DNA from: Haloarcula hispanica ATCC 33960
Lineage (GTDB): Archaea; Halobacteriota; Halobacteria; Halobacteriales; Haloarculaceae
Direction of reading: 5' to 3'
Assembly (NCBI RefSeq): GCF_000223905.1
Contig: NC_015948.1
Location: forward strand, 1,178,001 to 1,242,000
DNA length: 64,000 nt
In this document: positions 1 through 64,000 of the stretch, in pieces
How the letters are laid out: every line of letters starts with the position of its first letter
Numbering within the stretch: position 1 is the first letter of the stretch
The notes under the pieces: generated by a model
Seen by the model: only the letters and a program-made list of their open reading frames with translations
Databases searched by the model: none
What the model was told of the DNA's origin: nothing
Program-made: the position numbers and the translations under genes

Positions 1-692
1 ACGAGCGAATCGAGCTCTCCCAGGGAACGCTTCACACGTATCTTGCGACGCTGACCGACTGTGGCTTTCTCACGAAGGACGACGACACGTACCAGCTCGG
101 TTTTCGGTTCGTCACGATGGGCGAACACGTCCGCAACGAGACGGAACTCTACACCGCTGGACAGGAGGAAGTGGACAAACTAGCGGACAGGTCCGGCGAG
201 TACGTCCATCTGGTCGTCGAAAACGACGGGCGCGAAGTCGCCATCTACGAGCGGCGAGGGGAACACGCCGTCGGGATGGACTACCACCTCCAGTTGCGGG
301 AGGCCCCACAGCACCTCCACGACAGTGCTTCGGGGAAGGCGATCCTCTCGTGTCTCCCGTCCGAACGCGTCGAGGAAATAATCGACCGTGAAGGGCTCTC
401 GCGACAGACACAGCACACGATTACGGACCGAGAGACGCTCTGCGACGAGCTAGAGACCATCCGGGAGCGAGGGTACGCGACGAACGACGAGGAAGAGATT
501 CGCGGCCTTCGGGCGGTCGGTGCGCCGATTCTGGACAACGACGGGACCGTCGTCGGCGCGGTCAGTGTGACTGCACCGACCAGCCGTCTGAAAGGGACCC
601 GTTTCGACACCGAAATCCCAGAGATGGTGATGGAGGCCGCGAACCTCATCGAAGTCAATCTCGAAATGACCTCGTTTGACCGGGGCACGTAA
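1..692 (+). CDS. IclR-family transcriptional regulator, 5'-truncated
   Basis: The reading frame is open from base 3, so the true start lies before the window. The first visible residues are the end of a winged helix-turn-helix (GTLHTYLATLTDCGFLTKDD), followed by the ligand-binding IclR effector domain. That domain contains the family-typical ASGKAIL segment, the RERGYA-x-NDEEE segment and a closing GAPILDNDGTVVGAVSVTAP strand-turn. IclR proteins are dimeric regulators that usually control catabolic genes for small carbon compounds. The target cannot be told from this window; the next gene downstream is glutamate dehydrogenase, more than 700 bases away. The family call is secure; the regulon is unknown. 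Confidence 0.9.
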   Translation, partial: ERIELSQGTLHTYLATLTDCGFLTKDDDTYQLGFRFVTMGEHVRNETELYTAGQEEVDKLADRSGEYVHLVVENDGREVAIYERRGEHAVGMDYHLQLREAPQHLHDSASGKAILSCLPSERVEEIIDREGLSRQTQHTITDRETLCDELETIRERGYATNDEEEIRGLRAVGAPILDNDGTVVGAVSVTAPTSRLKGTRFDTEIPEMVMEAANLIEVNLEMTSFDRGT

Positions 693-1425
693 CGACGGTG
701 TCGGACACTCGTCTCCATCTGTCGGCGACGACCACGAAACGACGACGGCGTCCGGTCTCCGACATTTGGATAGCTCAAATCTCGGCTGTGCTACTGTGAC
801 CGTCGAACGGAGCGATTCACCCAGCAAATGAGCCACAATAACAGTCGTACCATCGTTAGTAAGAGGTCGAGGTAGCGTATCAGGCCCGATAGCCAAGCCT
901 GCAGGCTGTTTCCGGCGGGTCGCCGCGGGAGTTATACCTGTCGTGGGTGGTCTCTCTCAGTACAGTGCTCCGACACTGCTGTGCCAAGTCTATTTTTGAG
1001 ATAGTCAAAGCACGGGGAAATTCTCTGTTCAGTACTAGGCCATGGTATAGCACGTCTGCGTCGATATTCTGCTATCCGGCGTGGCTTCATCTGACCAGTG
1101 TGGCCTCGCCTATGTTGAGCATATCAAAGCTATATTTATCGGATATTCCGCAAATACGCCACTAATCTGGCCCATAATACTCTATAAGCGACGAATGAAG
1201 ATGTCTGCTTGGTTTTGCTATGTTCAAACTATTTGTCCCGCAGACAGTCCCAAATATTTATTAACAATACCGGTATTGGTGCCGATACACTGTCTCACTC
1301 CAGCCGTCGGATGTTGACAGTCAGGACGGAAGCAGCGTGCTGAACGACGCAGCGTACTCGCCCCATTGGTCCCGAAGCGAACGGGCGTACGCACCGGAAC
1401 CAAGAGCCGAATCCACCAACCAATC
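693..1425. other. long intergenic region upstream of glutamate dehydrogenase
   Basis: There is no convincing coding sequence. The AT-rich part from about 1100 holds several TATA-like boxes. The best is caaatatttatta at 1251-1263, directly followed by the 14-base palindrome at 1265-1278. A TTG at 1366 would extend the downstream enzyme by 20 residues that do not look like the family, so the stretch to 1425 is read as leader. Confidence 0.6.
1252..1278 (+). promoter_or_regulatory. TATA box and adjacent palindrome, candidate gdh promoter/operator
   Basis: A TATA-like aaatatttatta (1252-1263) is followed two bases later by the perfect palindrome CAATACCGGTATTG (1265-1278). This is where a repressor would block transcription start in an archaeal promoter. 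It would leave a leader of about 140 bases before the enzyme's ATG. Inference only. Confidence 0.4.
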
Positions 1426-2709
1426 ATGAGCACACAGAAGGAGCCATCAGAACAAGCACCAGACGACGATGAATCGCCAATCGCGACAGCCCGCCGCCAA
1501 CTGGAGCGGGCGGCCGAACACCTCGATCTCTCCGAGGGGCTGCTTGAGCAGCTCCGTCACCCATCGAAAACCGTCGAGGTGTCTGTCCCGATCCGCCGAA
1601 CCGACGGGAGCGTCGAGGTGTTCAACGGCTATCGCGTCCAGCACTTCGAGGTCAGAGGGCCGTACAAAGGCGGCATGCGATACCATCCGAGCGTCTCCGC
1701 CGAGGAGTGTACGGCGCTGGCGATGTTGATGACGTGGAAGTGTGCGGTGATGGACCTCCCCTTCGGCGGCGCGAAAGGCGGCATCGTCGTCGATCCGTCG
1801 ACGCTCGACGCACAGGAGACCGAACAACTGACCCGTCGGTTCGCCGAGGAGCTCCGCGAAGTCGTCGGGCCGACGAAAGACATCCCAGCACCCGATATGG
1901 GGACCGACGAACAGACCGTCGCCTGGTTCATGGACGCGTATTCGATGCAGGAAGGCGAGACGGTCCCCGGCATCGTGACCGGCAAACCGACAGCGGTCGG
2001 CGGGACACACGGCCGCGAGGAAGCACCCGGCCGGAGCGTCGCCATCGTCGCCCGCGAAGCGCTCGACTACTACGACGGAACCGTCGAGGGTGCCACTGTC
2101 GCCGTACAGGGCTTCGGTGCTGTCGGCGCGAACGCCGCACGCCTCCTCGACTCCTGGGGCGCATCCGTCGTCGCTGTCAGCGACGTCGACGGCGGCATCT
2201 ACGACGAATCCGGCCTCGATATCGAATCGATTTCGGCTGACGGCGACGAACACGGCCAGCTAGGGGACGTCGACGCACCACGGCAGATATCTAACGCCGA
2301 GCTGCTGGAACTCGATGTTGACGTCCTCATTCCCGCGGCAGTCGGGAACGTCCTGACCAAGGAAAACGCTGCAGACGTGCAGGCGAGCATCGTCGTCGAA
2401 GGGGCGAACGGCCCGACAACGACAGCAGCCGACGCTGTGTTCAAAGAGCGCGACATCCCAGTCATCCCGGACATCCTCGCCAACGCCGGTGGCGTCACTG
2501 TGAGCTATTTCGAATGGCTCCAGCACATCAATCGCCGGAGCTGGTCCCGCGAAGAGGTCAACGAAGAACTCGAAGCCGAGATGCTCGATGCCTGGGAGGC
2601 TCTCCGGACCGAAGTCGAGGACCGTGACGTCACATGGCGAACGGCTGCCTACATCGTCGCGCTCTCACGAATCGGTGAGGCTATGAACGCCCGCGGGCTA
2701 TGGCCGTAG
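1426..2709 (+). CDS. gdhA: glutamate dehydrogenase (Glu/Leu/Phe/Val family)
   Basis: Catalyses reversible oxidative deamination of glutamate to 2-oxoglutarate and ammonium in the cytoplasm. The ATG at 1426 gives 427 residues, normal for hexameric archaeal enzymes. Visible family signatures are the substrate-domain segment [12 protein letters not shown], the catalytic-lysine loop [21 protein letters not shown], and the Rossmann loop [18 protein letters not shown] versus NADP preference cannot be told. A TTG 60 bases upstream would add an uncharacteristic basic tail, so ATG was chosen. The arginase gene starts six bases after the stop, so the two are probably co-transcribed. Glutamate and 2-oxoglutarate would be the end products of an arginase-aminotransferase route encoded just downstream. 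Confidence 0.95.
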
Positions 2710-2715
2710 CAACGG

Positions 2716-3663
2716 ATGTCCCTTCAGTCTACCCACTCGCGAGACCACAGTCGTTCCGTGTCACCTGTCGCGGTGCTCGGTGTCCCCTTCGCGCTCGGCG
2801 CCGACCGGCGTGGCGTCGACATGGGGCCGTCGGCGATTCGCTACGGCGGCCTCAGTACCGCCCTCGATACGGCCGGCGTCGAATACACTGACGCTGGGGA
2901 CCTCGCACTGCCGACGCTACAGTCGCAGTCGGCGACCACCGACGACGGCGCGAAGTACCTCGATGCGATCGCCGAAATGACCGACACCCTCGCCGACCGG
3001 GTGGCGACGGAAATAGCCGACGGGAGCGTGCCGCTGGTGTTAGGCGGCGACCACTCTATCGCGATGGGCACGATGCGCGGCGCGGCCCAGACGGCCGAAC
3101 TCGGCGTCATCTGGTTCGACGCCCACGGCGATTACAACACCCCGACTACGTCGCCTAGCGGGAACGTCCACGGTATGCCGCTTGCGGCCGCCCACGGCTA
3201 CGGCGACTTCGCAGAGATGCCGTGGGCGACCGCCCCGAACGTCGCCGAGGAGAACACCGCCATCGTCGGAGCGCGGAGCCTCGACGCTGACGAACGAGCG
3301 GTCCTCCGTGAGAGCGACATCTCCGTCTTTACCATGGAAGATATCGACAGGCGCGGTATCGGACCGGTCACCGACGAGGCGCTCGACATCGCGACCGACG
3401 GCGTCGACGACATCCATGTCAGCCTCGACCTCGACTGGCTCGACCCGGACGACGCGCCGGGGGTCGGGACGCCAGTCCCGGGCGGCGTCACCTACCGGGA
3501 GGCACATACGGCGATGGAACGGGTCGCCGACCGCGACGCCGCCGAATCGGTGCTGCGCTCGCTCGACGTCGTCGAGGTCAACCCTATCCTCGACCAGCGC
3601 AACACGACGGGCGAACGAGCGGCCGAACTCGCCGCCAGCGCGTTCGGCAAGCGGATCCTGTAG
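2716..3663 (+). CDS. rocF: arginase/agmatinase-family ureohydrolase, probably arginase
   Basis: A 315-residue binuclear manganese ureohydrolase. The metal ligands are visible in order: GGDHSIAMG, the DxHxD strand in WFDAHGDYN, and the SLDLDWLDPDD strand with its paired aspartates. The late segment GVGTPVPGGVTYREAH resembles arginase (GTPVxGGLTYRE) more than agmatinase. It would cleave arginine to ornithine and urea. It follows glutamate dehydrogenase closely and precedes a class III aminotransferase that could take ornithine onward, so an arginine-to-glutamate route is likely. Agmatinase or formimidoylglutamase remains possible without a phylogeny. Confidence 0.85.
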   Translation: MSLQSTHSRDHSRSVSPVAVLGVPFALGADRRGVDMGPSAIRYGGLSTALDTAGVEYTDAGDLALPTLQSQSATTDDGAKYLDAIAEMTDTLADRVATEIADGSVPLVLGGDHSIAMGTMRGAAQTAELGVIWFDAHGDYNTPTTSPSGNVHGMPLAAAHGYGDFAEMPWATAPNVAEENTAIVGARSLDADERAVLRESDISVFTMEDIDRRGIGPVTDEALDIATDGVDDIHVSLDLDWLDPDDAPGVGTPVPGGVTYREAHTAMERVADRDAAESVLRSLDVVEVNPILDQRNTTGERAAELAASAFGKRIL

Positions 3664-3804
3664 CGTATCGTAGCCATTGAAAATCAAGGCACACCTGATC
3701 GCATGACGGCAGTGCTATCAGTGTGTAAATTGTTTCAATTGTTACAGCTTCGAACTGCGGCACGCACCCAGTTGTGTGGCCGGCACGCGGGGCCGGAACA
3801 CAGT

Positions 3805-3813
3805 GATTTATTA
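3805..3813 (+). promoter_or_regulatory. TATA box of the class III aminotransferase gene
   Basis: gatttatta is centred about 28 bases before the ATG at 3837, the spacing expected for a leaderless haloarchaeal transcript. The arginase gene ends 170 bases upstream, so the aminotransferase probably has its own promoter. Confidence 0.5.
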
Positions 3814-3836
3814 CCAATGATGGCGATTGTGATAAC

Positions 3837-5159
3837 ATGGACCGCAATACTGCGGAGCCGCGTGTCGATAGCCTTCCCGGCCCACAGAGCAGCGAGTGGG
3901 TCGAGTACCACCACGAAACCGCCGCACCGAGCACGTACGTGTACGATTTCGTCTGGGACATCACTGAAGACGCAATCGGTCCGTTCTGTACCGACGCGGA
4001 CGGCAACGTCCTGCTCGATTTTACCTGCCACGTCGCCGCGTCGCCGCTCGGCTACAACAACCCGAAAGTGCTCGACCGAGCCGACGAGTTCGACATGGTC
4101 GACCCGCTGAAAATAGCCGGACAGGACTTCTACGTCAGCACCGGCGGCTCGCCCGACGAAACGTCGCTGCCGGGTCCCGCCCACCTGATGGATAGGCTGA
4201 CCGACATTACTAGCCACTACGACTTCGACACCGTCTTCCTCTCGAACTCCGGCGCAGAGGCCGTCGAGAACGCGATGAAGATCTGCTACGACAACTGCGA
4301 GACGCCGAAGTACGGCATTACCTTCGACGGCGCGTTCCACGGTCGGACCCTGGGAGCGCTCTCGCTGAACCGTTCGAAGTCCGTCTACCGCCGGAAGTTC
4401 CCCGAACTCAGCGGGATCCACGACGTGGAGTACTCCGAGGCCGGGGTCGAGCGCCTCCGTTCGAAACTCGACGCAGACACCGGCCACATCCCGCCCGAGG
4501 AAGTCGCATTCCTCATCTTGGAGCCGATACAGGGCGAAGGCGGCTATCGCGTCCCGAGCCCCGAGTTCCTCTCGGCCGTCGACGACCTCTGCCGGGAACA
4601 CGACATCCCGATCATCGCCGACGAAATCCAGTCGGGAGCCGGCCGCACGGGCGAGATGTGGGCTGTCGACCACTACGACATCGAACCGGACGTCATCACG
4701 AGCGCGAAAGCGCTCCGGGTCGGCGCGACCATCTCCCGCTCGGACATCTTCCCGTCCGAAACGTCGCGGCTCTCCTCGACGTGGGGGGCCGGAGACATCC
4801 TCGGCTCCATGCGCGGCGCACTGACACTCGCCGCTATCGAGGACCACGACCTGCTGGACAACGCCGCCGAGAAGGGGACGTACTTCATGGATCGGCTCCG
4901 CGAGGTTTCGGCGGACCGTCAGCTGGTCGAGGACGTTCGCGGTCTCGGCCTGATGACCGCGCTGGAGTTCGATACGGCTGACCGACGCGATGCCGTGATG
5001 GAAACCGCGCTCCAACACGGCCTTCTCACGCTCGGCTGTGGCCAGAAATCCCTCCGGCTCCTCCCGCCACTCGACGTCACCGAGCGCGAACTGGAACTCT
5101 GTCTCGACATCCTCGATTCGGTGTTTACCGAGGTTGCAGACCCTGTCGCGTCGGCCTGA
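3837..5159 (+). CDS. class III PLP-dependent aminotransferase (ornithine- or lysine-type omega-transaminase)
   Basis: A 440-residue fold-type I aminotransferase of class III. It shows NSGAEAVENAMK (PLP-phosphate site), the glycine-rich FDGAFHGRTLGALS, the cofactor aspartate in IIADEIQSGAGRTG, and the Schiff-base lysine in SAKALRVG. The sequence around that lysine departs from the common FxKxLGGG form and resembles lysine 6-aminotransferase or ornithine transaminase variants. Its place after arginase and glutamate dehydrogenase favours ornithine as donor and 2-oxoglutarate as acceptor, giving glutamate semialdehyde. Lysine or 4-aminobutyrate are alternatives. No semialdehyde dehydrogenase is present nearby. 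Confidence 0.85.
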   Translation: MDRNTAEPRVDSLPGPQSSEWVEYHHETAAPSTYVYDFVWDITEDAIGPFCTDADGNVLLDFTCHVAASPLGYNNPKVLDRADEFDMVDPLKIAGQDFYVSTGGSPDETSLPGPAHLMDRLTDITSHYDFDTVFLSNSGAEAVENAMKICYDNCETPKYGITFDGAFHGRTLGALSLNRSKSVYRRKFPELSGIHDVEYSEAGVERLRSKLDADTGHIPPEEVAFLILEPIQGEGGYRVPSPEFLSAVDDLCREHDIPIIADEIQSGAGRTGEMWAVDHYDIEPDVITSAKALRVGATISRSDIFPSETSRLSSTWGAGDILGSMRGALTLAAIEDHDLLDNAAEKGTYFMDRLREVSADRQLVEDVRGLGLMTALEFDTADRRDAVMETALQHGLLTLGCGQKSLRLLPPLDVTERELELCLDILDSVFTEVADPVASA

Positions 5160-5187
5160 CCCTCGCGACTTCTGCGGTAACCGAAAT

Positions 5188-5198
5188 GTTAAAATATG
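5188..5198 (+). promoter_or_regulatory. TATA box of the amino-acid ABC transporter operon
   Basis: gttaaaatatg is centred about 26 bases before the ATG at 5219, predicting a leaderless transcript for the four-gene transporter operon. Confidence 0.55.
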
Positions 5199-5218
5199 AT
5201 TGATTCGACTGTGGGACT

Positions 5219-6007
5219 ATGCCACGAGAGGCACGCGTAGACAGACGGAGGTATCTGCAGGCAATCGGTGGCACTGTCGCGACCCTGTCGGTCGCTGGCT
5301 GTCAATCGGGCAGCGGGGACTCACAGACGCTCACCGCGGGAACAGCGCCGGGCTTTCCGCCGTTCGAGATGAAGCAGGACGGCGAACTCGTCGGCTTCGA
5401 CGTCGAGTTGCTGGAAGCTGTTATCGCGGCGTCGGAGTACGAACTGAGCGGGTGGGAAGAACTGGAGTTCAAATCACTCATTCCGGCGCTGAACAACGGG
5501 AACGTCGACGTCGTCGCGGCAGGCATGACGATCAACGACGACCGCGACGAAGCGATCGACTTCTCCGACCCGTACTACAGTTCGAACCAGGCCATCGTCG
5601 TCCGCGAGAGCGGGTCGTTCTCGCCGTCGTCGTTAGACGACCTCTCCGGAGCGACGGTCGGTGCACAGAAGGGGACGACCGGCGAATCCGTCATCAAGGA
5701 CCAGCTCATCGAAGCGGGAACGGTTCCGGAGTCGAACTACAACGCGTACGGCAACTACGTGCTCGCCGTCGAGGATTTGCTGAACGAAAACGTCGACGTC
5801 ATCATCATCGACGTCCCCGTCGCGAACTCCTTCGTGGCGGACCGCCCTATCGAGTCCGCGTTCGTCCACGAAACCGGCGAGCAGTTCGGCTTTGGGGTTC
5901 AGTCCGGCAACGACGAACTCGCGGGTGCGCTCAACAGCGGGCTGACTACCGTCGAGGACGACGGGACGTACCGGGACCTGACCGAGAAGTGGTTCGGACA
6001 GAAGTGA
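5219..6007 (+). CDS. polar amino-acid ABC transporter substrate-binding lipoprotein (Tat-type)
   Basis: A 262-residue family 3 extracellular solute-binding protein. The N-terminus has a twin-arginine signal (DRRRYLQAIGG) ending in the lipobox SVAGC, so it should be exported folded and lipid-anchored outside the membrane. The mature part carries the family signatures PGFPPFEMKQDGELVGFDVEL and IDFSDPYYSSNQAIVV, and ends in TYRDLTEKWFG. It is the first gene of an operon with two permeases and an ATPase. The aspartate following the ligand-binding aromatic region suggests a polar or basic amino acid. Arginine or ornithine would fit the upstream catabolic genes, but the ligand is not determined. 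Confidence 0.92.
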   Translation: MPREARVDRRRYLQAIGGTVATLSVAGCQSGSGDSQTLTAGTAPGFPPFEMKQDGELVGFDVELLEAVIAASEYELSGWEELEFKSLIPALNNGNVDVVAAGMTINDDRDEAIDFSDPYYSSNQAIVVRESGSFSPSSLDDLSGATVGAQKGTTGESVIKDQLIEAGTVPESNYNAYGNYVLAVEDLLNENVDVIIIDVPVANSFVADRPIESAFVHETGEQFGFGVQSGNDELAGALNSGLTTVEDDGTYRDLTEKWFGQK

Positions 6008-6011
6008 GGCC

Positions 6012-6692
6012 ATGGCAGCAATCCTACTCCAGACCGCTGACTGGCTGTTCGTCGCCAACAACTGGGGCCTGTTGCTCGGCGGGACAGCTGTCACCATCGC
6101 GCTCACCGTCTCCAGTATTCTCCTGGGATTCGTCGTCGGGTTCCCGGCCGGTGCGATAGAGGTGTACGGCTCGGACAGGGCCCGGCGGTTGGTCGAACAG
6201 GTCGGGGTCGTCCTCCGTGGCACCCCGCTGCTGGTCATCATTATGATTCTGTACTTCGGCCTCTCTATCTCCAGTAGCGCGTTCGTCACGGCGACCATCG
6301 CGCTCGGTCTCCGGAGCGCCGCCTACCAGTCACAGATCTTCCGCGGTGCGCTCCAGAGCGTCGACGACGGACAGCTGGAAGCGGCACGCGCCGTCGCGAT
6401 GTCCCGGTTCGAAGCGATTCGACACGTCGTCGTCCCGCAGGCGCTCCGCCGGAGCGTCCCGGGGTTCCAGAACGAGTTTACCATCGTCCTCAAGGACACA
6501 AGCATTGCCATCGTCATCGGAATCGGCGAGCTGCTGACGACGGGACAGAACCTCTACGAAGGCGGGCAGTCGACGGCGGCACTCGAAATATTCCTCGCCG
6601 TCAGCCTCGTCTACTTCGTGCTGACGTTCGCGACGAATCGGTCGCTCGACAAGCTCAGTGACTACTACGCCGTACCGGAGGGAACGACATGA
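6012..6692 (+). CDS. amino-acid ABC transporter permease (HisM/GlnP type), first subunit
   Basis: A 226-residue membrane protein with about five hydrophobic helices and the HAAA-family permease motif. The early family stretch LRGTPLLVIIMILYFG is visible, and the cytoplasmic EAA loop reads EAARAVAMSRFEAIRHVVVPQALR. It starts four bases after the binding protein. It ends with an ATGA overlap into the ATPase gene at 6689, so translation is probably coupled. Together with the second permease at 7438 it should form the heterodimeric membrane channel. Confidence 0.93.
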   Translation: MAAILLQTADWLFVANNWGLLLGGTAVTIALTVSSILLGFVVGFPAGAIEVYGSDRARRLVEQVGVVLRGTPLLVIIMILYFGLSISSSAFVTATIALGLRSAAYQSQIFRGALQSVDDGQLEAARAVAMSRFEAIRHVVVPQALRRSVPGFQNEFTIVLKDTSIAIVIGIGELLTTGQNLYEGGQSTAALEIFLAVSLVYFVLTFATNRSLDKLSDYYAVPEGTT

Positions 6693-7441
6693 CACAGCCA
6701 CTACTTTCAATCGACGACTTGCACAAGTCCTACGGGAACGAAGAGGTACTGGAGGGCGTGGGCCTCGAGATGGACCAGGGCGACGTGACGGTCCTCATCG
6801 GCCCCAGCGGCTCGGGCAAGTCCACGCTGCTCCGATGTGTGAACCGACTGACGGAGATCAACAGTGGCCGGATCGCCCTCGACGGGCAGGACGTGACCGG
6901 AGCCGACACTGACGTCAACGAACTCCGAAAGGAGGTCGGCATGGTGTTCCAGGATTTCAACCTCTTTGCGCACCTGACGGCGCTCGAAAACGTCACGCTC
7001 GGCCCGAAAAAAGTACTCGGCATGGACGCTGCTGACGCCGAGGAAGCCGGCCGGACCCATCTCGAACAGGTCGGATTGCTGGAGCAGGCCGACTCCTACC
7101 CCGCTGAACTCTCCGGCGGACAGAAACAGCGCGTCGGTATCGCGCGCGCACTCGCGATGGACCCGGAACTGTTACTGTTCGACGAACCGACCAGCGCGCT
7201 CGACCCGGAACTCGTCGGCGAGGTCGTCGAGGTGATGCGCGACCTCGCAGCGGAGGGCATCACGATGCTCGTGGTCAGTCACGAGATGGACTTCGCGCGG
7301 TCGGCCGCGTCGGACATCGTGTTCCTCGACGACGGTGAAATCGTCGAACACGGCCCACCGGAGCAACTGTTCCAGAACCCGACAGCGGACAGAACCGAAC
7401 AGTTCCTGAGCAGATTGCACGCACACGAGGAGACGGCATGA
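6689..7441 (+). CDS. glnQ: amino-acid ABC transporter ATP-binding protein (GlnQ/HisP type)
   Basis: A 250-residue ABC ATPase with Walker A GPSGSGKST, Q-loop region VFQDFNLF, signature LSGGQKQRVGIARAL, Walker B LLLFDEPTSALDPE and the H-loop histidine in VVSHEMDFAR. The length and the DPELVGEV sequence after Walker B are typical of polar amino-acid importers. It overlaps both flanking permease genes by four bases. It powers uptake from the cytoplasmic face. Confidence 0.95.
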   Translation: MTQPLLSIDDLHKSYGNEEVLEGVGLEMDQGDVTVLIGPSGSGKSTLLRCVNRLTEINSGRIALDGQDVTGADTDVNELRKEVGMVFQDFNLFAHLTALENVTLGPKKVLGMDAADAEEAGRTHLEQVGLLEQADSYPAELSGGQKQRVGIARALAMDPELLLFDEPTSALDPELVGEVVEVMRDLAAEGITMLVVSHEMDFARSAASDIVFLDDGEIVEHGPPEQLFQNPTADRTEQFLSRLHAHEETA

Positions 7442-8424
7442 GCACGGCCGAATCGACAACGTCGCCGAATCCGGGGCTCCGTGACCGCGTGGAGACGGTC
7501 TTCACCGTCCGCCCCCTCACAGTCGGCCTGGCACTGTTCTGGGTCTGGGTTCTCGCCCGCTGGACCACTGATTTCGTTCTCGCGGGGGTATTCGGGCTTG
7601 ACCGCGGCACGCCGTTCGTTCCGGCGGCCCCGTTTCTGACGACAGCGGACACTGTCGCCTCGCTCGCCGCGTCACTTGGTGTTGCCGGAGCGCCGCTCGT
7701 GTGGTTCGCCGACGCGCTCCGGTTTGCCGCCGACGCGACGGCGTATCTGCCGGCACTGGCCCACGGCGTCTGGACGACGGTGCTACTGACGGTTTTCAGC
7801 GTCTGTCTCGGGTTCACGCTGGCGCTCCCGCTCAGCGTCGTCCGCGTATACGGTGGGCGGTGGGCCCGCTGGCTCGCCCTGTCGTACACGGAACTCATCC
7901 GCGGGACGCCATTGCTCGCCCAGTTGTTCGTCCTCTACTTTGCGACCTCACTCACGCAGGTTCTCAGAGGCGTCCCGGGGGTCGGCGTCGGATTCATTCC
8001 CGCGCAGGCGTTCTGGGTCGCTGTCATCAGTTTCACGCTGAACAGCGCCGCCTACCAGTCCGAGTATCTGCGCGCGTCACTGGAGTCCGTCGACGGCGGG
8101 CAGTTGACCGCTGCACGCGCCATCGGGCTCTCGAAGCTCGAAGGGATACGGTACGTCGTCGTTCCACAGGGCCTCCGACTCGCGCTTCCCAGCTGGACGA
8201 ACGAACTCGTGTACCTCATCAAGTACTCCTCGCTGGCGAGTTTCATCACCGTCCAAGAGCTGTACGGCCGGACGAGTACCATCGCTAACGAAACGTACCA
8301 GTATACCGAACTCTTCGTGCTGGTGGCGATACTGTATCTGGCCCTGGTCGTGTCGGCATCAGCACTGATGGACCGAGTTGAATCGCACACCGCAACCGCC
8401 GGTGTCGGACACACCAGACAATGA
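7438..8424 (+). CDS. amino-acid ABC transporter permease, second subunit with N-terminal extension
   Basis: A 328-residue permease of the HisM/GlnP family. The C-terminal two thirds carry LIRGTPLLAQLFVLYFATS and the EAA loop TAARAIGLSKLEGIRYVVVPQ. About 100 extra N-terminal residues precede the usual start of the family, with at least one additional hydrophobic segment (TVGLALFWVWVLARWTTDFV). The overlap with the ATPase gene supports the ATG chosen. It pairs with the shorter permease at 6012. Confidence 0.92.
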   Translation: MSTAESTTSPNPGLRDRVETVFTVRPLTVGLALFWVWVLARWTTDFVLAGVFGLDRGTPFVPAAPFLTTADTVASLAASLGVAGAPLVWFADALRFAADATAYLPALAHGVWTTVLLTVFSVCLGFTLALPLSVVRVYGGRWARWLALSYTELIRGTPLLAQLFVLYFATSLTQVLRGVPGVGVGFIPAQAFWVAVISFTLNSAAYQSEYLRASLESVDGGQLTAARAIGLSKLEGIRYVVVPQGLRLALPSWTNELVYLIKYSSLASFITVQELYGRTSTIANETYQYTELFVLVAILYLALVVSASALMDRVESHTATAGVGHTRQ

Positions 8425-8466
8425 TTACGCTCTTAGGGGCTCCGATCAAATATTTCAGCACATCCC

Positions 8467-9183
8467 ATGAGCCAAACCGATAGCGCCGGAGCACGGCTAA
8501 CACTCGACCTGTGGCATCCGAACTGCTGGGCTATCGAAGCGACCGACTGCACTGATGGCGGCATCCTGGCACACACGGTGCAACAGACCGCCCAGTCGCC
8601 AGCGGCATCGGTCAATGGCGTGTTTACAGCGTATGGCGCTACGAAGTCAGACGTCGAGAACTGCCTCGACGCAGTCCGTGCGTCACCTCACGCCGGAGAG
8701 ATACAGGAACTTCAGGCACGCATCGGACACAAGCGCGATGCACCGGGAACCGTCGTCAGACAGTTCCTGCTAGAGTACGACCCAGAAGAGTTAGTCTGCC
8801 CAACACTCCTCGAACACGGATTCGTCCACAGCGCGCCCGTTCGTATCGAAGACGGGCGCGAACGGTGGCAAGTGAGCTTCACCGGAGAGCGGCCCGAAAT
8901 ACAGTCCGCACTCGATGCCGTCGAAGCCGACGCCGACGCTGACGTGTCGGTCGAGTCCATCGTCACGCCTGACAGCGACTCCGAGCGGTCGGTGGGTGGG
9001 CTCCGAACCGACTCGCTAACGCCGGCCCAGCGGCGCGCGTTCGAAGCGGCCCGCGAGGCCGGTTACTATCAGTGGCCGCGTGGGATTTCGGTCCGCGAAC
9101 TCGCCGACCAGATGGATATTTCGAAGACCACGCTCCTCGAACATCTCCGAACTGCGGAGTCGAAACTTCTGGACCCCGAGTAG
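8467..9183 (+). CDS. Bat-type HTH_10 transcriptional regulator
   Basis: A 238-residue protein with an uncharacterised N-terminal sensory half and a C-terminal bacterio-opsin-activator HTH (about residues 180-238). The HTH shows LTPAQRRAFEAAREAGYYQW followed by VRELADQMDISKTTLLEHLR. This HTH_10 class is abundant in haloarchaea and usually acts as a one-component regulator. It begins 42 bases after the transporter operon, behind its own AT-rich box (caaatattt near 8448), so it may be partly independent. A role in controlling the adjacent amino-acid genes is plausible from position only. Confidence 0.88.
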   Translation: MSQTDSAGARLTLDLWHPNCWAIEATDCTDGGILAHTVQQTAQSPAASVNGVFTAYGATKSDVENCLDAVRASPHAGEIQELQARIGHKRDAPGTVVRQFLLEYDPEELVCPTLLEHGFVHSAPVRIEDGRERWQVSFTGERPEIQSALDAVEADADADVSVESIVTPDSDSERSVGGLRTDSLTPAQRRAFEAAREAGYYQWPRGISVRELADQMDISKTTLLEHLRTAESKLLDPE

Positions 9184-9534
9184 CCCTCCCAGGGACCTGC
9201 ATCCGGAAGGGTCTACGTCTGAGACGTGCGTGATCCCGGCATCTGCAGCCACCAGTAGGACGTTCCATTTCGAGCCGGTATGATCTCTTGTAGTCCGGTC
9301 GGGAATCCCCCAACAAGCGCGTGCCAGAGCGCTGCTCGGTCGAGCTACCGCTGGGAGGCCCCACAGTGAAACCCGGCCGTACCTCCTGTCTCGTAGCGGC
9401 TATCGAAATCGTCCATTGAGACAACACGGCTGGGAAGCAGAATTCGCCCAGTTCTATATAGCGCTATATGATTTATCAGTTCAGCAGCCACCACTCGGAG
9501 TGTGGCCATAGTGTTGAAAATCCAACAATAAAAT
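9184..9534. other. intergenic region between regulator and integrase
   Basis: No gene was found. It contains the perfect palindrome ATATAGCGCTATAT at 9456-9469 and a hairpin at 9512-9527 close to the integrase stop. No tRNA or obvious attachment-site repeat was seen. Confidence 0.6.
9512..9527 (-). terminator. short hairpin after the integrase gene
   Basis: TGTTG and CAACA form a five-base stem around a six-base loop. Eight bases separate it from the integrase stop codon, and the flanks are AT-rich. Placement suggests a 3' end element; the short stem makes this tentative. Confidence 0.3.
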
Positions 9535-10572
9535 TCACAGTAGCGAGTAAATTTCGGCCTCGTACACATCCCTGACCCGAGTTCCCCATTCGTGGGTGTA
9601 GGTATCGATGACGTCCTGTGCCACGTCGCCTCTGAGGTATTTGACGACGCCGCGATCACCGGTCCGGTCCCGGAGATGCGTCGTGAAGAAGTGCCGGAAG
9701 TAGTGCGGCGTAACGTTCTCTTCGGCTCCCCCACCGTCCGTGTACCAACCGAACTCGCGGGCGTGGGATTCGACGATGTGGTGTACCATATTCGGCGTGA
9801 GCCGTTCCCCCCAGCTGTCGCTTGTAGACACAAACAGTGGCGCTGCTGGGGACTGTGTGTCCGGCCGAATTGCGAGCCAGTGCCGCAGCACTGATGCCAG
9901 TTCGGCGTCGACAGGGATCGTCGTCTCCCGTTTCCGCTTGTTGGACGCTGTCCGCTCTTCCCCGTTACTGGCCTCGCCACGAGCCGTGTCTGCCGCGACG
10001 AACAACGAGTCCGGACGCCCGTCGAGCCCCGCTCGGACCGGGATCTCCGGTCTGGGGCCGGGGGTTTCGAGGTTGAGGTCATGGATATCGAGGTTACACA
10101 GTTCGCCGGCCCGCATACCCGTTTTCAGCAACGTCACTACGATAGCCCGCTCTAGCGGATGTGGGACGCTGTCGACGAACGTCCGCATCGACTGGAGGTC
10201 GATTTCGCGGCGGGTCGGGTCGGTATTGATGGACTCGTCCATCTCTTCCATGACCAGCGTCATCGGGTTCGATTCGAAGACACCTACCTGTGTCATGTAC
10301 GCGAAAAACCGGTGTAGATAGGAGGCGTACGTCGCGACTGTGCTTTCTTCGACGTTACCGCGGAGGCTGTGAACATATGCCATGCAGTCCCGGTGGGAGG
10401 CCTCCTGGACGGGAATGGGCTGGTGGCCGTCTGCCAGATAGGACTCGAAGTCCCGAAGGACGCGCTCGTAGGAGGCACGAGTTCGGTCGCTCTTTCCGTG
10501 GTACGTGATGTCATCGAGGAAATACCCGACCGGGTCCGACTCGGCGTCCGGCGTGGTCGTATCCGTGCTCAT
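9535..10572 (-). CDS. tyrosine recombinase/integrase (XerC/D-like phage integrase family)
   Basis: A 345-residue site-specific recombinase. The N-terminal SAM-like core-binding domain (about residues 15-110) precedes the catalytic domain. Catalytic residues visible are the first arginine in KTGMRAGELCNLD, the HxxR box in HYFRHFFTTHLR, a late GDRGVVKYLRGDVAQDVIDTY segment, and the nucleophile tyrosine in IDTYTHEW. A longer frame continues upstream but overlaps the preceding gene; the ATG at 10572 forms an ATGA overlap with that gene's stop. It could act in integration, excision or plasmid/chromosome dimer resolution. No flanking tRNA or att repeat was found, so its target is unknown. Confidence 0.9.
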   Translation of the reverse strand: MSTDTTTPDAESDPVGYFLDDITYHGKSDRTRASYERVLRDFESYLADGHQPIPVQEASHRDCMAYVHSLRGNVEESTVATYASYLHRFFAYMTQVGVFESNPMTLVMEEMDESINTDPTRREIDLQSMRTFVDSVPHPLERAIVVTLLKTGMRAGELCNLDIHDLNLETPGPRPEIPVRAGLDGRPDSLFVAADTARGEASNGEERTASNKRKRETTIPVDAELASVLRHWLAIRPDTQSPAAPLFVSTSDSWGERLTPNMVHHIVESHAREFGWYTDGGGAEENVTPHYFRHFFTTHLRDRTGDRGVVKYLRGDVAQDVIDTYTHEWGTRVRDVYEAEIYSLL

Positions 10573-10982
10573 TCGTCCCGAACGTACCCTCCGTGTCGCC
10601 CGCTGTACTGCACTTCGTTGTTGGACTGCAGTTCCTGCAGCGTCTCTTCGAGGCGTTCCTCGATATCGTCGGTCAGTTCGGCGAGCAGGTCGTCCCACTC
10701 GTAGTAGTCTCCGTCAGCCAGAATCTCTCGGACCCGGTCTTCCAGCCCGTCACCCCCAGGGGTAGCGTCCGGAGAACGGGGTTCCTCGCTCTCGCTCTCA
10801 GCGGCGTCCGACTCGGTTGTTTCGGATGCTACTGGCTCGAACCCGCTTCGGCCCGCCTGTACCATCGTCCGGACGAACTCGCTTTGACTCATATCCAGTT
10901 CCTCGGCGTGGGCCTGCCACTGTTCTTTCTGGTAGGCCGGAATGTACGTCCGAACCGTCGTTCGTTCACTGTCACTGGACAC
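10569..10982 (-). CDS. integrase-partner protein with ribbon-helix-helix-like N-terminus
   Basis: A 137-residue acidic protein. The first 45 residues (VRTYIPAYQKEQW then AEELDMSQSEFVRTMVQAG) have the strand-helix-helix pattern of a ribbon-helix-helix DNA-binding domain. A low-complexity acidic linker follows. Residues about 80-137 look like a small winged-helix or helical domain (DRVREILADGDYYEWDDLLAEL). It overlaps the integrase start by ATGA, so the two are translationally coupled. I recall similar small proteins beside haloarchaeal integrases. A role as excision or expression regulator is inferred from context. Confidence 0.7.
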   Translation of the reverse strand: MSSDSERTTVRTYIPAYQKEQWQAHAEELDMSQSEFVRTMVQAGRSGFEPVASETTESDAAESESEEPRSPDATPGGDGLEDRVREILADGDYYEWDDLLAELTDDIEERLEETLQELQSNNEVQYSGRHGGYVRDE

Positions 10983-11196
10983 ATTTTACCCTGGGACGCC
11001 GGGGACTTCAATGTAGTCCCATACTCAGGGATAAACACACTTATTTGGGTGCGTGGTACCCTATTTTCGGGAGTTATGCGCCGATACTGATATTAGTCTG
11101 TCATTTTAGCAGTAGATAAGGTCAGATACACAAATACAAAAGGAGCGTAGATTTCTGTCCCTCATCTGATCGGTCCATTCCATTACCCGGATAAAG

Positions 11197-11323
11197 TGCT
11201 CTGTTGAATAGCGGTGTTGGTTGAGGTGGTCGGAATTTGAGTCGGCTTGTTAGTAGCTGACGCTAGTGGTCTCAAGACCGGGGTCGTCTCAGTGTAGCTC
11301 AGATGCCGCTATTCAACAGAGCA
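11197..11323. repeat. MITE copy A, 127 bp
   Basis: The left end TGCTCTGTTGAATAGCGG is repeated perfectly inverted at the right end (18 of 18 bases). No reading frame. It aligns with copy B along its whole length without gaps, at roughly two thirds to three quarters identity by eye. Confidence 0.75.
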
Positions 11324-11331
11324 GAGTAGAC

Positions 11332-11458
11332 TGCTGTGTTGAATAGCGGTGCTGGTCGGGACAGTGGAAATTTGAATTGACTTGTCAGGGGCTGATGCCG
11401 GTAATCTCAAAATCGGTGCCGCCTCACCGTGGCTCAGGAGACGCTATTCAACACAGCA
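11332..11458. repeat. MITE copy B, 127 bp
   Basis: The left end TGCTGTGTTGAATAGCG is matched inverted at the right end over 17 bases. Same length and orientation as copy A, with diverged interior. Confidence 0.75.
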
Positions 11459-11702
11459 GGATAAAGACGTATGGTAGCACAGTCACGGATTGTCAATACG
11501 AGGCAGTGTCGTTCTGATCTAGTGAGAGACCACTTCGAGTGGGTCCGAGACTATTCCGGCCTGGTTCAGCTACTCACCAATACTCAAACCAGTGGACCGG
11601 ACAGTCTGTCGCAACCGCTCAGGTGTCGCAGACCCTTCCTGCATACTGTCCCCTTGCTCTCTCACGCTGCATACCGACAGCCGCGACTTTCCCGGATGAC
11701 AC

Positions 11703-11744
11703 GCGCGTCAGTTCTGGTGACGCGCCTGTTGGCGCTGTTGCCAA
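11703..11744. repeat. two adjacent perfect hairpins
   Basis: GCGCGTCA (11703-11710) pairs with TGACGCGC (11718-11725). Four bases later TTGGC (11729-11733) pairs with GCCAA (11740-11744). They could be the end of a decayed insertion element or part of a structured RNA; no gene is adjacent. Confidence 0.35.
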
Positions 11745-12424
11745 ATGGAGAGGCCGTCTATGTCCCGCCGTAATCGCCATATTACGACTTTATTGGGGGA
11801 AGCCGTCGTTGCCTAAGTATGCCGGGACTGTTCTCTCTCGGACTCAAGGCCCCAAAGTGTACTCCACAAGCTGCTAAAGCGCGCACCCGTCGCTGCTACA
11901 GTGCCAGTCTTGGCGACCCTCGCTATCGTGACCCTACACACCACTGGTTCGCTGCAGTGGCCGAAAAGCGCCCTCTCGCCACGAGAACACGATTTGGTTC
12001 TGTTCCGTCGTGACTCGGTTGGGAAACACAGATCGCCATTAAAATACCCTGTCGACGGTTCCGTAGCCAAATGCAGAATGGCCTTCCTCAGAAGCGACCG
12101 CTGCGTACCGGTGACTTCGGTTACGGTCAGCCATATTCGATATTTCCGCTCCCGACTGAGCGGAATGTCCCGCTTTCCACCACCGTCCCTGAACGCTCTG
12201 TTCAGTGCAAGGTATAGGACGCTGTCAGCAACCAGATACGTGACCTACTCGAGCCTTGCTATCCCTTTTTCACATGGATCACCCAGGTATATCGAAAGTG
12301 GACCCAATATAAACCGCGAGTGCCAGAGAATGTCGGACTGAAACCCTACTTCATTAGCGTGTCCAGGCTGAAGCTAGCGACATGCGCGTTCGACGATACG
12401 CACTCTCTCAGGCGGGTGGGTCCG

Positions 12425-12547
12425 ATGGCTAACGACGCACTTGTCCTTTTGTTCATGATTGCGATTGTACTCGTAGTCATGGCTGTTACCCTTATTGGTG
12501 GGTTCTATCTGGTCAAATACCTCGTCGAGCGGACGTTCAATTCGTGA
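12425..12547 (+). CDS. 40-residue single-pass membrane protein, hypothetical
   Basis: The ATG at 12425 gives a short acidic start (MANDAL), one long hydrophobic helix (residues about 5-30, VLLFMIAIVLVVMAVTLIGG) and a short positively charged tail. This is the usual layout of a small inner-membrane protein. An upstream in-frame start at 12320 would add 35 unconvincing residues. It sits alone in an accessory region; function unknown. A hydrophobic run can also arise by chance, so confidence is moderate. Confidence 0.45.
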   Translation: MANDALVLLFMIAIVLVVMAVTLIGGFYLVKYLVERTFNS

Positions 12548-13144
12548 TCTCGTTTCCTCACCAGTGCGTGTCGGAAGTCTGTGGAGCTAAGTGGCTGAGA
12601 TTACTGTCTGTAGTCCATCTACTGTCCTCGGACTCACCATCATACGGTCTGTTCCGAACACATAAACTGTATGCAGCTATATCGAATGGGGGTTGGTGGT
12701 CGAAACGACGTGAATTTAGCGGGCATGTCCCGGTCTCGAACACCTCGCTGGTTATGCCCGAGAGCGTCGTTTCACAGATATCCGTCGAGAAGTCGTCGAT
12801 ATGGCTGACGACTCGATCAACCGCGATCTCTTTGAGGAAACAGCGGCGGCTCGCCACTGGTTCCACAGTCAAGGGTAATCCTATTGCTCGTCGTCCGTGT
12901 TCGAAGCGCCGGAGCGACGGTCGTCAATTTGGTTCGTCTCGTCGGACGTAGGTGGTTCAACCTACTCAGTCTCACATGGAATCAGCCGATCCAACAACTA
13001 CACTTCTGAATAGCGGGAACTCTCTTTATCTCTCGGCCACCGCATTTCAGAAGCTACTGATGAATTTGGTTCGTTCTGTGGCACTTTGCGCCCAAATGTC
13101 AGCATAAGATTATATATAGTGGGGACTTGGATGGGAAACGGAGT
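12548..13144. other. intergenic region with possible gene fragment
   Basis: No intact gene. In one plus-strand frame, 12720-12878 reads as an acidic, protein-like segment ending MADDSINRDLFEETAAAR and a few more residues. It is preceded directly by stops, so it may be the tail of a decayed gene. The last 40 bases are the promoter of the next gene. Confidence 0.4.
13109..13118 (+). promoter_or_regulatory. TATA box deciding the start of the next gene
   Basis: attatatata is centred about 30 bases before the ATG at 13145. A transcript would start near 13140, after the alternative ATG at 13127, which therefore cannot be used. Confidence 0.55.
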
Positions 13145-13741
13145 ATGGGTGAGGTACAAAGTCAAACCGGTGGTGGACTGTCACCACTTCGGTTCATGGT
13201 ACAGAAGTACAATGAAGTGATTGACCGCGTCGTCGAGGGCATACTAGTGCCGTACGGGACACGCATAGCATTCCTCACGTATGCCTTCGTTTTTTCATAT
13301 TATGGGTTTCTGAAGGTCCAGGCACTGTTTAGCGGGCTATCGACACCAGTCCGTGGTGAGGTCCATGCGGTGGTCACTATCCTTGGTCTTCCGGAACTAG
13401 GGATCTCTCTGACCGCAGTGATGGTGTTCATTGGAGTGTATGAGCTGACGATCGGGCTGTTGTTCCTCCTCCAGAAAATTCGGGCCATATTTTTCCTGTT
13501 CCTTGGCCACCAGTTTGTCACCCTCGCGACGCTCGTGATTGCCCGATCCGCGTACTTCCAGGAACCGTTTCTACTAGGGACAGTTCCGTGGCTGTTTGAC
13601 GCGTTCGCGGCGTACATTCTGAAAAACACGATATTCATCGGTGGCTTTCTTGTACTGGCTGCTGTGGAACTCGGACAAGGAAGCCCCGAGGCTGCGACAG
13701 CTAAATCCGCTAAGATGGAGTCAGCAGTGTCGACTGATTGA
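13145..13741 (+). CDS. four-helix membrane protein, DoxX/DUF417-like
   Basis: A 198-residue protein with four hydrophobic segments (about residues 35-55, 75-105, 110-140 and 155-180). The first helix region (YGTRIAFLTYAFVFSYYGFLK) has the arginine and glycine-phenylalanine-lysine pattern seen in YkgB/DUF417 and DoxX-like proteins. A glutamate within the third segment (GVYELTIGLLFLL) also fits that superfamily. The start was chosen from promoter spacing. It has its own promoter and no operon partner. The biochemical role is unknown; relatives have been linked to oxidant resistance, but I cannot extend that here. Confidence 0.7.
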   Translation: MGEVQSQTGGGLSPLRFMVQKYNEVIDRVVEGILVPYGTRIAFLTYAFVFSYYGFLKVQALFSGLSTPVRGEVHAVVTILGLPELGISLTAVMVFIGVYELTIGLLFLLQKIRAIFFLFLGHQFVTLATLVIARSAYFQEPFLLGTVPWLFDAFAAYILKNTIFIGGFLVLAAVELGQGSPEAATAKSAKMESAVSTD

Positions 13742-13776
13742 CCGCTGGCGCTAAAACGGTTTAGCACGGTGAACGC

Positions 13777-13800
13777 GGTGGGGGTAGTTGTTGCCCCACC
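13777..13800 (+). terminator. hairpin after the DUF417-like gene
   Basis: GGTGGGG (13777-13783) pairs perfectly with CCCCACC (13794-13800) across a ten-base loop, 36 bases after the stop. No T-tract follows, so termination activity is uncertain. Confidence 0.3.
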
Positions 13801-13915
13801 TCAGTGATGTCGAATGTTGTACCAGCGCTGGGTCGTTGCCGAACCGCAGTTGCCACCAGCCCCGGCGCTGTAGAGCAGCCTGTCTGTGGTGCAGAGCGTC
13901 CTGTAAAATAGACTA

Positions 13916-14338
13916 CTACTTGTCTTCTCCAGTCGCCACTCCCAGAATCGTTGTCTCGGCGTCGAAATATGTCGGGGCATCGGTATCGATTTCGAATTCA
14001 AGAACGGTTTCAAGATCACCGGACCCCTCAGTGAGTTGCTCGGCGAGATCCGTATAGCCCTCTGCGAGCGTCCGGTATTCGTCGATTACGTCCTGTTTCG
14101 CCTGCGCTCGCTTCTGCTTGGCCTCGATGTTTTCGACAGCGGCTTCCGCATCGGGTTCCGGTCGGCCTGAACTTTCAGACAATGTCGCACGAGCGTCGGC
14201 GGTGTCCTGTTCGATTTCTTCGAGCAAATCGGAGAGCTCCGCACTGCGCTGGTCCAGATGGCCAGCAAGAATCGCAGCCTGGGTTCGACAGTACTCGGCG
14301 AGTTCCGCCTGCGAGATTTCTCCTGCGTCGTCGCTCAT
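13916..14338 (-). CDS. 140-residue acidic coiled-coil protein in the transducer operon
   Basis: A soluble, strongly acidic protein predicted to be almost entirely helical. Residues about 8-115 show heptad-like spacing of hydrophobics (LAEYCRTQAAILAGHL, then AELSDLLEEIEQDTADARA). A short strand-like tail follows (TYFDAETTILGVATGED). It starts 47 bases after the transducer gene on the same strand and is the last gene of the three-gene unit. I do not recognise the family. It could be a cytoplasmic partner of the unusual transducer upstream; this is inference from position and coiled-coil character. Confidence 0.75.
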   Translation of the reverse strand: MSDDAGEISQAELAEYCRTQAAILAGHLDQRSAELSDLLEEIEQDTADARATLSESSGRPEPDAEAAVENIEAKQKRAQAKQDVIDEYRTLAEGYTDLAEQLTEGSGDLETVLEFEIDTDAPTYFDAETTILGVATGEDK

Positions 14339-14385
14339 TGAAAGAAGTACGTCGCCAGCGCGAAAATCGGTTTCGGTGAACCGGA

Positions 14386-16308
14386 TTACTCTTCTTCCTC
14401 TTCGCCCAGACTCTGTGACGGACCGCCCGAGAAGACGAACTCGTGCTCGGCTTCGGTCTCGAAGCGGTTCAGGATGTCACCGAGTGGCTTCGCGTAGCGT
14501 TTGAGCTGTTCGGCACGCGAAGACACTTCGTTGAGCTCTGCGGCCTGCTCTTCGGCTGCGCCGGCCACGGTCTGGGTTTCGGCCATCATCTGGTCACTTG
14601 TCTCGGCTGCCGACTGTAGCGTCGTCGCCACCGTCCGGAACCGCTCGAGCGAGTCACCAAGGTCGATGTCCGGATTGTCCGCTTCCAGTTCTTCGAGCGT
14701 GTCCACGAGGGTATCGAGGTCCTCTGAGATGGTCGCGAGGCGGTCCTTCTGGTCGTAGGCGTCGTCGGAGATTTTCTGTGTGGATTCGGCCACCTGCTCG
14801 GACGCGTCACGGACGGACTCCGCACTCGACAGAACGACGTCTCCGGATTCCGCGACTTCGTCGGCGAAGCTGTTGAGCTGACCGATCGTCTTTTCGAGTT
14901 CGTCGACCATGCCGTTGAACTCGCTGGCGATCCGGTCCATCGACTCGTTCTCGCCGTCGGTTGCCATCCGCTCGGTGAGGTTTCCAGCGGCCGTCTCCTC
15001 CATCACGTCGGAGAATTCTTCGGCCTTCTTCTGGAGGTATTTGTTGACTTCAAGGGCTTCCGCGCGGGAAACCTCTGCCTCTTTCTGTGCACGCTCGGCC
15101 TCGTTGATCTGTTGTTTGAGCGCGTCGCGCATATCAGCGAACCCGCTGTACAGGCGGCCGATATTGTCGATACGACTGGTGGCGATCTCGACGTCGAGGT
15201 TCCCCTGTCGCATCTGGTCCGTCTTTCGGGTCAGGCGGTCGATGGACGTTGCCGTGTTGTACCCGAGTATCGCACCGACGCCCGCGATGAGCAACACCAT
15301 CAGTGCCGTGCCGATAAGTCCGTACTGCTGGACGTTCTGGACGAAGCCAAAGACCGCGGAGTTGGGTGCGTGTACGAGAACGACCCAGTCAGTGCCCTGA
15401 ATCGGTGCATAGCCGACAGTGTAGCGCTCGTTGAGTACGTCAGTCGCCGGCATGTCAGCGGTGACGCCGGACTGTTGCTCCGACGAGCGGAGGTCATCTG
15501 CCGCGTCGATCGGTTCCGTGGCAGGGCTGTTCGAGCTATACGACTGCAGCATGTTTTCGCCGAGGCCGCGGCTCCCGTCTCTGGGTTCGTCGATCATGAC
15601 GACCGCCGACCCGTTGACGACCTGCGTGAATCCGCCTTCGGCCCTGTTGTTCCCCTGAAGCGAGTTCGCGATTTCGTCGAGCGAGTACTCGATGAGGATA
15701 TACCGGTTCTGTGAGGCATCGACAGGACTGGCGAAGCCGACGACCGGGCCGGAGTTCGTCTGGTACACGTCGGAGACGGCGACATCGCTTGCCGTTTCGA
15801 AGTTCGCACCGGTAAGCCAGGCCCTGCTCGTCGATTCGAGCGCCGAGTTAGTTAGCACCTGTGAGTTAGATGTGCTGGCGACAACCTGGGATTGGCCGGC
15901 ATTCCGTTCGACCAGATGGATGTCGGCAGCATCTGCGGACAAGGCGGCTTTCCGATTGTTGAGTTCGATATTGATGTCTTCGGTATCACTACTGGCCCAA
16001 ACGTCGTCGGAAGAGACGAACTGGGTCGATAACCGGTTTCGATCAACCCACTGTGACAGGATATCAGCCTCCTGTGCGGCGGCGTTTTCGTAGTCGCTCA
16101 GAACCTGTTGTTCCGTGTAGTCCTTGACTTGCTCTGTCGCGGCAAGGCCGATGAGCCCAACCGACAGCGCCATCACGAAGAGGACGATACCGAATTTGAG
16201 TGCGAAGTTTCGCCGGATGAAATCCGGGACGACTGTTGCAAGAATCCCACCGGAGGCGTTCGAATCGTTTTCTGAACTGTCTGGTATCTGTGTGTCTCCT
16301 GAACTCAT
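14386..16308 (-). CDS. Htr-like membrane transducer lacking the CheA/CheW-contact tip
   Basis: A 640-residue protein. TM1 is about residues 37-57. An extracellular sensor of Cache type spans about 60-328 (it ends with VGYAPIQGTDWVVLVHAP). TM2 is about 329-350. A HAMP domain spans about 350-403 and a second HAMP-like segment about 427-480. A helical bundle spans about 480-615. In ordinary haloarchaeal transducers this bundle contains a hairpin tip with [16 protein letters not shown]. Here the descending and ascending helices are joined at about 540-560 by a short linker (ELEADNPDIDLGDSLERF), and the tip is absent. The gene begins two bases after the binding-lipoprotein gene, as in known binding-protein/transducer pairs. 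Signalling to CheA by the usual route seems impossible; another output is likely. Confidence 0.85.
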   Translation of the reverse strand: MSSGDTQIPDSSENDSNASGGILATVVPDFIRRNFALKFGIVLFVMALSVGLIGLAATEQVKDYTEQQVLSDYENAAAQEADILSQWVDRNRLSTQFVSSDDVWASSDTEDINIELNNRKAALSADAADIHLVERNAGQSQVVASTSNSQVLTNSALESTSRAWLTGANFETASDVAVSDVYQTNSGPVVGFASPVDASQNRYILIEYSLDEIANSLQGNNRAEGGFTQVVNGSAVVMIDEPRDGSRGLGENMLQSYSSNSPATEPIDAADDLRSSEQQSGVTADMPATDVLNERYTVGYAPIQGTDWVVLVHAPNSAVFGFVQNVQQYGLIGTALMVLLIAGVGAILGYNTATSIDRLTRKTDQMRQGNLDVEIATSRIDNIGRLYSGFADMRDALKQQINEAERAQKEAEVSRAEALEVNKYLQKKAEEFSDVMEETAAGNLTERMATDGENESMDRIASEFNGMVDELEKTIGQLNSFADEVAESGDVVLSSAESVRDASEQVAESTQKISDDAYDQKDRLATISEDLDTLVDTLEELEADNPDIDLGDSLERFRTVATTLQSAAETSDQMMAETQTVAGAAEEQAAELNEVSSRAEQLKRYAKPLGDILNRFETEAEHEFVFSGGPSQSLGEEEEE

Positions 16309-16310
16309 AG

Positions 16311-17681
16311 CTAGTTCCCTCCAAGCGAGCAGTTAGCCGCTGGACCGCTGTCGCATGCGTACTGTACATCCGCTGGTTCCCCAATCAGGCCGTAGTAGGT
16401 GCCGTAGGACTGCTGAACCTCTGGCTTTCCTTTCACGACTGGCACCTGGCGCATCGCCTGGTGGTCACAGGCTCGGAGCGTCTGCGGTCCGAGACCGGCG
16501 TCGTACTCGTGTCCTTCGAGCGCTCCGATGACATCGATCGGATTGAACGTTCCCACCCGCTCGGCTGCACTGGCGTATTGTAGCGTTTGCGTGTATGCGA
16601 TGTGGGCTGCTCCTGATGGGGACGCCGATTTCGAGGTCCCCGTCGAACTGCCGTACTCCTCACGGAACGATTCTCGGAAGGTATCAGACAGCGGCGAGTT
16701 GATCTCCGGACTCCAGGCGACCGTCCCGATAACACCCTCTATCGCATCGCCTGCGGTCCGGGCAATATCTTTCGAGGCTATCGGAAGGACGATATTCGAC
16801 TCCGGGAACTCCTCCCGGAACGCTCTGAGTGCGTTTACTGCGTCGAGGCCCCCCAGTCCGAGCACTATCACGTCGAAATCGACCGACTTGATGTCTTCTG
16901 CGTACTGAGAGTAGTCGGTCGTCCCGACCTGTGCAGTTGTGTCCCAAACAGGTGCCCAGCCGAGATTCCCGAGGGCTGTATCCATCTCATCCCGGAGCGT
17001 CTGTCCCCACTCATTGTCCTGGGAGATCTTGACGTAATTGACGTCGTCTCCGAACTCGTTACTGAGGGCCGGAGCCAGCGCTTTGGCCGCCATGTGGTTG
17101 TTGTACATCTCGCGGAAGGAGTACCGGTTGCAGTCGATACCCGTCAGCGAGTTCGCGTTGGCCATCGTCGCCATGTACACGACCTGGTTCTGTGCGGCGA
17201 CCTCCTGATTGGCCAGGCCGGAATTGCTGGACGTTCCGCCAGCAAGCATAATCACCTCCTCGCTATCAACAAGCCGCTGTGCGTTGCTCCGGGCGGTCTC
17301 CGAATTACCACCCGTGTCTTCGACAGCGAATTCGACATCCTTATCGAGAAGTCCGTCACCGTCCAGCGGTGACTCGTACTGCTCGCTCGTTACCCACCCA
17401 CCACCGTTGTTAATGTGCTTGACCGCGAGTTTGAAACCTCGGAGCTCCTGCTTGCCGGCCGTTGAGTATGCCCCCGAGGAAGCGACGTTGAAACCGAACG
17501 TCACCGAATCCCCGGACACCGGAAAGTTTCCAACTGGCGTTGGGGTCGGCGTCCCGTCCCCATCTGTCACTCCCTCGCTGCCACCACAGCCTGCAAGTCC
17601 GGCCAGTCCGGCCGCACCAATCGAACGGAGTAGGTTCCGCCTAAAGACGGACGGCCCACCACCATCTCTCCCTGAATCCAT
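16311..17681 (-). CDS. Liv-type substrate-binding lipoprotein paired with the transducer
   Basis: A 456-residue periplasmic-binding protein of the branched-chain amino-acid/amide class. The N-terminus carries a twin-arginine motif (FRRNLLRSIGAAGLAGL) and the lipobox LAGC, then a Thr/Pro linker (TPTPTP). The mature domain begins VTFGFNVASSGAYSTAGKQEL, typical of LivJ folds. It contains a GGTSSNSGLANQEVAAQ ligand-pocket segment. No permease or ATPase gene is adjacent; the next gene is the transducer, and Halobacterium BasB-BasT is a known precedent for such pairing. It should therefore deliver ligand to the receptor rather than to a transporter. The ligand is unknown. Confidence 0.88.
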   Translation of the reverse strand: MDSGRDGGGPSVFRRNLLRSIGAAGLAGLAGCGGSEGVTDGDGTPTPTPVGNFPVSGDSVTFGFNVASSGAYSTAGKQELRGFKLAVKHINNGGGWVTSEQYESPLDGDGLLDKDVEFAVEDTGGNSETARSNAQRLVDSEEVIMLAGGTSSNSGLANQEVAAQNQVVYMATMANANSLTGIDCNRYSFREMYNNHMAAKALAPALSNEFGDDVNYVKISQDNEWGQTLRDEMDTALGNLGWAPVWDTTAQVGTTDYSQYAEDIKSVDFDVIVLGLGGLDAVNALRAFREEFPESNIVLPIASKDIARTAGDAIEGVIGTVAWSPEINSPLSDTFRESFREEYGSSTGTSKSASPSGAAHIAYTQTLQYASAAERVGTFNPIDVIGALEGHEYDAGLGPQTLRACDHQAMRQVPVVKGKPEVQQSYGTYYGLIGEPADVQYACDSGPAANCSLGGN

Positions 17682-17706
17682 ACTGGCGTGTCTAAATTAG
17701 TATAGC

Positions 17707-17716
17707 ACATAAACTT
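17707..17716 (-). promoter_or_regulatory. TATA box of the binding protein-transducer operon
   Basis: On the minus strand GTTTATGTGC lies about 27-30 bases before the ATG at 17681, predicting a leaderless message for the three-gene operon. Confidence 0.45.
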
Positions 17717-17823
17717 TTGGAGAAAACTTATACTGTCCATAACCCATGACGAAAAATACGAGCTAACGCCCTCCACCCCAGTAAGGTGTAATTAACAGGT
17801 CCGTTAGACGACGGGTTCTCCGG

Positions 17824-17832
17824 GATTTATAC
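17824..17832 (+). promoter_or_regulatory. TATA box of the KDG kinase gene
   Basis: gatttatac is centred about 28 bases before the ATG at 17856, consistent with a leaderless transcript. Confidence 0.5.
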
Positions 17833-17855
17833 CCAGCCAGTGAGCAACGTCGGAT

Positions 17856-18815
17856 ATGACGGAGTTAGTTACGTTCGGTGAGACGATGTTGCGGTTGTCG
17901 CCACCTGACGACGAGCGACTGGAGACTGCAGACCAGTACACCGTCAGGGCGGCTGGTGCGGAGTCAAACGTCGCGGTCGCTGCTCAACGGCTTGGGCTCG
18001 ATGCATTGTGGGCCTCAAAGCTCCCCGACTCACCGGTTGGTCGCCGAGTCACGGGAGAACTCAAACACCATGGCGTATCGGTCGATGTCGCCTGGGACGA
18101 CTCAGACAGCGCCCGACAGGGAACCTACTATCTGGAGCAGGGTAGTCCACCGCGGGGCAACGATGTTATCTACGATCGCCAGAGCGCCAGTGTCACGACC
18201 GCCACACCGGGGGAGCTTCCGACGGAGACCATCGCGGACGCCGCGGGATTCCACACCTCGGGTATCACACCGGCGCTCTCAGAGACGCTCGAATCGACCA
18301 CTGCTGACCTCCTCTCGCTCGCACAGGACGCGGGCACGACCACGAGCCTCGATCTGAACTACCGCTCGAAGCTCTGGACGCCGGCGGAAGCCCGCTCGGT
18401 CCTGACCGGGCTATTCCCGTCTGTCGACGTACTCGTCGTCGCCGAACGCGACGCGAACGTCGTGTTGGACCGGACCGGTGATGCGGAAACGATTGCCCGG
18501 GACCTCGCCGCCGAGTACGGGTTCGAAGCAACAGTAATCACCCGTGGCAGCGACGGGGCGCTCGCGCTTGCCGACGGGGCTGTAACGGAGCAACCGACGT
18601 TCGAGTCGACCGACGCCCATCCGGTCGGGACCGGCGACTCCTTCGTCGGCGGCTTCCTCTCGCAGTATCTCTCCGGTGGCAGCGTCGCGGACGGGCTCGC
18701 CTGGGGTGCTGCGACAGCCGCACTCAAACGGACGATTCCGGGTGACATTGCCGTCGTGTCACCCGACGAGATCCGTTCGATTCTCAGTGGCGACACGGAA
18801 GCGATTTCCCGGTAG
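17856..18815 (+). CDS. kdgK: 2-keto-3-deoxygluconate kinase (PfkB family)
   Basis: A 319-residue ribokinase-fold kinase. The N-terminus LVTFGETMLRLSPPDDERLE and the AAGAESNVAVAAQRLGL segment match KDG kinases. LDLNYRSKLW is a substrate-site segment of the group, and the anion-hole and catalytic-base motif reads HPVGTGDSFVGGFL. It phosphorylates 2-keto-3-deoxygluconate to KDPG, the step that makes the haloarchaeal Entner-Doudoroff route semi-phosphorylative. Gluconate dehydratase, the preceding enzyme, is encoded at 48072 in the same window. Pyruvate kinase follows 100 bases downstream. Confidence 0.9.
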   Translation: MTELVTFGETMLRLSPPDDERLETADQYTVRAAGAESNVAVAAQRLGLDALWASKLPDSPVGRRVTGELKHHGVSVDVAWDDSDSARQGTYYLEQGSPPRGNDVIYDRQSASVTTATPGELPTETIADAAGFHTSGITPALSETLESTTADLLSLAQDAGTTTSLDLNYRSKLWTPAEARSVLTGLFPSVDVLVVAERDANVVLDRTGDAETIARDLAAEYGFEATVITRGSDGALALADGAVTEQPTFESTDAHPVGTGDSFVGGFLSQYLSGGSVADGLAWGAATAALKRTIPGDIAVVSPDEIRSILSGDTEAISR

Positions 18816-18915
18816 CTACGCCGTCCAGCAAGGTTCTTATCCCTTCGCGGGGAACGGCAGGGTATGATTAACTATGAACGCTGTAAACTGTGGCTCCCCA
18901 GAGACGGAGGTCACA

Positions 18916-20706
18916 ATGCGTAGCGCAAAGATTGTCTGTACCCTCGGCCCTGCGTCGGACTCGGTCGACGACATCGCGTCACTTGCAAAGGCCGGGATGT
19001 CTGTTGCCAGACTGAACGCGAGCCACGGTTCGCCGGAACACCGCCGTGAAATGATCGATCGCATCCGCGAGGTAGACGAGGCGGTCGAGGAACCGGTCGC
19101 GGCCATGCTCGATATGCCTGGGCCGGAAGTCCGGACCGCGGAGATCGACGAGCCGATTCAGCTCACGGAGGGGTCCACCATCCGCTACGTCGTCGGCGAC
19201 GACGCGACGCCCGAGGAGGTCGGCCTCTCGCAGTCGATCACGGCGGTCGAGCCGGGCGACCGGGTGTTGCTTGACGACGGACGCATCGAGACGACTGTCG
19301 AACGTGTCGAGGACGACACGGTGTTTGCGACCGTCGAGAACGGCGGTGAACTGGCCGCCCGCAAGGGTGTCAACGTTCCCGGCGTCGAACTCGACCTGCC
19401 GACGATTACGGCAAACGACGAGCGAGAACTCGACGTGGCCGCCGAGAAGGAGCCGGATTTCGTGGCCGCGTCGTTCGTCCGTGACGGCGAGGACATCTAC
19501 GAGATCAGCCAGGCGCTCGAAGAGCGCGGCGTCGACATCCCGATCATCGCCAAGATCGAACGGGCCGGGGCCGTCGAGAACCTCGACTCGATCATCGACG
19601 AGGCCTACGGCGTGATGGTTGCCCGCGGTGACCTCGGCGTCGAGTGCCCGCTCGAAGACGTGCCGATCATTCAAAAGCGTATCATCCGTCGGTGTCACGA
19701 GGCCGGCGTCCCGGTCATCACGGCCACCGAGATGCTCGACTCGATGGTCCACTCCCGGCGGCCGACCCGCGCGGAGGCCTCAGACGTAGCAAACGCAGTG
19801 CTTGACGGCACCGATGCAGTGATGCTCTCGGGCGAGACGGCGATCGGTGACCACCCGGCTCGCGTCGTCGAGACGATGGACCGGATTATCCGCGATGTCG
19901 AGAGCAGCGAGGAGTACGCCGAGTCCCGGGAACAGCGCGTGCCAAACGCCGGTGACACCCGGACAGACGCGCTCGCGCGCTCCGGTCGGTTCCTCGCTCG
20001 CGACATCGGGGCGTCGGCGATTGTCGCCGCGTCCGAGTCCGGCTACACCGCTTTGAAATCGGCCAAGTACCGGCCCTCGATCCCCATCGTCGCGTCGACG
20101 CCGAGCGAGCGCGTCCGCCGGAAGCTCGCGCTCTCGTGGGGTATCACACCCGTAACGACCGAGTACACCACCGAAGGCGCTGATGCCGTCATCCAGACGG
20201 CAGTGCAGGCGGCTCTCGACACCGAAGCCGCGGACAGCGGTGACACGGTCGTCGTTCTCTCCGGGATGATGACTGAACTGGAGGGGATGAACACGGCGAA
20301 CATGCTGAAAGTCCACGTCGCGGCCGAAACAGTCGCTAGCGGTCGGTCCATCGTCGACGGCCTGGTGACCGGCCCCGTCCACCGGATTTCGACAGCGCCG
20401 CCCCGGGAGTCGCCGGGCGACCTCTCGAACGTCCCCGACGGGGCTATTCTGGCAGTGCCCGAAGGGTTCGACGGCGAGTTCGTCGGCGACACCAGCCGCA
20501 TCGGGGGCATCATCGACGCCCACGAGGGCGTCACGAGCTACGCGGCCATCGTCGCCCGCGAGCTTTCGATTCCGATGATCTCGAACGCGGACTTGCCCGA
20601 TGCTGTCTCCGACGGATCGACCGTCACGCTAGACTCCGAGCGCGGCGTCGTCTACGAGGAGGCCGTTGGCCGAGAGGACATCTCGGGCAGGGAGCGAGAC
20701 TACTGA
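18916..20706 (+). CDS. pyk: pyruvate kinase with C-terminal PEP-utilising-type domain
   Basis: A 596-residue enzyme converting PEP and ADP to pyruvate and ATP. The start MRSAKIVCTLGPASDS is the family start. A GGAGGT ribosome site at 18906-18911 precedes it, so an upstream ATG at 18874 was rejected. The barrel shows ARLNASHGSPEHRR, the catalytic lysine in IIAKIERAGAVENLD, the MVARGDLGVE loop and ITATEMLDSM. After about residue 480 comes an extra domain of the PEP-utilising mobile class. It contains EGVTSYAAIVARELSIPMI, where the catalytic histidine of phosphotransferase relatives (TSHxAI) is tyrosine, so it is not expected to accept phosphate. Such appended domains are known in Bacillus-type pyruvate kinases. 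Confidence 0.95.
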   Translation: MRSAKIVCTLGPASDSVDDIASLAKAGMSVARLNASHGSPEHRREMIDRIREVDEAVEEPVAAMLDMPGPEVRTAEIDEPIQLTEGSTIRYVVGDDATPEEVGLSQSITAVEPGDRVLLDDGRIETTVERVEDDTVFATVENGGELAARKGVNVPGVELDLPTITANDERELDVAAEKEPDFVAASFVRDGEDIYEISQALEERGVDIPIIAKIERAGAVENLDSIIDEAYGVMVARGDLGVECPLEDVPIIQKRIIRRCHEAGVPVITATEMLDSMVHSRRPTRAEASDVANAVLDGTDAVMLSGETAIGDHPARVVETMDRIIRDVESSEEYAESREQRVPNAGDTRTDALARSGRFLARDIGASAIVAASESGYTALKSAKYRPSIPIVASTPSERVRRKLALSWGITPVTTEYTTEGADAVIQTAVQAALDTEAADSGDTVVVLSGMMTELEGMNTANMLKVHVAAETVASGRSIVDGLVTGPVHRISTAPPRESPGDLSNVPDGAILAVPEGFDGEFVGDTSRIGGIIDAHEGVTSYAAIVARELSIPMISNADLPDAVSDGSTVTLDSERGVVYEEAVGREDISGRERDY

Positions 20707-20758
20707 CCGCGGTAGAATCTGTGTAGTTAAGTATCGGTGGGGCAACCCTTCGACCAGC

Positions 20759-21730
20759 ATGGGCGCTTACGCAGGGGTCGACCTCGGAGCGACACATATT
20801 CGGGCTGTTATCGGTGACGAGACGGGTTCGATACTCTCGTCACACAAAACTGAGACACCGCGTGGACCGGCAGGTATCGCGGTCACGGAGGCGGTCCTCG
20901 ACGCGATCCGACAGGCCTGTGACGCCGCCGATATCGCCCCCACAGACGTGGTTGCCGCCGGTATCGGGTCCTTCGGTCCGATGGATCTGGCCGAAGGGGT
21001 CGTCGAAAACCCCGCGAACCTCCCCGACACCATCGACCGGATTCCGCTGACCGGGCCGGTGGAAAATCTCATCGGCAGCGAGCGGGTGTCGCTGCACAAC
21101 GACGCCAACGCCGGCGTCATCGGTGAGCGGTTCTACTCGGACCGGAGCCCCGATGACATGGTGTATCTCACAATCTCCTCCGGGGTCGGTGCCGGGGTCG
21201 CTGTCGACGGGAATATCCTCTCAGGCTGGGACGGCAACGCTGGAGAAGTCGGCCACTTGACGATCGACCCACATGGGTTCATGACCTGTGGCTGTGGGCA
21301 CGACGGCCACTGGGAAGCGTACTGTTCGGGCGAGAACATCCCGCGGTACGCCACACAACTGCACCGGGAGGACCCCGTCGAGACGGCGCTCCCGATCGAG
21401 ACTGAGGAGTTTTCCGCGGCGGATATCTTCGAATATGCCGGCGAAGACGAGTTCGCGTCCCACGTCCTCGACCAGATCTGTCACTGGAACGCGATCGGCG
21501 TCGCGAACATCGTCCACGCGTACGCGCCCCTCGTCGTCTACGTCGGTGGGGCCGTTGCGCTCAACAACCCCGAGCAGGTGCTAGACCCGATCCGAGACCG
21601 GCTCGACGACATGGTGATGTCGAACATTCCGGATATCCAGTTGACGCAGTTCGGTGACGATGTCGTAGTCCGTGGCGCACTGGCGTCCGCGCTGACTGGC
21701 GGCACAGGTGACCCGTCACAGCGCGTTTGA
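20759..21730 (+). CDS. ROK-family sugar kinase, probably glucokinase
   Basis: A 323-residue kinase. It has the ATP phosphate-1 motif GVDLGATHIRAVIGD, the catalytic HNDANAGVIGE segment, a GVGAGVAVDGNILSGWDG stretch, and the ROK zinc site GHLTIDPHGFMTCGCGHDGH. The start at 20759 removes an unrelated 31-residue extension and follows a TATA-like ttaagtat at 20726. ROK glucokinases phosphorylate glucose with ATP. Position next to pyruvate kinase and KDG kinase fits sugar catabolism, but N-acetylhexosamine or other hexose kinases belong to the same family and cannot be excluded. Confidence 0.85.
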   Translation: MGAYAGVDLGATHIRAVIGDETGSILSSHKTETPRGPAGIAVTEAVLDAIRQACDAADIAPTDVVAAGIGSFGPMDLAEGVVENPANLPDTIDRIPLTGPVENLIGSERVSLHNDANAGVIGERFYSDRSPDDMVYLTISSGVGAGVAVDGNILSGWDGNAGEVGHLTIDPHGFMTCGCGHDGHWEAYCSGENIPRYATQLHREDPVETALPIETEEFSAADIFEYAGEDEFASHVLDQICHWNAIGVANIVHAYAPLVVYVGGAVALNNPEQVLDPIRDRLDDMVMSNIPDIQLTQFGDDVVVRGALASALTGGTGDPSQRV

Positions 21731-21760
21731 AAAGCGTCGACCTGACCGCGAAACGTCGGC

Positions 21761-22936
21761 CTACTGTTGCAGGTCGTACAGCCGCCGGAAGGCCGTCGGG
21801 GGGAACCGCGGTTCGACACGGCTCGGCGGGCGGCCCTGTCCGTTGGTGGTCGTCGCCTCGACACGGTCGACGACACCGGATTCGGCCATTTCGTAGAGGA
21901 ACCGCTTGACGGTCCCGGCCGAGAGATCGACTGATTGTGCCGACGCAATCGCCTCCGTCGTTGCCGTTACCGAGGAGCGTTCGCTCTCCTCCAGGTCGAT
22001 GAGTTCCCTGAGAACGGCCTGTCGGTTCGTCGGCAGGGAGAGGACGACGCCCAACGAAATGCAGGGGTCGGGCACCTCCGCGATGGCCGCGTCGACGTTG
22101 GCCTGTGTGATGCGGTCCTGGCCCCGTTCCTCGGCCAACTCCGCAGCGATAAACAGTGCGGCAAGGGCATCGTGGGCGTTTCCGTCCGCCCAATCGGCGA
22201 TATGCCTCGCCAGACCGTGATCGAGTCCCTGCTGAGCCAGCCCGTTCGAGGTTCTGGTCATCAACACGTCGACGAGCATCTGCCGCTGATAGCGGTCGAT
22301 ACTGATCGACTCGGCGGTGTACCGCGTCAGTTCCGTTGTCGACGGGTCGTCGCGACCGATAGCGAGCCAGCTGACGTTGCTCGGTAAGCCAGCAAACAGG
22401 TCAACGAGGGCCGGGGCCTGGATGCTCTCCGGTTCGCTGATGTGGTCGACTGCAATGACGATGCCCGTGCGTTGCTCTCGTACCAGTTCGTGGAGTCGGG
22501 ATTTGAGCGTCTCCGTCCCGATCCCGTGTTCCGGCACCGATTCGTCCACGAGCGAGTCCAGCACTGCATGGTAGAACGCGAACTCGCTTGCGGTCTCTCG
22601 GGCGTTCACGTAGACGAACGACGGCGAGGTCGGTGGCTGTGCACGGGTCGTCGTGTGGATAATCGCCTGTTGTTCCGTCGGGAGCTGTTCTAAATTGGCG
22701 AACAGCGCCGTGATAACTGCGGACTTCCCTGAACCACGGGGGCCGTACACGTACGCGTTCGGCGGAAGCTGCCCATCGAACACCGGATCGAGGTGGTCAA
22801 GTAGGCGCTCGAGCACCGGACCGCGGTCAGCCGGCTCCTCTATGTGGACGACCGGTGAGATCGACTCGTAATCCTGAATGAGCCGTGGCTCACCGTTCCG
22901 GCGTTGTCGACGCTTGATTCTCGCTTCGATGTCCAT
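21761..22936 (-). CDS. Orc1/Cdc6-like AAA+ ATPase, divergent
   Basis: A 391-residue protein. The AAA+ module begins about residue 30, with Walker A in YVYGPRGSGKSAVITALFAN. Later segments are YVNARETASEFAFYHAVLDS and the lid region (YQRQMLVDVLMTRT, then GLARHIADWADGNAHDALAALF). A C-terminal winged helix spans about 300-391 (VTATTEAIASAQSVDLSAGT). This is the architecture of archaeal Orc1/Cdc6 initiators. The Walker B segment reads GIVIAVDHI, with His where the catalytic Glu should be. No origin-like repeat cluster was seen beside the gene, so a regulatory role is as likely as replication initiation. Confidence 0.8.
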   Translation of the reverse strand: MDIEARIKRRQRRNGEPRLIQDYESISPVVHIEEPADRGPVLERLLDHLDPVFDGQLPPNAYVYGPRGSGKSAVITALFANLEQLPTEQQAIIHTTTRAQPPTSPSFVYVNARETASEFAFYHAVLDSLVDESVPEHGIGTETLKSRLHELVREQRTGIVIAVDHISEPESIQAPALVDLFAGLPSNVSWLAIGRDDPSTTELTRYTAESISIDRYQRQMLVDVLMTRTSNGLAQQGLDHGLARHIADWADGNAHDALAALFIAAELAEERGQDRITQANVDAAIAEVPDPCISLGVVLSLPTNRQAVLRELIDLEESERSSVTATTEAIASAQSVDLSAGTVKRFLYEMAESGVVDRVEATTTNGQGRPPSRVEPRFPPTAFRRLYDLQQ

Positions 22937-22998
22937 GCTTGGAAATTAGATCGTGTGTATATTCGATTGGACCTGTAAATAAAAAGCCGTATGAGTTC

Positions 22999-24090
22999 TT
23001 ACGGCAGGGGGATCGCTGCGGACGTCGTGAACACTCCAGCCAGTGCCAGAATGCCCAGGATGAGGGTCGTCGTGATGATCGAGGCGGCTGGCGGGTCAAA
23101 GTGCGTATCCGAGTGCGCATAGAAGATGCGCTGGTAGACCTCACCGAACAGCGCACCCAGGATACCGAAGAATGCGCCCAGTCCGAGCGCGACTAGGACG
23201 CTCGCTCCATCCGTCATCGCCATACTAGCGACGAACGTTGCTGGGAGCGTCATGTGGTGTGTGACCGGGAATTTCTCCACGCCGAGGTTCAGGAACAGCA
23301 GACTCGCTGCTGAGATACCGAACGGGAGGAAGAGACTTCCAGTCTTCGCGAAGATGTACGCACCGAGGATGCCGGTGATGAGCCCGAGCATTGCGACGTG
23401 TGTCCACTTGTACTGGTGTGGCAGCCACGGCTCGACAGCCGGTCGCTCGGCAGCCATGGCTCCGCCATCCGTTGCGACTTCTTCACTGTTGCTCGACCGC
23501 ATCTTTCCGCTCTCGAACGGCGACATATCGAGCAGGCCACTTCCGCGGGCACGGCCGATAACCGGGTAGCCGAAGACCAGACGGGCGATAACAGCCGTCA
23601 GGATAACGCCTGCTGCAGGCGGGTCGATTGGAATCCCGAGTCCACCGGACGTCTGCCGGATTGCCATCCCCAGGATGCCGAACACACCACCGACGGCGAG
23701 GACGTCCGGTCGGGTACCGAGGGCGTAGGCGATGTCCTTCGCCGGGTGGTAGTCACCGTCGTCCGGCTCGTACATTCCGTCGTACTTCGCGGCGTAAGCG
23801 GCTGCTGCCACACCACCAGCGAAGGCGACGTGTGGCCCGAACACGGGACCGAAGGCCAGCGGGCCGACGATGCCGGCTCCGTACCCACCGGCGCCACCCG
23901 CGATGACGTCAGGAGAACCGCCGACGAACGACTCTGAGACGACGTTGCCGGCTTCTCCGATAAGCACCATGAAGCCGGTGAAACAGAACGCCGGGAGTGC
24001 ACCGATAGATGCCCCGAACGCGCCGCCCGCGAACGCCGCGATGGCGAGGACGAGCATATCGACTGCCGTGAGTCCGAATGCGATTGCCAT
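22999..24090 (-). CDS. putative glycerol uptake membrane protein (GlpX of Haloferax glycerol operon type)
   Basis: A 363-residue integral membrane protein with about eight to ten glycine- and alanine-rich hydrophobic segments. It has an internal near-repeat: both halves hold glycine-rich helices and DPPAAGVILTAVIARL- versus DPPAASIITTTLILGI-type segments (residues about 175 and 335). This suggests a duplicated fold. It is not a MIP aquaglyceroporin: no NPA motifs. It starts three bases after glycerol kinase. In Haloferax volcanii I recall a comparable membrane protein following glpK, annotated as a possible glycerol facilitator. Function is inferred from that context. Confidence 0.75.
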   Translation of the reverse strand: MAIAFGLTAVDMLVLAIAAFAGGAFGASIGALPAFCFTGFMVLIGEAGNVVSESFVGGSPDVIAGGAGGYGAGIVGPLAFGPVFGPHVAFAGGVAAAAYAAKYDGMYEPDDGDYHPAKDIAYALGTRPDVLAVGGVFGILGMAIRQTSGGLGIPIDPPAAGVILTAVIARLVFGYPVIGRARGSGLLDMSPFESGKMRSSNSEEVATDGGAMAAERPAVEPWLPHQYKWTHVAMLGLITGILGAYIFAKTGSLFLPFGISAASLLFLNLGVEKFPVTHHMTLPATFVASMAMTDGASVLVALGLGAFFGILGALFGEVYQRIFYAHSDTHFDPPAASIITTTLILGILALAGVFTTSAAIPLP

Positions 24091-24093
24091 CTG

Positions 24094-25626
24094 TTATTCC
24101 TCCTGTGCCCAGTCGCGGGAACGGTCGACGGCGTCGTCCCAGCGATCGTACATCTTGTCTGCCTTCTCGGCGTCCATCTCCGGCGAGAACTCCTTGTCGA
24201 CCTGCCAGTTGTCGCGGAGCTCGTCGACGGTGTCCCAGTACCCGACGGCGAGACCGGCCGCATAGGCCGACCCCAGTGCGGTGGTCTCGTCGACCTGCGG
24301 GCGGGCGATATCCGTCTGGATGATGTCCGACTGGAGCTGACAGAGGAAGTTGTTCTTGACTGCACCGCCGTCGACTCGCAGCGTCGTCATCTCGACACCG
24401 GAGTCTTCCTCCATCGCCTCCGCGAGGTCGCGGGTCTGGTATGCGATGGATTCCAGGGTCGCACGCACGATATGCTCTTTTCGCGTTCCGCGAGTCATCC
24501 CGACAATCGTCCCGCGAGCGCGGCCGTCCCAGTGCGGAGCGCCGAGCCCCGTGAAGGCCGGCACCATGTAGACACCGTCGGTCGATTCGACCGAGCGGGC
24601 CAGTTCCGCCGTCTGGGCGGCGTTGTTGATGAGGTCGACGTCTTCGAGCCATTCGATTGCCGCGCCGGCGATGAAGATGGAGCCTTCAAGCGCGTACTGG
24701 ACGGGTTCACCGGACATCTGGAAGCCAATCGTCGTCAGCAGGCCGTTATCGGAGGCGACTGCTTCGGAACCGGTGTTCATCAGATAGAACGCGCCGGTAC
24801 CGTAGGTGTTCTTCGCATCACCCTTGTCGAAGCAGGTCTGGCCGAACAGTGCGGCCTGCTGGTCACCCAGCGCGCCCGCAACGGGGACTTCCTCTTCGAG
24901 GAAGCCGTCCGCATCGGTGTGTCCGTACAGGCTCTCGTCGGAGGACGGGCGGACTTCCGGAACCATGGACTCCGGGACGCCGAACTCTTCGAGGAGTTCG
25001 TCGTCCCACTCCATGTCGTGGATGTTGTACAGCATCGTCCGCGATGCGTTCGAGACGTCCGTGATGTGGTTGCCGGTGAGCTTGTAGATGAGCCACGCGT
25101 CGATGGTCCCCATCAGGAGTTCACCGTCTTCGGCCCGCTCACGGAGGTCAGCGCCGCGCGAGCTCTGCATCTTGAGTGGCTCCGCGTTGTCGAGGATCCA
25201 CTCGGTCTTGGTTGCCGAGAAGTAGGCGTCACATTCCAGCCCGGTCTTCCCCCGGATCCACTCGACCTTGTCTTCCTCTTGGATCTCCTCGACGCGGTCG
25301 GTGGTTCGGCGGTCCTGCCAGACCAGCGCGTTGTGGACCGGCTTGCCGGTCTCTTTGTCCCAGACGATCGTCGTCTCACGCTGGTTCGTGATGCCGAGTG
25401 CCTCCAGCTGTTCGGCACCGACACCTGCATCCGCAAGCCCCTTGGTCACGACTTCCTGCGTGTTTTCCCAGATTTCGACGGGGTCGTGCTCGACCCAGCC
25501 GGGCTCCGGATAGATCTGTTCGTGCTTCTCGTAGGCGTTCGCAACGACCTGGCCGCTATGGTCGAATACCATGAAGCGAGTGCCAGTCGTTCCCTGGTCG
25601 ATCGCGCCAACGTATGTGTCTGCCAT
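24094..25626 (-). CDS. glpK: glycerol kinase
   Basis: A 510-residue FGGY-family kinase that phosphorylates glycerol to sn-glycerol-3-phosphate in the cytoplasm. Family signatures are AIDQGTTGTRFMVFDHSG at the start, NQRETTIVWDKETGKP, the YFSATKTEWILDN substrate segment, the PAFTGLGAPHWDGRARG motif, and LRVDGGAVKNNFLCQLQSDI near the C-terminus. It is the middle gene of a same-strand set: chemoreceptor fusion, glpK, putative facilitator. Its own promoter, with an inverted repeat in the leader, lies in the 128-base gap upstream, so expression can be separate from the receptor gene. Confidence 0.97.
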   Translation of the reverse strand: MADTYVGAIDQGTTGTRFMVFDHSGQVVANAYEKHEQIYPEPGWVEHDPVEIWENTQEVVTKGLADAGVGAEQLEALGITNQRETTIVWDKETGKPVHNALVWQDRRTTDRVEEIQEEDKVEWIRGKTGLECDAYFSATKTEWILDNAEPLKMQSSRGADLRERAEDGELLMGTIDAWLIYKLTGNHITDVSNASRTMLYNIHDMEWDDELLEEFGVPESMVPEVRPSSDESLYGHTDADGFLEEEVPVAGALGDQQAALFGQTCFDKGDAKNTYGTGAFYLMNTGSEAVASDNGLLTTIGFQMSGEPVQYALEGSIFIAGAAIEWLEDVDLINNAAQTAELARSVESTDGVYMVPAFTGLGAPHWDGRARGTIVGMTRGTRKEHIVRATLESIAYQTRDLAEAMEEDSGVEMTTLRVDGGAVKNNFLCQLQSDIIQTDIARPQVDETTALGSAYAAGLAVGYWDTVDELRDNWQVDKEFSPEMDAEKADKMYDRWDDAVDRSRDWAQEE

Positions 25627-25644
25627 TGTTGTGTTCTCCGTGGT

Positions 25645-25674
25645 GGAGGTAGCTTATTTATGAAAGCTACCACC
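25645..25674 (-). promoter_or_regulatory. inverted repeat in the glpK leader, candidate operator
   Basis: On the plus strand GGAGGTAGCTT (25645-25655) and AAGCTACCACC (25664-25674) are inverted with one mismatch around an eight-base AT-rich spacer. The site lies between the presumed transcription start (near 25677) and the glpK ATG. This is a suitable position for repression or an RNA hairpin. Confidence 0.45.
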
Positions 25675-25697
25675 TTGACAGTAAACAACATAGTGAA

Positions 25698-25708
25698 CCA
25701 TTATAAAG
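25698..25708 (-). promoter_or_regulatory. TATA box of glpK
   Basis: The minus strand reads CTTTATAATGG, a strong haloarchaeal TATA element. It predicts a start about 50 bases before the glpK ATG and leaves room for the inverted repeat at 25645-25674. Confidence 0.5.
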
Positions 25709-25754
25709 ATTACTAATGGTGATGTTTGGCTAGTAAAGAAAGGACGGGACGGCG

Positions 25755-28298
25755 CTACCGGTCGGAATCGTACCGCTCAAGCTGTTTCGTGACCTGTGTG
25801 TCGAGTCGGTCGAGCGCGGACGGGATCGAGTCGGGCCCGTCCATACTGTCGACCGCGTCTTCGATGATCGTTCGCACCGTATCGAACGGACCGATCTGTG
25901 CGCCCCGTGTCGCCGTGGTGTCGCGTGTGTCGACGAGCTGGTCGAACGCCGTTCTGTAGTGTGGGTTCTGTTCGAACCAGTCCGCCGACCGGAGCTGTGG
26001 AATCGCATCGGCGTGCACTGGGAAGTACCCGGTTTCCTGATGCCACCGACGCTGCTGGGCCGGTTCGGTGAGCCATGTGAGGAACTCGCCGACCGCGTCG
26101 TGCACGGCCTCGGAAACCGCATCACCGACCCAGAGAGACGCACCGCCGACGAGTACGCCGGTCCGGTCGTCGAGGACGGGGAACCGGCCGGTTCCGACGT
26201 CGAAGTCAGCGCTGCTTTCGATGCTGTTCAGCGACGATGTCGAGCCGATCAGCATCGCAGCGTTCCCCTCAGCGAAGTGAGTCCGAGCGGCTCCTCTGGC
26301 TTCGATGCCGGGGTCGTGGTACAGTCCGTCCGCTTCGAGGCCTTTCCACCACTCGAATAAGTCGTGGGCGAACTTCCCGTCGAGATGGCTCTCCGTTGGC
26401 GACCCGGACCGCCCGTTGTTCTGGTCCACGAGGAGCTGGTCAGCCTCGGCAAACCACTGTTCGACGAACCACGAGTAGTTCGCGAACGTGATACCTGTAT
26501 CCACGCCTCTCCCGTCGACGAGCTGCTCGGCCGCGCTTCGTACGTCAGCGAGGGTTTCCGGCGGTGAATCGGGATCGAGCCCCGCCTCCCTGAACGCGTC
26601 GCGGTTGTACGCCATCACCGGGTTCGACGCGTTGAACGGGAGCGAGTGGAGCGTCCCGTCGAAGCGGTAGTAGTTCGTCACCGGGTCGAGCAGCGAGTCG
26701 ATGTGGGTTGCGGGGAGGAGTTCCTCGACTGGCGTAAAGTGTCCACTGTCGCGCGCACGCGTAGTGCCGATCTCGAAGATCTGTGCGATCGCAGGCGGGT
26801 CGCCGTTTTCGGCGGCGTTCAGCGTTGCATCGAGGGTCCCGCGGTAGCTCCCTTTCGACCGCAGTGTGAGACTAATACCCTCGGTCTGTGATTCGAACTC
26901 GCGGACGAGCTCTTCAAGCAGTAGCGCTTTCTCGCCGCCCATCGCGTGCCAGAACTCGACGACGGTTCCGTCCGTGTTCGCCGCCGCCGAACCGGTCGCA
27001 AGTTCGAAGGAATCCAGCGACGCGTCCAGTGATTCGGCCCGCTCGGTGAGCGTCGACACCCGCGTCGAGACCTCTGCGAGTTCCGTCGTCTGGTCCGCTG
27101 CGGCGTCGGCGGCGATAGCCGCCTCTTCGGCCGTCCGGGCGCTGATGTCCTCGACGTCGTCGACCATCGACACGACTTCTTGCGTGGAGTCGGCCTGCGT
27201 ATCCGTCGCATCGTCGATCTCCTGGACGCTCGAATCGACCTCCTCGACCATCGAGACGACAGAATCCAGTTCATCGAGCGCGCTGGCGACTGACGAGCGG
27301 GTGTCTTCGACACTCTCCCGCGTATCGTACATCTCCGAAACCGTCGTGTCGGCCTGTTCGTGGACCTCCTGAATGGAGGCTGCGATCTCGTCGGTCGCCT
27401 CCTTCGTCTCGGTCGCGAGCGATTTGACCTCCTCTGCGACGACGGCGAACCCGTCGCCGGATTCGCCTGCTCGGGCAGCCTCGATGTTGGCGTTCAGCGC
27501 CAGCATGTTGGTCTGGTCCGCGACGTCCGTGATGAAACCCACAATCTCCTCGATGTCCGACAGCAGGTCGTTCAGTTGTTCGACCTTGTCGACGGTCGCT
27601 TCGGCGTTGTCGGTCAACCGGTCGAGCGTCGTCATCGCCGAGGACGCCGACTCCAGTGCGGATTCGCCTCGAACGCTGGCTTCGCCTGACGTGTCCGCGA
27701 CCTCGTTTGCGGCGCTCGCTATCTCCTCGATCGTCGCCGAGAGGTTCCGCATCTCGTCGGAGATCGACTGTATCTCGTCGCGTTGCTCGTCCGACCCGGT
27801 CGAAATCTCTCCGACAGCGCCACTCACGTCCCGGCTGGCGGACTTGACCGACCCGAGACGGGTGTCGACCTGTTCCGTTGCGGCGGTCACCTGCTCGCTG
27901 AACGATGCCATCCGGTCGACGGTGTCGGTCCATTCCCGGAGCAGTTCACTGTATGCGTCGTACAGCGGCTCAGCTGCCTCAGCTGGTGGCTGCCCCGGTT
28001 TCGCAGTGAGGTCGCCGTCGGCGTTCGCCCTGGCAACAGAAGTGAGACGGTCGACAGCGGTTTCGAGCGCTTCACGTTCCGCCCGCTCTTGTTCGAGTTC
28101 CGCCGCCAGTTGCTCACATCGTGCTTCCAGCTCCGCCTGTTCAGGACCGTTTCCGGTCTCTGTGTCCTTCTGGAGGGCTTCTGCTGACGGCGGTTCAGTC
28201 TCCGACTCGTTTCCGTCCCGCCCCTCTGTGACGCCGCCGTCGGTGCGTTCCCCGTCAGGCGGGCCGTCTTCTGAATCAAGTGGGTTCCATTTACTCAT
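25755..28298 (-). CDS. soluble methyl-accepting chemoreceptor fused to a UgpB-like solute-binding domain
   Basis: An 847-residue protein with no transmembrane segment or signal peptide. Residues 1-60 are acidic and disordered. A coiled coil with a short HAMP-like remnant covers about 55-130. The methyl-accepting signalling domain spans about 130-430, with an intact kinase-contact tip ([19 protein letters not shown], about 263-281, then [20 protein letters not shown]). From about 447 to the end lies a complete family 1 solute-binding domain resembling E. coli UgpB. Matching stretches are [57 protein letters not shown] and [14 protein letters not shown]. UgpB binds sn-glycerol-3-phosphate and glycerophosphodiesters. 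The gene sits between glpK and gpdABC, so cytoplasmic sensing of glycerol-3-phosphate or a related compound is the natural inference. An upstream GTG at 28328 is possible; ATG 28298 follows a GGGAG ribosome-site-like sequence. Confidence 0.88.
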
Positions 28299-28309
28299 TG
28301 TCGCTCCCG

Positions 28310-28325
28310 TTGGCCGAACGGCCAA
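28310..28325 (-). promoter_or_regulatory. perfect palindrome in the receptor-fusion leader
   Basis: TTGGCCGAACGGCCAA: seven-base arms with a two-base centre. It lies between the predicted transcription start (about 28330) and the ATG at 28298. It could be an operator or an mRNA hairpin just before the ribosome site. Confidence 0.4.
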
Positions 28326-28350
28326 CACGTTCTCGGGAATAGTCCACTAT

Positions 28351-28362
28351 CAAAATATATAA
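28351..28362 (-). promoter_or_regulatory. TATA box of the receptor fusion gene
   Basis: The minus strand reads TATTATATATTT, an unmistakable archaeal TATA element. It predicts a start near 28330, close to the alternative GTG codon at 28328. Confidence 0.5.
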
Positions 28363-28648
28363 TAGTTACTGTCGAAACGGTAGGAGTGATAATTAATCCG
28401 TGAGCGCGGTTTCTATCCTGCAACGTCGTCTGTAGTACGTCAGTAATTGAAAATGTGGAGTTATCTCTCGAATTTGAGAGAATATGTTCAACCACTGCCT
28501 TGACCAATCAGTAAAAAATAATGTGGTGTGCGTTTCCGATTAACAGTGGGTGTCACCGGGATTCCTCATGATTACATAGAAAATTTACTGCCCAAGCACC
28601 AGCAACGGTAAAGTGAAGTGTATGCGCTCCAAACCCACGGAAAGATAG

Positions 28649-30379
28649 ATGGGACCGACACCACACATCGCCGTCATCGGTGGCGGCTCGACTGGGGCGG
28701 GCATCGCGCGGGACCTCGCGATGCGCGGGCTCGACGTGACCCTGGTAGAACAGGGAAACCTGACCCACGGGACCACGGGTCGGATGCACGGGCTGCTCCA
28801 CAGCGGCGGGCGATACGCCGTTTCGGACCAGGCCAGTGCGACCGAGTGTATCGAGGAGAACCGCGTCCTCCGAGACATCGCCAGTCACTGCGTCGAAATG
28901 ACTGGCGGCCTCTTCGTCAAGCGGCCGGAGGACTCCGAAGAGTACTTCCAGAAGAAACTGAGCGGCTGTGAGGAGTGCGGGATTCCCGCGGAAGTCGTCT
29001 CCGGCGAGGAGGCTCGGGCGATGGAACCCCACCTGGCGAAAGACATCGACAAGGCAATCAGCGTTCCCGACGGGGCCATCGACCCGTTCCGGCTAGTCGT
29101 CGCGAACGCCGCGAGCGCACAGGAACACGGCGCACGCATCGAGACACACTCCAAAGTGACCGACCTCCTCGTCGAGAGCGGCGAGGTTGTCGGCATCGAG
29201 GTCGAACACGACTCCGGCCCCGGAAAACGCGTCCACGGCACGGAGGGCGGAACCGAACAGATCCGCGCCGATTACGTCGTGAACGCGACGGGAGCATGGG
29301 CCGGTCGCATCGGCGACATGGCCGGACTCGATATCGAAGTCCGCCCCTCCAAGGGCGTCATGACCATCATGAACATCCGCCAGGTCGACACCGTCATCAA
29401 CCGCTGTCGGCCCAAGGGCGACGCCGATATCGTCGTGCCCCACGAGACCACTGCGATTCTGGGCACGACCGACGAGGAAGTCGAGGACCCCGAGGACTAC
29501 CCCGAGGAGCAGTGGGAAGTCGACATGATGATCGACACCCTCTCGGAGCTGATTCCGATGCTCGACGAGGCGCGAACCATCCGCTCGTTCTGGGGCGTTC
29601 GCCCGCTGTACGAACCGCCGGACGTCGGCAGCGACGACCCGACGGACATCACGCGTGACTTCTTCCTGCTCGATCACGACGAGCGCGACGACCTGCCCGG
29701 CATGACCAGCATCGTCGGCGGGAAGTTCACTACCTACCGGATGATGGGCGAGCAGATCGCCGACCACGTCTGTGGGAAGTTCGGCATCGACGCCGACTGC
29801 CGGACCGCCGACGTGCCCCTGCCCGGCAGTGAGGACTTCTCGGTGCTGCGGGACTACATGGACGAGTTCGGGCTCCGCTCGCCAATCGGTCGCCGGAGTG
29901 TCGAACGGCTCGGCTCTCGGGCCGACGAGGTGCTCAACACCGACGGGCCGAACCCGACGGTCTGTGAGTGCGAGGGCGTCACCCGCGCCGAGATTCAGGA
30001 CGCCATCGAGGGGTCCGGCTCGGACCTCAACGCCGTCCGCATCCGTACCCGCGCGTCGATGGGGAACTGTCAGGGTGGCTTCTGCTCGCACCGGATGGCG
30101 AGCGAGCTCCACTCGGAGTACGACGAGCCGGTCGTCCGCGAAGCCTGGGACGAACTGCTACAGGAGCGTTGGAAGGGGCAGCGACACGCTCTCTGGGGCG
30201 AACAGCTCTCCCAGGCCGCGCTGAACTACGCGCTGCACGCCACCACGCAGAACCGCGACCAGGACCCGGCTGACGGCGACCCGGTCGATTTCTCGGCGTT
30301 CGATTCGGGCCGCGGACAGACAGGCGGCAGCGTCGACAGCGCGGACGTAGCCGCCGACGGAGGGACAAATGGCTATTGA
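28649..30379 (+). CDS. gpdA: anaerobic-type glycerol-3-phosphate dehydrogenase subunit A
   Basis: A 576-residue FAD flavoprotein that oxidises sn-glycerol-3-phosphate to dihydroxyacetone phosphate. The N-terminal dinucleotide fold is [36 protein letters not shown] substrate-domain segment follows. Near the C-terminus is a BFD-type iron-sulphur module with four cysteines: CEC in [13 protein letters not shown], and later CQGGFC in [13 protein letters not shown]. This GlpA architecture matches the haloarchaeal GpdA. The stop overlaps the gpdB start by 11 bases. It supplies electrons through subunits B and C to the membrane pool. Confidence 0.95.
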
Positions 30380-31643
30380 GTCGGAGGTGCTCGTCATCGG
30401 CGGCGGCCTCGGCGGGCTGACCAGCGCGCTGGCGGCCGCTCGTGAGGGAGCCGACGTGCGACTGGTCTCCTACAAACAGAGCACGCTCCGGCAGGCGTCG
30501 GGCCTTGTCGACGTACTCGGATACACACCGGACGGCGACGGCCCGCTGACTGACCCGTACGAGGCGATTCCAACCCTGCCGGCGGAGCATCCGTACCGGA
30601 AAGTCGGCGTCCAGACAGTCAGGGACGCGCTGTCGCTGTTCGACGACGCGGTCCCGACCTACGAAGGCGACCACACGGACGCGAACGCGCTCCTGCCGAC
30701 CCACGGCGGGAGTATCAAACCGACCGCCCGCTACCCGGCCGGGGCCAGCGCCGGCCTCGCCAGCGATACCCGGGACACGCTGCTAGTCGGCATCGAGGAA
30801 ATGGTCGACTTCGACGCCCCGCACGTCGCCGCCCATCTCGACGCAACGGGCGTGCCATTCGATGTCCGCGGCGAGACCATCCGGTTCCCGGGCGACCTGC
30901 GCGCGGACGCGAAGGTCACGCGGTACGCAAAACTGCTCGATACCAACAGCGAGGTGGCGGTTCGCGGACGCATGGTCCCAGCCCGCGAGGCGCTTGCTCA
31001 GCGCGTGAACCCGCTGCTCGAAGACGAACAACGGGTCGGCTTCCCGGCGATTCTCGGCGACGACAACCCCGGCGCTATCCGTGACGCGCTGAGTGACCAC
31101 CTCGGCGTCGACGTGTTCGAGGTGCCGATGGGGCCGCCGTCCCTGCCCGGCCTCCGACTCGAAGACGCGCTGTTCGCGGCGCTTGACGAGGCCGGAGCCA
31201 GCATCGAAACCGGTAATCCGGTCGTCGATTTCGAGGGCGAGGACCGTATCGAGAAAGTGTTCATCGAGAAGAACGGCGCGAGGATACCCAACAGCGCCGA
31301 CCAGTACGTCCTCGCGACCGGCGGCTTCGTCGGCAAGGGCGTCGAGTCCGACCGCGAGGGGGTGTACGAACCCGTCTTCGACTGCCACGTTCCCCACGCC
31401 GCGGACCGCTACGACTGGTTCGAGGGCGAGCTGTTCGGCGACCACGAGTTCGCCCGCTACGGCGTGGCGACCGACGACGACCTGCGGCCCCTCGATGCGA
31501 GCGACGACCGAGAGTTCGAGAACTTACGCGCCGCCGGCTCCGTGCTCGGCGGCTACGACTTCGCCGCCGAGAAATCCGGTAGCGGCGTCTCGATTGCCAC
31601 AGGCTACGCGGCGGGCCAGCGCGCCGCACAGGAGGCACGATGA
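30369..31643 (+). CDS. gpdB: glycerol-3-phosphate dehydrogenase subunit B
   Basis: A 424-residue flavin-binding subunit like GlpB. It begins with the dinucleotide loop [20 protein letters not shown], has a [16 protein letters not shown] segment typical of the subunit, and ends in [16 protein letters not shown]. It overlaps gpdA (11 bases) and gpdC (ATGA), so the three are co-translated. GlpB homologues are needed for a functional complex with subunits A and C. Confidence 0.93.
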
Positions 31644-33010
31644 GTGACGCTGAAACCCCACCAGACTTTGACCCGGTTGCACCGAACACAGGCGAGGAGT
31701 TCGAACCAGTCGATGTCTTCCCCGACAGCGACGACTTCGACCTCCGACCCGGCGCGGACTCCTGTTACAAATGCTCGACTTGCGACACGAACTGTCCCGT
31801 CGCCGAGGTCGACGACGACTTCCCCGGCCCGAAGTTCCAGGGCCCCGAGCAGTGGCGGCTCAAGCAGTCCGACGACGACCACGAGATCGACGACTCGGTG
31901 ATGGACTGCTCGAACTGCATGCGCTGTGACAACGCCTGCCCGTCGGGTGTCCCGCTCAGCCAGATGCACAACACCGCTCGCGGGGAGTACGTCAGCGAAC
32001 AGATGGACAAGCTCTCCGTCGAGTACATCCGCAACCGCATCCTCGCGAACTACCGCACCTCCGCGTTCCTGGCGAGCAAGGTCCCCCGACTCGCAAACTT
32101 CGCGATGAACTTCGGGCCGGCCCGCTGGGTCATGGAAAAGACGATGGGTATCACCAGCGAGCGTGACTTCCCCGCCTTCGCGAAACAGACCTTCCGCGAT
32201 TGGTGGGCCGACCGCGGCGGTCAGGCCCAATCACGGGAGAACGCGAGAGCCGCCCGCAGGCGCCGCGGTCTCCCCGAGGACGCCGACAAGAAAGTGGCGT
32301 ACTTCCACGGCTGCTACTCCAACTACAACACGCCGGAGGTGGGCAAGGCGATGGTCCGGGTGTACGAGGAGTTCGGCTACGAGGTCGTCGCGCCCGAGCA
32401 GAAATGTTCGGGGACGCCGATGTTCGCCAACGGCATGCTCGACGACGCCCGCCGCCACGCCGAGACGAACGTCTCGTCGATGTCCGAACTCGTCGACGAG
32501 GGATACCACGCCATTGCCTCCTGTACCTCGTGTTCGATGGCGCTACGGCAGGAATACCCCGAGCTGTTCGACATCGACGGTATCGACAAAGTGGCGGAGA
32601 ACACCTTCGAAGCCGTCGAGTACCTCCGTATCCACGAGGACCTCAAGGGCGAAGTGCAGGCGGCTGACGTTGACGGCGACCTCGCCGAGGAGTTCGCCTA
32701 CCACGCCCCGTGTCACTCACGCAACCAGGGACTTGACCGCCAGGCCGTCGAACTGTTCCGCGACCTCGACGGCGCTGAAGTCGAGGACGTGGGCGACTCC
32801 TGTTCCGGCATCTCGGGAACCTACGGCTGGAAGGAAGAGAAATACGAGAAGTCGATGGAAATCGGCGAGGAGATGTTCGAGCACATGGAACACGCCGAGG
32901 GCGAAACCGGCATGACCGAGTGCCCGACCTGCGCGATGCAGATGGAACACGGCAGCGGCTACGAGATCCGGCATCCGCTCGAACTGCTCGAAGCCGCGCT
33001 GGTGGAGTAA
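31640..33010 (+). CDS. gpdC: glycerol-3-phosphate dehydrogenase subunit C, Fe-S electron-transfer subunit
   Basis: A 456-residue protein. Two 4Fe-4S ferredoxin motifs lie at about residues 38-105 (CYKCSTCDTNCPV and CSNCMRCDNACPSG). Two CCG-like domains follow (YFHGCYSNYNTPEV then KCSGTPMFANG; YHAPCHSRNQGLD then DSCSGISGTYGW). In both the expected Cys-Cys-Gly reads Cys-Ser-Gly. A final CPTCAMQMEHGSG completes the second unit. The subunit links the flavoprotein to quinone, probably at the membrane face. It is the last gene of gpdABC. Confidence 0.93.
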   Translation: MSDAETPPDFDPVAPNTGEEFEPVDVFPDSDDFDLRPGADSCYKCSTCDTNCPVAEVDDDFPGPKFQGPEQWRLKQSDDDHEIDDSVMDCSNCMRCDNACPSGVPLSQMHNTARGEYVSEQMDKLSVEYIRNRILANYRTSAFLASKVPRLANFAMNFGPARWVMEKTMGITSERDFPAFAKQTFRDWWADRGGQAQSRENARAARRRRGLPEDADKKVAYFHGCYSNYNTPEVGKAMVRVYEEFGYEVVAPEQKCSGTPMFANGMLDDARRHAETNVSSMSELVDEGYHAIASCTSCSMALRQEYPELFDIDGIDKVAENTFEAVEYLRIHEDLKGEVQAADVDGDLAEEFAYHAPCHSRNQGLDRQAVELFRDLDGAEVEDVGDSCSGISGTYGWKEEKYEKSMEIGEEMFEHMEHAEGETGMTECPTCAMQMEHGSGYEIRHPLELLEAALVE

Positions 33011-33034
33011 CTGAAAAACTCGGTTTCTGCGGTC

Positions 33035-33487
33035 TTAGTCCTCGCCGCGGACGAACGTGACCGGACACGGTGCGTTCAGCATGACTTCCTGTGCGGTGGA
33101 GCCGAAGACGGCCTTCCCGGTCGGCGAGCGCTTGCGGCCGCCGACGACGACGAGGTCCGAGTCCGTCACCTCGGCGAGGCTGACGATTTGCTCGCCGTGA
33201 TTGCCCACGGCACCGCGAACCTGTGTCGACAGCCCGGCGTCGTCGAACCGCGAGACGAGTTCCCGGACGGTTGTGTGGCGGTCGGCGACCTCGTCGGGGT
33301 CGGCTTCGCCGGTCGATTCGAATTCGAGCCTGTCGACGACGCCGTCGTACTGGTCGTCGGTGAATACGTGTGCGACGATGACTGTCGCGCCGGCCGGGCT
33401 CGCGATATCGAGCACGGCGTCGGCGAGTTCGTCGATTCGGTCGGCGTCGTTTGGTCCAACTGCAAGAAGAACAGTTTCGAGTGCCAT
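33035..33487 (-). CDS. universal stress protein (UspA family, ATP-binding type)
   Basis: A 150-residue single-domain Usp. It starts ALETVLLAVGPNDADRIDEL and keeps the nucleotide-binding loop near the C-terminus: VVGGRKRSPTGKAVFGSTAQ, matching G-x2-G-x9-G-S/T. A closing NAPCPVTFVR strand is typical. It lies convergent to gpdC and is probably monocistronic. Role in stress tolerance or metabolic regulation is family knowledge; no partner can be named. Confidence 0.92.
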   Translation of the reverse strand: MALETVLLAVGPNDADRIDELADAVLDIASPAGATVIVAHVFTDDQYDGVVDRLEFESTGEADPDEVADRHTTVRELVSRFDDAGLSTQVRGAVGNHGEQIVSLAEVTDSDLVVVGGRKRSPTGKAVFGSTAQEVMLNAPCPVTFVRGED

Positions 33488-33584
33488 ACCGGCTACTCCG
33501 GGGGAAGACGCCTAAATCCTTCGATGGGTACTACTTTTGTAGTAAGTCGTTCGCACGATGCCGCACCCAGTGTCGCTCAGTGCC

Positions 33585-36281
33585 TCACCCGGTGTTTTTC
33601 ATCCCGGCCGCGATACCTTGGACGGTCAGCCGCAGCGTCCGGCGCTCGGTATCGGTTCGGTGGGACTGCTTGAGCAGGCGGACCTGCAACAGGTTCAGCG
33701 GGTCGACGTAGGGGTTCCGGCGCTCGAGGTTCTCCTGCAGCCACTCACGCGAGAGCAGGCCGTCCTGCCCGGTGATTTCGAGCACCTTCTCGACGGTGTC
33801 CTCGTACTCCTCGACGATACGCGGGTAGATGCGCTCGCGGAGTTCGGGGTCGGCCAGGTCGGCGTACTCCTCGGCGATTTCGAGGTCAGTACGGGCGAGC
33901 GCCAGCGACGCGTTGTCGAGCTTCGTCCGGAAGAACGGCCAGTTCTCGTACATCTCCTGTAGCGTTTCCATGTCGCCGCCGTTTTCGAGGTAGGCGTCCA
34001 GTCCGGTCGCGATAGAGTACCAGCCGGGGATGATACATCGGGCCTGCGTCCAGGAGAACACCCACGGGATGGCCCGGAGATCCTCGACACTGCGGTCCTC
34101 GCTTCGGGAGGCCGGCCGCGAGCCCATGTTGAGGTTCTCGATGACGGTGATCGGCGTCGCCTGCTCGAAGAACTCGACGAAGCCGTCCGTTTCGAGCAGG
34201 TCCTGGTACTCGTTGCGGGCGGCGTCGGACGCTGTCTCCATCGCCTCCTCCCACTCGTCGGGAATCTCCTCGACGGGCTCCTCAATGGCGTTTTTCCGCG
34301 CCCGGATCTGGGCGTTGAGCATCTGTTCGAGGTTGCGCTCGGCGATGTCGTGGTTGGCGTACTTCTCGGCGATGGCCTCGCCCTGCTCGGTGAACTTTAT
34401 CTGACCGGTCACTGTCTCGTTCGGCAGGGCCAGCATGGCGTCGTTCATCGGGCCGCCGCCGCGGGAGATGGAGCCGCCGCGGCCGTGGAACAGGCGCATC
34501 TCCACGTCGTAGTCGTCGGTGATGTCCGCCAGTCGCTTCTGGTTGTTGTACAGCGACCAGTTGGCGGCAAGGAAGCCGTTCTCCTTGTTCGAGTCGGAGT
34601 AGCCCAGCATGATCTCCTGGATGTTGTCCCGGGCCTCAAGAGCCTGGGAGTAGGCCTCGTTCTCGAACAGCGTGCCCATGATGCGGCGGGCTCCGGAGAG
34701 GGCGTACTCCGATTCCAGCAGCGGCACCACGTCGAACCCGCAGTAGCCGGGCAAGTCGACGATGTCGACCTGGTCGGCCAGGAACAGGACCTCAAGCGCG
34801 TGACTTGGTTCTTCACACCAAGAGATTGCGTAGGTGTCGATAGCGTCGATGCCGAACTCGTTTTGCCAGTCGGCGGCCGCGCGGAAGCGGTCGAGGACGC
34901 GGGTTGCGTCCTCCGAGAGCCCCTCGGTGTCTTCCATGTCGATGACGGGGTTGTCCTGGATGATAGCCTCGGTCAGGAACTCGACACGCTCGTCTTCGTC
35001 CATGCCGGCGTAGTCGATGCCCTCGCGCTCGACGGATTCGGCGATGGCATCGGTGTGCATCTTCCGGTGGTCGCGCAGGTCGAGGCTGGCGAGGTTGAAA
35101 CCGAACGTCTCGACCTTGCGGATCAGCGGGTCGACGTGGGCCTCGGCGATGACCTCGGCGTCGTTCTCACGGAGACTGTCGGCGATGACGCGGAGGTCGG
35201 TCAGCAGTTCCTCGTCGCTCTCGTAGCCGCCCTGGCGAACGTCGCTGACCCGGATGACGGACTCGCGCATCAGCCGGAGCTTCTGGCGGTAGGGCTCGTC
35301 CGGATACCGTTCCTCGGCCTCCGTGGCAATTCCGGGGAGCCTGGACTTGTGACGGTCCAGTCGCTCGTTGAACAGCGCGTCGGTCGCGATGTTCGAGGCG
35401 TCCTGACTCAGCACCCCGGAGAGTTCCTTGAGCTTGTTGCGGTACAGCGGCAGCACGGTGTCACGCTGGCGCTCCAGCGTCTCCTCGGTCACCTCAGTGG
35501 TGACGAACGGGTTGCCGTCGCGGTCGGAGCCGGCCCACGAGCGGAACTCGTAGAGTGTGTCGATATCGATGTCCTCGTCGTACACGTCTTCGAGGGTGTG
35601 TTCGAGTTCGTCGTACACCTCGTCGATAACGTCGAACAGGACGTTTTCGAGGTACCACTGGACGTTTAGCGCTTCGTCGGTGACCTCCGGGCGGCGGTCC
35701 CGGACCTGCGGTGTCTGCCAGAGACTCGTCACTTCAGCGTCGAGGTTCCGCTCGATACGCTTCTGTTCGCGTTCGGTGAGTCGCCGCTCGTCGAGTCGTT
35801 CGATGTCACGGGCGACCGACCGGAGCTTCGCCTTCACCGTCTTCCGGCGGGCTTCGGTGGGGTGAGCCGTGAACGTCGGCTGGATGAGAACGTCTTCGAG
35901 CACCTGCTCGAACTCCTCCGGGTCTGCGCCGCGTTCGGCCAGGTCCCGGACGGCTTCCTCGACGCTGTCGGCCAGTACACCCTCCTCGCTCCCCTCTCGG
36001 ATTTCGCGGACCCGTTCGCGCTCCTCGGCGAGATTGATAAGTTCGAAATAGGTCGTAAACGCGCGTGCGACGATATCTTGGGTCTCCGGGTTCAGTCGGT
36101 TCAGTGCCCGGTGGACTTCGTCCCGCGTCTCGGCGTCACCGCGCCGGTAGTCGATACACGACGTTCGAATGGTTTCCACCGTTTCGAACGCCTCGGTCGA
36201 GGTTTGTGCTTCCAGCACTTCGCCCAGGAGCGCACCCAACTCCCGTACGTCCTGGTTTATCTCTCTGGCGTGCAAAGTCAT
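33585..36281 (-). CDS. ppc: phosphoenolpyruvate carboxylase
   Basis: An 898-residue bacterial-type PEP carboxylase making oxaloacetate from PEP and bicarbonate. Key motifs are the catalytic histidine segment FTAHPTEARRKT, GSDRDGNPFVT, the MLGYSDSNKENGF signature, the glycine-rich loop FHGRGGSISRGGGP, and the C-terminus GMKNTG, close to the invariant QNTG tail. A GGAGG ribosome site precedes the ATG at 36281. It replenishes the TCA cycle and competes with pyruvate kinase for PEP. It has its own promoter (AT-rich around 36310). Confidence 0.97.
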   Translation of the reverse strand: MTLHAREINQDVRELGALLGEVLEAQTSTEAFETVETIRTSCIDYRRGDAETRDEVHRALNRLNPETQDIVARAFTTYFELINLAEERERVREIREGSEEGVLADSVEEAVRDLAERGADPEEFEQVLEDVLIQPTFTAHPTEARRKTVKAKLRSVARDIERLDERRLTEREQKRIERNLDAEVTSLWQTPQVRDRRPEVTDEALNVQWYLENVLFDVIDEVYDELEHTLEDVYDEDIDIDTLYEFRSWAGSDRDGNPFVTTEVTEETLERQRDTVLPLYRNKLKELSGVLSQDASNIATDALFNERLDRHKSRLPGIATEAEERYPDEPYRQKLRLMRESVIRVSDVRQGGYESDEELLTDLRVIADSLRENDAEVIAEAHVDPLIRKVETFGFNLASLDLRDHRKMHTDAIAESVEREGIDYAGMDEDERVEFLTEAIIQDNPVIDMEDTEGLSEDATRVLDRFRAAADWQNEFGIDAIDTYAISWCEEPSHALEVLFLADQVDIVDLPGYCGFDVVPLLESEYALSGARRIMGTLFENEAYSQALEARDNIQEIMLGYSDSNKENGFLAANWSLYNNQKRLADITDDYDVEMRLFHGRGGSISRGGGPMNDAMLALPNETVTGQIKFTEQGEAIAEKYANHDIAERNLEQMLNAQIRARKNAIEEPVEEIPDEWEEAMETASDAARNEYQDLLETDGFVEFFEQATPITVIENLNMGSRPASRSEDRSVEDLRAIPWVFSWTQARCIIPGWYSIATGLDAYLENGGDMETLQEMYENWPFFRTKLDNASLALARTDLEIAEEYADLADPELRERIYPRIVEEYEDTVEKVLEITGQDGLLSREWLQENLERRNPYVDPLNLLQVRLLKQSHRTDTERRTLRLTVQGIAAGMKNTG

Positions 36282-36434
36282 ACCACTTCCTCCAGAACCG
36301 AGCCCTAAAACATTATTGAAACGGTGTATCAGGGATAGACGTTCGTGAAGAACCCGGTTTCGGGAAATAGCTATTATTAATCGTGGGGTTCTTTACCGTA
36401 TCACACGAATCACACAGGATACAGTGGACTGCCA

Positions 36435-37139
36435 ATGATAGATATCGCCCTGGACATGGAGCAGTACGACTGTCCCTTCATCGACACGACGGCAGACCAC
36501 GACGTCGCCTTTGCAGCGGTACACTGGGACTTCGACCAGCGTGCGCGGGAGTTGGAGACGCGAATGGTTGTCGAAGCCGAGGACGCGGGGATCCTCGATA
36601 CGGGGCTGGACAGTCTGCAGGCCCACGAGAACATGAACGACTGTGCGCTGTTGCGCCGCGAGGACAACGCCGCCCACATCAGGACGACTATCGAGGAAAC
36701 GGCGGCGATGCAGACCATCCGGGACAACGGCGGCTACATCACCGGCCCGTTCCACATTGAGGCGGGCAGCGAAACCTGGCACGTCGGATTCGACCGCGGC
36801 CGGGACGCCGATACGACGCTCTCGGAACTCGACCGCGACAACGAGTACGACGTGGTCGAACGCACGTCGACGACGCTCCCACAGCTCCAGGACCTCGTGC
36901 AGAACGCCGGCGCGGCGATGACGCTCGTGGACGGCTGTCGGGACCTCTCGGACACCGAACGTGAGACGCTGGAAACCGCCGTCTCCGAGGGCTACTTCGA
37001 GTCGCCCCGGGACGCGACGCTGGGGTCGCTTGCCGAGGACTTCGGCGTGTCCAAACCCGCCGTCTCGAAGAATCTCCGACGCGGCGAGCGGAAGATGATC
37101 CAGCGCGTCGTCGAGGCGCTGGACGACATCGAGGACTGA
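36435..37139 (+). CDS. Bat-type HTH_10 transcriptional regulator
   Basis: A 234-residue one-component regulator. The C-terminal HTH (about residues 172-228) reads LSDTERETLETAVSEGYFES and then LGSLAEDFGVSKPAVSKNLR. The N-terminal half has the mixed alpha/beta pattern common to this haloarchaeal class, with no recognisable ligand motif. A TATA-like ctattattaat lies near 36370. It is divergent from ppc across 150 bases, so it may control ppc; this is positional inference only. Confidence 0.88.
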   Translation: MIDIALDMEQYDCPFIDTTADHDVAFAAVHWDFDQRARELETRMVVEAEDAGILDTGLDSLQAHENMNDCALLRREDNAAHIRTTIEETAAMQTIRDNGGYITGPFHIEAGSETWHVGFDRGRDADTTLSELDRDNEYDVVERTSTTLPQLQDLVQNAGAAMTLVDGCRDLSDTERETLETAVSEGYFESPRDATLGSLAEDFGVSKPAVSKNLRRGERKMIQRVVEALDDIED

Positions 37140-37555
37140 TTTCGCTGTCTCCCCCGGCCTGTTCCCTACCCTGTCCAGAATGACAGCTGGGTGCAATTGT
37201 CACAACGGCCGTACCTAGCTCCCACTGTAGGCCTTAGCGTTGTTTTACTGCATAACTGACACTCGTGAGAGCGACATCGATACAAGACAACACCGATTGC
37301 GTGGGCTGAGATATGAATCAGCAAATGCCGGTCAAACGAATCCTGAACTGTCCGCATATCTGTGCTGCTGGGTGGTGACCACTGGTTCCACCCAGACGGA
37401 TAGAGTAAGGGTTACTTCCATGCATGATTTCGAGATTGAGACCTGCTTAAATCATATTCCCACGGCCGGACGCAATACGAGTGCAAAGGAGGGGACCGGT
37501 CAAACAAATATTTCGACCAAAGATATTTTTATACAAAAGCAAAGACAACATAATC
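37140..37555. other. intergenic region upstream of the small membrane protein
   Basis: No gene supported. A minus-strand frame contains two Cys-x2-Cys-like pairs but no other sign of coding. The last 30 bases hold the promoter of the next gene. Confidence 0.5.
37527..37534 (+). promoter_or_regulatory. TATA box of the small membrane protein gene
   Basis: tttttata precedes the ATG at 37556 by about 25 bases. This fixes a leaderless start and excludes the upstream in-frame ATG at 37481. Confidence 0.5.
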
Positions 37556-37888
37556 ATGACTGCTGAAGAAGACGAATCATCATCTAGAAGAGCCATACCG
37601 GCTCTTGGAATGCTTTTCAAAACGGTATTCGGGTTGCTCTTGCGAATCATACTCGCACCGTACCGTCGGCTCGCAAGGCGGTTGCTTGTTGGAGTTATCC
37701 TGATACCAGTTGCCGTATTCCTCGGCGTGTTCATTTTTGCGGGGTTTGCGGGAGGAATGGAACTGTTTGACTTCCTCGGTGTGAACCGTCAGATTGGGTT
37801 TCTGATTTCAATCACCGTCGGAATGACCTTGCCGTGGGTGGTCATCCTCGGTATCCTGCATCGATACACTGACCACGAAATTCTCTAA
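37556..37888 (+). CDS. 110-residue membrane protein, hypothetical
   Basis: The N-terminus is acidic (MTAEEDESSS). There follows an amphipathic basic stretch (LAPYRRLARRLL), a hydrophobic helix (about residues 48-70, VGVILIPVAVFLGVFIFAGF) and a second helix (about 83-103). No family recognised. The codon use and promoter look genuine. It is isolated between a regulator and the Liv operon. Confidence 0.65.
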   Translation: MTAEEDESSSRRAIPALGMLFKTVFGLLLRIILAPYRRLARRLLVGVILIPVAVFLGVFIFAGFAGGMELFDFLGVNRQIGFLISITVGMTLPWVVILGILHRYTDHEIL

Positions 37889-38285
37889 CTACCCGCAATG
37901 CGACTGGGACAGCGAACAGCGGCGTATTTTCGTCCGAGCTCTGGTCGGGTTGATAAACAGTTCTCTGATGTACCTTTGTCGCAGATATCCACTCGATTTC
38001 GTCGGACACACAGTTCGCTGTGGCCCTTGGACTGGTCCTCTCTCTCATTCCGGCGTTACTAACGTGGGTGACCGCTGAAATATATCGATTGACAGTTACT
38101 GAAGCAGTTACGTAGCAGATAGTCAAATCGGTGTGAGCGCATAATTCGCCAAGGAAAGAACGATACAGACCGTTTACGACCAGTTTTGTGACAGTCCCGG
38201 TACGGACGAGAATTGCGGTCTGTCTCGCCGCGTTAACATGTTAACTCAGCACACTATGTAGTCGGCGAGTCTACGATAATCTGTT
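37889..38285. other. intergenic region with possible gene remnant and the Liv operon promoter
   Basis: In one frame, 37969-38115 encodes a stop-bounded fragment with a good hydrophobic helix (DTQFAVALGLVLSLIPALLT), but it has no start codon. It may be the tail of a decayed membrane-protein gene. The palindrome at 38232-38245 and a TATA-like ctatgta at 38254-38260 precede the next gene. Confidence 0.4.
38232..38260 (+). promoter_or_regulatory. palindrome plus TATA-like box before the Liv operon
   Basis: GTTAACATGTTAAC (38232-38245) is a perfect palindrome. It sits just upstream of a TATA-like ctatgta (38254-38260) that is about 28 bases before the ATG at 38286. The arrangement suggests a regulator site controlling the whole operon. 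Confidence 0.4.
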
Positions 38286-39698
38286 ATGCAGAACACGGCT
38301 ACACGGAGGCGCGTTCTCGGCGCGCTCGGTGCCGGCGTTGTCGGGCTCAGCGGCTGTGTCAGTGACGACTCATCCATGACTGAACAGGACGGTTCGGACG
38401 GCGGCACGACGGACAGTGGCACGAACGGCGAATCGGGCGGCGGTGACTCGACGCAGACGGTCAGCATCGGCGTGCTTCAGCCCCGCGCCGGCGACCTGAA
38501 ATACTACGGCGACCAGTCGCTGTGGGGCTTCCTCTCCGGGCTGGCGTACAAGGGTGAGACCGATCCGCCGACAGACGCCGGCAGCGGCGAGGTAACCATT
38601 ACCGCTGGTGACACGGAGTACCGCCTGCTAATACGGGACACGGAGTTCTCGGCGGACACGGCTCAGACGGCGGCGACGAACCTCGTCGAGAACGAGAGCG
38701 TGGACATGCTCGCCGGCTGTGCGTCCTCGGCGGTCGCCAGCCGGGTCGTCACGACGGTCGTCAATCAGGCGCAGGTCCCCATCATGCTCGGTCCGGCGGC
38801 GTCGGCCGACATCACGTCCAACTCCGAGACCTGTAGCGACCTCGTCTACCGAGCGAGCGAGAACACCGCGATGGACGCCCGCTCGGGCGGGAAGTACGTC
38901 GCCAGAGAGACGGACGTTTCGACCGTCTACCTGTTCGGCGCGGACTACAGTTTCGGCCGCGCGGTCGTCAACAACTACCGAGACGTGCTGGAAGCCGAGG
39001 GCGTCGATATCGTCGGCGAACGCTTCGTCGAACAGGGCTACGCCGAGTGGGATGGGCTGCTGGACAACGCCGAGGAAGCCGGGGCGGAAGGCGTCGTCGG
39101 CGGGTTCACCGTCGCGACGCTCCCGGCGATGTTCAACGCCTTCCTCTCCGGTGAGTACTCCTATCGGGTGTTCGGCGGGTTCGCCACCAGAATCACCAAC
39201 AGCGTCGTCGGCGGGACGATGCAGAGCGTGCTCGGCGAACCCCTGACCGAGGAAAAGATCAGAAACTCACAGCTCGGGCCGTTCACGACTCGCTACCACT
39301 GGAACCAGTACGACAACCCGATCAACGACGCGTTCGTCGAGAGCTACACCAACGCCTACGGCGTCGTCCCGGACCTGTTCTCAGCGGGGACCTTCACCGG
39401 CGCGTCAGCGATCCATCAGGCGGTTCAGGAGAGCGGGTCGACCGAGGGTACGGACATCGCCGATGCCCTGAAGGGGATGACAGTCACCGACACGCCGAAA
39501 GGCGAGAACGGCTACACCTTCCAGGAGTACAACAATCAGGCACAGTCGGCGATGACCGTCGCGAACCCGATTCCGACGACCGACGAGTGGGCCGACAACT
39601 GGGGAGCCGCCATCATGCCCGGCGAACCGCTCGCTCGCATCAGCGCCGACGAGACGACCATCCCGCAGGACAGCGACCAGATGGACTGTTCACTGTAG
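38286..39698 (+). CDS. Liv-type ABC transporter substrate-binding lipoprotein
   Basis: A 470-residue binding protein with a twin-arginine signal (TRRRVLGALGAGVVGLSGC, lipobox LSGC) and a Ser/Gly/Thr-rich linker. The mature fold matches the branched-chain amino-acid/amide/urea class: ITSNSETCSDLVYRASENTA, VYLFGADYSFGRAVVNNYRD, FSAGTFTGASAIHQAV. It heads an operon with two ATPases, two permeases, a hydrolase and an acyl-CoA ligase. The substrate is therefore more likely a carboxylic acid, ester or amide that is then activated with CoA than a plain amino acid. Confidence 0.88.
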   Translation: MQNTATRRRVLGALGAGVVGLSGCVSDDSSMTEQDGSDGGTTDSGTNGESGGGDSTQTVSIGVLQPRAGDLKYYGDQSLWGFLSGLAYKGETDPPTDAGSGEVTITAGDTEYRLLIRDTEFSADTAQTAATNLVENESVDMLAGCASSAVASRVVTTVVNQAQVPIMLGPAASADITSNSETCSDLVYRASENTAMDARSGGKYVARETDVSTVYLFGADYSFGRAVVNNYRDVLEAEGVDIVGERFVEQGYAEWDGLLDNAEEAGAEGVVGGFTVATLPAMFNAFLSGEYSYRVFGGFATRITNSVVGGTMQSVLGEPLTEEKIRNSQLGPFTTRYHWNQYDNPINDAFVESYTNAYGVVPDLFSAGTFTGASAIHQAVQESGSTEGTDIADALKGMTVTDTPKGENGYTFQEYNNQAQSAMTVANPIPTTDEWADNWGAAIMPGEPLARISADETTIPQDSDQMDCSL

Positions 39699-39700
39699 GT

Positions 39701-40513
39701 ATGCTCAGAACACAGGGACTGACCAGAGAGTTCGGGGGACTCACTGCTGTCGACAGCGTCGACTTCGAACTCGACGCGGAACTGTGCTCGCTCATTGGCC
39801 CGAACGGGGCCGGCAAGACGACGTTCTTCAATCTGCTGACCGGGAGCCTCTCGCCCACCGAGGGGACGGTCGAACTCCGGCGTGACGGACAGTGGGAGGA
39901 CATCACCGACGCGTCGCCCCACGAGACGGCCAGCAAGGGCATCCATCGGTCCTATCAGGTGACGAATGTCTTCCCCAACAGCACGGTGCTTGAGAACGTC
40001 CGGGTCGCCGAACAGGCCCACAGCGACGACGCCACGACGTTCTGGCGCAACGTCGACCACTACGACGAGTTCACGGAGCGCGCCCACGAGATTCTCGACC
40101 GGGTCGGGCTTGCCCACCGGGCCGAGGACCTCGCGAGCACGCTGAGCCACGGCGCAAAGCGCAAGCTCGAAGTCGCTATCGCGCTGGCCGGCGACCCCGC
40201 GGTGCTCCTGCTGGACGAGCCAAACGCCGGCGTCTCCTCGGAGAGTGTTGACGAAATCCGGGACCTCATCGAGGCGGTGGCAGAGGACTACCCAGTCCTG
40301 CTGGTCGAGCACAACATGGACATCGTGATGGGCGTCTCCGACCGCGTCGTCGTGCTCCATCAGGGTGCGGTCATCGCCGACGGACTGCCAGCAGAGGTAC
40401 GGGCTAACCCCGACGTCCAGTCGGCGTATCTCGGCGGCTACGAACCGGGCAGCTTGGACGATGACACGACAGCGACCGGGTCCGGAACGGACTCGGAGGA
40501 GGGGACGGCGTGA
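39701..40513 (+). CDS. livG: Liv-type ABC transporter ATP-binding protein (LivG)
   Basis: A 270-residue ATPase with Walker A GPNGAGKTTFFNLLTG, the LivG-type HRSYQVTNVFPNSTVLENV insert, a signature LSHGAKRKLEVAIAL, Walker B VLLLDEPNAGVS and the H-loop VEHNMDIVM. The ATG at 39701 follows the binding-protein stop by two bases and excludes an N-terminal extension from another frame. The C-terminus carries a Ser/Thr/acidic tail of about 25 residues. Confidence 0.92.
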   Translation: MLRTQGLTREFGGLTAVDSVDFELDAELCSLIGPNGAGKTTFFNLLTGSLSPTEGTVELRRDGQWEDITDASPHETASKGIHRSYQVTNVFPNSTVLENVRVAEQAHSDDATTFWRNVDHYDEFTERAHEILDRVGLAHRAEDLASTLSHGAKRKLEVAIALAGDPAVLLLDEPNAGVSSESVDEIRDLIEAVAEDYPVLLVEHNMDIVMGVSDRVVVLHQGAVIADGLPAEVRANPDVQSAYLGGYEPGSLDDDTTATGSGTDSEEGTA

Positions 40514-41208
40514 GCCTGCTCGAACTGAGCGGCGTCCACACGTACTACGGCGACAGCCACATTCTCGAAGGCGTCGACCTCTCCGTCGAGGAGGGAGAGG
40601 TGGTCGCGCTGGCCGGCCGCAACGGCGTCGGTAAGACGACCACGCTGCGGACGATTCTGCAACTGACACCGCCACGCGAGGGGTCGATCACCTTCCGCGA
40701 CGAGTCGCTGGTCGGGCTGGAGACACACGAGGTCGCCGAGCGCGGACTGGGATGGATTCCGGAGGACCGTCGGATGTTCAGCCAACTCAGTGTCGAGGAG
40801 AACCTTCGGGCGGCGATACCGGACCCGGACGACGTGAGCGACGGCCTCCGCCTGGCCTTCGACTCGTTCCCCATCCTCGAAGAGCGGCGGGGGCAGGAGG
40901 CCGGGACCCTGTCGGGCGGCCAACAGCAGATGCTCGCCATCGCCCGCGGGCTGGTCGGCGACAACGACCTGCTGCTGGTCGACGAACCGAGTGAGGGGTT
41001 AGCCCCCCAAATCGTCGCCGACGTGGCCGAGGCGCTGTCGAAAGCAAGCGAGGATGTGACGATGCTGCTGGTCGAGCAGAACCTCCCGCTGGCGCTCGAC
41101 TTGGCCGACCGGTTCTACATCCTCGACAAGGGCCGCGTCGTCGACGACGGCGACACGGCGGCGGTGACGGCCGACGACGAGCGGTTCAGGAGGTATCTGT
41201 CGGCATGA
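40510..41208 (+). CDS. livF: Liv-type ABC transporter ATP-binding protein (LivF)
   Basis: A 232-residue ATPase starting at GTG, overlapping livG by four bases. It has Walker A GRNGVGKTTTLRTIL, the LivF-type GLGWIPEDRRMFSQLSVEEN, signature LSGGQQQMLAIARGL, Walker B LLLVDEPSEGLAPQ and VEQNLPLAL in the H-loop region, where LivF proteins commonly have Gln-Asn. It forms the ATPase heterodimer with LivG. Confidence 0.92.
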   Translation: MSLLELSGVHTYYGDSHILEGVDLSVEEGEVVALAGRNGVGKTTTLRTILQLTPPREGSITFRDESLVGLETHEVAERGLGWIPEDRRMFSQLSVEENLRAAIPDPDDVSDGLRLAFDSFPILEERRGQEAGTLSGGQQQMLAIARGLVGDNDLLLVDEPSEGLAPQIVADVAEALSKASEDVTMLLVEQNLPLALDLADRFYILDKGRVVDDGDTAAVTADDERFRRYLSA

Positions 41209-42194
41209 TACTCGAAGCGCTCGTGGAGTTCCTGACGCTCGGCGAACTCGGCGGTGTCATCGTCAACGGGCTCGCCAAGTCAGCGCTGTACGTGATGATT
41301 GCCAGCGGTCTGACGCTGATTTTCGGCCTGATGGGCGTGTTGAACTTCGCCCACGGGTCACTGACGATGGTCGGGGCGTACCTCGGCGGCCTCCTGATGG
41401 TGGTGACGGTCACCGGCGGGACAGCGCCGCTGACCCGCCTCGGCCTGTTCTTCGTCGCCATCGTCGTCGTGTTCGCGCTGCTGACGGTGCTTGGCGGGGC
41501 TATCGAGACAACCATCATCCGGCCGCTGTACGACCGGCCGCCAATATACCAGATCCTGCTGACGTTCGGCCTGACGCTCGTCATCGAGGAGGTCGTTCGC
41601 ATTGTGCTGGGTGTCTACGGCCTCCAGCCGCTGTCGGACTGGCAGGCCGCGCTGGCGACCAAGCCGCAGTTCCTCCGCGAACCGGTCGCCCTCGGTCCCG
41701 TCAGCGTCGGCTGGATGTCGCTGTTCCAGATACTCCTTGGAACTATCACGGTGGTCGGCATCTGGGCGTTCCTCACAAAGACCCGCTATGGCCTGTACAT
41801 CCGGGCCGGGAGCGAGGACACGGAGATGGCATCGGCGCTTGGCATCGACGTTCGTCAGGTGTTCACCGTCGTGTTCGCGCTGGGTATCGGGCTGGCCGGC
41901 GCGGCCGGAACGCTGCTGATGTGGGACCCGACGTGGGGCGCGAGCGTCCCGCTGGCGGCCGAGACGCTGCTGCCGGCGTTCATCGTCGTCATCGTCGGCG
42001 GCCTCGGGACGTTCCGGGGCACCGTCGTCGCCGCGCTGGTCGTCGGGATGGCCGACGCGGTGACGACCTGGTGGTTCCAGAACGTCATCGAGTTCACGGG
42101 CCTGCCGGAACTCGTCCTGTTTCTGGTCCTCGTGGTGACGCTCATCGTCCGCCCGCAGGGCCTGTTCGGCGTCGAGGAGGTGGGGGGCCATTAG
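41205..42194 (+). CDS. livH: Liv-type ABC transporter permease (LivH)
   Basis: A 329-residue membrane protein with about eight helices. Family segments are SALYVMIASGLTLIFGLMGV, LNFAHGSLTMVGAYLGG, the cytoplasmic loop RAGSEDTEMASALGIDVRQV, and GGLGTFRGTVVAALVVGMAD. It ends RPQGLFGVEEVGGH, overlapping the in-frame start region of the next permease. It overlaps livF by ATGA. Confidence 0.92.
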   Translation: MILEALVEFLTLGELGGVIVNGLAKSALYVMIASGLTLIFGLMGVLNFAHGSLTMVGAYLGGLLMVVTVTGGTAPLTRLGLFFVAIVVVFALLTVLGGAIETTIIRPLYDRPPIYQILLTFGLTLVIEEVVRIVLGVYGLQPLSDWQAALATKPQFLREPVALGPVSVGWMSLFQILLGTITVVGIWAFLTKTRYGLYIRAGSEDTEMASALGIDVRQVFTVVFALGIGLAGAAGTLLMWDPTWGASVPLAAETLLPAFIVVIVGGLGTFRGTVVAALVVGMADAVTTWWFQNVIEFTGLPELVLFLVLVVTLIVRPQGLFGVEEVGGH

Positions 42195-43497
42195 CGCCGA
42201 GACCGAGGCCGACGCCGAGGCGGCGTCCGAGCCACAGACCCCCACGACTGTTGAGACGGGCTGGCCCCGCGAGTACCTGCGGGACCACACCGCTCACATC
42301 CTCGTTATCGCCCTGCTGGCGCTGTACCCGCCGGTGTATCACACGCTGTTGAACTCGCCTGTCGGTGCCGAGACGCAGATGCTACTGCCGACCGTAGAGA
42401 CGATGGTCGGCGTCCTCTATTTCGGCCTCTTTGCTATCTCCTTTGACTTCATCAGCGGCTACACCGGCTACCTCTCGTTTGGCCACGCGGTGTTCTACGG
42501 CACCGGCGCGTACACCGTCATCCTCATTGCTAACGGGAAGCTGCCGTTGCTTGGCCCCGGGACGCCGTTCATGCTGTCCCTGCTGGTCGGCGGTCTCATC
42601 GCCGTCGTGCTGGCGATGCTCGTCGGCCTCGTCTCGTTCCGCCTCTCTGGTGTCTACTTCGCGATGATTACGCTCGGCTTCGCGCAGGTGTTCTACGTGT
42701 TCGTCCGCGGCTGGGACTACGTGGCGACCAACCCCCGGGACGGCCCCGCGGTCGGGCCGAGCCACGCCGAAGGCTTCCAGATTGGGGTTCCCGGCATTGA
42801 CCAGCTATCCCTGTCAATCGGCGTACTCACCGGCGACGAGGTGGCCCTGCTTGGGTCGACGCTGTCCGGGACGGAAGTGTCCTACTACATGATCGGCCTC
42901 GTCGTCCTCGCATGCTACTTCGCCATGCAGCGAATAATCCACTCCCCGTTCGGGCGGGTGCTGATTGCCATCCGGGAAAACGAGGAGCGCGCTATCGCCA
43001 TCGGCTACAACACCTACCTCTACAAGCTCGGAGCCTTCGCGGTCAGCGGGTTCTTCGCCGCTGTCGCCGGTGGACTATTCGCCGGCTTCAAGCGCTCAGC
43101 CAGCCCGGAGAACTCCTTTTACTTCCTGGTAACCGGCGACGCCCTGCTGGCGAGCATTATCGGCGGCTTCGGGACGCTTGCCGGCTCGCTGTACGGCCAT
43201 CTGTTCGACGAAACAGTGAGAGAGTTCCTCTCGAAGGCCGGACAGGGTGGCGGCCTGTTGCCCTATCTCCGCGCGCTGCTGGGCCAGGAAACGCTGGACG
43301 CGACGCTGGTCGGAGACACGACCATCGGCGGCCTCATCGACCTGCTGTTGAACGGCCACGCGAGCCTCTACGTCGGGCTCGTGTTCGTGCTGTTCGTGCT
43401 CTACGTCCCCGACGGACTGCTCGGGACGCTGCGAGCGCGCATCGGCGGAACGTTCGCCGAGGCGCTGCCGGAGAAGCTCTGGGGTGATTCGGAATGA
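42190..43497 (+). CDS. livM: Liv-type ABC transporter permease (LivM), unusual start
   Basis: A permease of about 435 residues with segments FDFISGYTGYLSFGHAVFYG, GVYFAMITLGFAQVFYVFVR, the loop AIRENEERAIAIGYNTYLYK and IIGGFGTLAGSLYGHL. The frame is open upstream to 42139, and residues such as WPREYLRDHTAHILVIALLA encode the expected first helix. Yet no ATG, GTG or TTG occurs in frame before a GTG at 42334, which would begin inside that helix. The only candidate at the livH junction is ATT at 42190, overlapping the livH stop. I give 42190 as provisional start. If 42334 is used the protein has 387 residues and a shortened first helix. Confidence 0.8.
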   Translation: MSAETEADAEAASEPQTPTTVETGWPREYLRDHTAHILVIALLALYPPVYHTLLNSPVGAETQMLLPTVETMVGVLYFGLFAISFDFISGYTGYLSFGHAVFYGTGAYTVILIANGKLPLLGPGTPFMLSLLVGGLIAVVLAMLVGLVSFRLSGVYFAMITLGFAQVFYVFVRGWDYVATNPRDGPAVGPSHAEGFQIGVPGIDQLSLSIGVLTGDEVALLGSTLSGTEVSYYMIGLVVLACYFAMQRIIHSPFGRVLIAIRENEERAIAIGYNTYLYKLGAFAVSGFFAAVAGGLFAGFKRSASPENSFYFLVTGDALLASIIGGFGTLAGSLYGHLFDETVREFLSKAGQGGGLLPYLRALLGQETLDATLVGDTTIGGLIDLLLNGHASLYVGLVFVLFVLYVPDGLLGTLRARIGGTFAEALPEKLWGDSE

Positions 43498-43562
43498 TCA
43501 ACACAGTGCAGCCGACCGTCGAACCGTCTGAGCAACCGAAAACGGAGCCGGTAACGCAATGA
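43494..43562 (+). CDS. 22-residue ORF nested between livM and the hydrolase, ATGA overlaps at both ends
   Basis: ATG at 43494 overlaps the livM stop by ATGA, and its own TGA at 43560-43562 overlaps the hydrolase ATG by ATGA. The peptide is hydrophilic and rich in Thr, Pro, Gln and Glu (MINTVQPTVEPSEQP at its start). It resembles nothing I know. It may be a translational relay that carries ribosomes from livM to the hydrolase gene rather than a functional peptide. Confidence 0.45.
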   Translation: MINTVQPTVEPSEQPKTEPVTQ

Positions 43563-44413
43563 GCCAGAAACCGGACCACTTGAAGGATATCCAACCAGAA
43601 ACGGTCAGTATGCAATACGCGACCAACGACGGCGTCTCGCTCGCCTACGAGCGCGAGGGGCCGCAAGACGCCGAGACTGTGGTCTTCGTCGAAGGCATCG
43701 GCTATGGCCGCTGGATGTGGCTGTGGCAACAGGAAGCCCTGGTCGATGAGTACCAGACTATCGTGTGGGACAACCGCGGCACCGGCGACTCCGAGGAGCC
43801 CGACGGGCCCTACACGATGCGCGAGATGGCCAGCGACCTAGAGGCCGTACTCGACGACGCCGGCGTCGAGCAGGCCCACGTCGTCGGGGCCAGTATGGGC
43901 GGGATGATCGCCCAGCAGTACGCACTGGAGTACGATCGGGCGCAGTCGCTGACGCTCATGTGTACCTCGCCAGGCGGGCCGGAAGCCAAGGCGGTCCCCG
44001 AGGAGACCCAACAGCGGATGTTCAACGTACCCGAGGACCTCGACAAGCGCGAACTCCGGCGGTACAAAATGCAGCCCGCGCTTTCGGATCGGTTCATGGG
44101 CACCCACGAAGACCTCATCGAGCGCATCATCGACTGGCGCATCGACAGCGACGCCAGCGACCAAGCCCTCGAATGGCAAGGCGCGGCTGTGCAGGCCCAC
44201 GATGTGTCGGACCGCCTCCAGCAGATTACGGAGCCGTGCCTGGTCATCCACGGGACCGCTGACGAGGTCGTCCCCTACGAGAACGGGAAACTGCTGGCGC
44301 GGGGCTTGCCAAACGCCGACTTCATCACCGTCCACGGCGGTCCGCACCTGTTGTTCATTGAGGAGTACGACCGCGTCAACACACAGATACGGGAGTTCAT
44401 CGACGATGTCTGA
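43559..44413 (+). CDS. alpha/beta hydrolase
   Basis: A 284-residue hydrolase. The nucleophile elbow is VVGASMGGMIAQQYA (Ser in G-A-S-M-G), the acid lies in VIHGTADEVVPYENG, and the histidine in VHGGPHLLFIEEYD. The oxyanion region is VVFVEGIGYGRWMW and the following DNRGTGDSEEP loop is typical of 3-oxoadipate enol-lactonase and related esterases. It overlaps the acyl-CoA ligase gene by eight bases. In this operon it may hydrolyse an imported ester or lactone before CoA activation. Confidence 0.88.
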   Translation: MSQKPDHLKDIQPETVSMQYATNDGVSLAYEREGPQDAETVVFVEGIGYGRWMWLWQQEALVDEYQTIVWDNRGTGDSEEPDGPYTMREMASDLEAVLDDAGVEQAHVVGASMGGMIAQQYALEYDRAQSLTLMCTSPGGPEAKAVPEETQQRMFNVPEDLDKRELRRYKMQPALSDRFMGTHEDLIERIIDWRIDSDASDQALEWQGAAVQAHDVSDRLQQITEPCLVIHGTADEVVPYENGKLLARGLPNADFITVHGGPHLLFIEEYDRVNTQIREFIDDV

Positions 44414-46067
44414 GGGGACGCCACAGGAGTGGGTCGGTGCCTGGAGCGAGCGCCGGGCCGCGCTCACGCCGGACCGCGAGGGATTGGTGGATGCGACCAC
44501 CGGCGAGCGGTTCACCTACGCCGAACTGGACCGGCGAGCGAACCGGACCGCTCGCCTGCTCCGGCAGTACGGGGTCGGTGCGGACGCCGACGCCGCCCGC
44601 ACTGCGACGGACGCCACGGCGGCAGCCGGCACCGTCGCCGTCGTCTCGCGGAACCGCCCCGCCGTCGTCGACCTGTTCTTCGCCACGGGCAAGACCGGGA
44701 GCCGACTCGCCCCGCTGTCCCATCGGCTCGCGCCCCCTGAACTCGCCGAACTCCTTGACCGCGTGGACCCTGAAATCCTCGTCGTCGAGTCCCCCTTCGC
44801 AGAGACTGTCTCGACCGCTCTGGAGACAGCCGACGCGACTGCGCCCGAAATCATCCAGCTCGAAACCACCGACGGCGCGTCCTCGGATTCCACGCTCGAC
44901 AGCACGCTCTACGCTTCGGCCCTCCCCCAGGATGACGCGCCCGTCGAGACGGCGACCCCGGCCCCCGGTGACACCCACCTCCTCCTCCACACCGGCGGGT
45001 CGACGGGGACGCCCAAGGAGACGGAAATCACGCATCGCGGCATCGTCTGGAACTCCCTGAACACGATCACGGCCTGGGGGCTGCGGGCCGACGACGTGAC
45101 GCCGATGGTGTTCCCGATGTTCCACACCGGGGGCTGGAACGTCCTCACCGTCCCGCTGTGGCATCTGGGCGGGACAGTGGTCATCGCCCGCGAGTTCGAC
45201 CCCGGCGACGTGCTGGAGACCATCGACGCCGAGGGCGGGACGGTCCTCGTCGCCGTCCCCGCAGTGTTACGGATGATGACCCAGCACGACCGCTGGGCGG
45301 AGACGGACCTCTCGACGCTGCGCTTCGCCAAGTCCGGCGGCGGCCCCTGTCGCAAGAGCGTGATGGAGGCGTGGTGGGACCGCGGTGTCGACCTCTCACA
45401 GGGCTACGGCCTCACCGAGTGCGGCCCGAACAACTTCGCGATGCCGGAGGGCTGGCCCCGCGAGAAGGCCGATTCCGTTGGCAAGCCGGCGATGCACGTC
45501 GACGCCAGAGTCGTCGAACCCGACGACGGTGACACCGGCGATGGTCCCTCCGACGCACGAAAGACGGTCGACCCCGGCACCGTCGGCGAACTCCAGTTGC
45601 GCTCGCCCCACGCCGCGACGGGCTACCTCGACAACCCCGAGGCCACCGCCGAGACGTTCGGCGACGGCTGGGTGTCGACTGGCGACCTCGCCCGCGCCGA
45701 CGCAGACGGCTACTACTACATCGAGGGTCGAACCAAGCATATGTTCGTCAGCGGCGGCGAGAACGTCTATCCCGCGGAGGTCGAGGACGCTATCGCCGAC
45801 CATCCGTCGGTCGGTGAAGTCGTCGTGATTCCGGTGCCCGACGACAGGTGGGGCCAGGTCGGCAAGGCCGTCATCGAACCTGCGACCGATAGCACGACAG
45901 GCGGGGCCAGCGACCGGTCGCTGACACTCGACGGCCTCCGGACGTTCCTCGACGACCGACTAGCCCGGTACAAACACCCCCGTGAGATTGCGTTCGTCGA
46001 GGCGATGCCGACCAGCGGTCCGGACAAGATCGACCGGGGTGCAATCTCGGACCGGTTCGGGGCGTAA
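44406..46067 (+). CDS. AMP-dependent acyl-CoA synthetase/ligase
   Basis: A 553-residue adenylate-forming enzyme that would join a carboxylic acid to CoA using ATP. The P-loop reads LLLHTGGSTGTPKETEITH (a TSGSTGxPK variant with the first Ser as Gly). Other motifs are LSQGYGLTECGPNNFA, GWVSTGDLARADADGYYYI, the GRTKHMFVSGGENVYPAEVE hinge, and the C-terminal lysine region TSGPDKIDRGAI. The start at 44406 overlaps the hydrolase gene and excludes a 68-residue extension in another frame. The acyl substrate is unknown; fatty, aromatic or branched acids all fit. Confidence 0.9.
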   Translation: MSEGTPQEWVGAWSERRAALTPDREGLVDATTGERFTYAELDRRANRTARLLRQYGVGADADAARTATDATAAAGTVAVVSRNRPAVVDLFFATGKTGSRLAPLSHRLAPPELAELLDRVDPEILVVESPFAETVSTALETADATAPEIIQLETTDGASSDSTLDSTLYASALPQDDAPVETATPAPGDTHLLLHTGGSTGTPKETEITHRGIVWNSLNTITAWGLRADDVTPMVFPMFHTGGWNVLTVPLWHLGGTVVIAREFDPGDVLETIDAEGGTVLVAVPAVLRMMTQHDRWAETDLSTLRFAKSGGGPCRKSVMEAWWDRGVDLSQGYGLTECGPNNFAMPEGWPREKADSVGKPAMHVDARVVEPDDGDTGDGPSDARKTVDPGTVGELQLRSPHAATGYLDNPEATAETFGDGWVSTGDLARADADGYYYIEGRTKHMFVSGGENVYPAEVEDAIADHPSVGEVVVIPVPDDRWGQVGKAVIEPATDSTTGGASDRSLTLDGLRTFLDDRLARYKHPREIAFVEAMPTSGPDKIDRGAISDRFGA

Positions 46068-46100
46068 TCCGTCAATGCAGGCGTATCTTCAAGAGGGGTG

Positions 46101-47993
46101 ATGCAGTTCCACTTACACAAGATGGCTGACACATATGCGACGACGGATTCGATACATGTGTTGCAGGTGGACGACACCCCGCTACTCGACGAGACTGTCG
46201 AGTTCCCGGATGGACGAGACCCGGACTCGCTTACCCTGACTACGACTGACCGGGCTGACAGTGCGCTCGAACGTCTCGAAGACAACGCTATCGATGGTAT
46301 CGTTACCGCGGACGACCTCCCGGACCGGTCCGGCCGTGAATTCGCTGAGATAGTCCGCGAGCGGGATAGCAATGTCCCGGTACTGCTGCTGACCGAGTCG
46401 GAATCCGTCGCCAGTGACGCGGTCTCGAACGGAGTCACCGACGTTTTCAGCAGAGACACGGCTCTCGGGCGTGGCGATCTCCTCGCCAATCGGATTCGGT
46501 TGCTCGTCGAACACCACCAGTCGACAGAAACCGCTAGCCGGACCAGACGGCAACTCACAGAACTGGCGGAACAGTCGAACGAACTGCTGTGGGTGTTCTC
46601 CGGGGACTGGACCGAGATACAGTTCGTCAATTCGGCATACGAAACGCTCTACGGCCGCTCCGTGGAGTCCCTGCAGGCTGACCCCGCAGAGTTCATGACA
46701 GCGATTCACCACACGGACCAGGAGAGAGTCATGCAGGCGATGCAACGCGTGTCAGCCGGCGAATCCGTCGACCTCGAATTCCGTATTACCAAACCGGATG
46801 GCGAACAGCGCTGGGTGCGGGCCGAGGCGCAACCGATCGTCGACGACGGCACAGTCACCAGAATCGTCGGGGCCTCGCGCGACATCACCGAGCGGAAGCG
46901 ACGCGAGTCCGAACGCATCACGGAACTGGATAGCCCTGACGCGCCGGTCGATGCAGTGCCGGATCTGTTCTATGAACTCGACGAGAACGGCGATCTGGTT
47001 CGCTGGAATGATGCACTGGCGGCAGCCACCGAACACGAAGACGCTGACCTCGAGTCGATGGGTCTGACAGCCTTCTTCGCCCCGTCCGACCGCGAGACGG
47101 TTCGTCAAGGTATTGAGGCGGCGTTCGAGACCGGTGAGGCGTCGTTCAAAGCCGACCTGCTGACCGCCGAGGGAACGACAGTCCCGTACGAATTCACTGG
47201 CGGCCGGATAACGGCTGCTGACGGCTCGACGCTCGGCGTGGCCGGTATCGGACGGGAAATCTCTACCCTCGACAGCCGTCAACAGGCTCTCGAACAACAA
47301 AACGAGCGCCTCGACGAGTTCGTCAGCGTCGTCAGTCACGACCTCCGGAACCCGCTTGACGTCGCCCGGGGACAGCTAGAACTCGCACAGATGGAACACG
47401 ACAGCGAGCATCTCGATGCAGTCGAGCGAGCCCACGACCGTATCGGCCAACTCATCGAGGACCTCCTGTCGCTGGCCCGGAACGGCGAGGCCGCGCTCGA
47501 CAGCGAGTCAGTGCCGCTCCAGACCGTCGTCGAGCAGTGCTGGCAAACCGTCGAGACCGGCGACGCGACACTGGAGCTACGGACCGCTGCCGTGGTCCGC
47601 GCGGCCCCCAGCCGGCTCCGGCAACTGTTCGAGAACCTCATCCGCAACAGTGTGGAACATGGACAAACGCCACACACCGAGAAACAGGGAGACACCGGCG
47701 AGCAGCGTGCGACAACCTCGATATCACAGTCGCAGGGAGCGGCCACCGACCTGACGATAACTGTCGGCGAACTGAACGACGGCTTCTACGTCGCGGACGA
47801 CGGCGTCGGGATTCCGGCCGACGAGCGCGAGGACGTGTTCGAGGGCGGGTACTCGCTGGCTTCGGGTCCCGGGTTCGGCCTCCGAATCGTCGATGAGATC
47901 GTCGACACCCACGGCTGGTCGATAACGGTCGCAGAAAGCGACGCCGGCGGTGCTCGCTTCGAGATCACCGGCGTCGAATTCGATGCGGCGTAA
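46101..47993 (+). CDS. hybrid-type histidine kinase: pseudo-receiver, two PAS domains, HisKA, HATPase
   Basis: About 630 residues, soluble. Residues about 15-135 form a receiver-like domain (HVLQVDDTPLLDE), but the phosphorylation strand reads DGIVTADDLPDRSG. Ala occupies the place of the usual Asp of VSDYDMP-type sequences. PAS domains follow at about 150-270 (ending VGASRDITERKRRE) and 290-400. The dimerisation H-box is FVSVVSHDLRNPLDVARG. The ATPase domain has the N-box LFENLIRNSVEHG, G1 VADDGVGIP and G2 PGFGLRIVDEI. A GAGGGGTG ribosome site just before 46101 favours that ATG over 46122. No response regulator gene is adjacent. Confidence 0.88.
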   Translation: MQFHLHKMADTYATTDSIHVLQVDDTPLLDETVEFPDGRDPDSLTLTTTDRADSALERLEDNAIDGIVTADDLPDRSGREFAEIVRERDSNVPVLLLTESESVASDAVSNGVTDVFSRDTALGRGDLLANRIRLLVEHHQSTETASRTRRQLTELAEQSNELLWVFSGDWTEIQFVNSAYETLYGRSVESLQADPAEFMTAIHHTDQERVMQAMQRVSAGESVDLEFRITKPDGEQRWVRAEAQPIVDDGTVTRIVGASRDITERKRRESERITELDSPDAPVDAVPDLFYELDENGDLVRWNDALAAATEHEDADLESMGLTAFFAPSDRETVRQGIEAAFETGEASFKADLLTAEGTTVPYEFTGGRITAADGSTLGVAGIGREISTLDSRQQALEQQNERLDEFVSVVSHDLRNPLDVARGQLELAQMEHDSEHLDAVERAHDRIGQLIEDLLSLARNGEAALDSESVPLQTVVEQCWQTVETGDATLELRTAAVVRAAPSRLRQLFENLIRNSVEHGQTPHTEKQGDTGEQRATTSISQSQGAATDLTITVGELNDGFYVADDGVGIPADEREDVFEGGYSLASGPGFGLRIVDEIVDTHGWSITVAESDAGGARFEITGVEFDAA

Positions 47994-48071
47994 CTGTGCC
48001 GCCGTGATATCGGGTGACCACCACGTCACCCGGTGCCGTCCCAGTCAACACCAACAGATGGGGGGCTGAAC

Positions 48072-49322
48072 TTACGCTTCGTCGAAGACGGTGTCGCCCT
48101 CGACGACGTGCTCTTCGACGGCGTCGAGATCGAGCGTCAGACCGAGACCCGGCTCTTCCGGAATCTCGATGTAGCCGTCCTCGATGACGGTCTCCTCGAC
48201 TAGGTCCTCCCACCAGCCGAGTTCGTAGGAGTGGTACTCGACGGCGAGAGAGTTCGGGACAGACGCCCCGACGTGGGCGCTCGCCATCGTCGCAATCGGC
48301 GAGGAGACGTTGTGCATCGCGACCGGGATGTAGTACTGGTTCGCCACATCGGCGACCTTGCGCGTCTCGCGCATCCCGCCGACCTTCGGCATGTCCGGCG
48401 CGATCATGTCGACGGCCTGGTTCTCGATGAGCCGCCGCTCCTCGGTGACGCGGTAGCGGTTCTCGCCCACGGTAATCGGCGTGGTCGTGGACTTGGTGAC
48501 TTCCTCCTGCACTTCGAGATTCTCCGGCGGAACGGGGTCTTCGAGCCACCAGACGTCGTACTCCTCGATGGCGTCGGCGAGGCGCTTCCCGGAGCTGCCC
48601 GAGAACGTCCAGTGACAGTCGAAGGCCACGTCGGCCTCGTCTTTGACCTCCTCGGTGACCTTCTCGACGATCTCGGCCTTGTGGCGGATTTCGCCCGGGC
48701 GGAGGTGGCGGTTCGCGCGGTCCTTTTCGAGGCCGCTCGGCACGTCGAGATCGAACTTCAACGCGTCGTAGCCCAGTTCGTCGACGACGCGGCGCGCCTC
48801 CTCGGCGCAGGCGTCGGCGTCAGCCTCTTCCTCGGTATGGCAGTCGCAGTACACGCGCATCTCGTCGCGGTACTTGCCGCCCAGGAGCTGGTAGGCCGGC
48901 ACTTCGAGGATCTTGCCCGCGAGGTCGTGCAGTGCGACCTCGATGCCAGCGATGGCCGTCACGGTGACGCCCTCGACGCTCCCCTCGCCGCTCATCTTCT
49001 GGATGAGGTGCTCGTAGAGGCGGTCGATATCCAGCGGGTTCTCGCCGACGACGAACGGCTTCATCCGCTCGATGAGTTCCGGGACGCCCGCGCCCCAGTA
49101 TGCCTCGCCCGTACCGACGATGCCTGCGTCGGTGTAGATCCGGACGAGCGTCCACGGGAAGTTCCCGTCGACCATCGTCGTCTGAACGTCTGTGATCTCC
49201 ACGTCACGGCCGCCACCGCGCTTGGCGGTGACGCCCATTGTCTCCGCAGAGAGCTCCCGCATGGTGTACTCTGCGTTCGGGTCGTGCAGGTCAGCGTAGT
49301 CTACGTCGTTTGCCTTTCCCAT
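48072..49322 (-). CDS. gnaD: gluconate dehydratase (enolase superfamily)
   Basis: A 416-residue mandelate-racemase-like enolase-superfamily enzyme. The capping domain includes VRIYTDAGIVGTGEAYWGAG. Metal ligands are in VAFDCHWTFSGSSG, WWLEDPVPPENLEV and PITVGENRYRV, and the active-site His/Asp region is APDMPKVGGMRETRKV then VAMHNVSSPIA. The sequence type matches haloarchaeal D-gluconate dehydratase, which makes 2-keto-3-deoxygluconate, the substrate of KDG kinase at 17856. Galactonate dehydratase is a close alternative. A GAGGGG ribosome site lies before the ATG. Confidence 0.88.
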   Translation of the reverse strand: MGKANDVDYADLHDPNAEYTMRELSAETMGVTAKRGGGRDVEITDVQTTMVDGNFPWTLVRIYTDAGIVGTGEAYWGAGVPELIERMKPFVVGENPLDIDRLYEHLIQKMSGEGSVEGVTVTAIAGIEVALHDLAGKILEVPAYQLLGGKYRDEMRVYCDCHTEEEADADACAEEARRVVDELGYDALKFDLDVPSGLEKDRANRHLRPGEIRHKAEIVEKVTEEVKDEADVAFDCHWTFSGSSGKRLADAIEEYDVWWLEDPVPPENLEVQEEVTKSTTTPITVGENRYRVTEERRLIENQAVDMIAPDMPKVGGMRETRKVADVANQYYIPVAMHNVSSPIATMASAHVGASVPNSLAVEYHSYELGWWEDLVEETVIEDGYIEIPEEPGLGLTLDLDAVEEHVVEGDTVFDEA

Positions 49323-49534
49323 ACCCCTCGCTTGCTATCGGCATTACAAAAGTGTAGAGGAAATCGGTCTCGTTCTGGCGGGGCCGCACAAATCACAATT
49401 TGGCTGTCAGCCTTCCTCTGCTTCCGCCTTGGGTGTCTGATTGATGTTTCCGTCAACCACTGTGGCAGCGCAACCCTCGCGGCCCGTATGAAACCGCTGC
49501 TGTCCAGTTGTATTCCTTGCACAAAGCCTTGAAG

Positions 49535-49605
49535 TGGGACCGCCGAGATTCGAACTCAGGTCCGACGGACCCCATCCGCCGAGGATACCGCTACCCCACG
49601 GTCCC
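49535..49605 (-). tRNA. tRNA-Pro (anticodon GGG)
   Basis: On the minus strand a seven-base acceptor stem GGGACCG pairs perfectly with CGGTCCC plus discriminator A. The anticodon stem GGCGG/CCGTC encloses the loop A-T-GGG-G-T. The T-arm is CTGAG-TTCGAAT-CTCGG. The D-arm contains the invariant AGCGGTA-type loop. There is no intron, and CCA is not encoded. Folding was done by hand. Confidence 0.93.
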
Positions 49606-49700
49606 GCACTCTGGGAGAAGAGGGTGTTTTAATTAAGGGCTTCGCTTTGGTGGCGAGAGTGGCAGCCCGTGACGGGGTAGGCAATGCCGGCGTGTCTGCT

Positions 49701-50786
49701 TCACTCGGCGACTTTGATATCGGGGCTGTCGATGGTGACGTTCTCAAGCGACCAGCCCTCGCTCGCGGAGCGGGCGTCGACACCGATGGCGTTCTGCTCG
49801 GCGGTCACGGAGACGGTCGATTCAGAGACAGTCCACGACGCGTTGGTCTTGACGGCGTGGATTCCCTGTTGCCGGCTTTCGATGATCGTATTCTGGATGG
49901 TCCACGCGCCGGTCGTTCGAGCGCTGAAGACCCCGATATCCCGGGTTTCGAGGGTGGCATTTTCGAGCGTCCACGCACCGCCCGAGAAAGCGGTCACCAG
50001 GCCGGTGTCGCTCCGGCGGACCGTCAGGTCGGTCACCGTCCAGTCGCCGTCGCTGTCGATAGCTTTGACGCCGGTATCGCTACGACGGACCTCCGTGTTC
50101 TGGACCGTCCAGTCGCCAGTTGTCCCGGAGGCATCGACGCCGTCCGCGCCGGACCGGTCGACGACGACCGCTGCGACCGCCCAGTCGCCGGAAGACCTGC
50201 GGACGTCGGCGCCGTCGCCGCCGACAGCGACGAAGCGAGTGTCGCGAATCGTCCAGTCGCCGCTGGTCTCGCGGGCGAACACGCCGCTGTAGGTCGTGCT
50301 GGCGACGGCGGCGTCCTCGATAGTCCAGTTCCCGGACGAATTCGGCGCGTAGACGCCGACGTCGGCAGCGATAACGGTCGTATTACTGACCGTCCAGTCG
50401 CCATTGGTCCCGTTGGCCATGACACCAAAGCGGTAGTTCCGCACGGTAAATCCGGTGACGGTCGGTTCGGCTGGGCCGGCCACCGTAACGCCGGTACCGT
50501 TGACGAACCGCGAGCCGTCCAGTATCGCCCGGTCGGGTGCGACGAGGGAGATGTTCTCGTTGATTCGGACTTCTTCGTAGTAGGTGCCCGGCCGGACCTC
50601 GACGGTGTCACCGCTATCGGCGGCGTCCACGGCGGCCTGTATCGACCGGTAGTCGGCACTCCCGTCTTTGTCGACGGTTAGTGTCTCCTGTGCCGTCTGT
50701 GTTCCTGCTACGCTTGCCGGTACCACGGCGAGGGTCAGCACTGCCGACAGCAAGAGGGCAATTACTGCTGCTCGTGCGTCGTCCAT
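49701..50786 (-). CDS. secreted right-handed beta-helix repeat protein
   Basis: A 361-residue protein with a Sec-type signal peptide (AVIALLLSAVLTLAVVPASVAG). The pectate-lyase-type first coils read DYRSIQAAVDAADSGDTVEV and RPGTYYEE. From about residue 125 there are ten consecutive coils of about 23-28 residues, each with G-x-W-T or a close variant (GDWTV, GNWTI, GDWTI, GAWTL). This resembles NosD/pectin-lyase-like beta helices. No catalytic residues were recognised, so it may be a binding or surface-structure protein. It is monocistronic, divergent from the XPB helicase gene. Confidence 0.85.
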   Translation of the reverse strand: MDDARAAVIALLLSAVLTLAVVPASVAGTQTAQETLTVDKDGSADYRSIQAAVDAADSGDTVEVRPGTYYEEVRINENISLVAPDRAILDGSRFVNGTGVTVAGPAEPTVTGFTVRNYRFGVMANGTNGDWTVSNTTVIAADVGVYAPNSSGNWTIEDAAVASTTYSGVFARETSGDWTIRDTRFVAVGGDGADVRRSSGDWAVAAVVVDRSGADGVDASGTTGDWTVQNTEVRRSDTGVKAIDSDGDWTVTDLTVRRSDTGLVTAFSGGAWTLENATLETRDIGVFSARTTGAWTIQNTIIESRQQGIHAVKTNASWTVSESTVSVTAEQNAIGVDARSASEGWSLENVTIDSPDIKVAE

Positions 50787-50899
50787 ACTAAGAATAGTGG
50801 GTGCGAACGGACGTAAACTGTATTGGTATTTTACCCGGTGGTGCCCCCGGCGATGTGGCCCACGAAAGCGTTATCGGCCGGACCGGCGAACCCCGGAGT

Positions 50900-52234
50900 G
50901 TGCTGGAGTTGACGTACGAGTCGGGGACCATCCGCGTGACGGGGGACCCGCCGTCGGACCTGCCCGGCGTCGAGTACGACGAGCGCTCGCAGACAGATCG
51001 AGCGCCGGCCTACCGGTACGCCGAACTCCGGGCCGCGCTCGACGAGCGCGGGCTGGCATACGAGGACCACGTCAGTTCGCTCCCGTCGCTGTCGCTCTCG
51101 ACGACGTACGACCTCAGAGCCTACCAGCAGGCAGCGCTGGACGCTTGGCGAACGACCGGCGATAGAGGCTGTCTGGAACTCCCGACGGGGAGCGGCAAAA
51201 CCGTCATCGGCATCGCGGCGATGGTCGCGCTGGGGACGCCGACGCTGGTCGTGGTCCCGACTATCGACCTGCTGGAGCAGTGGCAGCGCGAGCTACAGCG
51301 GGAGTTCGACCAGCCGGTCGGCCGCATGGGCGGGGGCGAACAGCGCGTCGAGGACATCACGGTGTCGACGTACGACTCGGCGTACCTGCGGGCCGACGAA
51401 CTCGGGGACCGATTCGGACTCGTGGTCTTCGACGAGGTCCACCACCTCGGCGGGGAGGGGTACCGGGACATCGCTCGGCTGCTCGCCGCGCCGGCACGGC
51501 TCGGGCTGACGGCGACGTTCGAGCGCCCGGACGGAGCCCACGAGGTTATCGAGGACCTCGTCGGGCCGCTCGTCCAGCGAGTCAGCGTTGACGACCTGGC
51601 GGGCGAGCACCTCGCGGACTACGATATCAAACGAATCGAAGTCGCGCTCACGCCGGACGAACGGGACCGCTACGAGGAGTACCAGGGGACGTTCACCGAC
51701 TACCTCAAACAGTCCAACATCCAACTCCGGTCCGGAAGTGACTATCAGGAACTCGTGAAGCGGTCCGGCAACGACCCGGCGGCCCGCGAGGCGCTGCTGG
51801 CGAAACAGCGCGCCCGCGAAGTGATGATGAACGCCCAGCGGAAGGTCGACCGGCTGGCGACGATTCTGGACCGCCACCGTGAGGACCGCATCATCGTCTT
51901 CACCGCCCACACTGACCTCGTGTACCGCCTCTCCGAGCGGTTCCTTATTCCAGCGATAACACACGAGACCGGTGCGAGCGAGCGTCGGGAGATCTTAGAG
52001 CGGTTCCGCGACGGGACATACTCCCGGGTCGTGACCGCGAACGTCCTCGACGAGGGGGTTGATGTGCCCGACGCGAACGTCGCCGTCGTCCTCTCGGGGA
52101 GCGGATCAGAGCGGGAGTTTACCCAGCGGCTCGGACGAATCCTCCGGCCGAAAGCCGACGGCGGGCGGGCGCTGCTGTACGAGCTCGTTACTGAGGAGAC
52201 CGCGGAAGAGCGGGTCGCCAGACGACGCAGATAG
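50900..52234 (+). CDS. XPB/Rad25-type DNA helicase
   Basis: A superfamily 2 helicase of about 444 residues from the GTG at 50900. In-frame GTG 50855 and ATG 50801 would add 15 or 33 residues that look non-homologous. An N-terminal damage-recognition-like domain (SVLELTYESGTIRVTGDPP) precedes the motor: LRAYQQAALDAW, Walker A LPTGSGKTVIGIAA, DEVHH box in VVFDEVHHLGG, LGLTATFERPDG, then motif IV-VI VVTANVLDEGVDVPDANVAV and QRLGRILRPK. The next gene encodes its known archaeal partner Bax1, supporting a nucleotide-excision or related repair role. Confidence 0.9.
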   Translation: MLELTYESGTIRVTGDPPSDLPGVEYDERSQTDRAPAYRYAELRAALDERGLAYEDHVSSLPSLSLSTTYDLRAYQQAALDAWRTTGDRGCLELPTGSGKTVIGIAAMVALGTPTLVVVPTIDLLEQWQRELQREFDQPVGRMGGGEQRVEDITVSTYDSAYLRADELGDRFGLVVFDEVHHLGGEGYRDIARLLAAPARLGLTATFERPDGAHEVIEDLVGPLVQRVSVDDLAGEHLADYDIKRIEVALTPDERDRYEEYQGTFTDYLKQSNIQLRSGSDYQELVKRSGNDPAAREALLAKQRAREVMMNAQRKVDRLATILDRHREDRIIVFTAHTDLVYRLSERFLIPAITHETGASERREILERFRDGTYSRVVTANVLDEGVDVPDANVAVVLSGSGSEREFTQRLGRILRPKADGGRALLYELVTEETAEERVARRRR

Positions 52235-52363
52235 CGGGCGGCGCAGCCTCGAAGTCACGTTCGAGGAGAGGCACCCGTCGGGATGACACCGGACGACCCC
52301 CGACAGTTGAATGGGTCGCCGTGACACCCCGCGTTTTTGTCGCTCCGTGGCGGACACACGCGT

Positions 52364-53932
52364 GTGCTGACGAAAGACCTCCTGCGGGTGTCCCGGGCCG
52401 GCGGCGGCTACCACCTGCAGTTCGCCGACGCCGACGCGGAGCGGCTGGCGGCCCGCGTGCTCGGAATCTATCAGGGTCACGTCGGCGAATCCCGCGGGAC
52501 GCTGGTGGCGGCACTCACAGACGTAGAGCGAGAGGCCGACGATTTCAAACTCGTCCGCGGGCTGGCGAAACTCGTCGAGCGGGAGGCGACCTTCGGGACG
52601 CAAGCTCTGGTCGACCCTGTCCGCGCCCGCCGTCGGGTGTTCGAAGCCGCTGCGGACGTCGGCGTCGTGACCGAGGCCGAGCGCCAGCAGGCACTCTCCG
52701 AGGCGGCCGACCACTTCGGCACGGATGCCGAGACGCTGGCCGACACACTGTACGCCGACCGCGACTCACGACAGATTCTCACCGATGTCGACTCGCGCTG
52801 GGGGCCGGCCGAACTGCGGACCCAGTACGACCTCTCGCTGGCGCAAACGGCGCTGTTCGACGCCACCGAGGTACGGGTCCGCTCCTCCGACCCGAAGGCG
52901 CTCGTCTCGGCAGTCAAGCGCCTCCGGCTGATGTACGAGATTCGACAGACTGCGAACGGTCGGGAGGTCATCGTCACGGGGCCGGACGCGCTGTTCTCGA
53001 ATACACGCCGGTACGGCACCCGCTTCGCTCGTCTCCTTCGGACAGTCGCGGCCGCGAGCGAGTGGGAATTGACGGCGACCATCGATGACCGGGGTACCGA
53101 GCGGGAACTCACCCTTTCAGATGCGGATGTCTCCGTTCCCGGCGTCGAGCCCGTAACTGAGGTCAGCTACGACAGCGGCGTCGAAGCCGACTTCGCCGGG
53201 CGGTTCGCCGCGCTGGACCTCGACTGGGACCTGATCCGGGAACCGGAGCCTCTAGCGGCAGGGGAACACGTCATCATCCCGGATTTCGCCTTCGAGTGGC
53301 GACCCGGCGCTGATACCGGCGTTCGGGACACCGGGCGCAGTGGCGGGGGCTCGGACGGGGCTGCCAGTGACGCTCCCTTCCGGATTTTCTTCGAAATTAT
53401 GGGTTTCTGGACGCCGGAGTACGTCGAGAAGAAACTCACCCGCCTTGACGCCTTGGAGGACGTCGAGATGCTGGTCGCCGTCGACGAATCGCTCGGTGTC
53501 GGGGACGAAATCGAAGCGACGGAGACCCGAGCGATCCCGTACGCCGGGACGGTCAGCGTGAAAGACGTGCGGGACGCGCTGCGGCCCTACGAGGAACGAC
53601 TGGTTCGCGAGAGCGCCGCGGAGATACCCGATGAACTCCGGCCGGATGCCGACGTTACCTCGCTCGCTGACCTCGCCGCGGAGTACGGCGTCAGCGAGGA
53701 TGCGCTGGAAGACGTGGCCTATCCTGACCACGAGCGCGTCGGGCGCACGCTCGTTTCCCCTGCCGTGTTAGACGACCTGGCCGAGGAGATCGAGCCCGGA
53801 ATGGCGTACGAGGCGGCGAGCAACAGACTGGCTGACTACGGTATCGAGGACGACAGCGCCGCCCTCGCACGCCTTGGCTACCGCGTTGCCTGGGAAGGGC
53901 TGGGTGAGGGGACAATCCGGCCACGGGAGTGA
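52364..53932 (+). CDS. Bax1-type nuclease (DUF790), partner of XPB
   Basis: A 522-residue protein beginning VLTKDLLRVSRAGGGYH from a GTG at 52364, the conserved family start. The long helical N-terminal part (to about 300) binds XPB in characterised archaeal homologues. The nuclease module carries the PD-(D/E)xK-like core: VIIPDFAFEWRPG, then FRIFFEIMGFWTPEYVEKKL. A C-terminal helical region follows. It lies 130 bases after the helicase on the same strand. Between the D and E/K strands there is a Gly/Ser/Asp-rich insertion of about 25 residues (TGRSGGGSDGAASD). Confidence 0.9.
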   Translation: MLTKDLLRVSRAGGGYHLQFADADAERLAARVLGIYQGHVGESRGTLVAALTDVEREADDFKLVRGLAKLVEREATFGTQALVDPVRARRRVFEAAADVGVVTEAERQQALSEAADHFGTDAETLADTLYADRDSRQILTDVDSRWGPAELRTQYDLSLAQTALFDATEVRVRSSDPKALVSAVKRLRLMYEIRQTANGREVIVTGPDALFSNTRRYGTRFARLLRTVAAASEWELTATIDDRGTERELTLSDADVSVPGVEPVTEVSYDSGVEADFAGRFAALDLDWDLIREPEPLAAGEHVIIPDFAFEWRPGADTGVRDTGRSGGGSDGAASDAPFRIFFEIMGFWTPEYVEKKLTRLDALEDVEMLVAVDESLGVGDEIEATETRAIPYAGTVSVKDVRDALRPYEERLVRESAAEIPDELRPDADVTSLADLAAEYGVSEDALEDVAYPDHERVGRTLVSPAVLDDLAEEIEPGMAYEAASNRLADYGIEDDSAALARLGYRVAWEGLGEGTIRPRE

Positions 53933-54010
53933 GCCGCCTGTGGGATACCGCTGAGAATCAGCCCCCAGATACAGCGAATCGTCGCCGGAACGAAGCGAGC
54001 GACTCGGCGT

Positions 54011-55234
54011 TCAGGTCGCTTCGTCAAGTGGCTCTTCGGACCGCTGTCGCTGCCACTGTGGCACTTCGAGGAGGAGTCGGAGCGGCCAGATGACGTAGTA
54101 CAGCGGATGCAGCGGACCGGGGAGCGGGCAAAACTGGTACTCCGAGTAAGTCGGGTGAAGCGACGAATGCAACAGCAGGAGCGGCACCAGCGCAGTTGCC
54201 GAATCGCTGGCAGCCAGGTGAAACTGAGCGGCCTCGAACTGCGTGGGTGCCTGTGGCGTCCCAGCGGCCAGCGATTCGACGACGGCCTCGGTTAACTCGG
54301 TGACGCGGTCGTCCGTGCGAAGGCGATCCAGTATCGGCGCTGGGAGGGCATACCCGAAGACAGTACGGGCGAGCGCGGCCCCGAGCAGTAGGTTCCGCTG
54401 GACGCCAGTTTCCCGCGCCCGAGCGAGGACGTGTGACCAGTCGGCTTCCGTCGACTCCAGCGCCGCAACGAAATCACAGAGCCACTTCAGGAGATACCAG
54501 CGGTGCTTGGTGCCGTGGAACGCTAATACGAGTAGCCGATCTGGCTGTGCAAGCGCCGGAAGCGGTTGGCCGCCGACCGATACGGTGTCGCGGCGGTCCC
54601 AGAGTTCACCGAAGGATGTGGAGAACGGTCGCTCGGCATCGCCAACGCGCCAGCGAAGTTCCACGTCGAACTCCGGACCGCGCATTTCGTACTCGTGAAC
54701 GATAGCCTTCGTCACGGGACCGCCCAACAGCGCCGCGTCGTCCAATCGCGGCGTGCCCCCGCGCCACTCGTAGCCTCGCTCTTCCAGAATATCCGCGGCG
54801 ACAGTGATATCTTCAGGATGGACGAGCAGATCCAGATCGTTGTACTCCCGCACCGTTGCGTCGTCGTAGGTGGCGGCCGAAAGCACCGGTCCCTTGAACG
54901 GTACCGCGCGTACACCGCGTGTCTCAAAACTCTCGATTATCTCCTGTAGCTCGGTCGTGAACGCGAGATTCCGCATCCGCTTTCCCTGTACTGTGCTGTT
55001 AAGTCGTGTCAACACGGACTCTGGCACGGTGAACGCAGCACTGCTCTCGCGTGCCATCGGTTCCAGCCCCTGATAGAGGAGTTGCACGACGCCGTGATAC
55101 CGAGCGAGTTCAACGACGCGGTCCCAGTCTGGCGTGTCATCCAGCGCGGGAAGCTCGGGGGAAGCGTCGGTGACGATTGCGGTACGAACACAGTCGACTA
55201 CCAATTGGAGCTCGGGTTCAGCCTCCGTTAGCAT
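54011..55234 (-). CDS. NTP_transf_5-type nucleotidyltransferase of the RiPP cluster
   Basis: A 407-residue protein of the uncharacterised nucleotidyltransferase family found in several bacterial lasso-peptide clusters. The catalytic region is VPFKGPVLSAATYDD followed by VREYNDLDLLVHPED, holding the lysine-glycine and Asp-x-Asp residues of the family. A second conserved part is LLVLAFHGTKHRWYLLKWLCD. The start overlaps the kinase stop by seven bases, so translation is coupled. It is the last gene of the minus-strand RiPP operon. It may transfer a nucleotide to the peptide or to its phosphorylated terminus; that is inference. Confidence 0.85.
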   Translation of the reverse strand: MLTEAEPELQLVVDCVRTAIVTDASPELPALDDTPDWDRVVELARYHGVVQLLYQGLEPMARESSAAFTVPESVLTRLNSTVQGKRMRNLAFTTELQEIIESFETRGVRAVPFKGPVLSAATYDDATVREYNDLDLLVHPEDITVAADILEERGYEWRGGTPRLDDAALLGGPVTKAIVHEYEMRGPEFDVELRWRVGDAERPFSTSFGELWDRRDTVSVGGQPLPALAQPDRLLVLAFHGTKHRWYLLKWLCDFVAALESTEADWSHVLARARETGVQRNLLLGAALARTVFGYALPAPILDRLRTDDRVTELTEAVVESLAAGTPQAPTQFEAAQFHLAASDSATALVPLLLLHSSLHPTYSEYQFCPLPGPLHPLYYVIWPLRLLLEVPQWQRQRSEEPLDEAT

Positions 55235-56142
55235 GGCTCACTCTCGAGATCAGACTGAATCCGGTCTACGACCTCCGGGAGCATATCGAGATCGAACGGC
55301 CGGCGGAGCCATTTTATATCTGTCATATCGACGATCTCCCCGCAAGCACTGAAATTGGCCACGGCCTGGCCGTCGGCATCCAGCGCGCCCAGCGTGTACG
55401 TGTTATCGACGAGCGCCATGACCTGTTCGTCCGGCCTGACTGAGTCCACCCCGATAGATTCACCGTCTTCGAGCAGATAGATGCGTTCTAGCGGCACCGG
55501 AGTCGCGGGCTGGTCGTGTCTGAGCCCGTAGAAGTGTCGCGGGCGCCCGCTGTGGACCTGTTCCGGCGGCTCGACCGGGGGGTCAAACGCCGCAACTGCC
55601 TCCGGGTCGAGTTTCATCGATGGGTAGCCGCTCCGAACGACTGGTCCCGCATTATCCAGCGTTATCGCAGCCACGTCGTCGCTCAGGACACGGTGCCCGT
55701 CAAGCAAACAGGCCATCGCAGTCGTCGTTTTTCCGACCCCGGACTCCCCGACGAACGCCACTGCACGCCCGTCGATGCTGACAGTACTGGCGTGCAGTAC
55801 GAAGTAGCCCCGCTGGTCCAGCAGGTGGTTCAACGCCGGGCCGACCAGTACGTGGCGGAGGACTTCGCTTGGCACGTCCGAGGCCGGGTCTACAGCGATG
55901 GACGTCCCGTCGAGAATTCTGACCGTTGCGGCGTCGTATAGAAGGTAGTATTCGCGCTCGTCTACCGCGTGAAAGGTCGATTCGGAGTCAGCCGACAGTG
56001 GGCGAGGGAGCCGTTCTTCAGTGATGGTGACGTCGGCCCGCCCGTCGGGCTCTGTCTCAGCGGGCGGAAGCTCCGGTACGTCGAATGCCGAGCGGACTGT
56101 CAGTCCAAAAGCTTCGTACGTGGCTGTGCTTACTGTTGCCAT
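55228..56142 (-). CDS. HPr-kinase-like peptide kinase of the RiPP cluster
   Basis: A 304-residue protein. The N-terminal 110 residues are a beta-rich domain. The P-loop kinase core has the strand YFVLHASTVSIDGRAVAFVG, Walker A GESGVGKTT, the LLDGHRVLSDDVAAI segment with paired aspartates, and SGYPSMKL. This is the HprK-like class that phosphorylates the C-terminal Ser of certain bacterial lasso precursors (paeninodin type). The precursor gene immediately upstream encodes a peptide ending in Ser. ATG 56142 has an AGCAGG ribosome-site-like sequence; a GTG at 56199 is an alternative start. Confidence 0.85.
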   Translation of the reverse strand: MATVSTATYEAFGLTVRSAFDVPELPPAETEPDGRADVTITEERLPRPLSADSESTFHAVDEREYYLLYDAATVRILDGTSIAVDPASDVPSEVLRHVLVGPALNHLLDQRGYFVLHASTVSIDGRAVAFVGESGVGKTTTAMACLLDGHRVLSDDVAAITLDNAGPVVRSGYPSMKLDPEAVAAFDPPVEPPEQVHSGRPRHFYGLRHDQPATPVPLERIYLLEDGESIGVDSVRPDEQVMALVDNTYTLGALDADGQAVANFSACGEIVDMTDIKWLRRPFDLDMLPEVVDRIQSDLESEPC

Positions 56143-56375
56143 CCTGCTAGGTCCCTCCCTGCGTAGTTGTCCATCGATTCCGTCCGTGCTGAAACACACC
56201 CCATCTACGACACCCCTGGTTCATACCAGATCGCTTGACTGCTGTGGTGGATAAGAATGCGCTCTCTACTTCCGACACACAGCCACGAAACCGTCACGAC
56301 GTAGCCATTGACCGGTGCCAGTGTCGAGGATCAATAAAGGAGGGATCAGTTAGATACGTGAACCGACTGCGGACT
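56143..56375. other. gap between precursor and kinase genes
   Basis: No gene supported. A TATA-like TTCTTATCC on the minus strand near 56250 could give the kinase and nucleotidyltransferase genes a separate transcript. A 25-codon frame ending just before the kinase ATG lacks any leader motif. Confidence 0.4.
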
Positions 56376-56474
56376 TTAACTCCACTTCCCGTATCCGTCG
56401 TCGTGGTCCCACCAGTTCGTCTTTTCTTCGACAGTTCCATACGTTTCGACCGACGGCGTTTCGTATTCCTTCAT
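56376..56474 (-). CDS. RiPP precursor peptide, lasso-type leader, 32 residues
   Basis: A previously easy-to-miss gene between the B2 protease and kinase genes. The leader has Y4, P7, V9, G13 and T19 in exactly the spacing of the lasso leader motif YxxPx(L/V)xxxGxxxxxT, bound by PqqD-like B1 proteins. By the usual rule that this Thr is at position -2, the core is residues 21-32, WWDHDDGYGKWS. The C-terminal Ser32 fits the adjacent HPr-kinase-like enzyme. The core lacks Asp/Glu at positions 7-9, which would normally close the lasso ring. Cleavage after T19 would instead put Asp at position 7. A GGGGGT ribosome-site-like sequence precedes the ATG. The gene is supported by motif, context and codon use, not by homology search. 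Confidence 0.85.
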   Translation of the reverse strand: MKEYETPSVETYGTVEEKTNWWDHDDGYGKWS

Positions 56475-56527
56475 GGGTTACCCCCGCCTCTGGTTTCAGA
56501 TGTAGGTGTATTTGTTATAGTATCCAT
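56471..56527 (-). CDS. 18-residue ORF coupled to the precursor gene
   Basis: The minus-strand ATG at 56527 opens an 18-codon frame (MDTITNTPTSETRGGGNP) whose TGA overlaps the precursor ATG as ATGA. It is hydrophilic and resembles nothing known. It may be a leader ORF controlling precursor translation, or chance. Confidence 0.35.
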   Translation of the reverse strand: MDTITNTPTSETRGGGNP

Positions 56528-56566
56528 TACCGTTGAATTCACACAGAATAGCGTGTTTACTATCCG

Positions 56567-57004
56567 TTAGCCACGTACTTCGCGTTCCGTGAGTGTGCGG
56601 AAGCGCCCGAAGTCGTCGACATCCCCGATAAGGACAGCCCCGTTAGACTCGATCCAAGCGTGAGCCTCGAACGTCTCGGACTGGGTGTCCACGCCGAAGC
56701 GGAGACGATGCGGCAGGTTGTTGGCTACCAGCAGTGTGCTACCAGTGAGCGCTCGGTCAAGACAATCGTAGGTACCCGGAAGACGTGATCCCGCTGTCAG
56801 AACCGCCCACCGCACTGACTCTGGTGACCCGGACTGACGATGACACGGGAGGTACTGAGAGACTATACCGAAATATCGCTCTGCGTCCTCCAGCCCAGCG
56901 ACTGCAAGCAATACCTTGCTCGCAACGATCAGTACCACAGCTTCACAGAGCAATAGCTTCTGCGCCCGTGGCAACGCCCTGAACTCACGGAGTCGGGCTC
57001 GCAT
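56567..57004 (-). CDS. lasso-type B2 leader peptidase (transglutaminase-like)
   Basis: A 145-residue cysteine-protease-like protein. A hydrophobic segment near the start (KLLLCEAVVLIVASKVLLAV) precedes the core. The catalytic triad is visible as Cys in GTYDCLDRALTGSTLLVANN, His in FEAHAWIESNG, and Asp in VLIGDVDDFG. This is the B2 family that removes lasso leaders with help from the PqqD-like B1. The ATG at 57004 overlaps the B1 gene end by 20 bases. An upstream start at 57082 would add 26 basic residues overlapping B1 and is less likely. Confidence 0.88.
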   Translation of the reverse strand: MRARLREFRALPRAQKLLLCEAVVLIVASKVLLAVAGLEDAERYFGIVSQYLPCHRQSGSPESVRWAVLTAGSRLPGTYDCLDRALTGSTLLVANNLPHRLRFGVDTQSETFEAHAWIESNGAVLIGDVDDFGRFRTLTEREVRG

Positions 57005-57281
57005 CGATCTTGACGAGTTGCTCCGCGGCAAGCGTTTCCAGGAATCGTTCCACGTCAGTTGCCACTCGGTCTCTGTCGACATCGTACTCCTCGACTAGCG
57101 TTGAAACGATAGCCGCTGGTTCCGTCGGTTCCTGGATTCGGTCCCAGATGTCCGGGCCGACGCCCGACAGGCCCTGGTACCGCCCCGTCTCGTTGTTGAG
57201 CAGCACGATCTCGCCGTCGATAGTCGTGGTCACACAGTTATCAGTTGCGACGACAGTCGATCCAGAATCTATCGCGACCAT
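56985..57281 (-). CDS. PqqD-like B1 leader-binding protein (RRE)
   Basis: A 98-residue PqqD-family winged helix-turn-helix protein. Typical features are the strand pair DGEIVLLNNETGRYQGLSGV, GPDIWDRIQEP, and the helices IVSTLVEEYDVDRDRVATDV and VERFLETLAAEQLV. In lasso and other RiPP systems it binds the leader YxxP motif and presents it to the B2 protease. It is the first gene of the minus-strand operon. A TATA-like ACAAATAG about 30 bases upstream predicts a leaderless transcript. Confidence 0.9.
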   Translation of the reverse strand: MVAIDSGSTVVATDNCVTTTIDGEIVLLNNETGRYQGLSGVGPDIWDRIQEPTEPAAIVSTLVEEYDVDRDRVATDVERFLETLAAEQLVKIDASPTP

Positions 57282-57305
57282 ATGAGGACTCCAGGGATAC
57301 TCGCA

Positions 57306-57318
57306 CTATTTGTTATGG
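57306..57318 (-). promoter_or_regulatory. TATA box of the RiPP biosynthetic operon
   Basis: The minus strand reads CCATAACAAATAG, centred about 30 bases before the B1 ATG at 57281. It is consistent with a leaderless operon start. Confidence 0.45.
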
Positions 57319-57401
57319 CCTCTTTTCGTCGCCGTCACAACCCAGACAGGTGGTAGACGCTCCCTTCGCTCCCGTACTGCCCAACCGTAGTGAGTCGGTA
57401 A

Positions 57402-57414
57402 CTATGTTACATAG
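57402..57414 (+). promoter_or_regulatory. palindrome overlapping the exporter promoter
   Basis: CTATGTTACATAG is a perfect 13-base palindrome (six-base arms) whose centre is 24 bases before the exporter ATG at 57432. This is where the TATA box should be. It could be TATA and operator in one. Confidence 0.45.
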
Positions 57415-57431
57415 CACTCGCATCCGGAACA

Positions 57432-59240
57432 ATGACTGATACTCCCTCCGTCAGTGAAAAATACGCATCGCTGCGCCGTGTGGCACTGTATCGTCCGGCG
57501 CTGACGGGGAGTATCGTCGCCGCCAGCCTCTTCGTGATGCTGCTGGAGGGCGTTGGCCTCTCGTTCCTGTTTCCCATACTCGACGCTGCACAGGGCGGGC
57601 AAGGCCTCCCACTGCAGGCGGACGGCGTCACCGGCCAGTTCCTGTCCGCGTACGCCGCCGCCGGACTGCCGCTCACGCTCGAATCCCTGTTACTCGGTCT
57701 CGCGTGCGTGATGGTCGTCCGGTTCACGGCATCGTTTGCGGTGAAGTGGCTCGCGGCGAAGCTTACACAGACGTACGAACGCGATCTCAAGAACAGGGCC
57801 TATGAACTGGCGATGGGCGCGTCGGTCGCCTACTACGACGACAAGGGCTCCGACGACATCATGAACACGATTCTGACACAGACCCGGTACGCTGGCCGTG
57901 TCATCGGCCGGATTATCCAGTTCTTCCAGCAGGCAATCCTCTGTCTAGTGTATATCGGGATCGCACTCGCTATCGCTCCGGTGCTGGCAGTCGGTGCAGC
58001 TGTCGCTCTCGGCGGTGTCACGGCGATCATCAGATACGGCATCGAGCCCGGGTACGCCGTCGGCGACCGTGTGGCGACGGCAAACGAACGGCTGCAGGAG
58101 ACAACACAGGCGGGGACACAGGGTATCCGTGACGTGAAGCTGTTCGGTATGCGCGACGGACTGCTTGCCGAGTTCCGGGCCACGCTCGACCGATACACCT
58201 CGACCAGCATCGCCGTTCGCCGGAACGAGGTCGCAATCGGTAGCTTCTATCGGCTCTCGGTCTCGCTGCTCCTGTTTGGGCTCGTCTACGTCGCAATCAG
58301 TTTTCGGGCGCTGTCTATCGCGGAACTCGGCGTGTTCCTGTTCGCGATGCTCCGACTCGCGCCCCGACTGAGTTCGCTCAATTCTACCATCTACGCCGTC
58401 GAGGGAGAGCTCCCACATCTGGTTCGCACCCACCAGTTCATCGACCGCCTCGAAACCCAGCAGGAGCCCACTGGCGGGCAGCCAGTCCCGGACTGCATCG
58501 AGGAAGTCGCGTTCGAGAACGTCTCGTTCGCCTACGAGGACGAGCCAGTGCTCGCGGATTTCTCGATGGCTGTCGAGCGAGGCGAGTTCGTCGGTATCGT
58601 CGGTGAGTCCGGTGGTGGCAAATCGACAGTCGTCTCGCTGCTCACTCGGCTCTATGCGCCGGATAGCGGTGACGTTCTGGCGAACGGGACGCCGATTTCG
58701 ACCTATGCCCTCGACGAATGGCGTGACGCTGTTGCGATGGTCCGACAGGACCCGCATATCTTCAACGACTCCTTGCGGTACAACCTCACCGTCGGCAGGG
58801 ATATCTCCGACGAGACGCTGTACGAGGTCGCCGAGAAGGCCCTCGTCCTCGAATTTCTCGATGACCTTCCGCAGGGGCTCGACACGGTGCTGGGCGACGA
58901 CGGCGTGAAACTCTCCGGCGGGCAACGCCAGCGCGTCGCACTGGCCCGCGCGCTGCTGACGGACGCAGAGATACTCGTACTCGATGAAGCCACCAGCGAC
59001 CTCGACTCGAACCTGGAACGGCAAATCCATCGAACCGTCGAGACGCTCGACGGGGACCAGACCGTGATCGCAATCGCCCATCGGCTCTCGACCGTCTCTA
59101 ACGCCGACCGAATCTACACCGTCGAGGACGGGCAGGTCACAGAACGGGGCAGCCACGCCGAACTGCTTGACGACGACGGCACGTACGCGGAGTTGTACGC
59201 GATGCAGGGAACGGCAGCCGCACAGTCTTCCAGTGGCTAA
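57432..59240 (+). CDS. ABC exporter (fused TMD-NBD), lasso D-type
   Basis: A 602-residue half-transporter. About six helices occupy residues 20-320 (TGSIVAASLFVMLLEGVGLS; VAISFRALSIAELGVFLFAM). The ATPase has Walker A GESGGGKSTVVSLLTRLY, signature LSGGQRQRVALARALL, Walker B ILVLDEATSDLDS and H-loop IAIAHRLSTVSNADR. It works as a homodimer that pumps substrate outward. It is divergent from the B1-B2-precursor-kinase-nucleotidyltransferase operon with only 150 bases between, matching the exporter place in lasso clusters. No peptidase C39 domain is present. Confidence 0.9.
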   Translation: MTDTPSVSEKYASLRRVALYRPALTGSIVAASLFVMLLEGVGLSFLFPILDAAQGGQGLPLQADGVTGQFLSAYAAAGLPLTLESLLLGLACVMVVRFTASFAVKWLAAKLTQTYERDLKNRAYELAMGASVAYYDDKGSDDIMNTILTQTRYAGRVIGRIIQFFQQAILCLVYIGIALAIAPVLAVGAAVALGGVTAIIRYGIEPGYAVGDRVATANERLQETTQAGTQGIRDVKLFGMRDGLLAEFRATLDRYTSTSIAVRRNEVAIGSFYRLSVSLLLFGLVYVAISFRALSIAELGVFLFAMLRLAPRLSSLNSTIYAVEGELPHLVRTHQFIDRLETQQEPTGGQPVPDCIEEVAFENVSFAYEDEPVLADFSMAVERGEFVGIVGESGGGKSTVVSLLTRLYAPDSGDVLANGTPISTYALDEWRDAVAMVRQDPHIFNDSLRYNLTVGRDISDETLYEVAEKALVLEFLDDLPQGLDTVLGDDGVKLSGGQRQRVALARALLTDAEILVLDEATSDLDSNLERQIHRTVETLDGDQTVIAIAHRLSTVSNADRIYTVEDGQVTERGSHAELLDDDGTYAELYAMQGTAAAQSSSG

Positions 59241-59271
59241 TGGTTCTCAGTGGGACGGGTGGGTCCTCGGG

Positions 59272-59772
59272 TTAGACCTCTCGGCGACGTCCTTTCGGCA
59301 CCTGGGACCTGAGTTCGCCGTACACGTACAGGCCGACGCCGACCGGTTCGGCCTCGCCGGCGAGGTCGTGGGTGACGACGAGATACCCCCAGTCGCCGTC
59401 CCAGTCGAGTTCCTGATCCTCGCCCGCGACGAACGCTCGGGCAGTGTCCTCGTCGAGGTGAATGACGTTCTGGCTGGCGTGCTCGCCGAATCGCTGGACG
59501 GCCTCCAGCGTCGGCTTCCAGTGTTCCTGGCGCGTCCGCAGGAACGTCATTCCAAGGCCCTCGATGTCGACAGGCGATGGCGGACTCCCCTGATACAGCC
59601 ACAGTTTGCCAGCGCCGCGTTCCCAGAACGTGTATCCCTCGAAAGTCTCCGGCGGGACGCCGAACCGCTCGGTCCAGAAGTCGAGGACTTCCTCGCGGGT
59701 CGCCCGCTCGGGGTCTTCTCGCTCTTCGTCTGTCTCTGGGAGCCGCGTGAACTCCGTGCTCTGGTCGCTCAT
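59272..59772 (-). CDS. small protein coupled to an RNA m5C methylase (DUF7122-like)
   Basis: A 166-residue acidic protein. It begins with a disordered acidic stretch (LPETDEEREDPERATREEV), then a FWTERFGVPPETFEGYTFWE segment and strands such as LWLYQGSPP and GYLVVTHDLAGE. The layout resembles the NusB/PUA-like accessory part found in NOP2/Sun methylases. Its ATG overlaps the methylase stop by four bases (ATGA), so it is probably the RNA-recognition partner encoded separately. Family assignment is from memory of haloarchaeal gene order. Confidence 0.7.
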   Translation of the reverse strand: MSDQSTEFTRLPETDEEREDPERATREEVLDFWTERFGVPPETFEGYTFWERGAGKLWLYQGSPPSPVDIEGLGMTFLRTRQEHWKPTLEAVQRFGEHASQNVIHLDEDTARAFVAGEDQELDWDGDWGYLVVTHDLAGEAEPVGVGLYVYGELRSQVPKGRRREV

Positions 59773-60680
59773 TCCGCGGGTACCTCCAGTTTCGCACAGA
59801 AGAACCCGCCCGTGTCGTTGTGATGCGGGTAGATGCGCTTGGCGTCGGCGACGCTGGGGTCGAATGTCTCGTCCTGCCACTCGGTGATGCCGGGGGCGTG
59901 GTCGAGTGGGAGGTCGTAGTCCACAATTTCGCAAGCCGTCTCGCCGAGAACGTAGTCCAGTACGGCCTCGTTTTCCTCCGGGGCGAACGTACAGGTAGAG
60001 TAAACGACGGTTCCGCCGGGTTCGGTCACTTCGACGGCTCGCTTGAGAATGCCTTTCTGGACGCCGGAGATGCCTTCGACGTGCGAGAGCGTCCAATCTT
60101 CCAGCGTATCGGGGTTCTTGCGAATGGTCCCTTCACAGGAACAGGGGACGTCAACGAGTGCCCGGTCGTATCCCTCGCCGCCGAAGGGCTTGAGCGAGTG
60201 GTTGCGCCCGTCCTCGTGGGTGACAGCGACCGTGGTCGCGCCCAGCCGCTCAGTGTTGGTCCGTAGCGCCGAAATCCGTCCGAGGTTGTTGTCGGTCGCG
60301 ACGACTTCGCCGGTGTCCTCTATCAGCGCGGCGAGCTGGGTCGTCTTGCTCCCCGGTGCCGCACAGGCGTCCCAGACTCGCTCGCCAGGCTGGGGGTCCA
60401 GTACGGTCGCCGGAATCACGGACACTTCCTCCTGCCCGTGAATCCAGCCGTGGAAGTACGGCCAGTTCGCGCCGGGGGAGTCCTCGGGCAGGACGAACAG
60501 GCCGTCGTGCCAGTCGACGGGTTCGTAGGCGATGTCCGCGTCCGCAAGCGCCGTTCGGACCCTCTCGACGGAGGCTTTGATGGTGTTGACCCTGACAGCC
60601 GACGGTAGCGGGCGTTCACATGCGTCGATGAACGCCTCGAAGTCGTCGATGATGGGTCGGTAGCGGTCGAGTGGTTCCAT
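59769..60680 (-). CDS. RsmB/NOP2/Sun family RNA cytosine-C5 methyltransferase
   Basis: A 303-residue SAM-dependent methylase. The SAM loop is WDACAAPGSKTTQLAALIED, motif IV holds the catalytic Cys in VDVPCSCEGTIRKNP, and motif VI has the second Cys in YSTCTFAPEENEAVL. The start MEPLDRYRPIIDDFEAF is canonical; a longer frame upstream overlaps the divergent PAC2 gene and was rejected. It methylates cytosine in tRNA or rRNA; which one is not determined. Confidence 0.93.
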   Translation of the reverse strand: MEPLDRYRPIIDDFEAFIDACERPLPSAVRVNTIKASVERVRTALADADIAYEPVDWHDGLFVLPEDSPGANWPYFHGWIHGQEEVSVIPATVLDPQPGERVWDACAAPGSKTTQLAALIEDTGEVVATDNNLGRISALRTNTERLGATTVAVTHEDGRNHSLKPFGGEGYDRALVDVPCSCEGTIRKNPDTLEDWTLSHVEGISGVQKGILKRAVEVTEPGGTVVYSTCTFAPEENEAVLDYVLGETACEIVDYDLPLDHAPGITEWQDETFDPSVADAKRIYPHHNDTGGFFCAKLEVPAE

Positions 60681-60767
60681 TGTCCGGCGTTCGCTGGCGG
60701 TCGGTTTGTGGGTTTCGAACGGCACCGGCCCATGGCTTTCAAGCCGCCGGCGGCCGATACCACAGAC

Positions 60768-61505
60768 ATGGCACACATACAGGTCCACCGCGACGACATT
60801 TCGCTCGATTCCCCGACACTGGTCGAGGGGCTCCCGGGCGTCGGACTCGTCGGCAAGATAGCCGCCGACCATCTCGTCGACGTCTACGATATGGAGTACT
60901 ACGCGTCAGCCCACTGCGAGGGACTGCCAGAGATCGCCGTGTACGGGACGGACGATCCGGACGTTCGCCCGCCGGTCCGACTGTACGCGGATGAGGGCCG
61001 TGACCTGCTCGTCCTCCAGAGCGATGCCCCGATCTCCCCGTCCGGCGCGAAGGAGTTCGCCGGCTGTATGGTCAGTTGGTTTGAGGCCAACGACGCGACG
61101 CCGATCTACCTCAGCGGCCGTCCTGCCGAGAAAGACGGTTTACCGGACGTGTACGGCGTCTCAACCGGCGACGGGGCAGCGATGCTGGAGGAGGCGAACG
61201 TGGACTCGCCCTCGGAGAACGGCGCGATCACCGGGCCGACCGGGGCGCTGGTCCACGAATCACAGCGGGTCGGGCTGACGAGCATCGGGCTCATCGTCGA
61301 GGCCGATCAGCGCTTTCCTGACCCGGAAGCGGCGCGGGCGCTCCTGCAGACGGCGATAAGCCCGCTGGCCGACTTCGAGGTCGATACCGAGGCACTGGTC
61401 GAGCAGGCCGAGGAAATCGGTCGAGCCAAGGCGCAACTCGCACAGCAGCTTCAGGAAAATCAGGAGGAGAGCACGAGCGCACAGCCGCTCGGGATGTATC
61501 AGTAA
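60768..61505 (+). CDS. PAC2-family protein (proteasome-assembly-chaperone-like)
   Basis: A 245-residue protein with the family opening PTLVEGLPGVGLVGKIAADH, the central VYGVSTGDGAAMLEEA and GAITGPTGALVHES segments, and LIVEADQRFPDPEAARALL. It ends in a coiled coil rich in Gln and Glu. Archaeal PAC2 proteins resemble eukaryotic proteasome assembly chaperones, but their substrate is not established. The stop overlaps the SppA-like gene start by one base. Confidence 0.9.
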   Translation: MAHIQVHRDDISLDSPTLVEGLPGVGLVGKIAADHLVDVYDMEYYASAHCEGLPEIAVYGTDDPDVRPPVRLYADEGRDLLVLQSDAPISPSGAKEFAGCMVSWFEANDATPIYLSGRPAEKDGLPDVYGVSTGDGAAMLEEANVDSPSENGAITGPTGALVHESQRVGLTSIGLIVEADQRFPDPEAARALLQTAISPLADFEVDTEALVEQAEEIGRAKAQLAQQLQENQEESTSAQPLGMYQ

Positions 61506-62500
61506 TGGCGGGCACAGACGACATCGTTCGTGGGTTACTGGTCGTAATTGTGGTCGGTATCGGCACGGTCCTGGGCTGGGTGCTGTTCGTCAGAACGCCC
61601 GACAACCTCGCCCAGTTGCTCGGCGTCCTGCTGGTCGTCGCTGTCGCCGTCGCCACCGCCCGTATCGGCAGCAACGTCGCCGGCTCCCTCCTCCCGGCAC
61701 ACAACGTCGCGGAGGTCGCCGTCGAAGGGCCGATCAGCCGTGACGGCGGTGGCGGCATCACCAGTCCACCGGTGGGCGCGTCGGCCGACGACATCGTCGA
61801 ACAGATAGACCGTGCCGACGCGGACCGCGGCTCAGAGGCGCTGCTCCTGAAACTGAACACGCCGGGCGGCGAAATCGTCCCCAGCGAGGACATCCGCATC
61901 GCCGCCGAGGAGTTCGACGGCCCGACCATCGCCTACGCGACGGATGTCTGTGCCAGCGGCGGCTACGACATCGCCGCCGGCTGTGACGAGCTCTGGGCGC
62001 GCGAGGGCTCTATCGTCGGCTCGATCGGCGTCGTCGGCTCGCGGGTCAACGCCAAGGAACTGGCAGACCGCCTGGGCCTCTCCTACGAGCAGTTCACCGC
62101 CGGCGAGTACAAGGACGCCGGCGTGCCGTTGAAGGAGATGACCGAGGACGAGCGCGAGTACCTCCAGGGTATCGTCGACGACTACTACGATCAGTTCATC
62201 GACACCGTTGCCGAGGGCCGCGAGATGGACGCTGAGACGCTCAAAGATACCGAAGCGCGCATCTTCCTCGGCGACGAGGCGGAAGAACGTGGGCTCGTCG
62301 ACCGGCTCGGCACGCGTGATGACGTCGAGGCGAGCCTGGAGCAACGGCTGGGCGAGGCTGTGACAATCAAGGAGTACGAACCCGAGCGCGGCCTGACCGG
62401 CAAACTCCGCGGAGGCGCACAGCAGGTCGCCTTCGCCCTCGGCGCGGGTATCGCCGGCGTCGCCGACGGCGATATCGAGGGCCTCTCCTTCCGGCGATAG
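61505..62500 (+). CDS. sppA: signal peptide peptidase SppA-like serine protease (S49)
   Basis: A 331-residue protein with two N-terminal hydrophobic segments (about residues 8-28 and 36-55) and an S49 protease domain. The catalytic Ser is in DVCASGGYDIAAGCDEL and the general-base Lys in FTAGEYKDAGVPLKEMTEDE. KLNTPGGEIVPSEDI is a substrate-strand motif. It degrades signal peptides or membrane fragments at the membrane. It is coupled to the PAC2 gene. Confidence 0.92.
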   Translation: MAGTDDIVRGLLVVIVVGIGTVLGWVLFVRTPDNLAQLLGVLLVVAVAVATARIGSNVAGSLLPAHNVAEVAVEGPISRDGGGGITSPPVGASADDIVEQIDRADADRGSEALLLKLNTPGGEIVPSEDIRIAAEEFDGPTIAYATDVCASGGYDIAAGCDELWAREGSIVGSIGVVGSRVNAKELADRLGLSYEQFTAGEYKDAGVPLKEMTEDEREYLQGIVDDYYDQFIDTVAEGREMDAETLKDTEARIFLGDEAEERGLVDRLGTRDDVEASLEQRLGEAVTIKEYEPERGLTGKLRGGAQQVAFALGAGIAGVADGDIEGLSFRR

Positions 62501-62540
62501 CTCGGGAGGTTTTTTATTCGGGGACCGCCTTCGCCGTAGT

Positions 62541-63662
62541 GTGACTACGCTGGTGGTGTGTATCGACAGGGACAGTCCGGCCGCAGCGGCGTGTCCCGTC
62601 GTCGGCCGCGACGCCGTCGAGTCACTCATCACGCAGACGGGCGTCGTAGACCCGGAAGACAGCCGGGTCAACTGTTTGCTGGAAGGGCTCGCGGTCGCGG
62701 ACGAACTCGAAGCCGAGGGGTCCTCGCCGGTGCTTGCCGTCGTCGGCGGCGGGAGCGACAGTGTCGGCTCGGACCGGGAGATCGCCAGCCAGATCGACGA
62801 CCTGGTCGCCAAGCACGACCCGGACTCCGCGGTCGTCGTCGTCGACAGTGCCGACGACGAGCGGCTGGTTCCCATCATCGAGAGTCGCGTCCAGGTCGAC
62901 GCCGTCGACCGGGTCGTCGTTCGTCAGGCCCGCGACATCGAATCCACGTACTACCTGCTCAAGCAGTTCCTGGCCGACGAGGAACTGCGCAAGACGGTGC
63001 TGGTCCCCGTCGGGATCATCATGCTCGCGTTCCCGCTGTTGCTCGTCGTCACCAGCCCGACCATCGCCGTCGGCGCTATCGCGGCCGCCATCGGCGTGTT
63101 CCTCATCTACAAGGGACTGGGTATCGACGCATACCTCTCCCGACTTCCCAGCCAGACCCGGGAAGCCCTGTACTCGGGACAGGTGTCGCTCGTGACCTAC
63201 GTCGTCGCCGCCGGCCTCTCGCTCGTCGGCATCTTCGCCGGCGTGCTGGGCGTCTCGGCGGTCGGCGATATCAGCCCCTTCCTGCTTGCGAACCGCTTTG
63301 CCTTCGCGTCCGTGCCGTGGCTGACCGGCGCGGCGCTGGCCGCTTCGCTCGGTCGCCTGCTGGACGAACTCATCCAGCAGGAAGGGGTCCGGAGCGCGTA
63401 CGTGAACCTCCCCTTCGGTGCGGTCGCGGTCGGGCTGGTCGTTCGCGGCTTTTCTGCGTACTTCCTCGAACGCGGTGGCGTGTTCGAGCCGTTTCAGGTG
63501 CCGGAGACGAACCTCGGCATCGTTCAGGTCCAGGGGTTCATACTGGAGGCGGGGACCCGCCTCGGGCTGTTCATCCTCGCAGGTATCCTCATCAGCATCG
63601 TCGGCGTCCGGGTGGCGACCTACGTCAGCCACACCGATATCGAGGACGAACTGGTGGAATAG
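62541..63662 (+). CDS. DUF373-family membrane protein
   Basis: A 373-residue protein from a GTG. The soluble N-terminal half (residues 1-150) is a Rossmann-like domain (TTLVVCIDRD, PVLAVVGGGSDSVGSDRE, DRVVVRQARDIESTYYLLKQ). About six or seven transmembrane helices follow (for example VPVGIIMLAFPLLLVVTSP). This is the architecture of the archaeal DUF373 family, whose function is unknown. The gene has the same orientation as sppA, 40 bases downstream. Confidence 0.9.
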   Translation: MTTLVVCIDRDSPAAAACPVVGRDAVESLITQTGVVDPEDSRVNCLLEGLAVADELEAEGSSPVLAVVGGGSDSVGSDREIASQIDDLVAKHDPDSAVVVVDSADDERLVPIIESRVQVDAVDRVVVRQARDIESTYYLLKQFLADEELRKTVLVPVGIIMLAFPLLLVVTSPTIAVGAIAAAIGVFLIYKGLGIDAYLSRLPSQTREALYSGQVSLVTYVVAAGLSLVGIFAGVLGVSAVGDISPFLLANRFAFASVPWLTGAALAASLGRLLDELIQQEGVRSAYVNLPFGAVAVGLVVRGFSAYFLERGGVFEPFQVPETNLGIVQVQGFILEAGTRLGLFILAGILISIVGVRVATYVSHTDIEDELVE

Positions 63663-63698
63663 ACAGCGATTTACGCCGCCGCCGGCTACCGGCGGCTA

Positions 63699-64000
63699 TG
63701 ACAGACGGCGCGTGGGTTTCGCTGTTCTCCGGCGGCAAAGACTCCTCGTGGGCGTTGTACCGGGCACTGGAACGGGGCCACCCTGTCGAACATCTGGTGA
63801 CGGTCCACCCGGAGGGCGACTCCTACATGTACCACGTTCCGGCGACTCGACTGGCCCGCCTGGCCGCCGAGAGCATCGGTATCCCACTGGTGGAAATCGA
63901 GCCCGATGACTTCGAGGCCGACGACGTGCTCGACTCCGGCGACCAGGGCGACGCCGAACTCGAACCGCTGGAGGCCGCGCTACGCGAACTCGACGCCGAA
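63699..64000 (+). CDS. dph6: diphthine--ammonia ligase (ATP-PPase family), 3'-truncated
   Basis: The first 100 residues are visible. The PP-loop SLFSGGKDSSWALYRALERG and the MYHVPATRLARLAAESIGIP segment identify the Dph6/ATP_bind_4 family. It completes diphthamide on elongation factor 2 by amidating diphthine. The gene runs out of the window. Confidence 0.88.

Follow-up and report, generated by a model that had tools for sequence, protein, structure and literature searches.

The closest described system to the gene cluster analyzed here is that of the Linear Polyphosphorylated Peptides (LPP) of Bacillota (Popov et al., 2026), whose linear products arise in a cyclase-free pathway with a kinase, an NTP transferase, and an MsbA-like exporter (PMC13381572). 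LPP are regarded by their authors as restricted to Bacillota; their precursors carry the leader motif YxxPxVLxHQxIxFETxxS and are phosphorylated at Ser3 of the core, an S3Y variant staying unmodified (PMC13381572). Lasso kinases require the residues of their HKDD motif (PMC9266682). For archaea, the passage concerned in a 2023 genome note on a draft genome reports an antiSMASH RiPP-type cluster with B1, B2, and a kinase, possibly the same locus in a Haloarcula isolate, and that passage does not describe a precursor, the missing cyclase, or a mechanism (PMC10093198). A 2025 survey of archaeal RiPPs touches on lassopeptides in passing only, and the open-licence papers searched yielded no description of archaeal cyclase-less clusters.

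Organization of the gene cluster

The window, i.e., the whole 64,000-nucleotide stretch of Haloarcula hispanica DNA that was analyzed, contains a cluster with the following features.

54011..55234, minus strand: PF14907 nucleotidyltransferase-like protein (NTase), 407 aa (PF14907, 2.5e-63)
55228..56199, minus strand: HprK-like kinase, likely true start ATG 56142
56376..56474, minus strand: predicted precursor peptide gene A, 32 aa; leader approximately residues 1-20 (Y4, P7, V9, G13, T19), core approximately 21-32 (WWDHDDGYGKWS)
56480..56485, minus strand: Shine-Dalgarno-like GGGGGT in the 10-species alignment, GGAGGT in two relatives
56511..56519, minus strand: TATA-like element TATAACAAA, 45 nt ahead of the gene A ATG, conserved in the 10-species alignment
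56567..57082, minus strand: B2, transglutaminase-like Cys leader peptidase, 171 aa (PF13471, 5.7e-18)
56985..57281, minus strand: B1, PqqD-type RiPP recognition element, 98 aa (PF05402, E 9.6e-19)
57432..59240, plus strand: MsbA-like ABC exporter, 602 aa, divergently transcribed (PF00005/PF00664)

B1 matches the lasso_PqqD model NF033536 with 1.1e-19, short of the cut-off of the model, and its nearest relative in the PDB is TbiB1, a lasso B1 protein of solved structure (5v1u/5v1v, 3.8e-14); from its family, B1 is expected to bind the leader. B2 exceeds the NCBIfam cut-off for lasso B2 proteins (NF033537, 7e-23), and its catalytic Cys107 and His141 are invariant across the cyclase-less set described below. 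The kinase has an intact His-Lys-Asp-Asp motif (H117, K138, D155, and D156, invariant in 20 kinases), and its AlphaFold model shows the PEPCK/HprK fold (pLDDT 91.6). The PDB holds no sequence relative of either B2 or the NTase. For the AlphaFold model of the latter (pLDDT 84), the nearest folds are those of ANT(2'')-Ia, LnuA, and MenAT1, and more weakly FKRP. ANT(2'')-Ia and LnuA are aminoglycoside and lincosamide adenylyltransferases, and FKRP is a CDP-ribitol-using transferase, so that the modeled fold makes transfer of either a nucleotide or a sugar-phosphate conceivable. The ABC exporter gene is kept in most of the clusters of relatives.

The element TATAACAAA probably represents the promoter of gene A, and GGGGGT/GGAGGT, which resembles GGRGGT, a putative Shine-Dalgarno site. 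Between gene A and the kinase gene, a 28-bp stretch, CATTCTTATCCACCACAGCAGTCAAGCG (56259-56232, minus strand), is nearly unchanged in ten Haloarcula species with variable flanks, and may be a promoter or regulatory element. No Rfam families were detected in the locus. Elsewhere in the window, a NosD/beta-helix protein with repeated GDWTV-like units is encoded at 49701-50786 (minus strand).

Coding status and conservation of gene A

A previous reading of the sequence alone (the sequence-only reading) had proposed a 32-codon minus-strand frame with Tyr4, Pro7, Val9, Gly13, and Thr19, and translation of the 99-nt frame 56474-56376 to MKEYETPSVETYGTVEEKTNWWDHDDGYGKWS* bears this out, as does its location, flanked by B2 (57082-56567) and the kinase ORF, both encoded on the strand of gene A. 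Among the ORFs of 20 aa or more in the 64-kb window, gene A alone matches YxxPx[LV]xxxGxxxxxT. The NCBIfam leader model NF033521 gives gene A 15.4 bits and its cut-off of 19 is not reached, while the precursors L210b, L061, and L050 of related clusters exceed it.

Peptide A is identical in nine of ten close Haloarcula species and differs by S32D in the remaining one; an eleventh Haloarcula genome, that of H. salina, encodes a diverged ortholog, MNYEEPSVETYGTVEEKTNWWHDDGYGKWD, with the leader pattern kept. Carriers of the locus include H. amylolytica, H. argentinensis, H. sebkhae, H. vallismortis, and H. salina, and its position is the same in all Haloarcula carriers, with a DUF790 gene on one side and an RsmB/F gene on the other. 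The peptide is almost invariant in nine relatives in which B2 shares 84-97% identity with the window's copy. The dN/dS value of gene A is 0.037, compared to 0.10-0.23 for five neighboring genes; its dS of 0.136 also lies well under the 0.31-0.39 of the neighbors. The sequence-only reading had made its proposal depend on conserved leader positions in related clusters and on constraint in the synonymous/nonsynonymous pattern, and both were found. Gene A is regarded as coding because of this conservation, comprising nine identical copies, the S32D variant, the diverged ortholog, and the low dN/dS. That it is a chance ORF, as its mere 32 codons might suggest, is practically inconceivable, being refuted already by the conservation of the same peptide in nine species, with nine of the 11 variable sites at third codon positions; moreover, Markov-shuffled windows predict 0.125 motif ORFs per 64 kb, and 60 shuffles of the window gave no short ORF with the motif near its start. 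Judging from these sequence comparisons, gene A almost certainly encodes a genuine precursor served by lasso-peptide-type machinery. The invariance of the peptide over nine Haloarcula species is more in keeping with a conserved partner, such as a receptor, a metal, or a cell-envelope target, than with a bacteriocin, which would change quickly. Culturable members of the genus offer a means of looking for the target of this invariant peptide.

Haloarchaeal clusters with and without a cyclase

Matches to the lasso B2 model were found in 33 of 391 sampled genomes of Halobacteria, and the clusters are of two kinds. Those of the first kind contain an Asn-synthetase-like cyclase and precursors such as MSRESNDTYESPKVTEFGSVESLTESDKVGTGEDEYSGATSLTGSVV; the cyclase of cluster L063, for example, scores 606 bits against the NF033535 cut-off of 525, and three cyclase-bearing control genomes (G322, G144, G022) all pass this cut-off. 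L063, L070, L054, L058, and others appear as true haloarchaeal lasso clusters, sharing the lasso cyclase, a ring motif [NDEK]Kx5[DE], and C-terminal GS[IV]. The second kind, to which the window's cluster belongs, consists of B1, B2, kinase, NTase, and usually the ABC exporter, with the cyclase absent. It comprises the clusters of 11 Haloarcula genomes and seven further clusters from other genera in which the operon is conserved (L064, L210, L061, L050, L051, L060, and L214). The haloarchaeal cluster L066 (genome G033) was left out of the cyclase-less set because its C gene lies approximately 20 kb from B1/B2.

None of the 17 genomes with clusters of the second kind has a gene reaching the cut-off of the lasso cyclase model NF033535, and four of them (G013, G030, G066, and G461, the last being just 78% complete) show no cyclase match whatever. 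PF00733, NF033535, and a haloarchaeal C protein, used as queries, revealed no cyclase in the window, in the 20 kb beyond, around six other clusters, or in the genome as a whole, and a search of a plasmid collection gave nothing useful. The missing cyclase had gone unmentioned in the sequence-only reading.

The leader is conserved in 18 cyclase-less precursors, and the 14 that were aligned show no variation at Y4, P7, and G13. Relatives carry three to five precursors with varied cores; one precursor core (L060, 9035-9178) has a long Gly run and ends with PIGYGQ. In a tree calculated without L210 and L214, which were found later, a single branch (95/92; 96% of bootstraps) sets apart the 16 B2 proteins from cyclase-less clusters, which span three families and represent one old lineage. 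B2 of this group reads AHAW, versus AHSW in the cyclase-bearing clusters. The kinase and NTase trees require two or more changes, L060 forming a long, unsure branch.

Outside this set, Dyadobacter loci (L115, 8537-11315, and others) contain a B1-B2-kinase-NTase cassette among housekeeping genes, without a cyclase match or visible precursor. Small ORFs with YxxPxLxxxGxxxxxTLKGGS occur in Spirosoma approximately 5 kb from a B2 gene, with no cyclase match nearby (L118, 3601-3753; L126, 3200-3343; L142, 4670-4822).

Ring-forming capacity of the cores

The core of peptide A contains acidic residues at positions 3, 5, and 6 only and no Asp or Glu at 7, 8, or 9, and as judged from its sequence it is unable to form a 7-9 lasso ring. 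Six of the 18 cyclase-less cores, though not the window's, could geometrically hold such a ring plus tail, which counts against the cyclase-free explanation given below. The ring motif [NDEK]Kx5[DE] is present in 26 of 30 cores with a cyclase and in none of 18 without, and the corresponding numbers for a GS[IVTLD]-type motif at the C terminus are 25 of 30 and none of 18; since these motifs were chosen after viewing the cores and the sequences are related rather than independent, the counts describe the difference rather than test it. Counting acceptors by strict T+2 core numbering gives similar values for both groups (7/18 without and 12/30 with a cyclase), and is undiscriminating because the ring start seems to be shifted in haloarchaea. 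The boundary assigned to the gene A leader follows the Thr -2 rule and is provisional: Thr may not always occupy -2 if the haloarchaeal lasso ring begins at the N/D of [ND]KxG, which leaves the predicted cleavage site uncertain.

Proposed pathway and alternative explanations

The lasso precursor proposed in the sequence-only reading was retained in part. A B1-recognized leader is supported by the motif, the operon position, the conservation, the proximity of B1 to TbiB1, and the score of B2 above the NCBIfam cut-off, and the core had been flagged as unusual. The assignment as a lasso precursor is not supported, as the leader motif and B1/B2 are present, but cyclase C and a core Asp/Glu at 7-9 with a threadable tail are not. 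Without a lasso-tying enzyme and with a core unable to form the ring, the product is most likely a short, linear, decorated peptide. We therefore consider it probable, from the sequence data, that gene A encodes the precursor of a cyclase-free RiPP with a lasso-type leader. B1 would bind the YxxPxVxxxG leader and deliver the precursor to two enzymes, the HprK-like kinase and the PF14907 NTase, for modification of its short core, which is rich in Tyr, Asp, and Gly; B2, the Cys protease, would remove the leader just after the Thr19 region, and the MsbA-like ABC protein would export a linear decorated peptide of approximately 12 residues. The order of these steps, the exact cleavage site, the modified residue, the export, and the biological role are as we infer them. 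By analogy, LPP, a working linear system with the same enzyme set apart from the peptidase (PMC13381572), argues for a cyclase-free pathway. A canonical AsnB (MCGI) split over two frames lies inside the cyclase-less cluster L210 (10915-12901, genome G436); it counts against the cyclase-free explanation, as an amide-forming enzyme is not foreign to every member.

An ordinary lasso peptide with the cyclase encoded elsewhere has a precedent in G033, with its distant C gene, and the window genome does have one close cyclase homolog, the AsnB-like L003 on the second replicon, which belongs to the same superfamily and shares about 25-33% identity with haloarchaeal C proteins. However, L003 reaches 197 bits versus the lasso cyclase cut-off of 525 and fits an asparagine synthase, it begins with MCGI, thus having the glutaminase Cys2 that is absent from the haloarchaeal cyclases examined, and it adjoins a glycosyltransferase-like gene. 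Moreover, the cluster is retained in G013 and G030 together with a precursor of 97-100% identity, without any cyclase match, and the acidic residues of the window's core are misplaced for a ring, all of which makes this explanation improbable. Similarly little speaks for peptide A serving to occupy B1, as a decoy or regulator, instead of giving rise to a product: its short core, near-complete invariance, and own promoter-like element would agree with such a role, but the window's cluster shows no other precursor, and the several precursors with varied cores in relatives fit a product role.

Within the cyclase-free explanation, the acceptor residue may be viewed in two ways. As with paeninodin and LPP, the kinase might (poly)phosphorylate the C-terminal Ser32 and the NTase place a sugar or nucleotide on the phosphate. 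PadeK, ThcoK, and PsmK act on a C-terminal Ser (PMC9266682), the core ends in Ser in nine of the ten close species, the HKDD motif is intact, and the S32D exchange could mimic a phosphate. Against this, two Haloarcula orthologs (the S32D variant and that of H. salina) end in Asp, yet retain an intact kinase, nine of 18 distinct cyclase-less cores lack any Ser or Thr, and a C-terminal Ser occurs in just three of 18; modification of Ser32 is possible, though less likely than not. Tyr is present in all 18 cyclase-less cores (chance 0.002 with residues dealt randomly over the cores, a result inflated by relatedness), and is a candidate acceptor because it is found also in the nine without Ser/Thr. 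We tentatively suggest, as one possibility, that the cyclase-less haloarchaeal clusters constitute a RiPP class of their own: the conserved core Tyr of a linear peptide released by B2 would be the target of the HprK-like kinase and the PF14907 NTase, yielding phospho- or nucleotidyl-tyrosine, possibly sugar-linked.

Comparison with known systems

The window's cluster resembles LPP in its YxxPx leader, stand-alone RRE, HprK-like kinase, NTP transferase, MsbA-like exporter, lack of a cyclase, and presumably linear product. It differs from LPP in several respects: LPP are cut by a SipW-like signal peptidase, whereas the window's cluster contains the Cys protease B2 and no SpI/SipW-like peptidase, the single S26 match of the genome lying approximately 1 Mb away; the window's leader, YETPSVETYGTVEEKTN, lacks VLxHQxIxFETxxS; the LPP target is core Ser3, whereas residue 3 of the window's core is Asp and half of the cyclase-less cores are devoid of Ser/Thr; and the host is an archaeon instead of a member of Bacillota. 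The system offers a ready test case for the action of HprK-like kinases and PF14907 transferases where Ser is absent.

Lasso peptides of the paeninodin/pseudomycoidin type (PadeK, PsmK, PsmN; PMC9266682) share B1, B2, the HprK-like kinase, a PsmN-type NTase, the ABC protein, and the C-terminal Ser with the window's cluster, which in contrast lacks the macrolactam cyclase and a ring acceptor and has a core of 12 aa. The cyclase-bearing haloarchaeal lasso clusters (e.g., L063, L070) have the leader YxxPxVTEYGSVExxT, B1, B2, kinase, NTase, and ABC protein in common with it, but differ by their NF033535 cyclase, cores with [NDEK]Kx5[DE] and C-terminal GS[IV], and AHSW rather than AHAW in B2. If our model holds, the lasso leader/B1/B2 machinery has been uncoupled from lasso formation in archaea, and in two domains of life the module for leader recognition and cleavage is used for products other than lassos, with two different peptidases.
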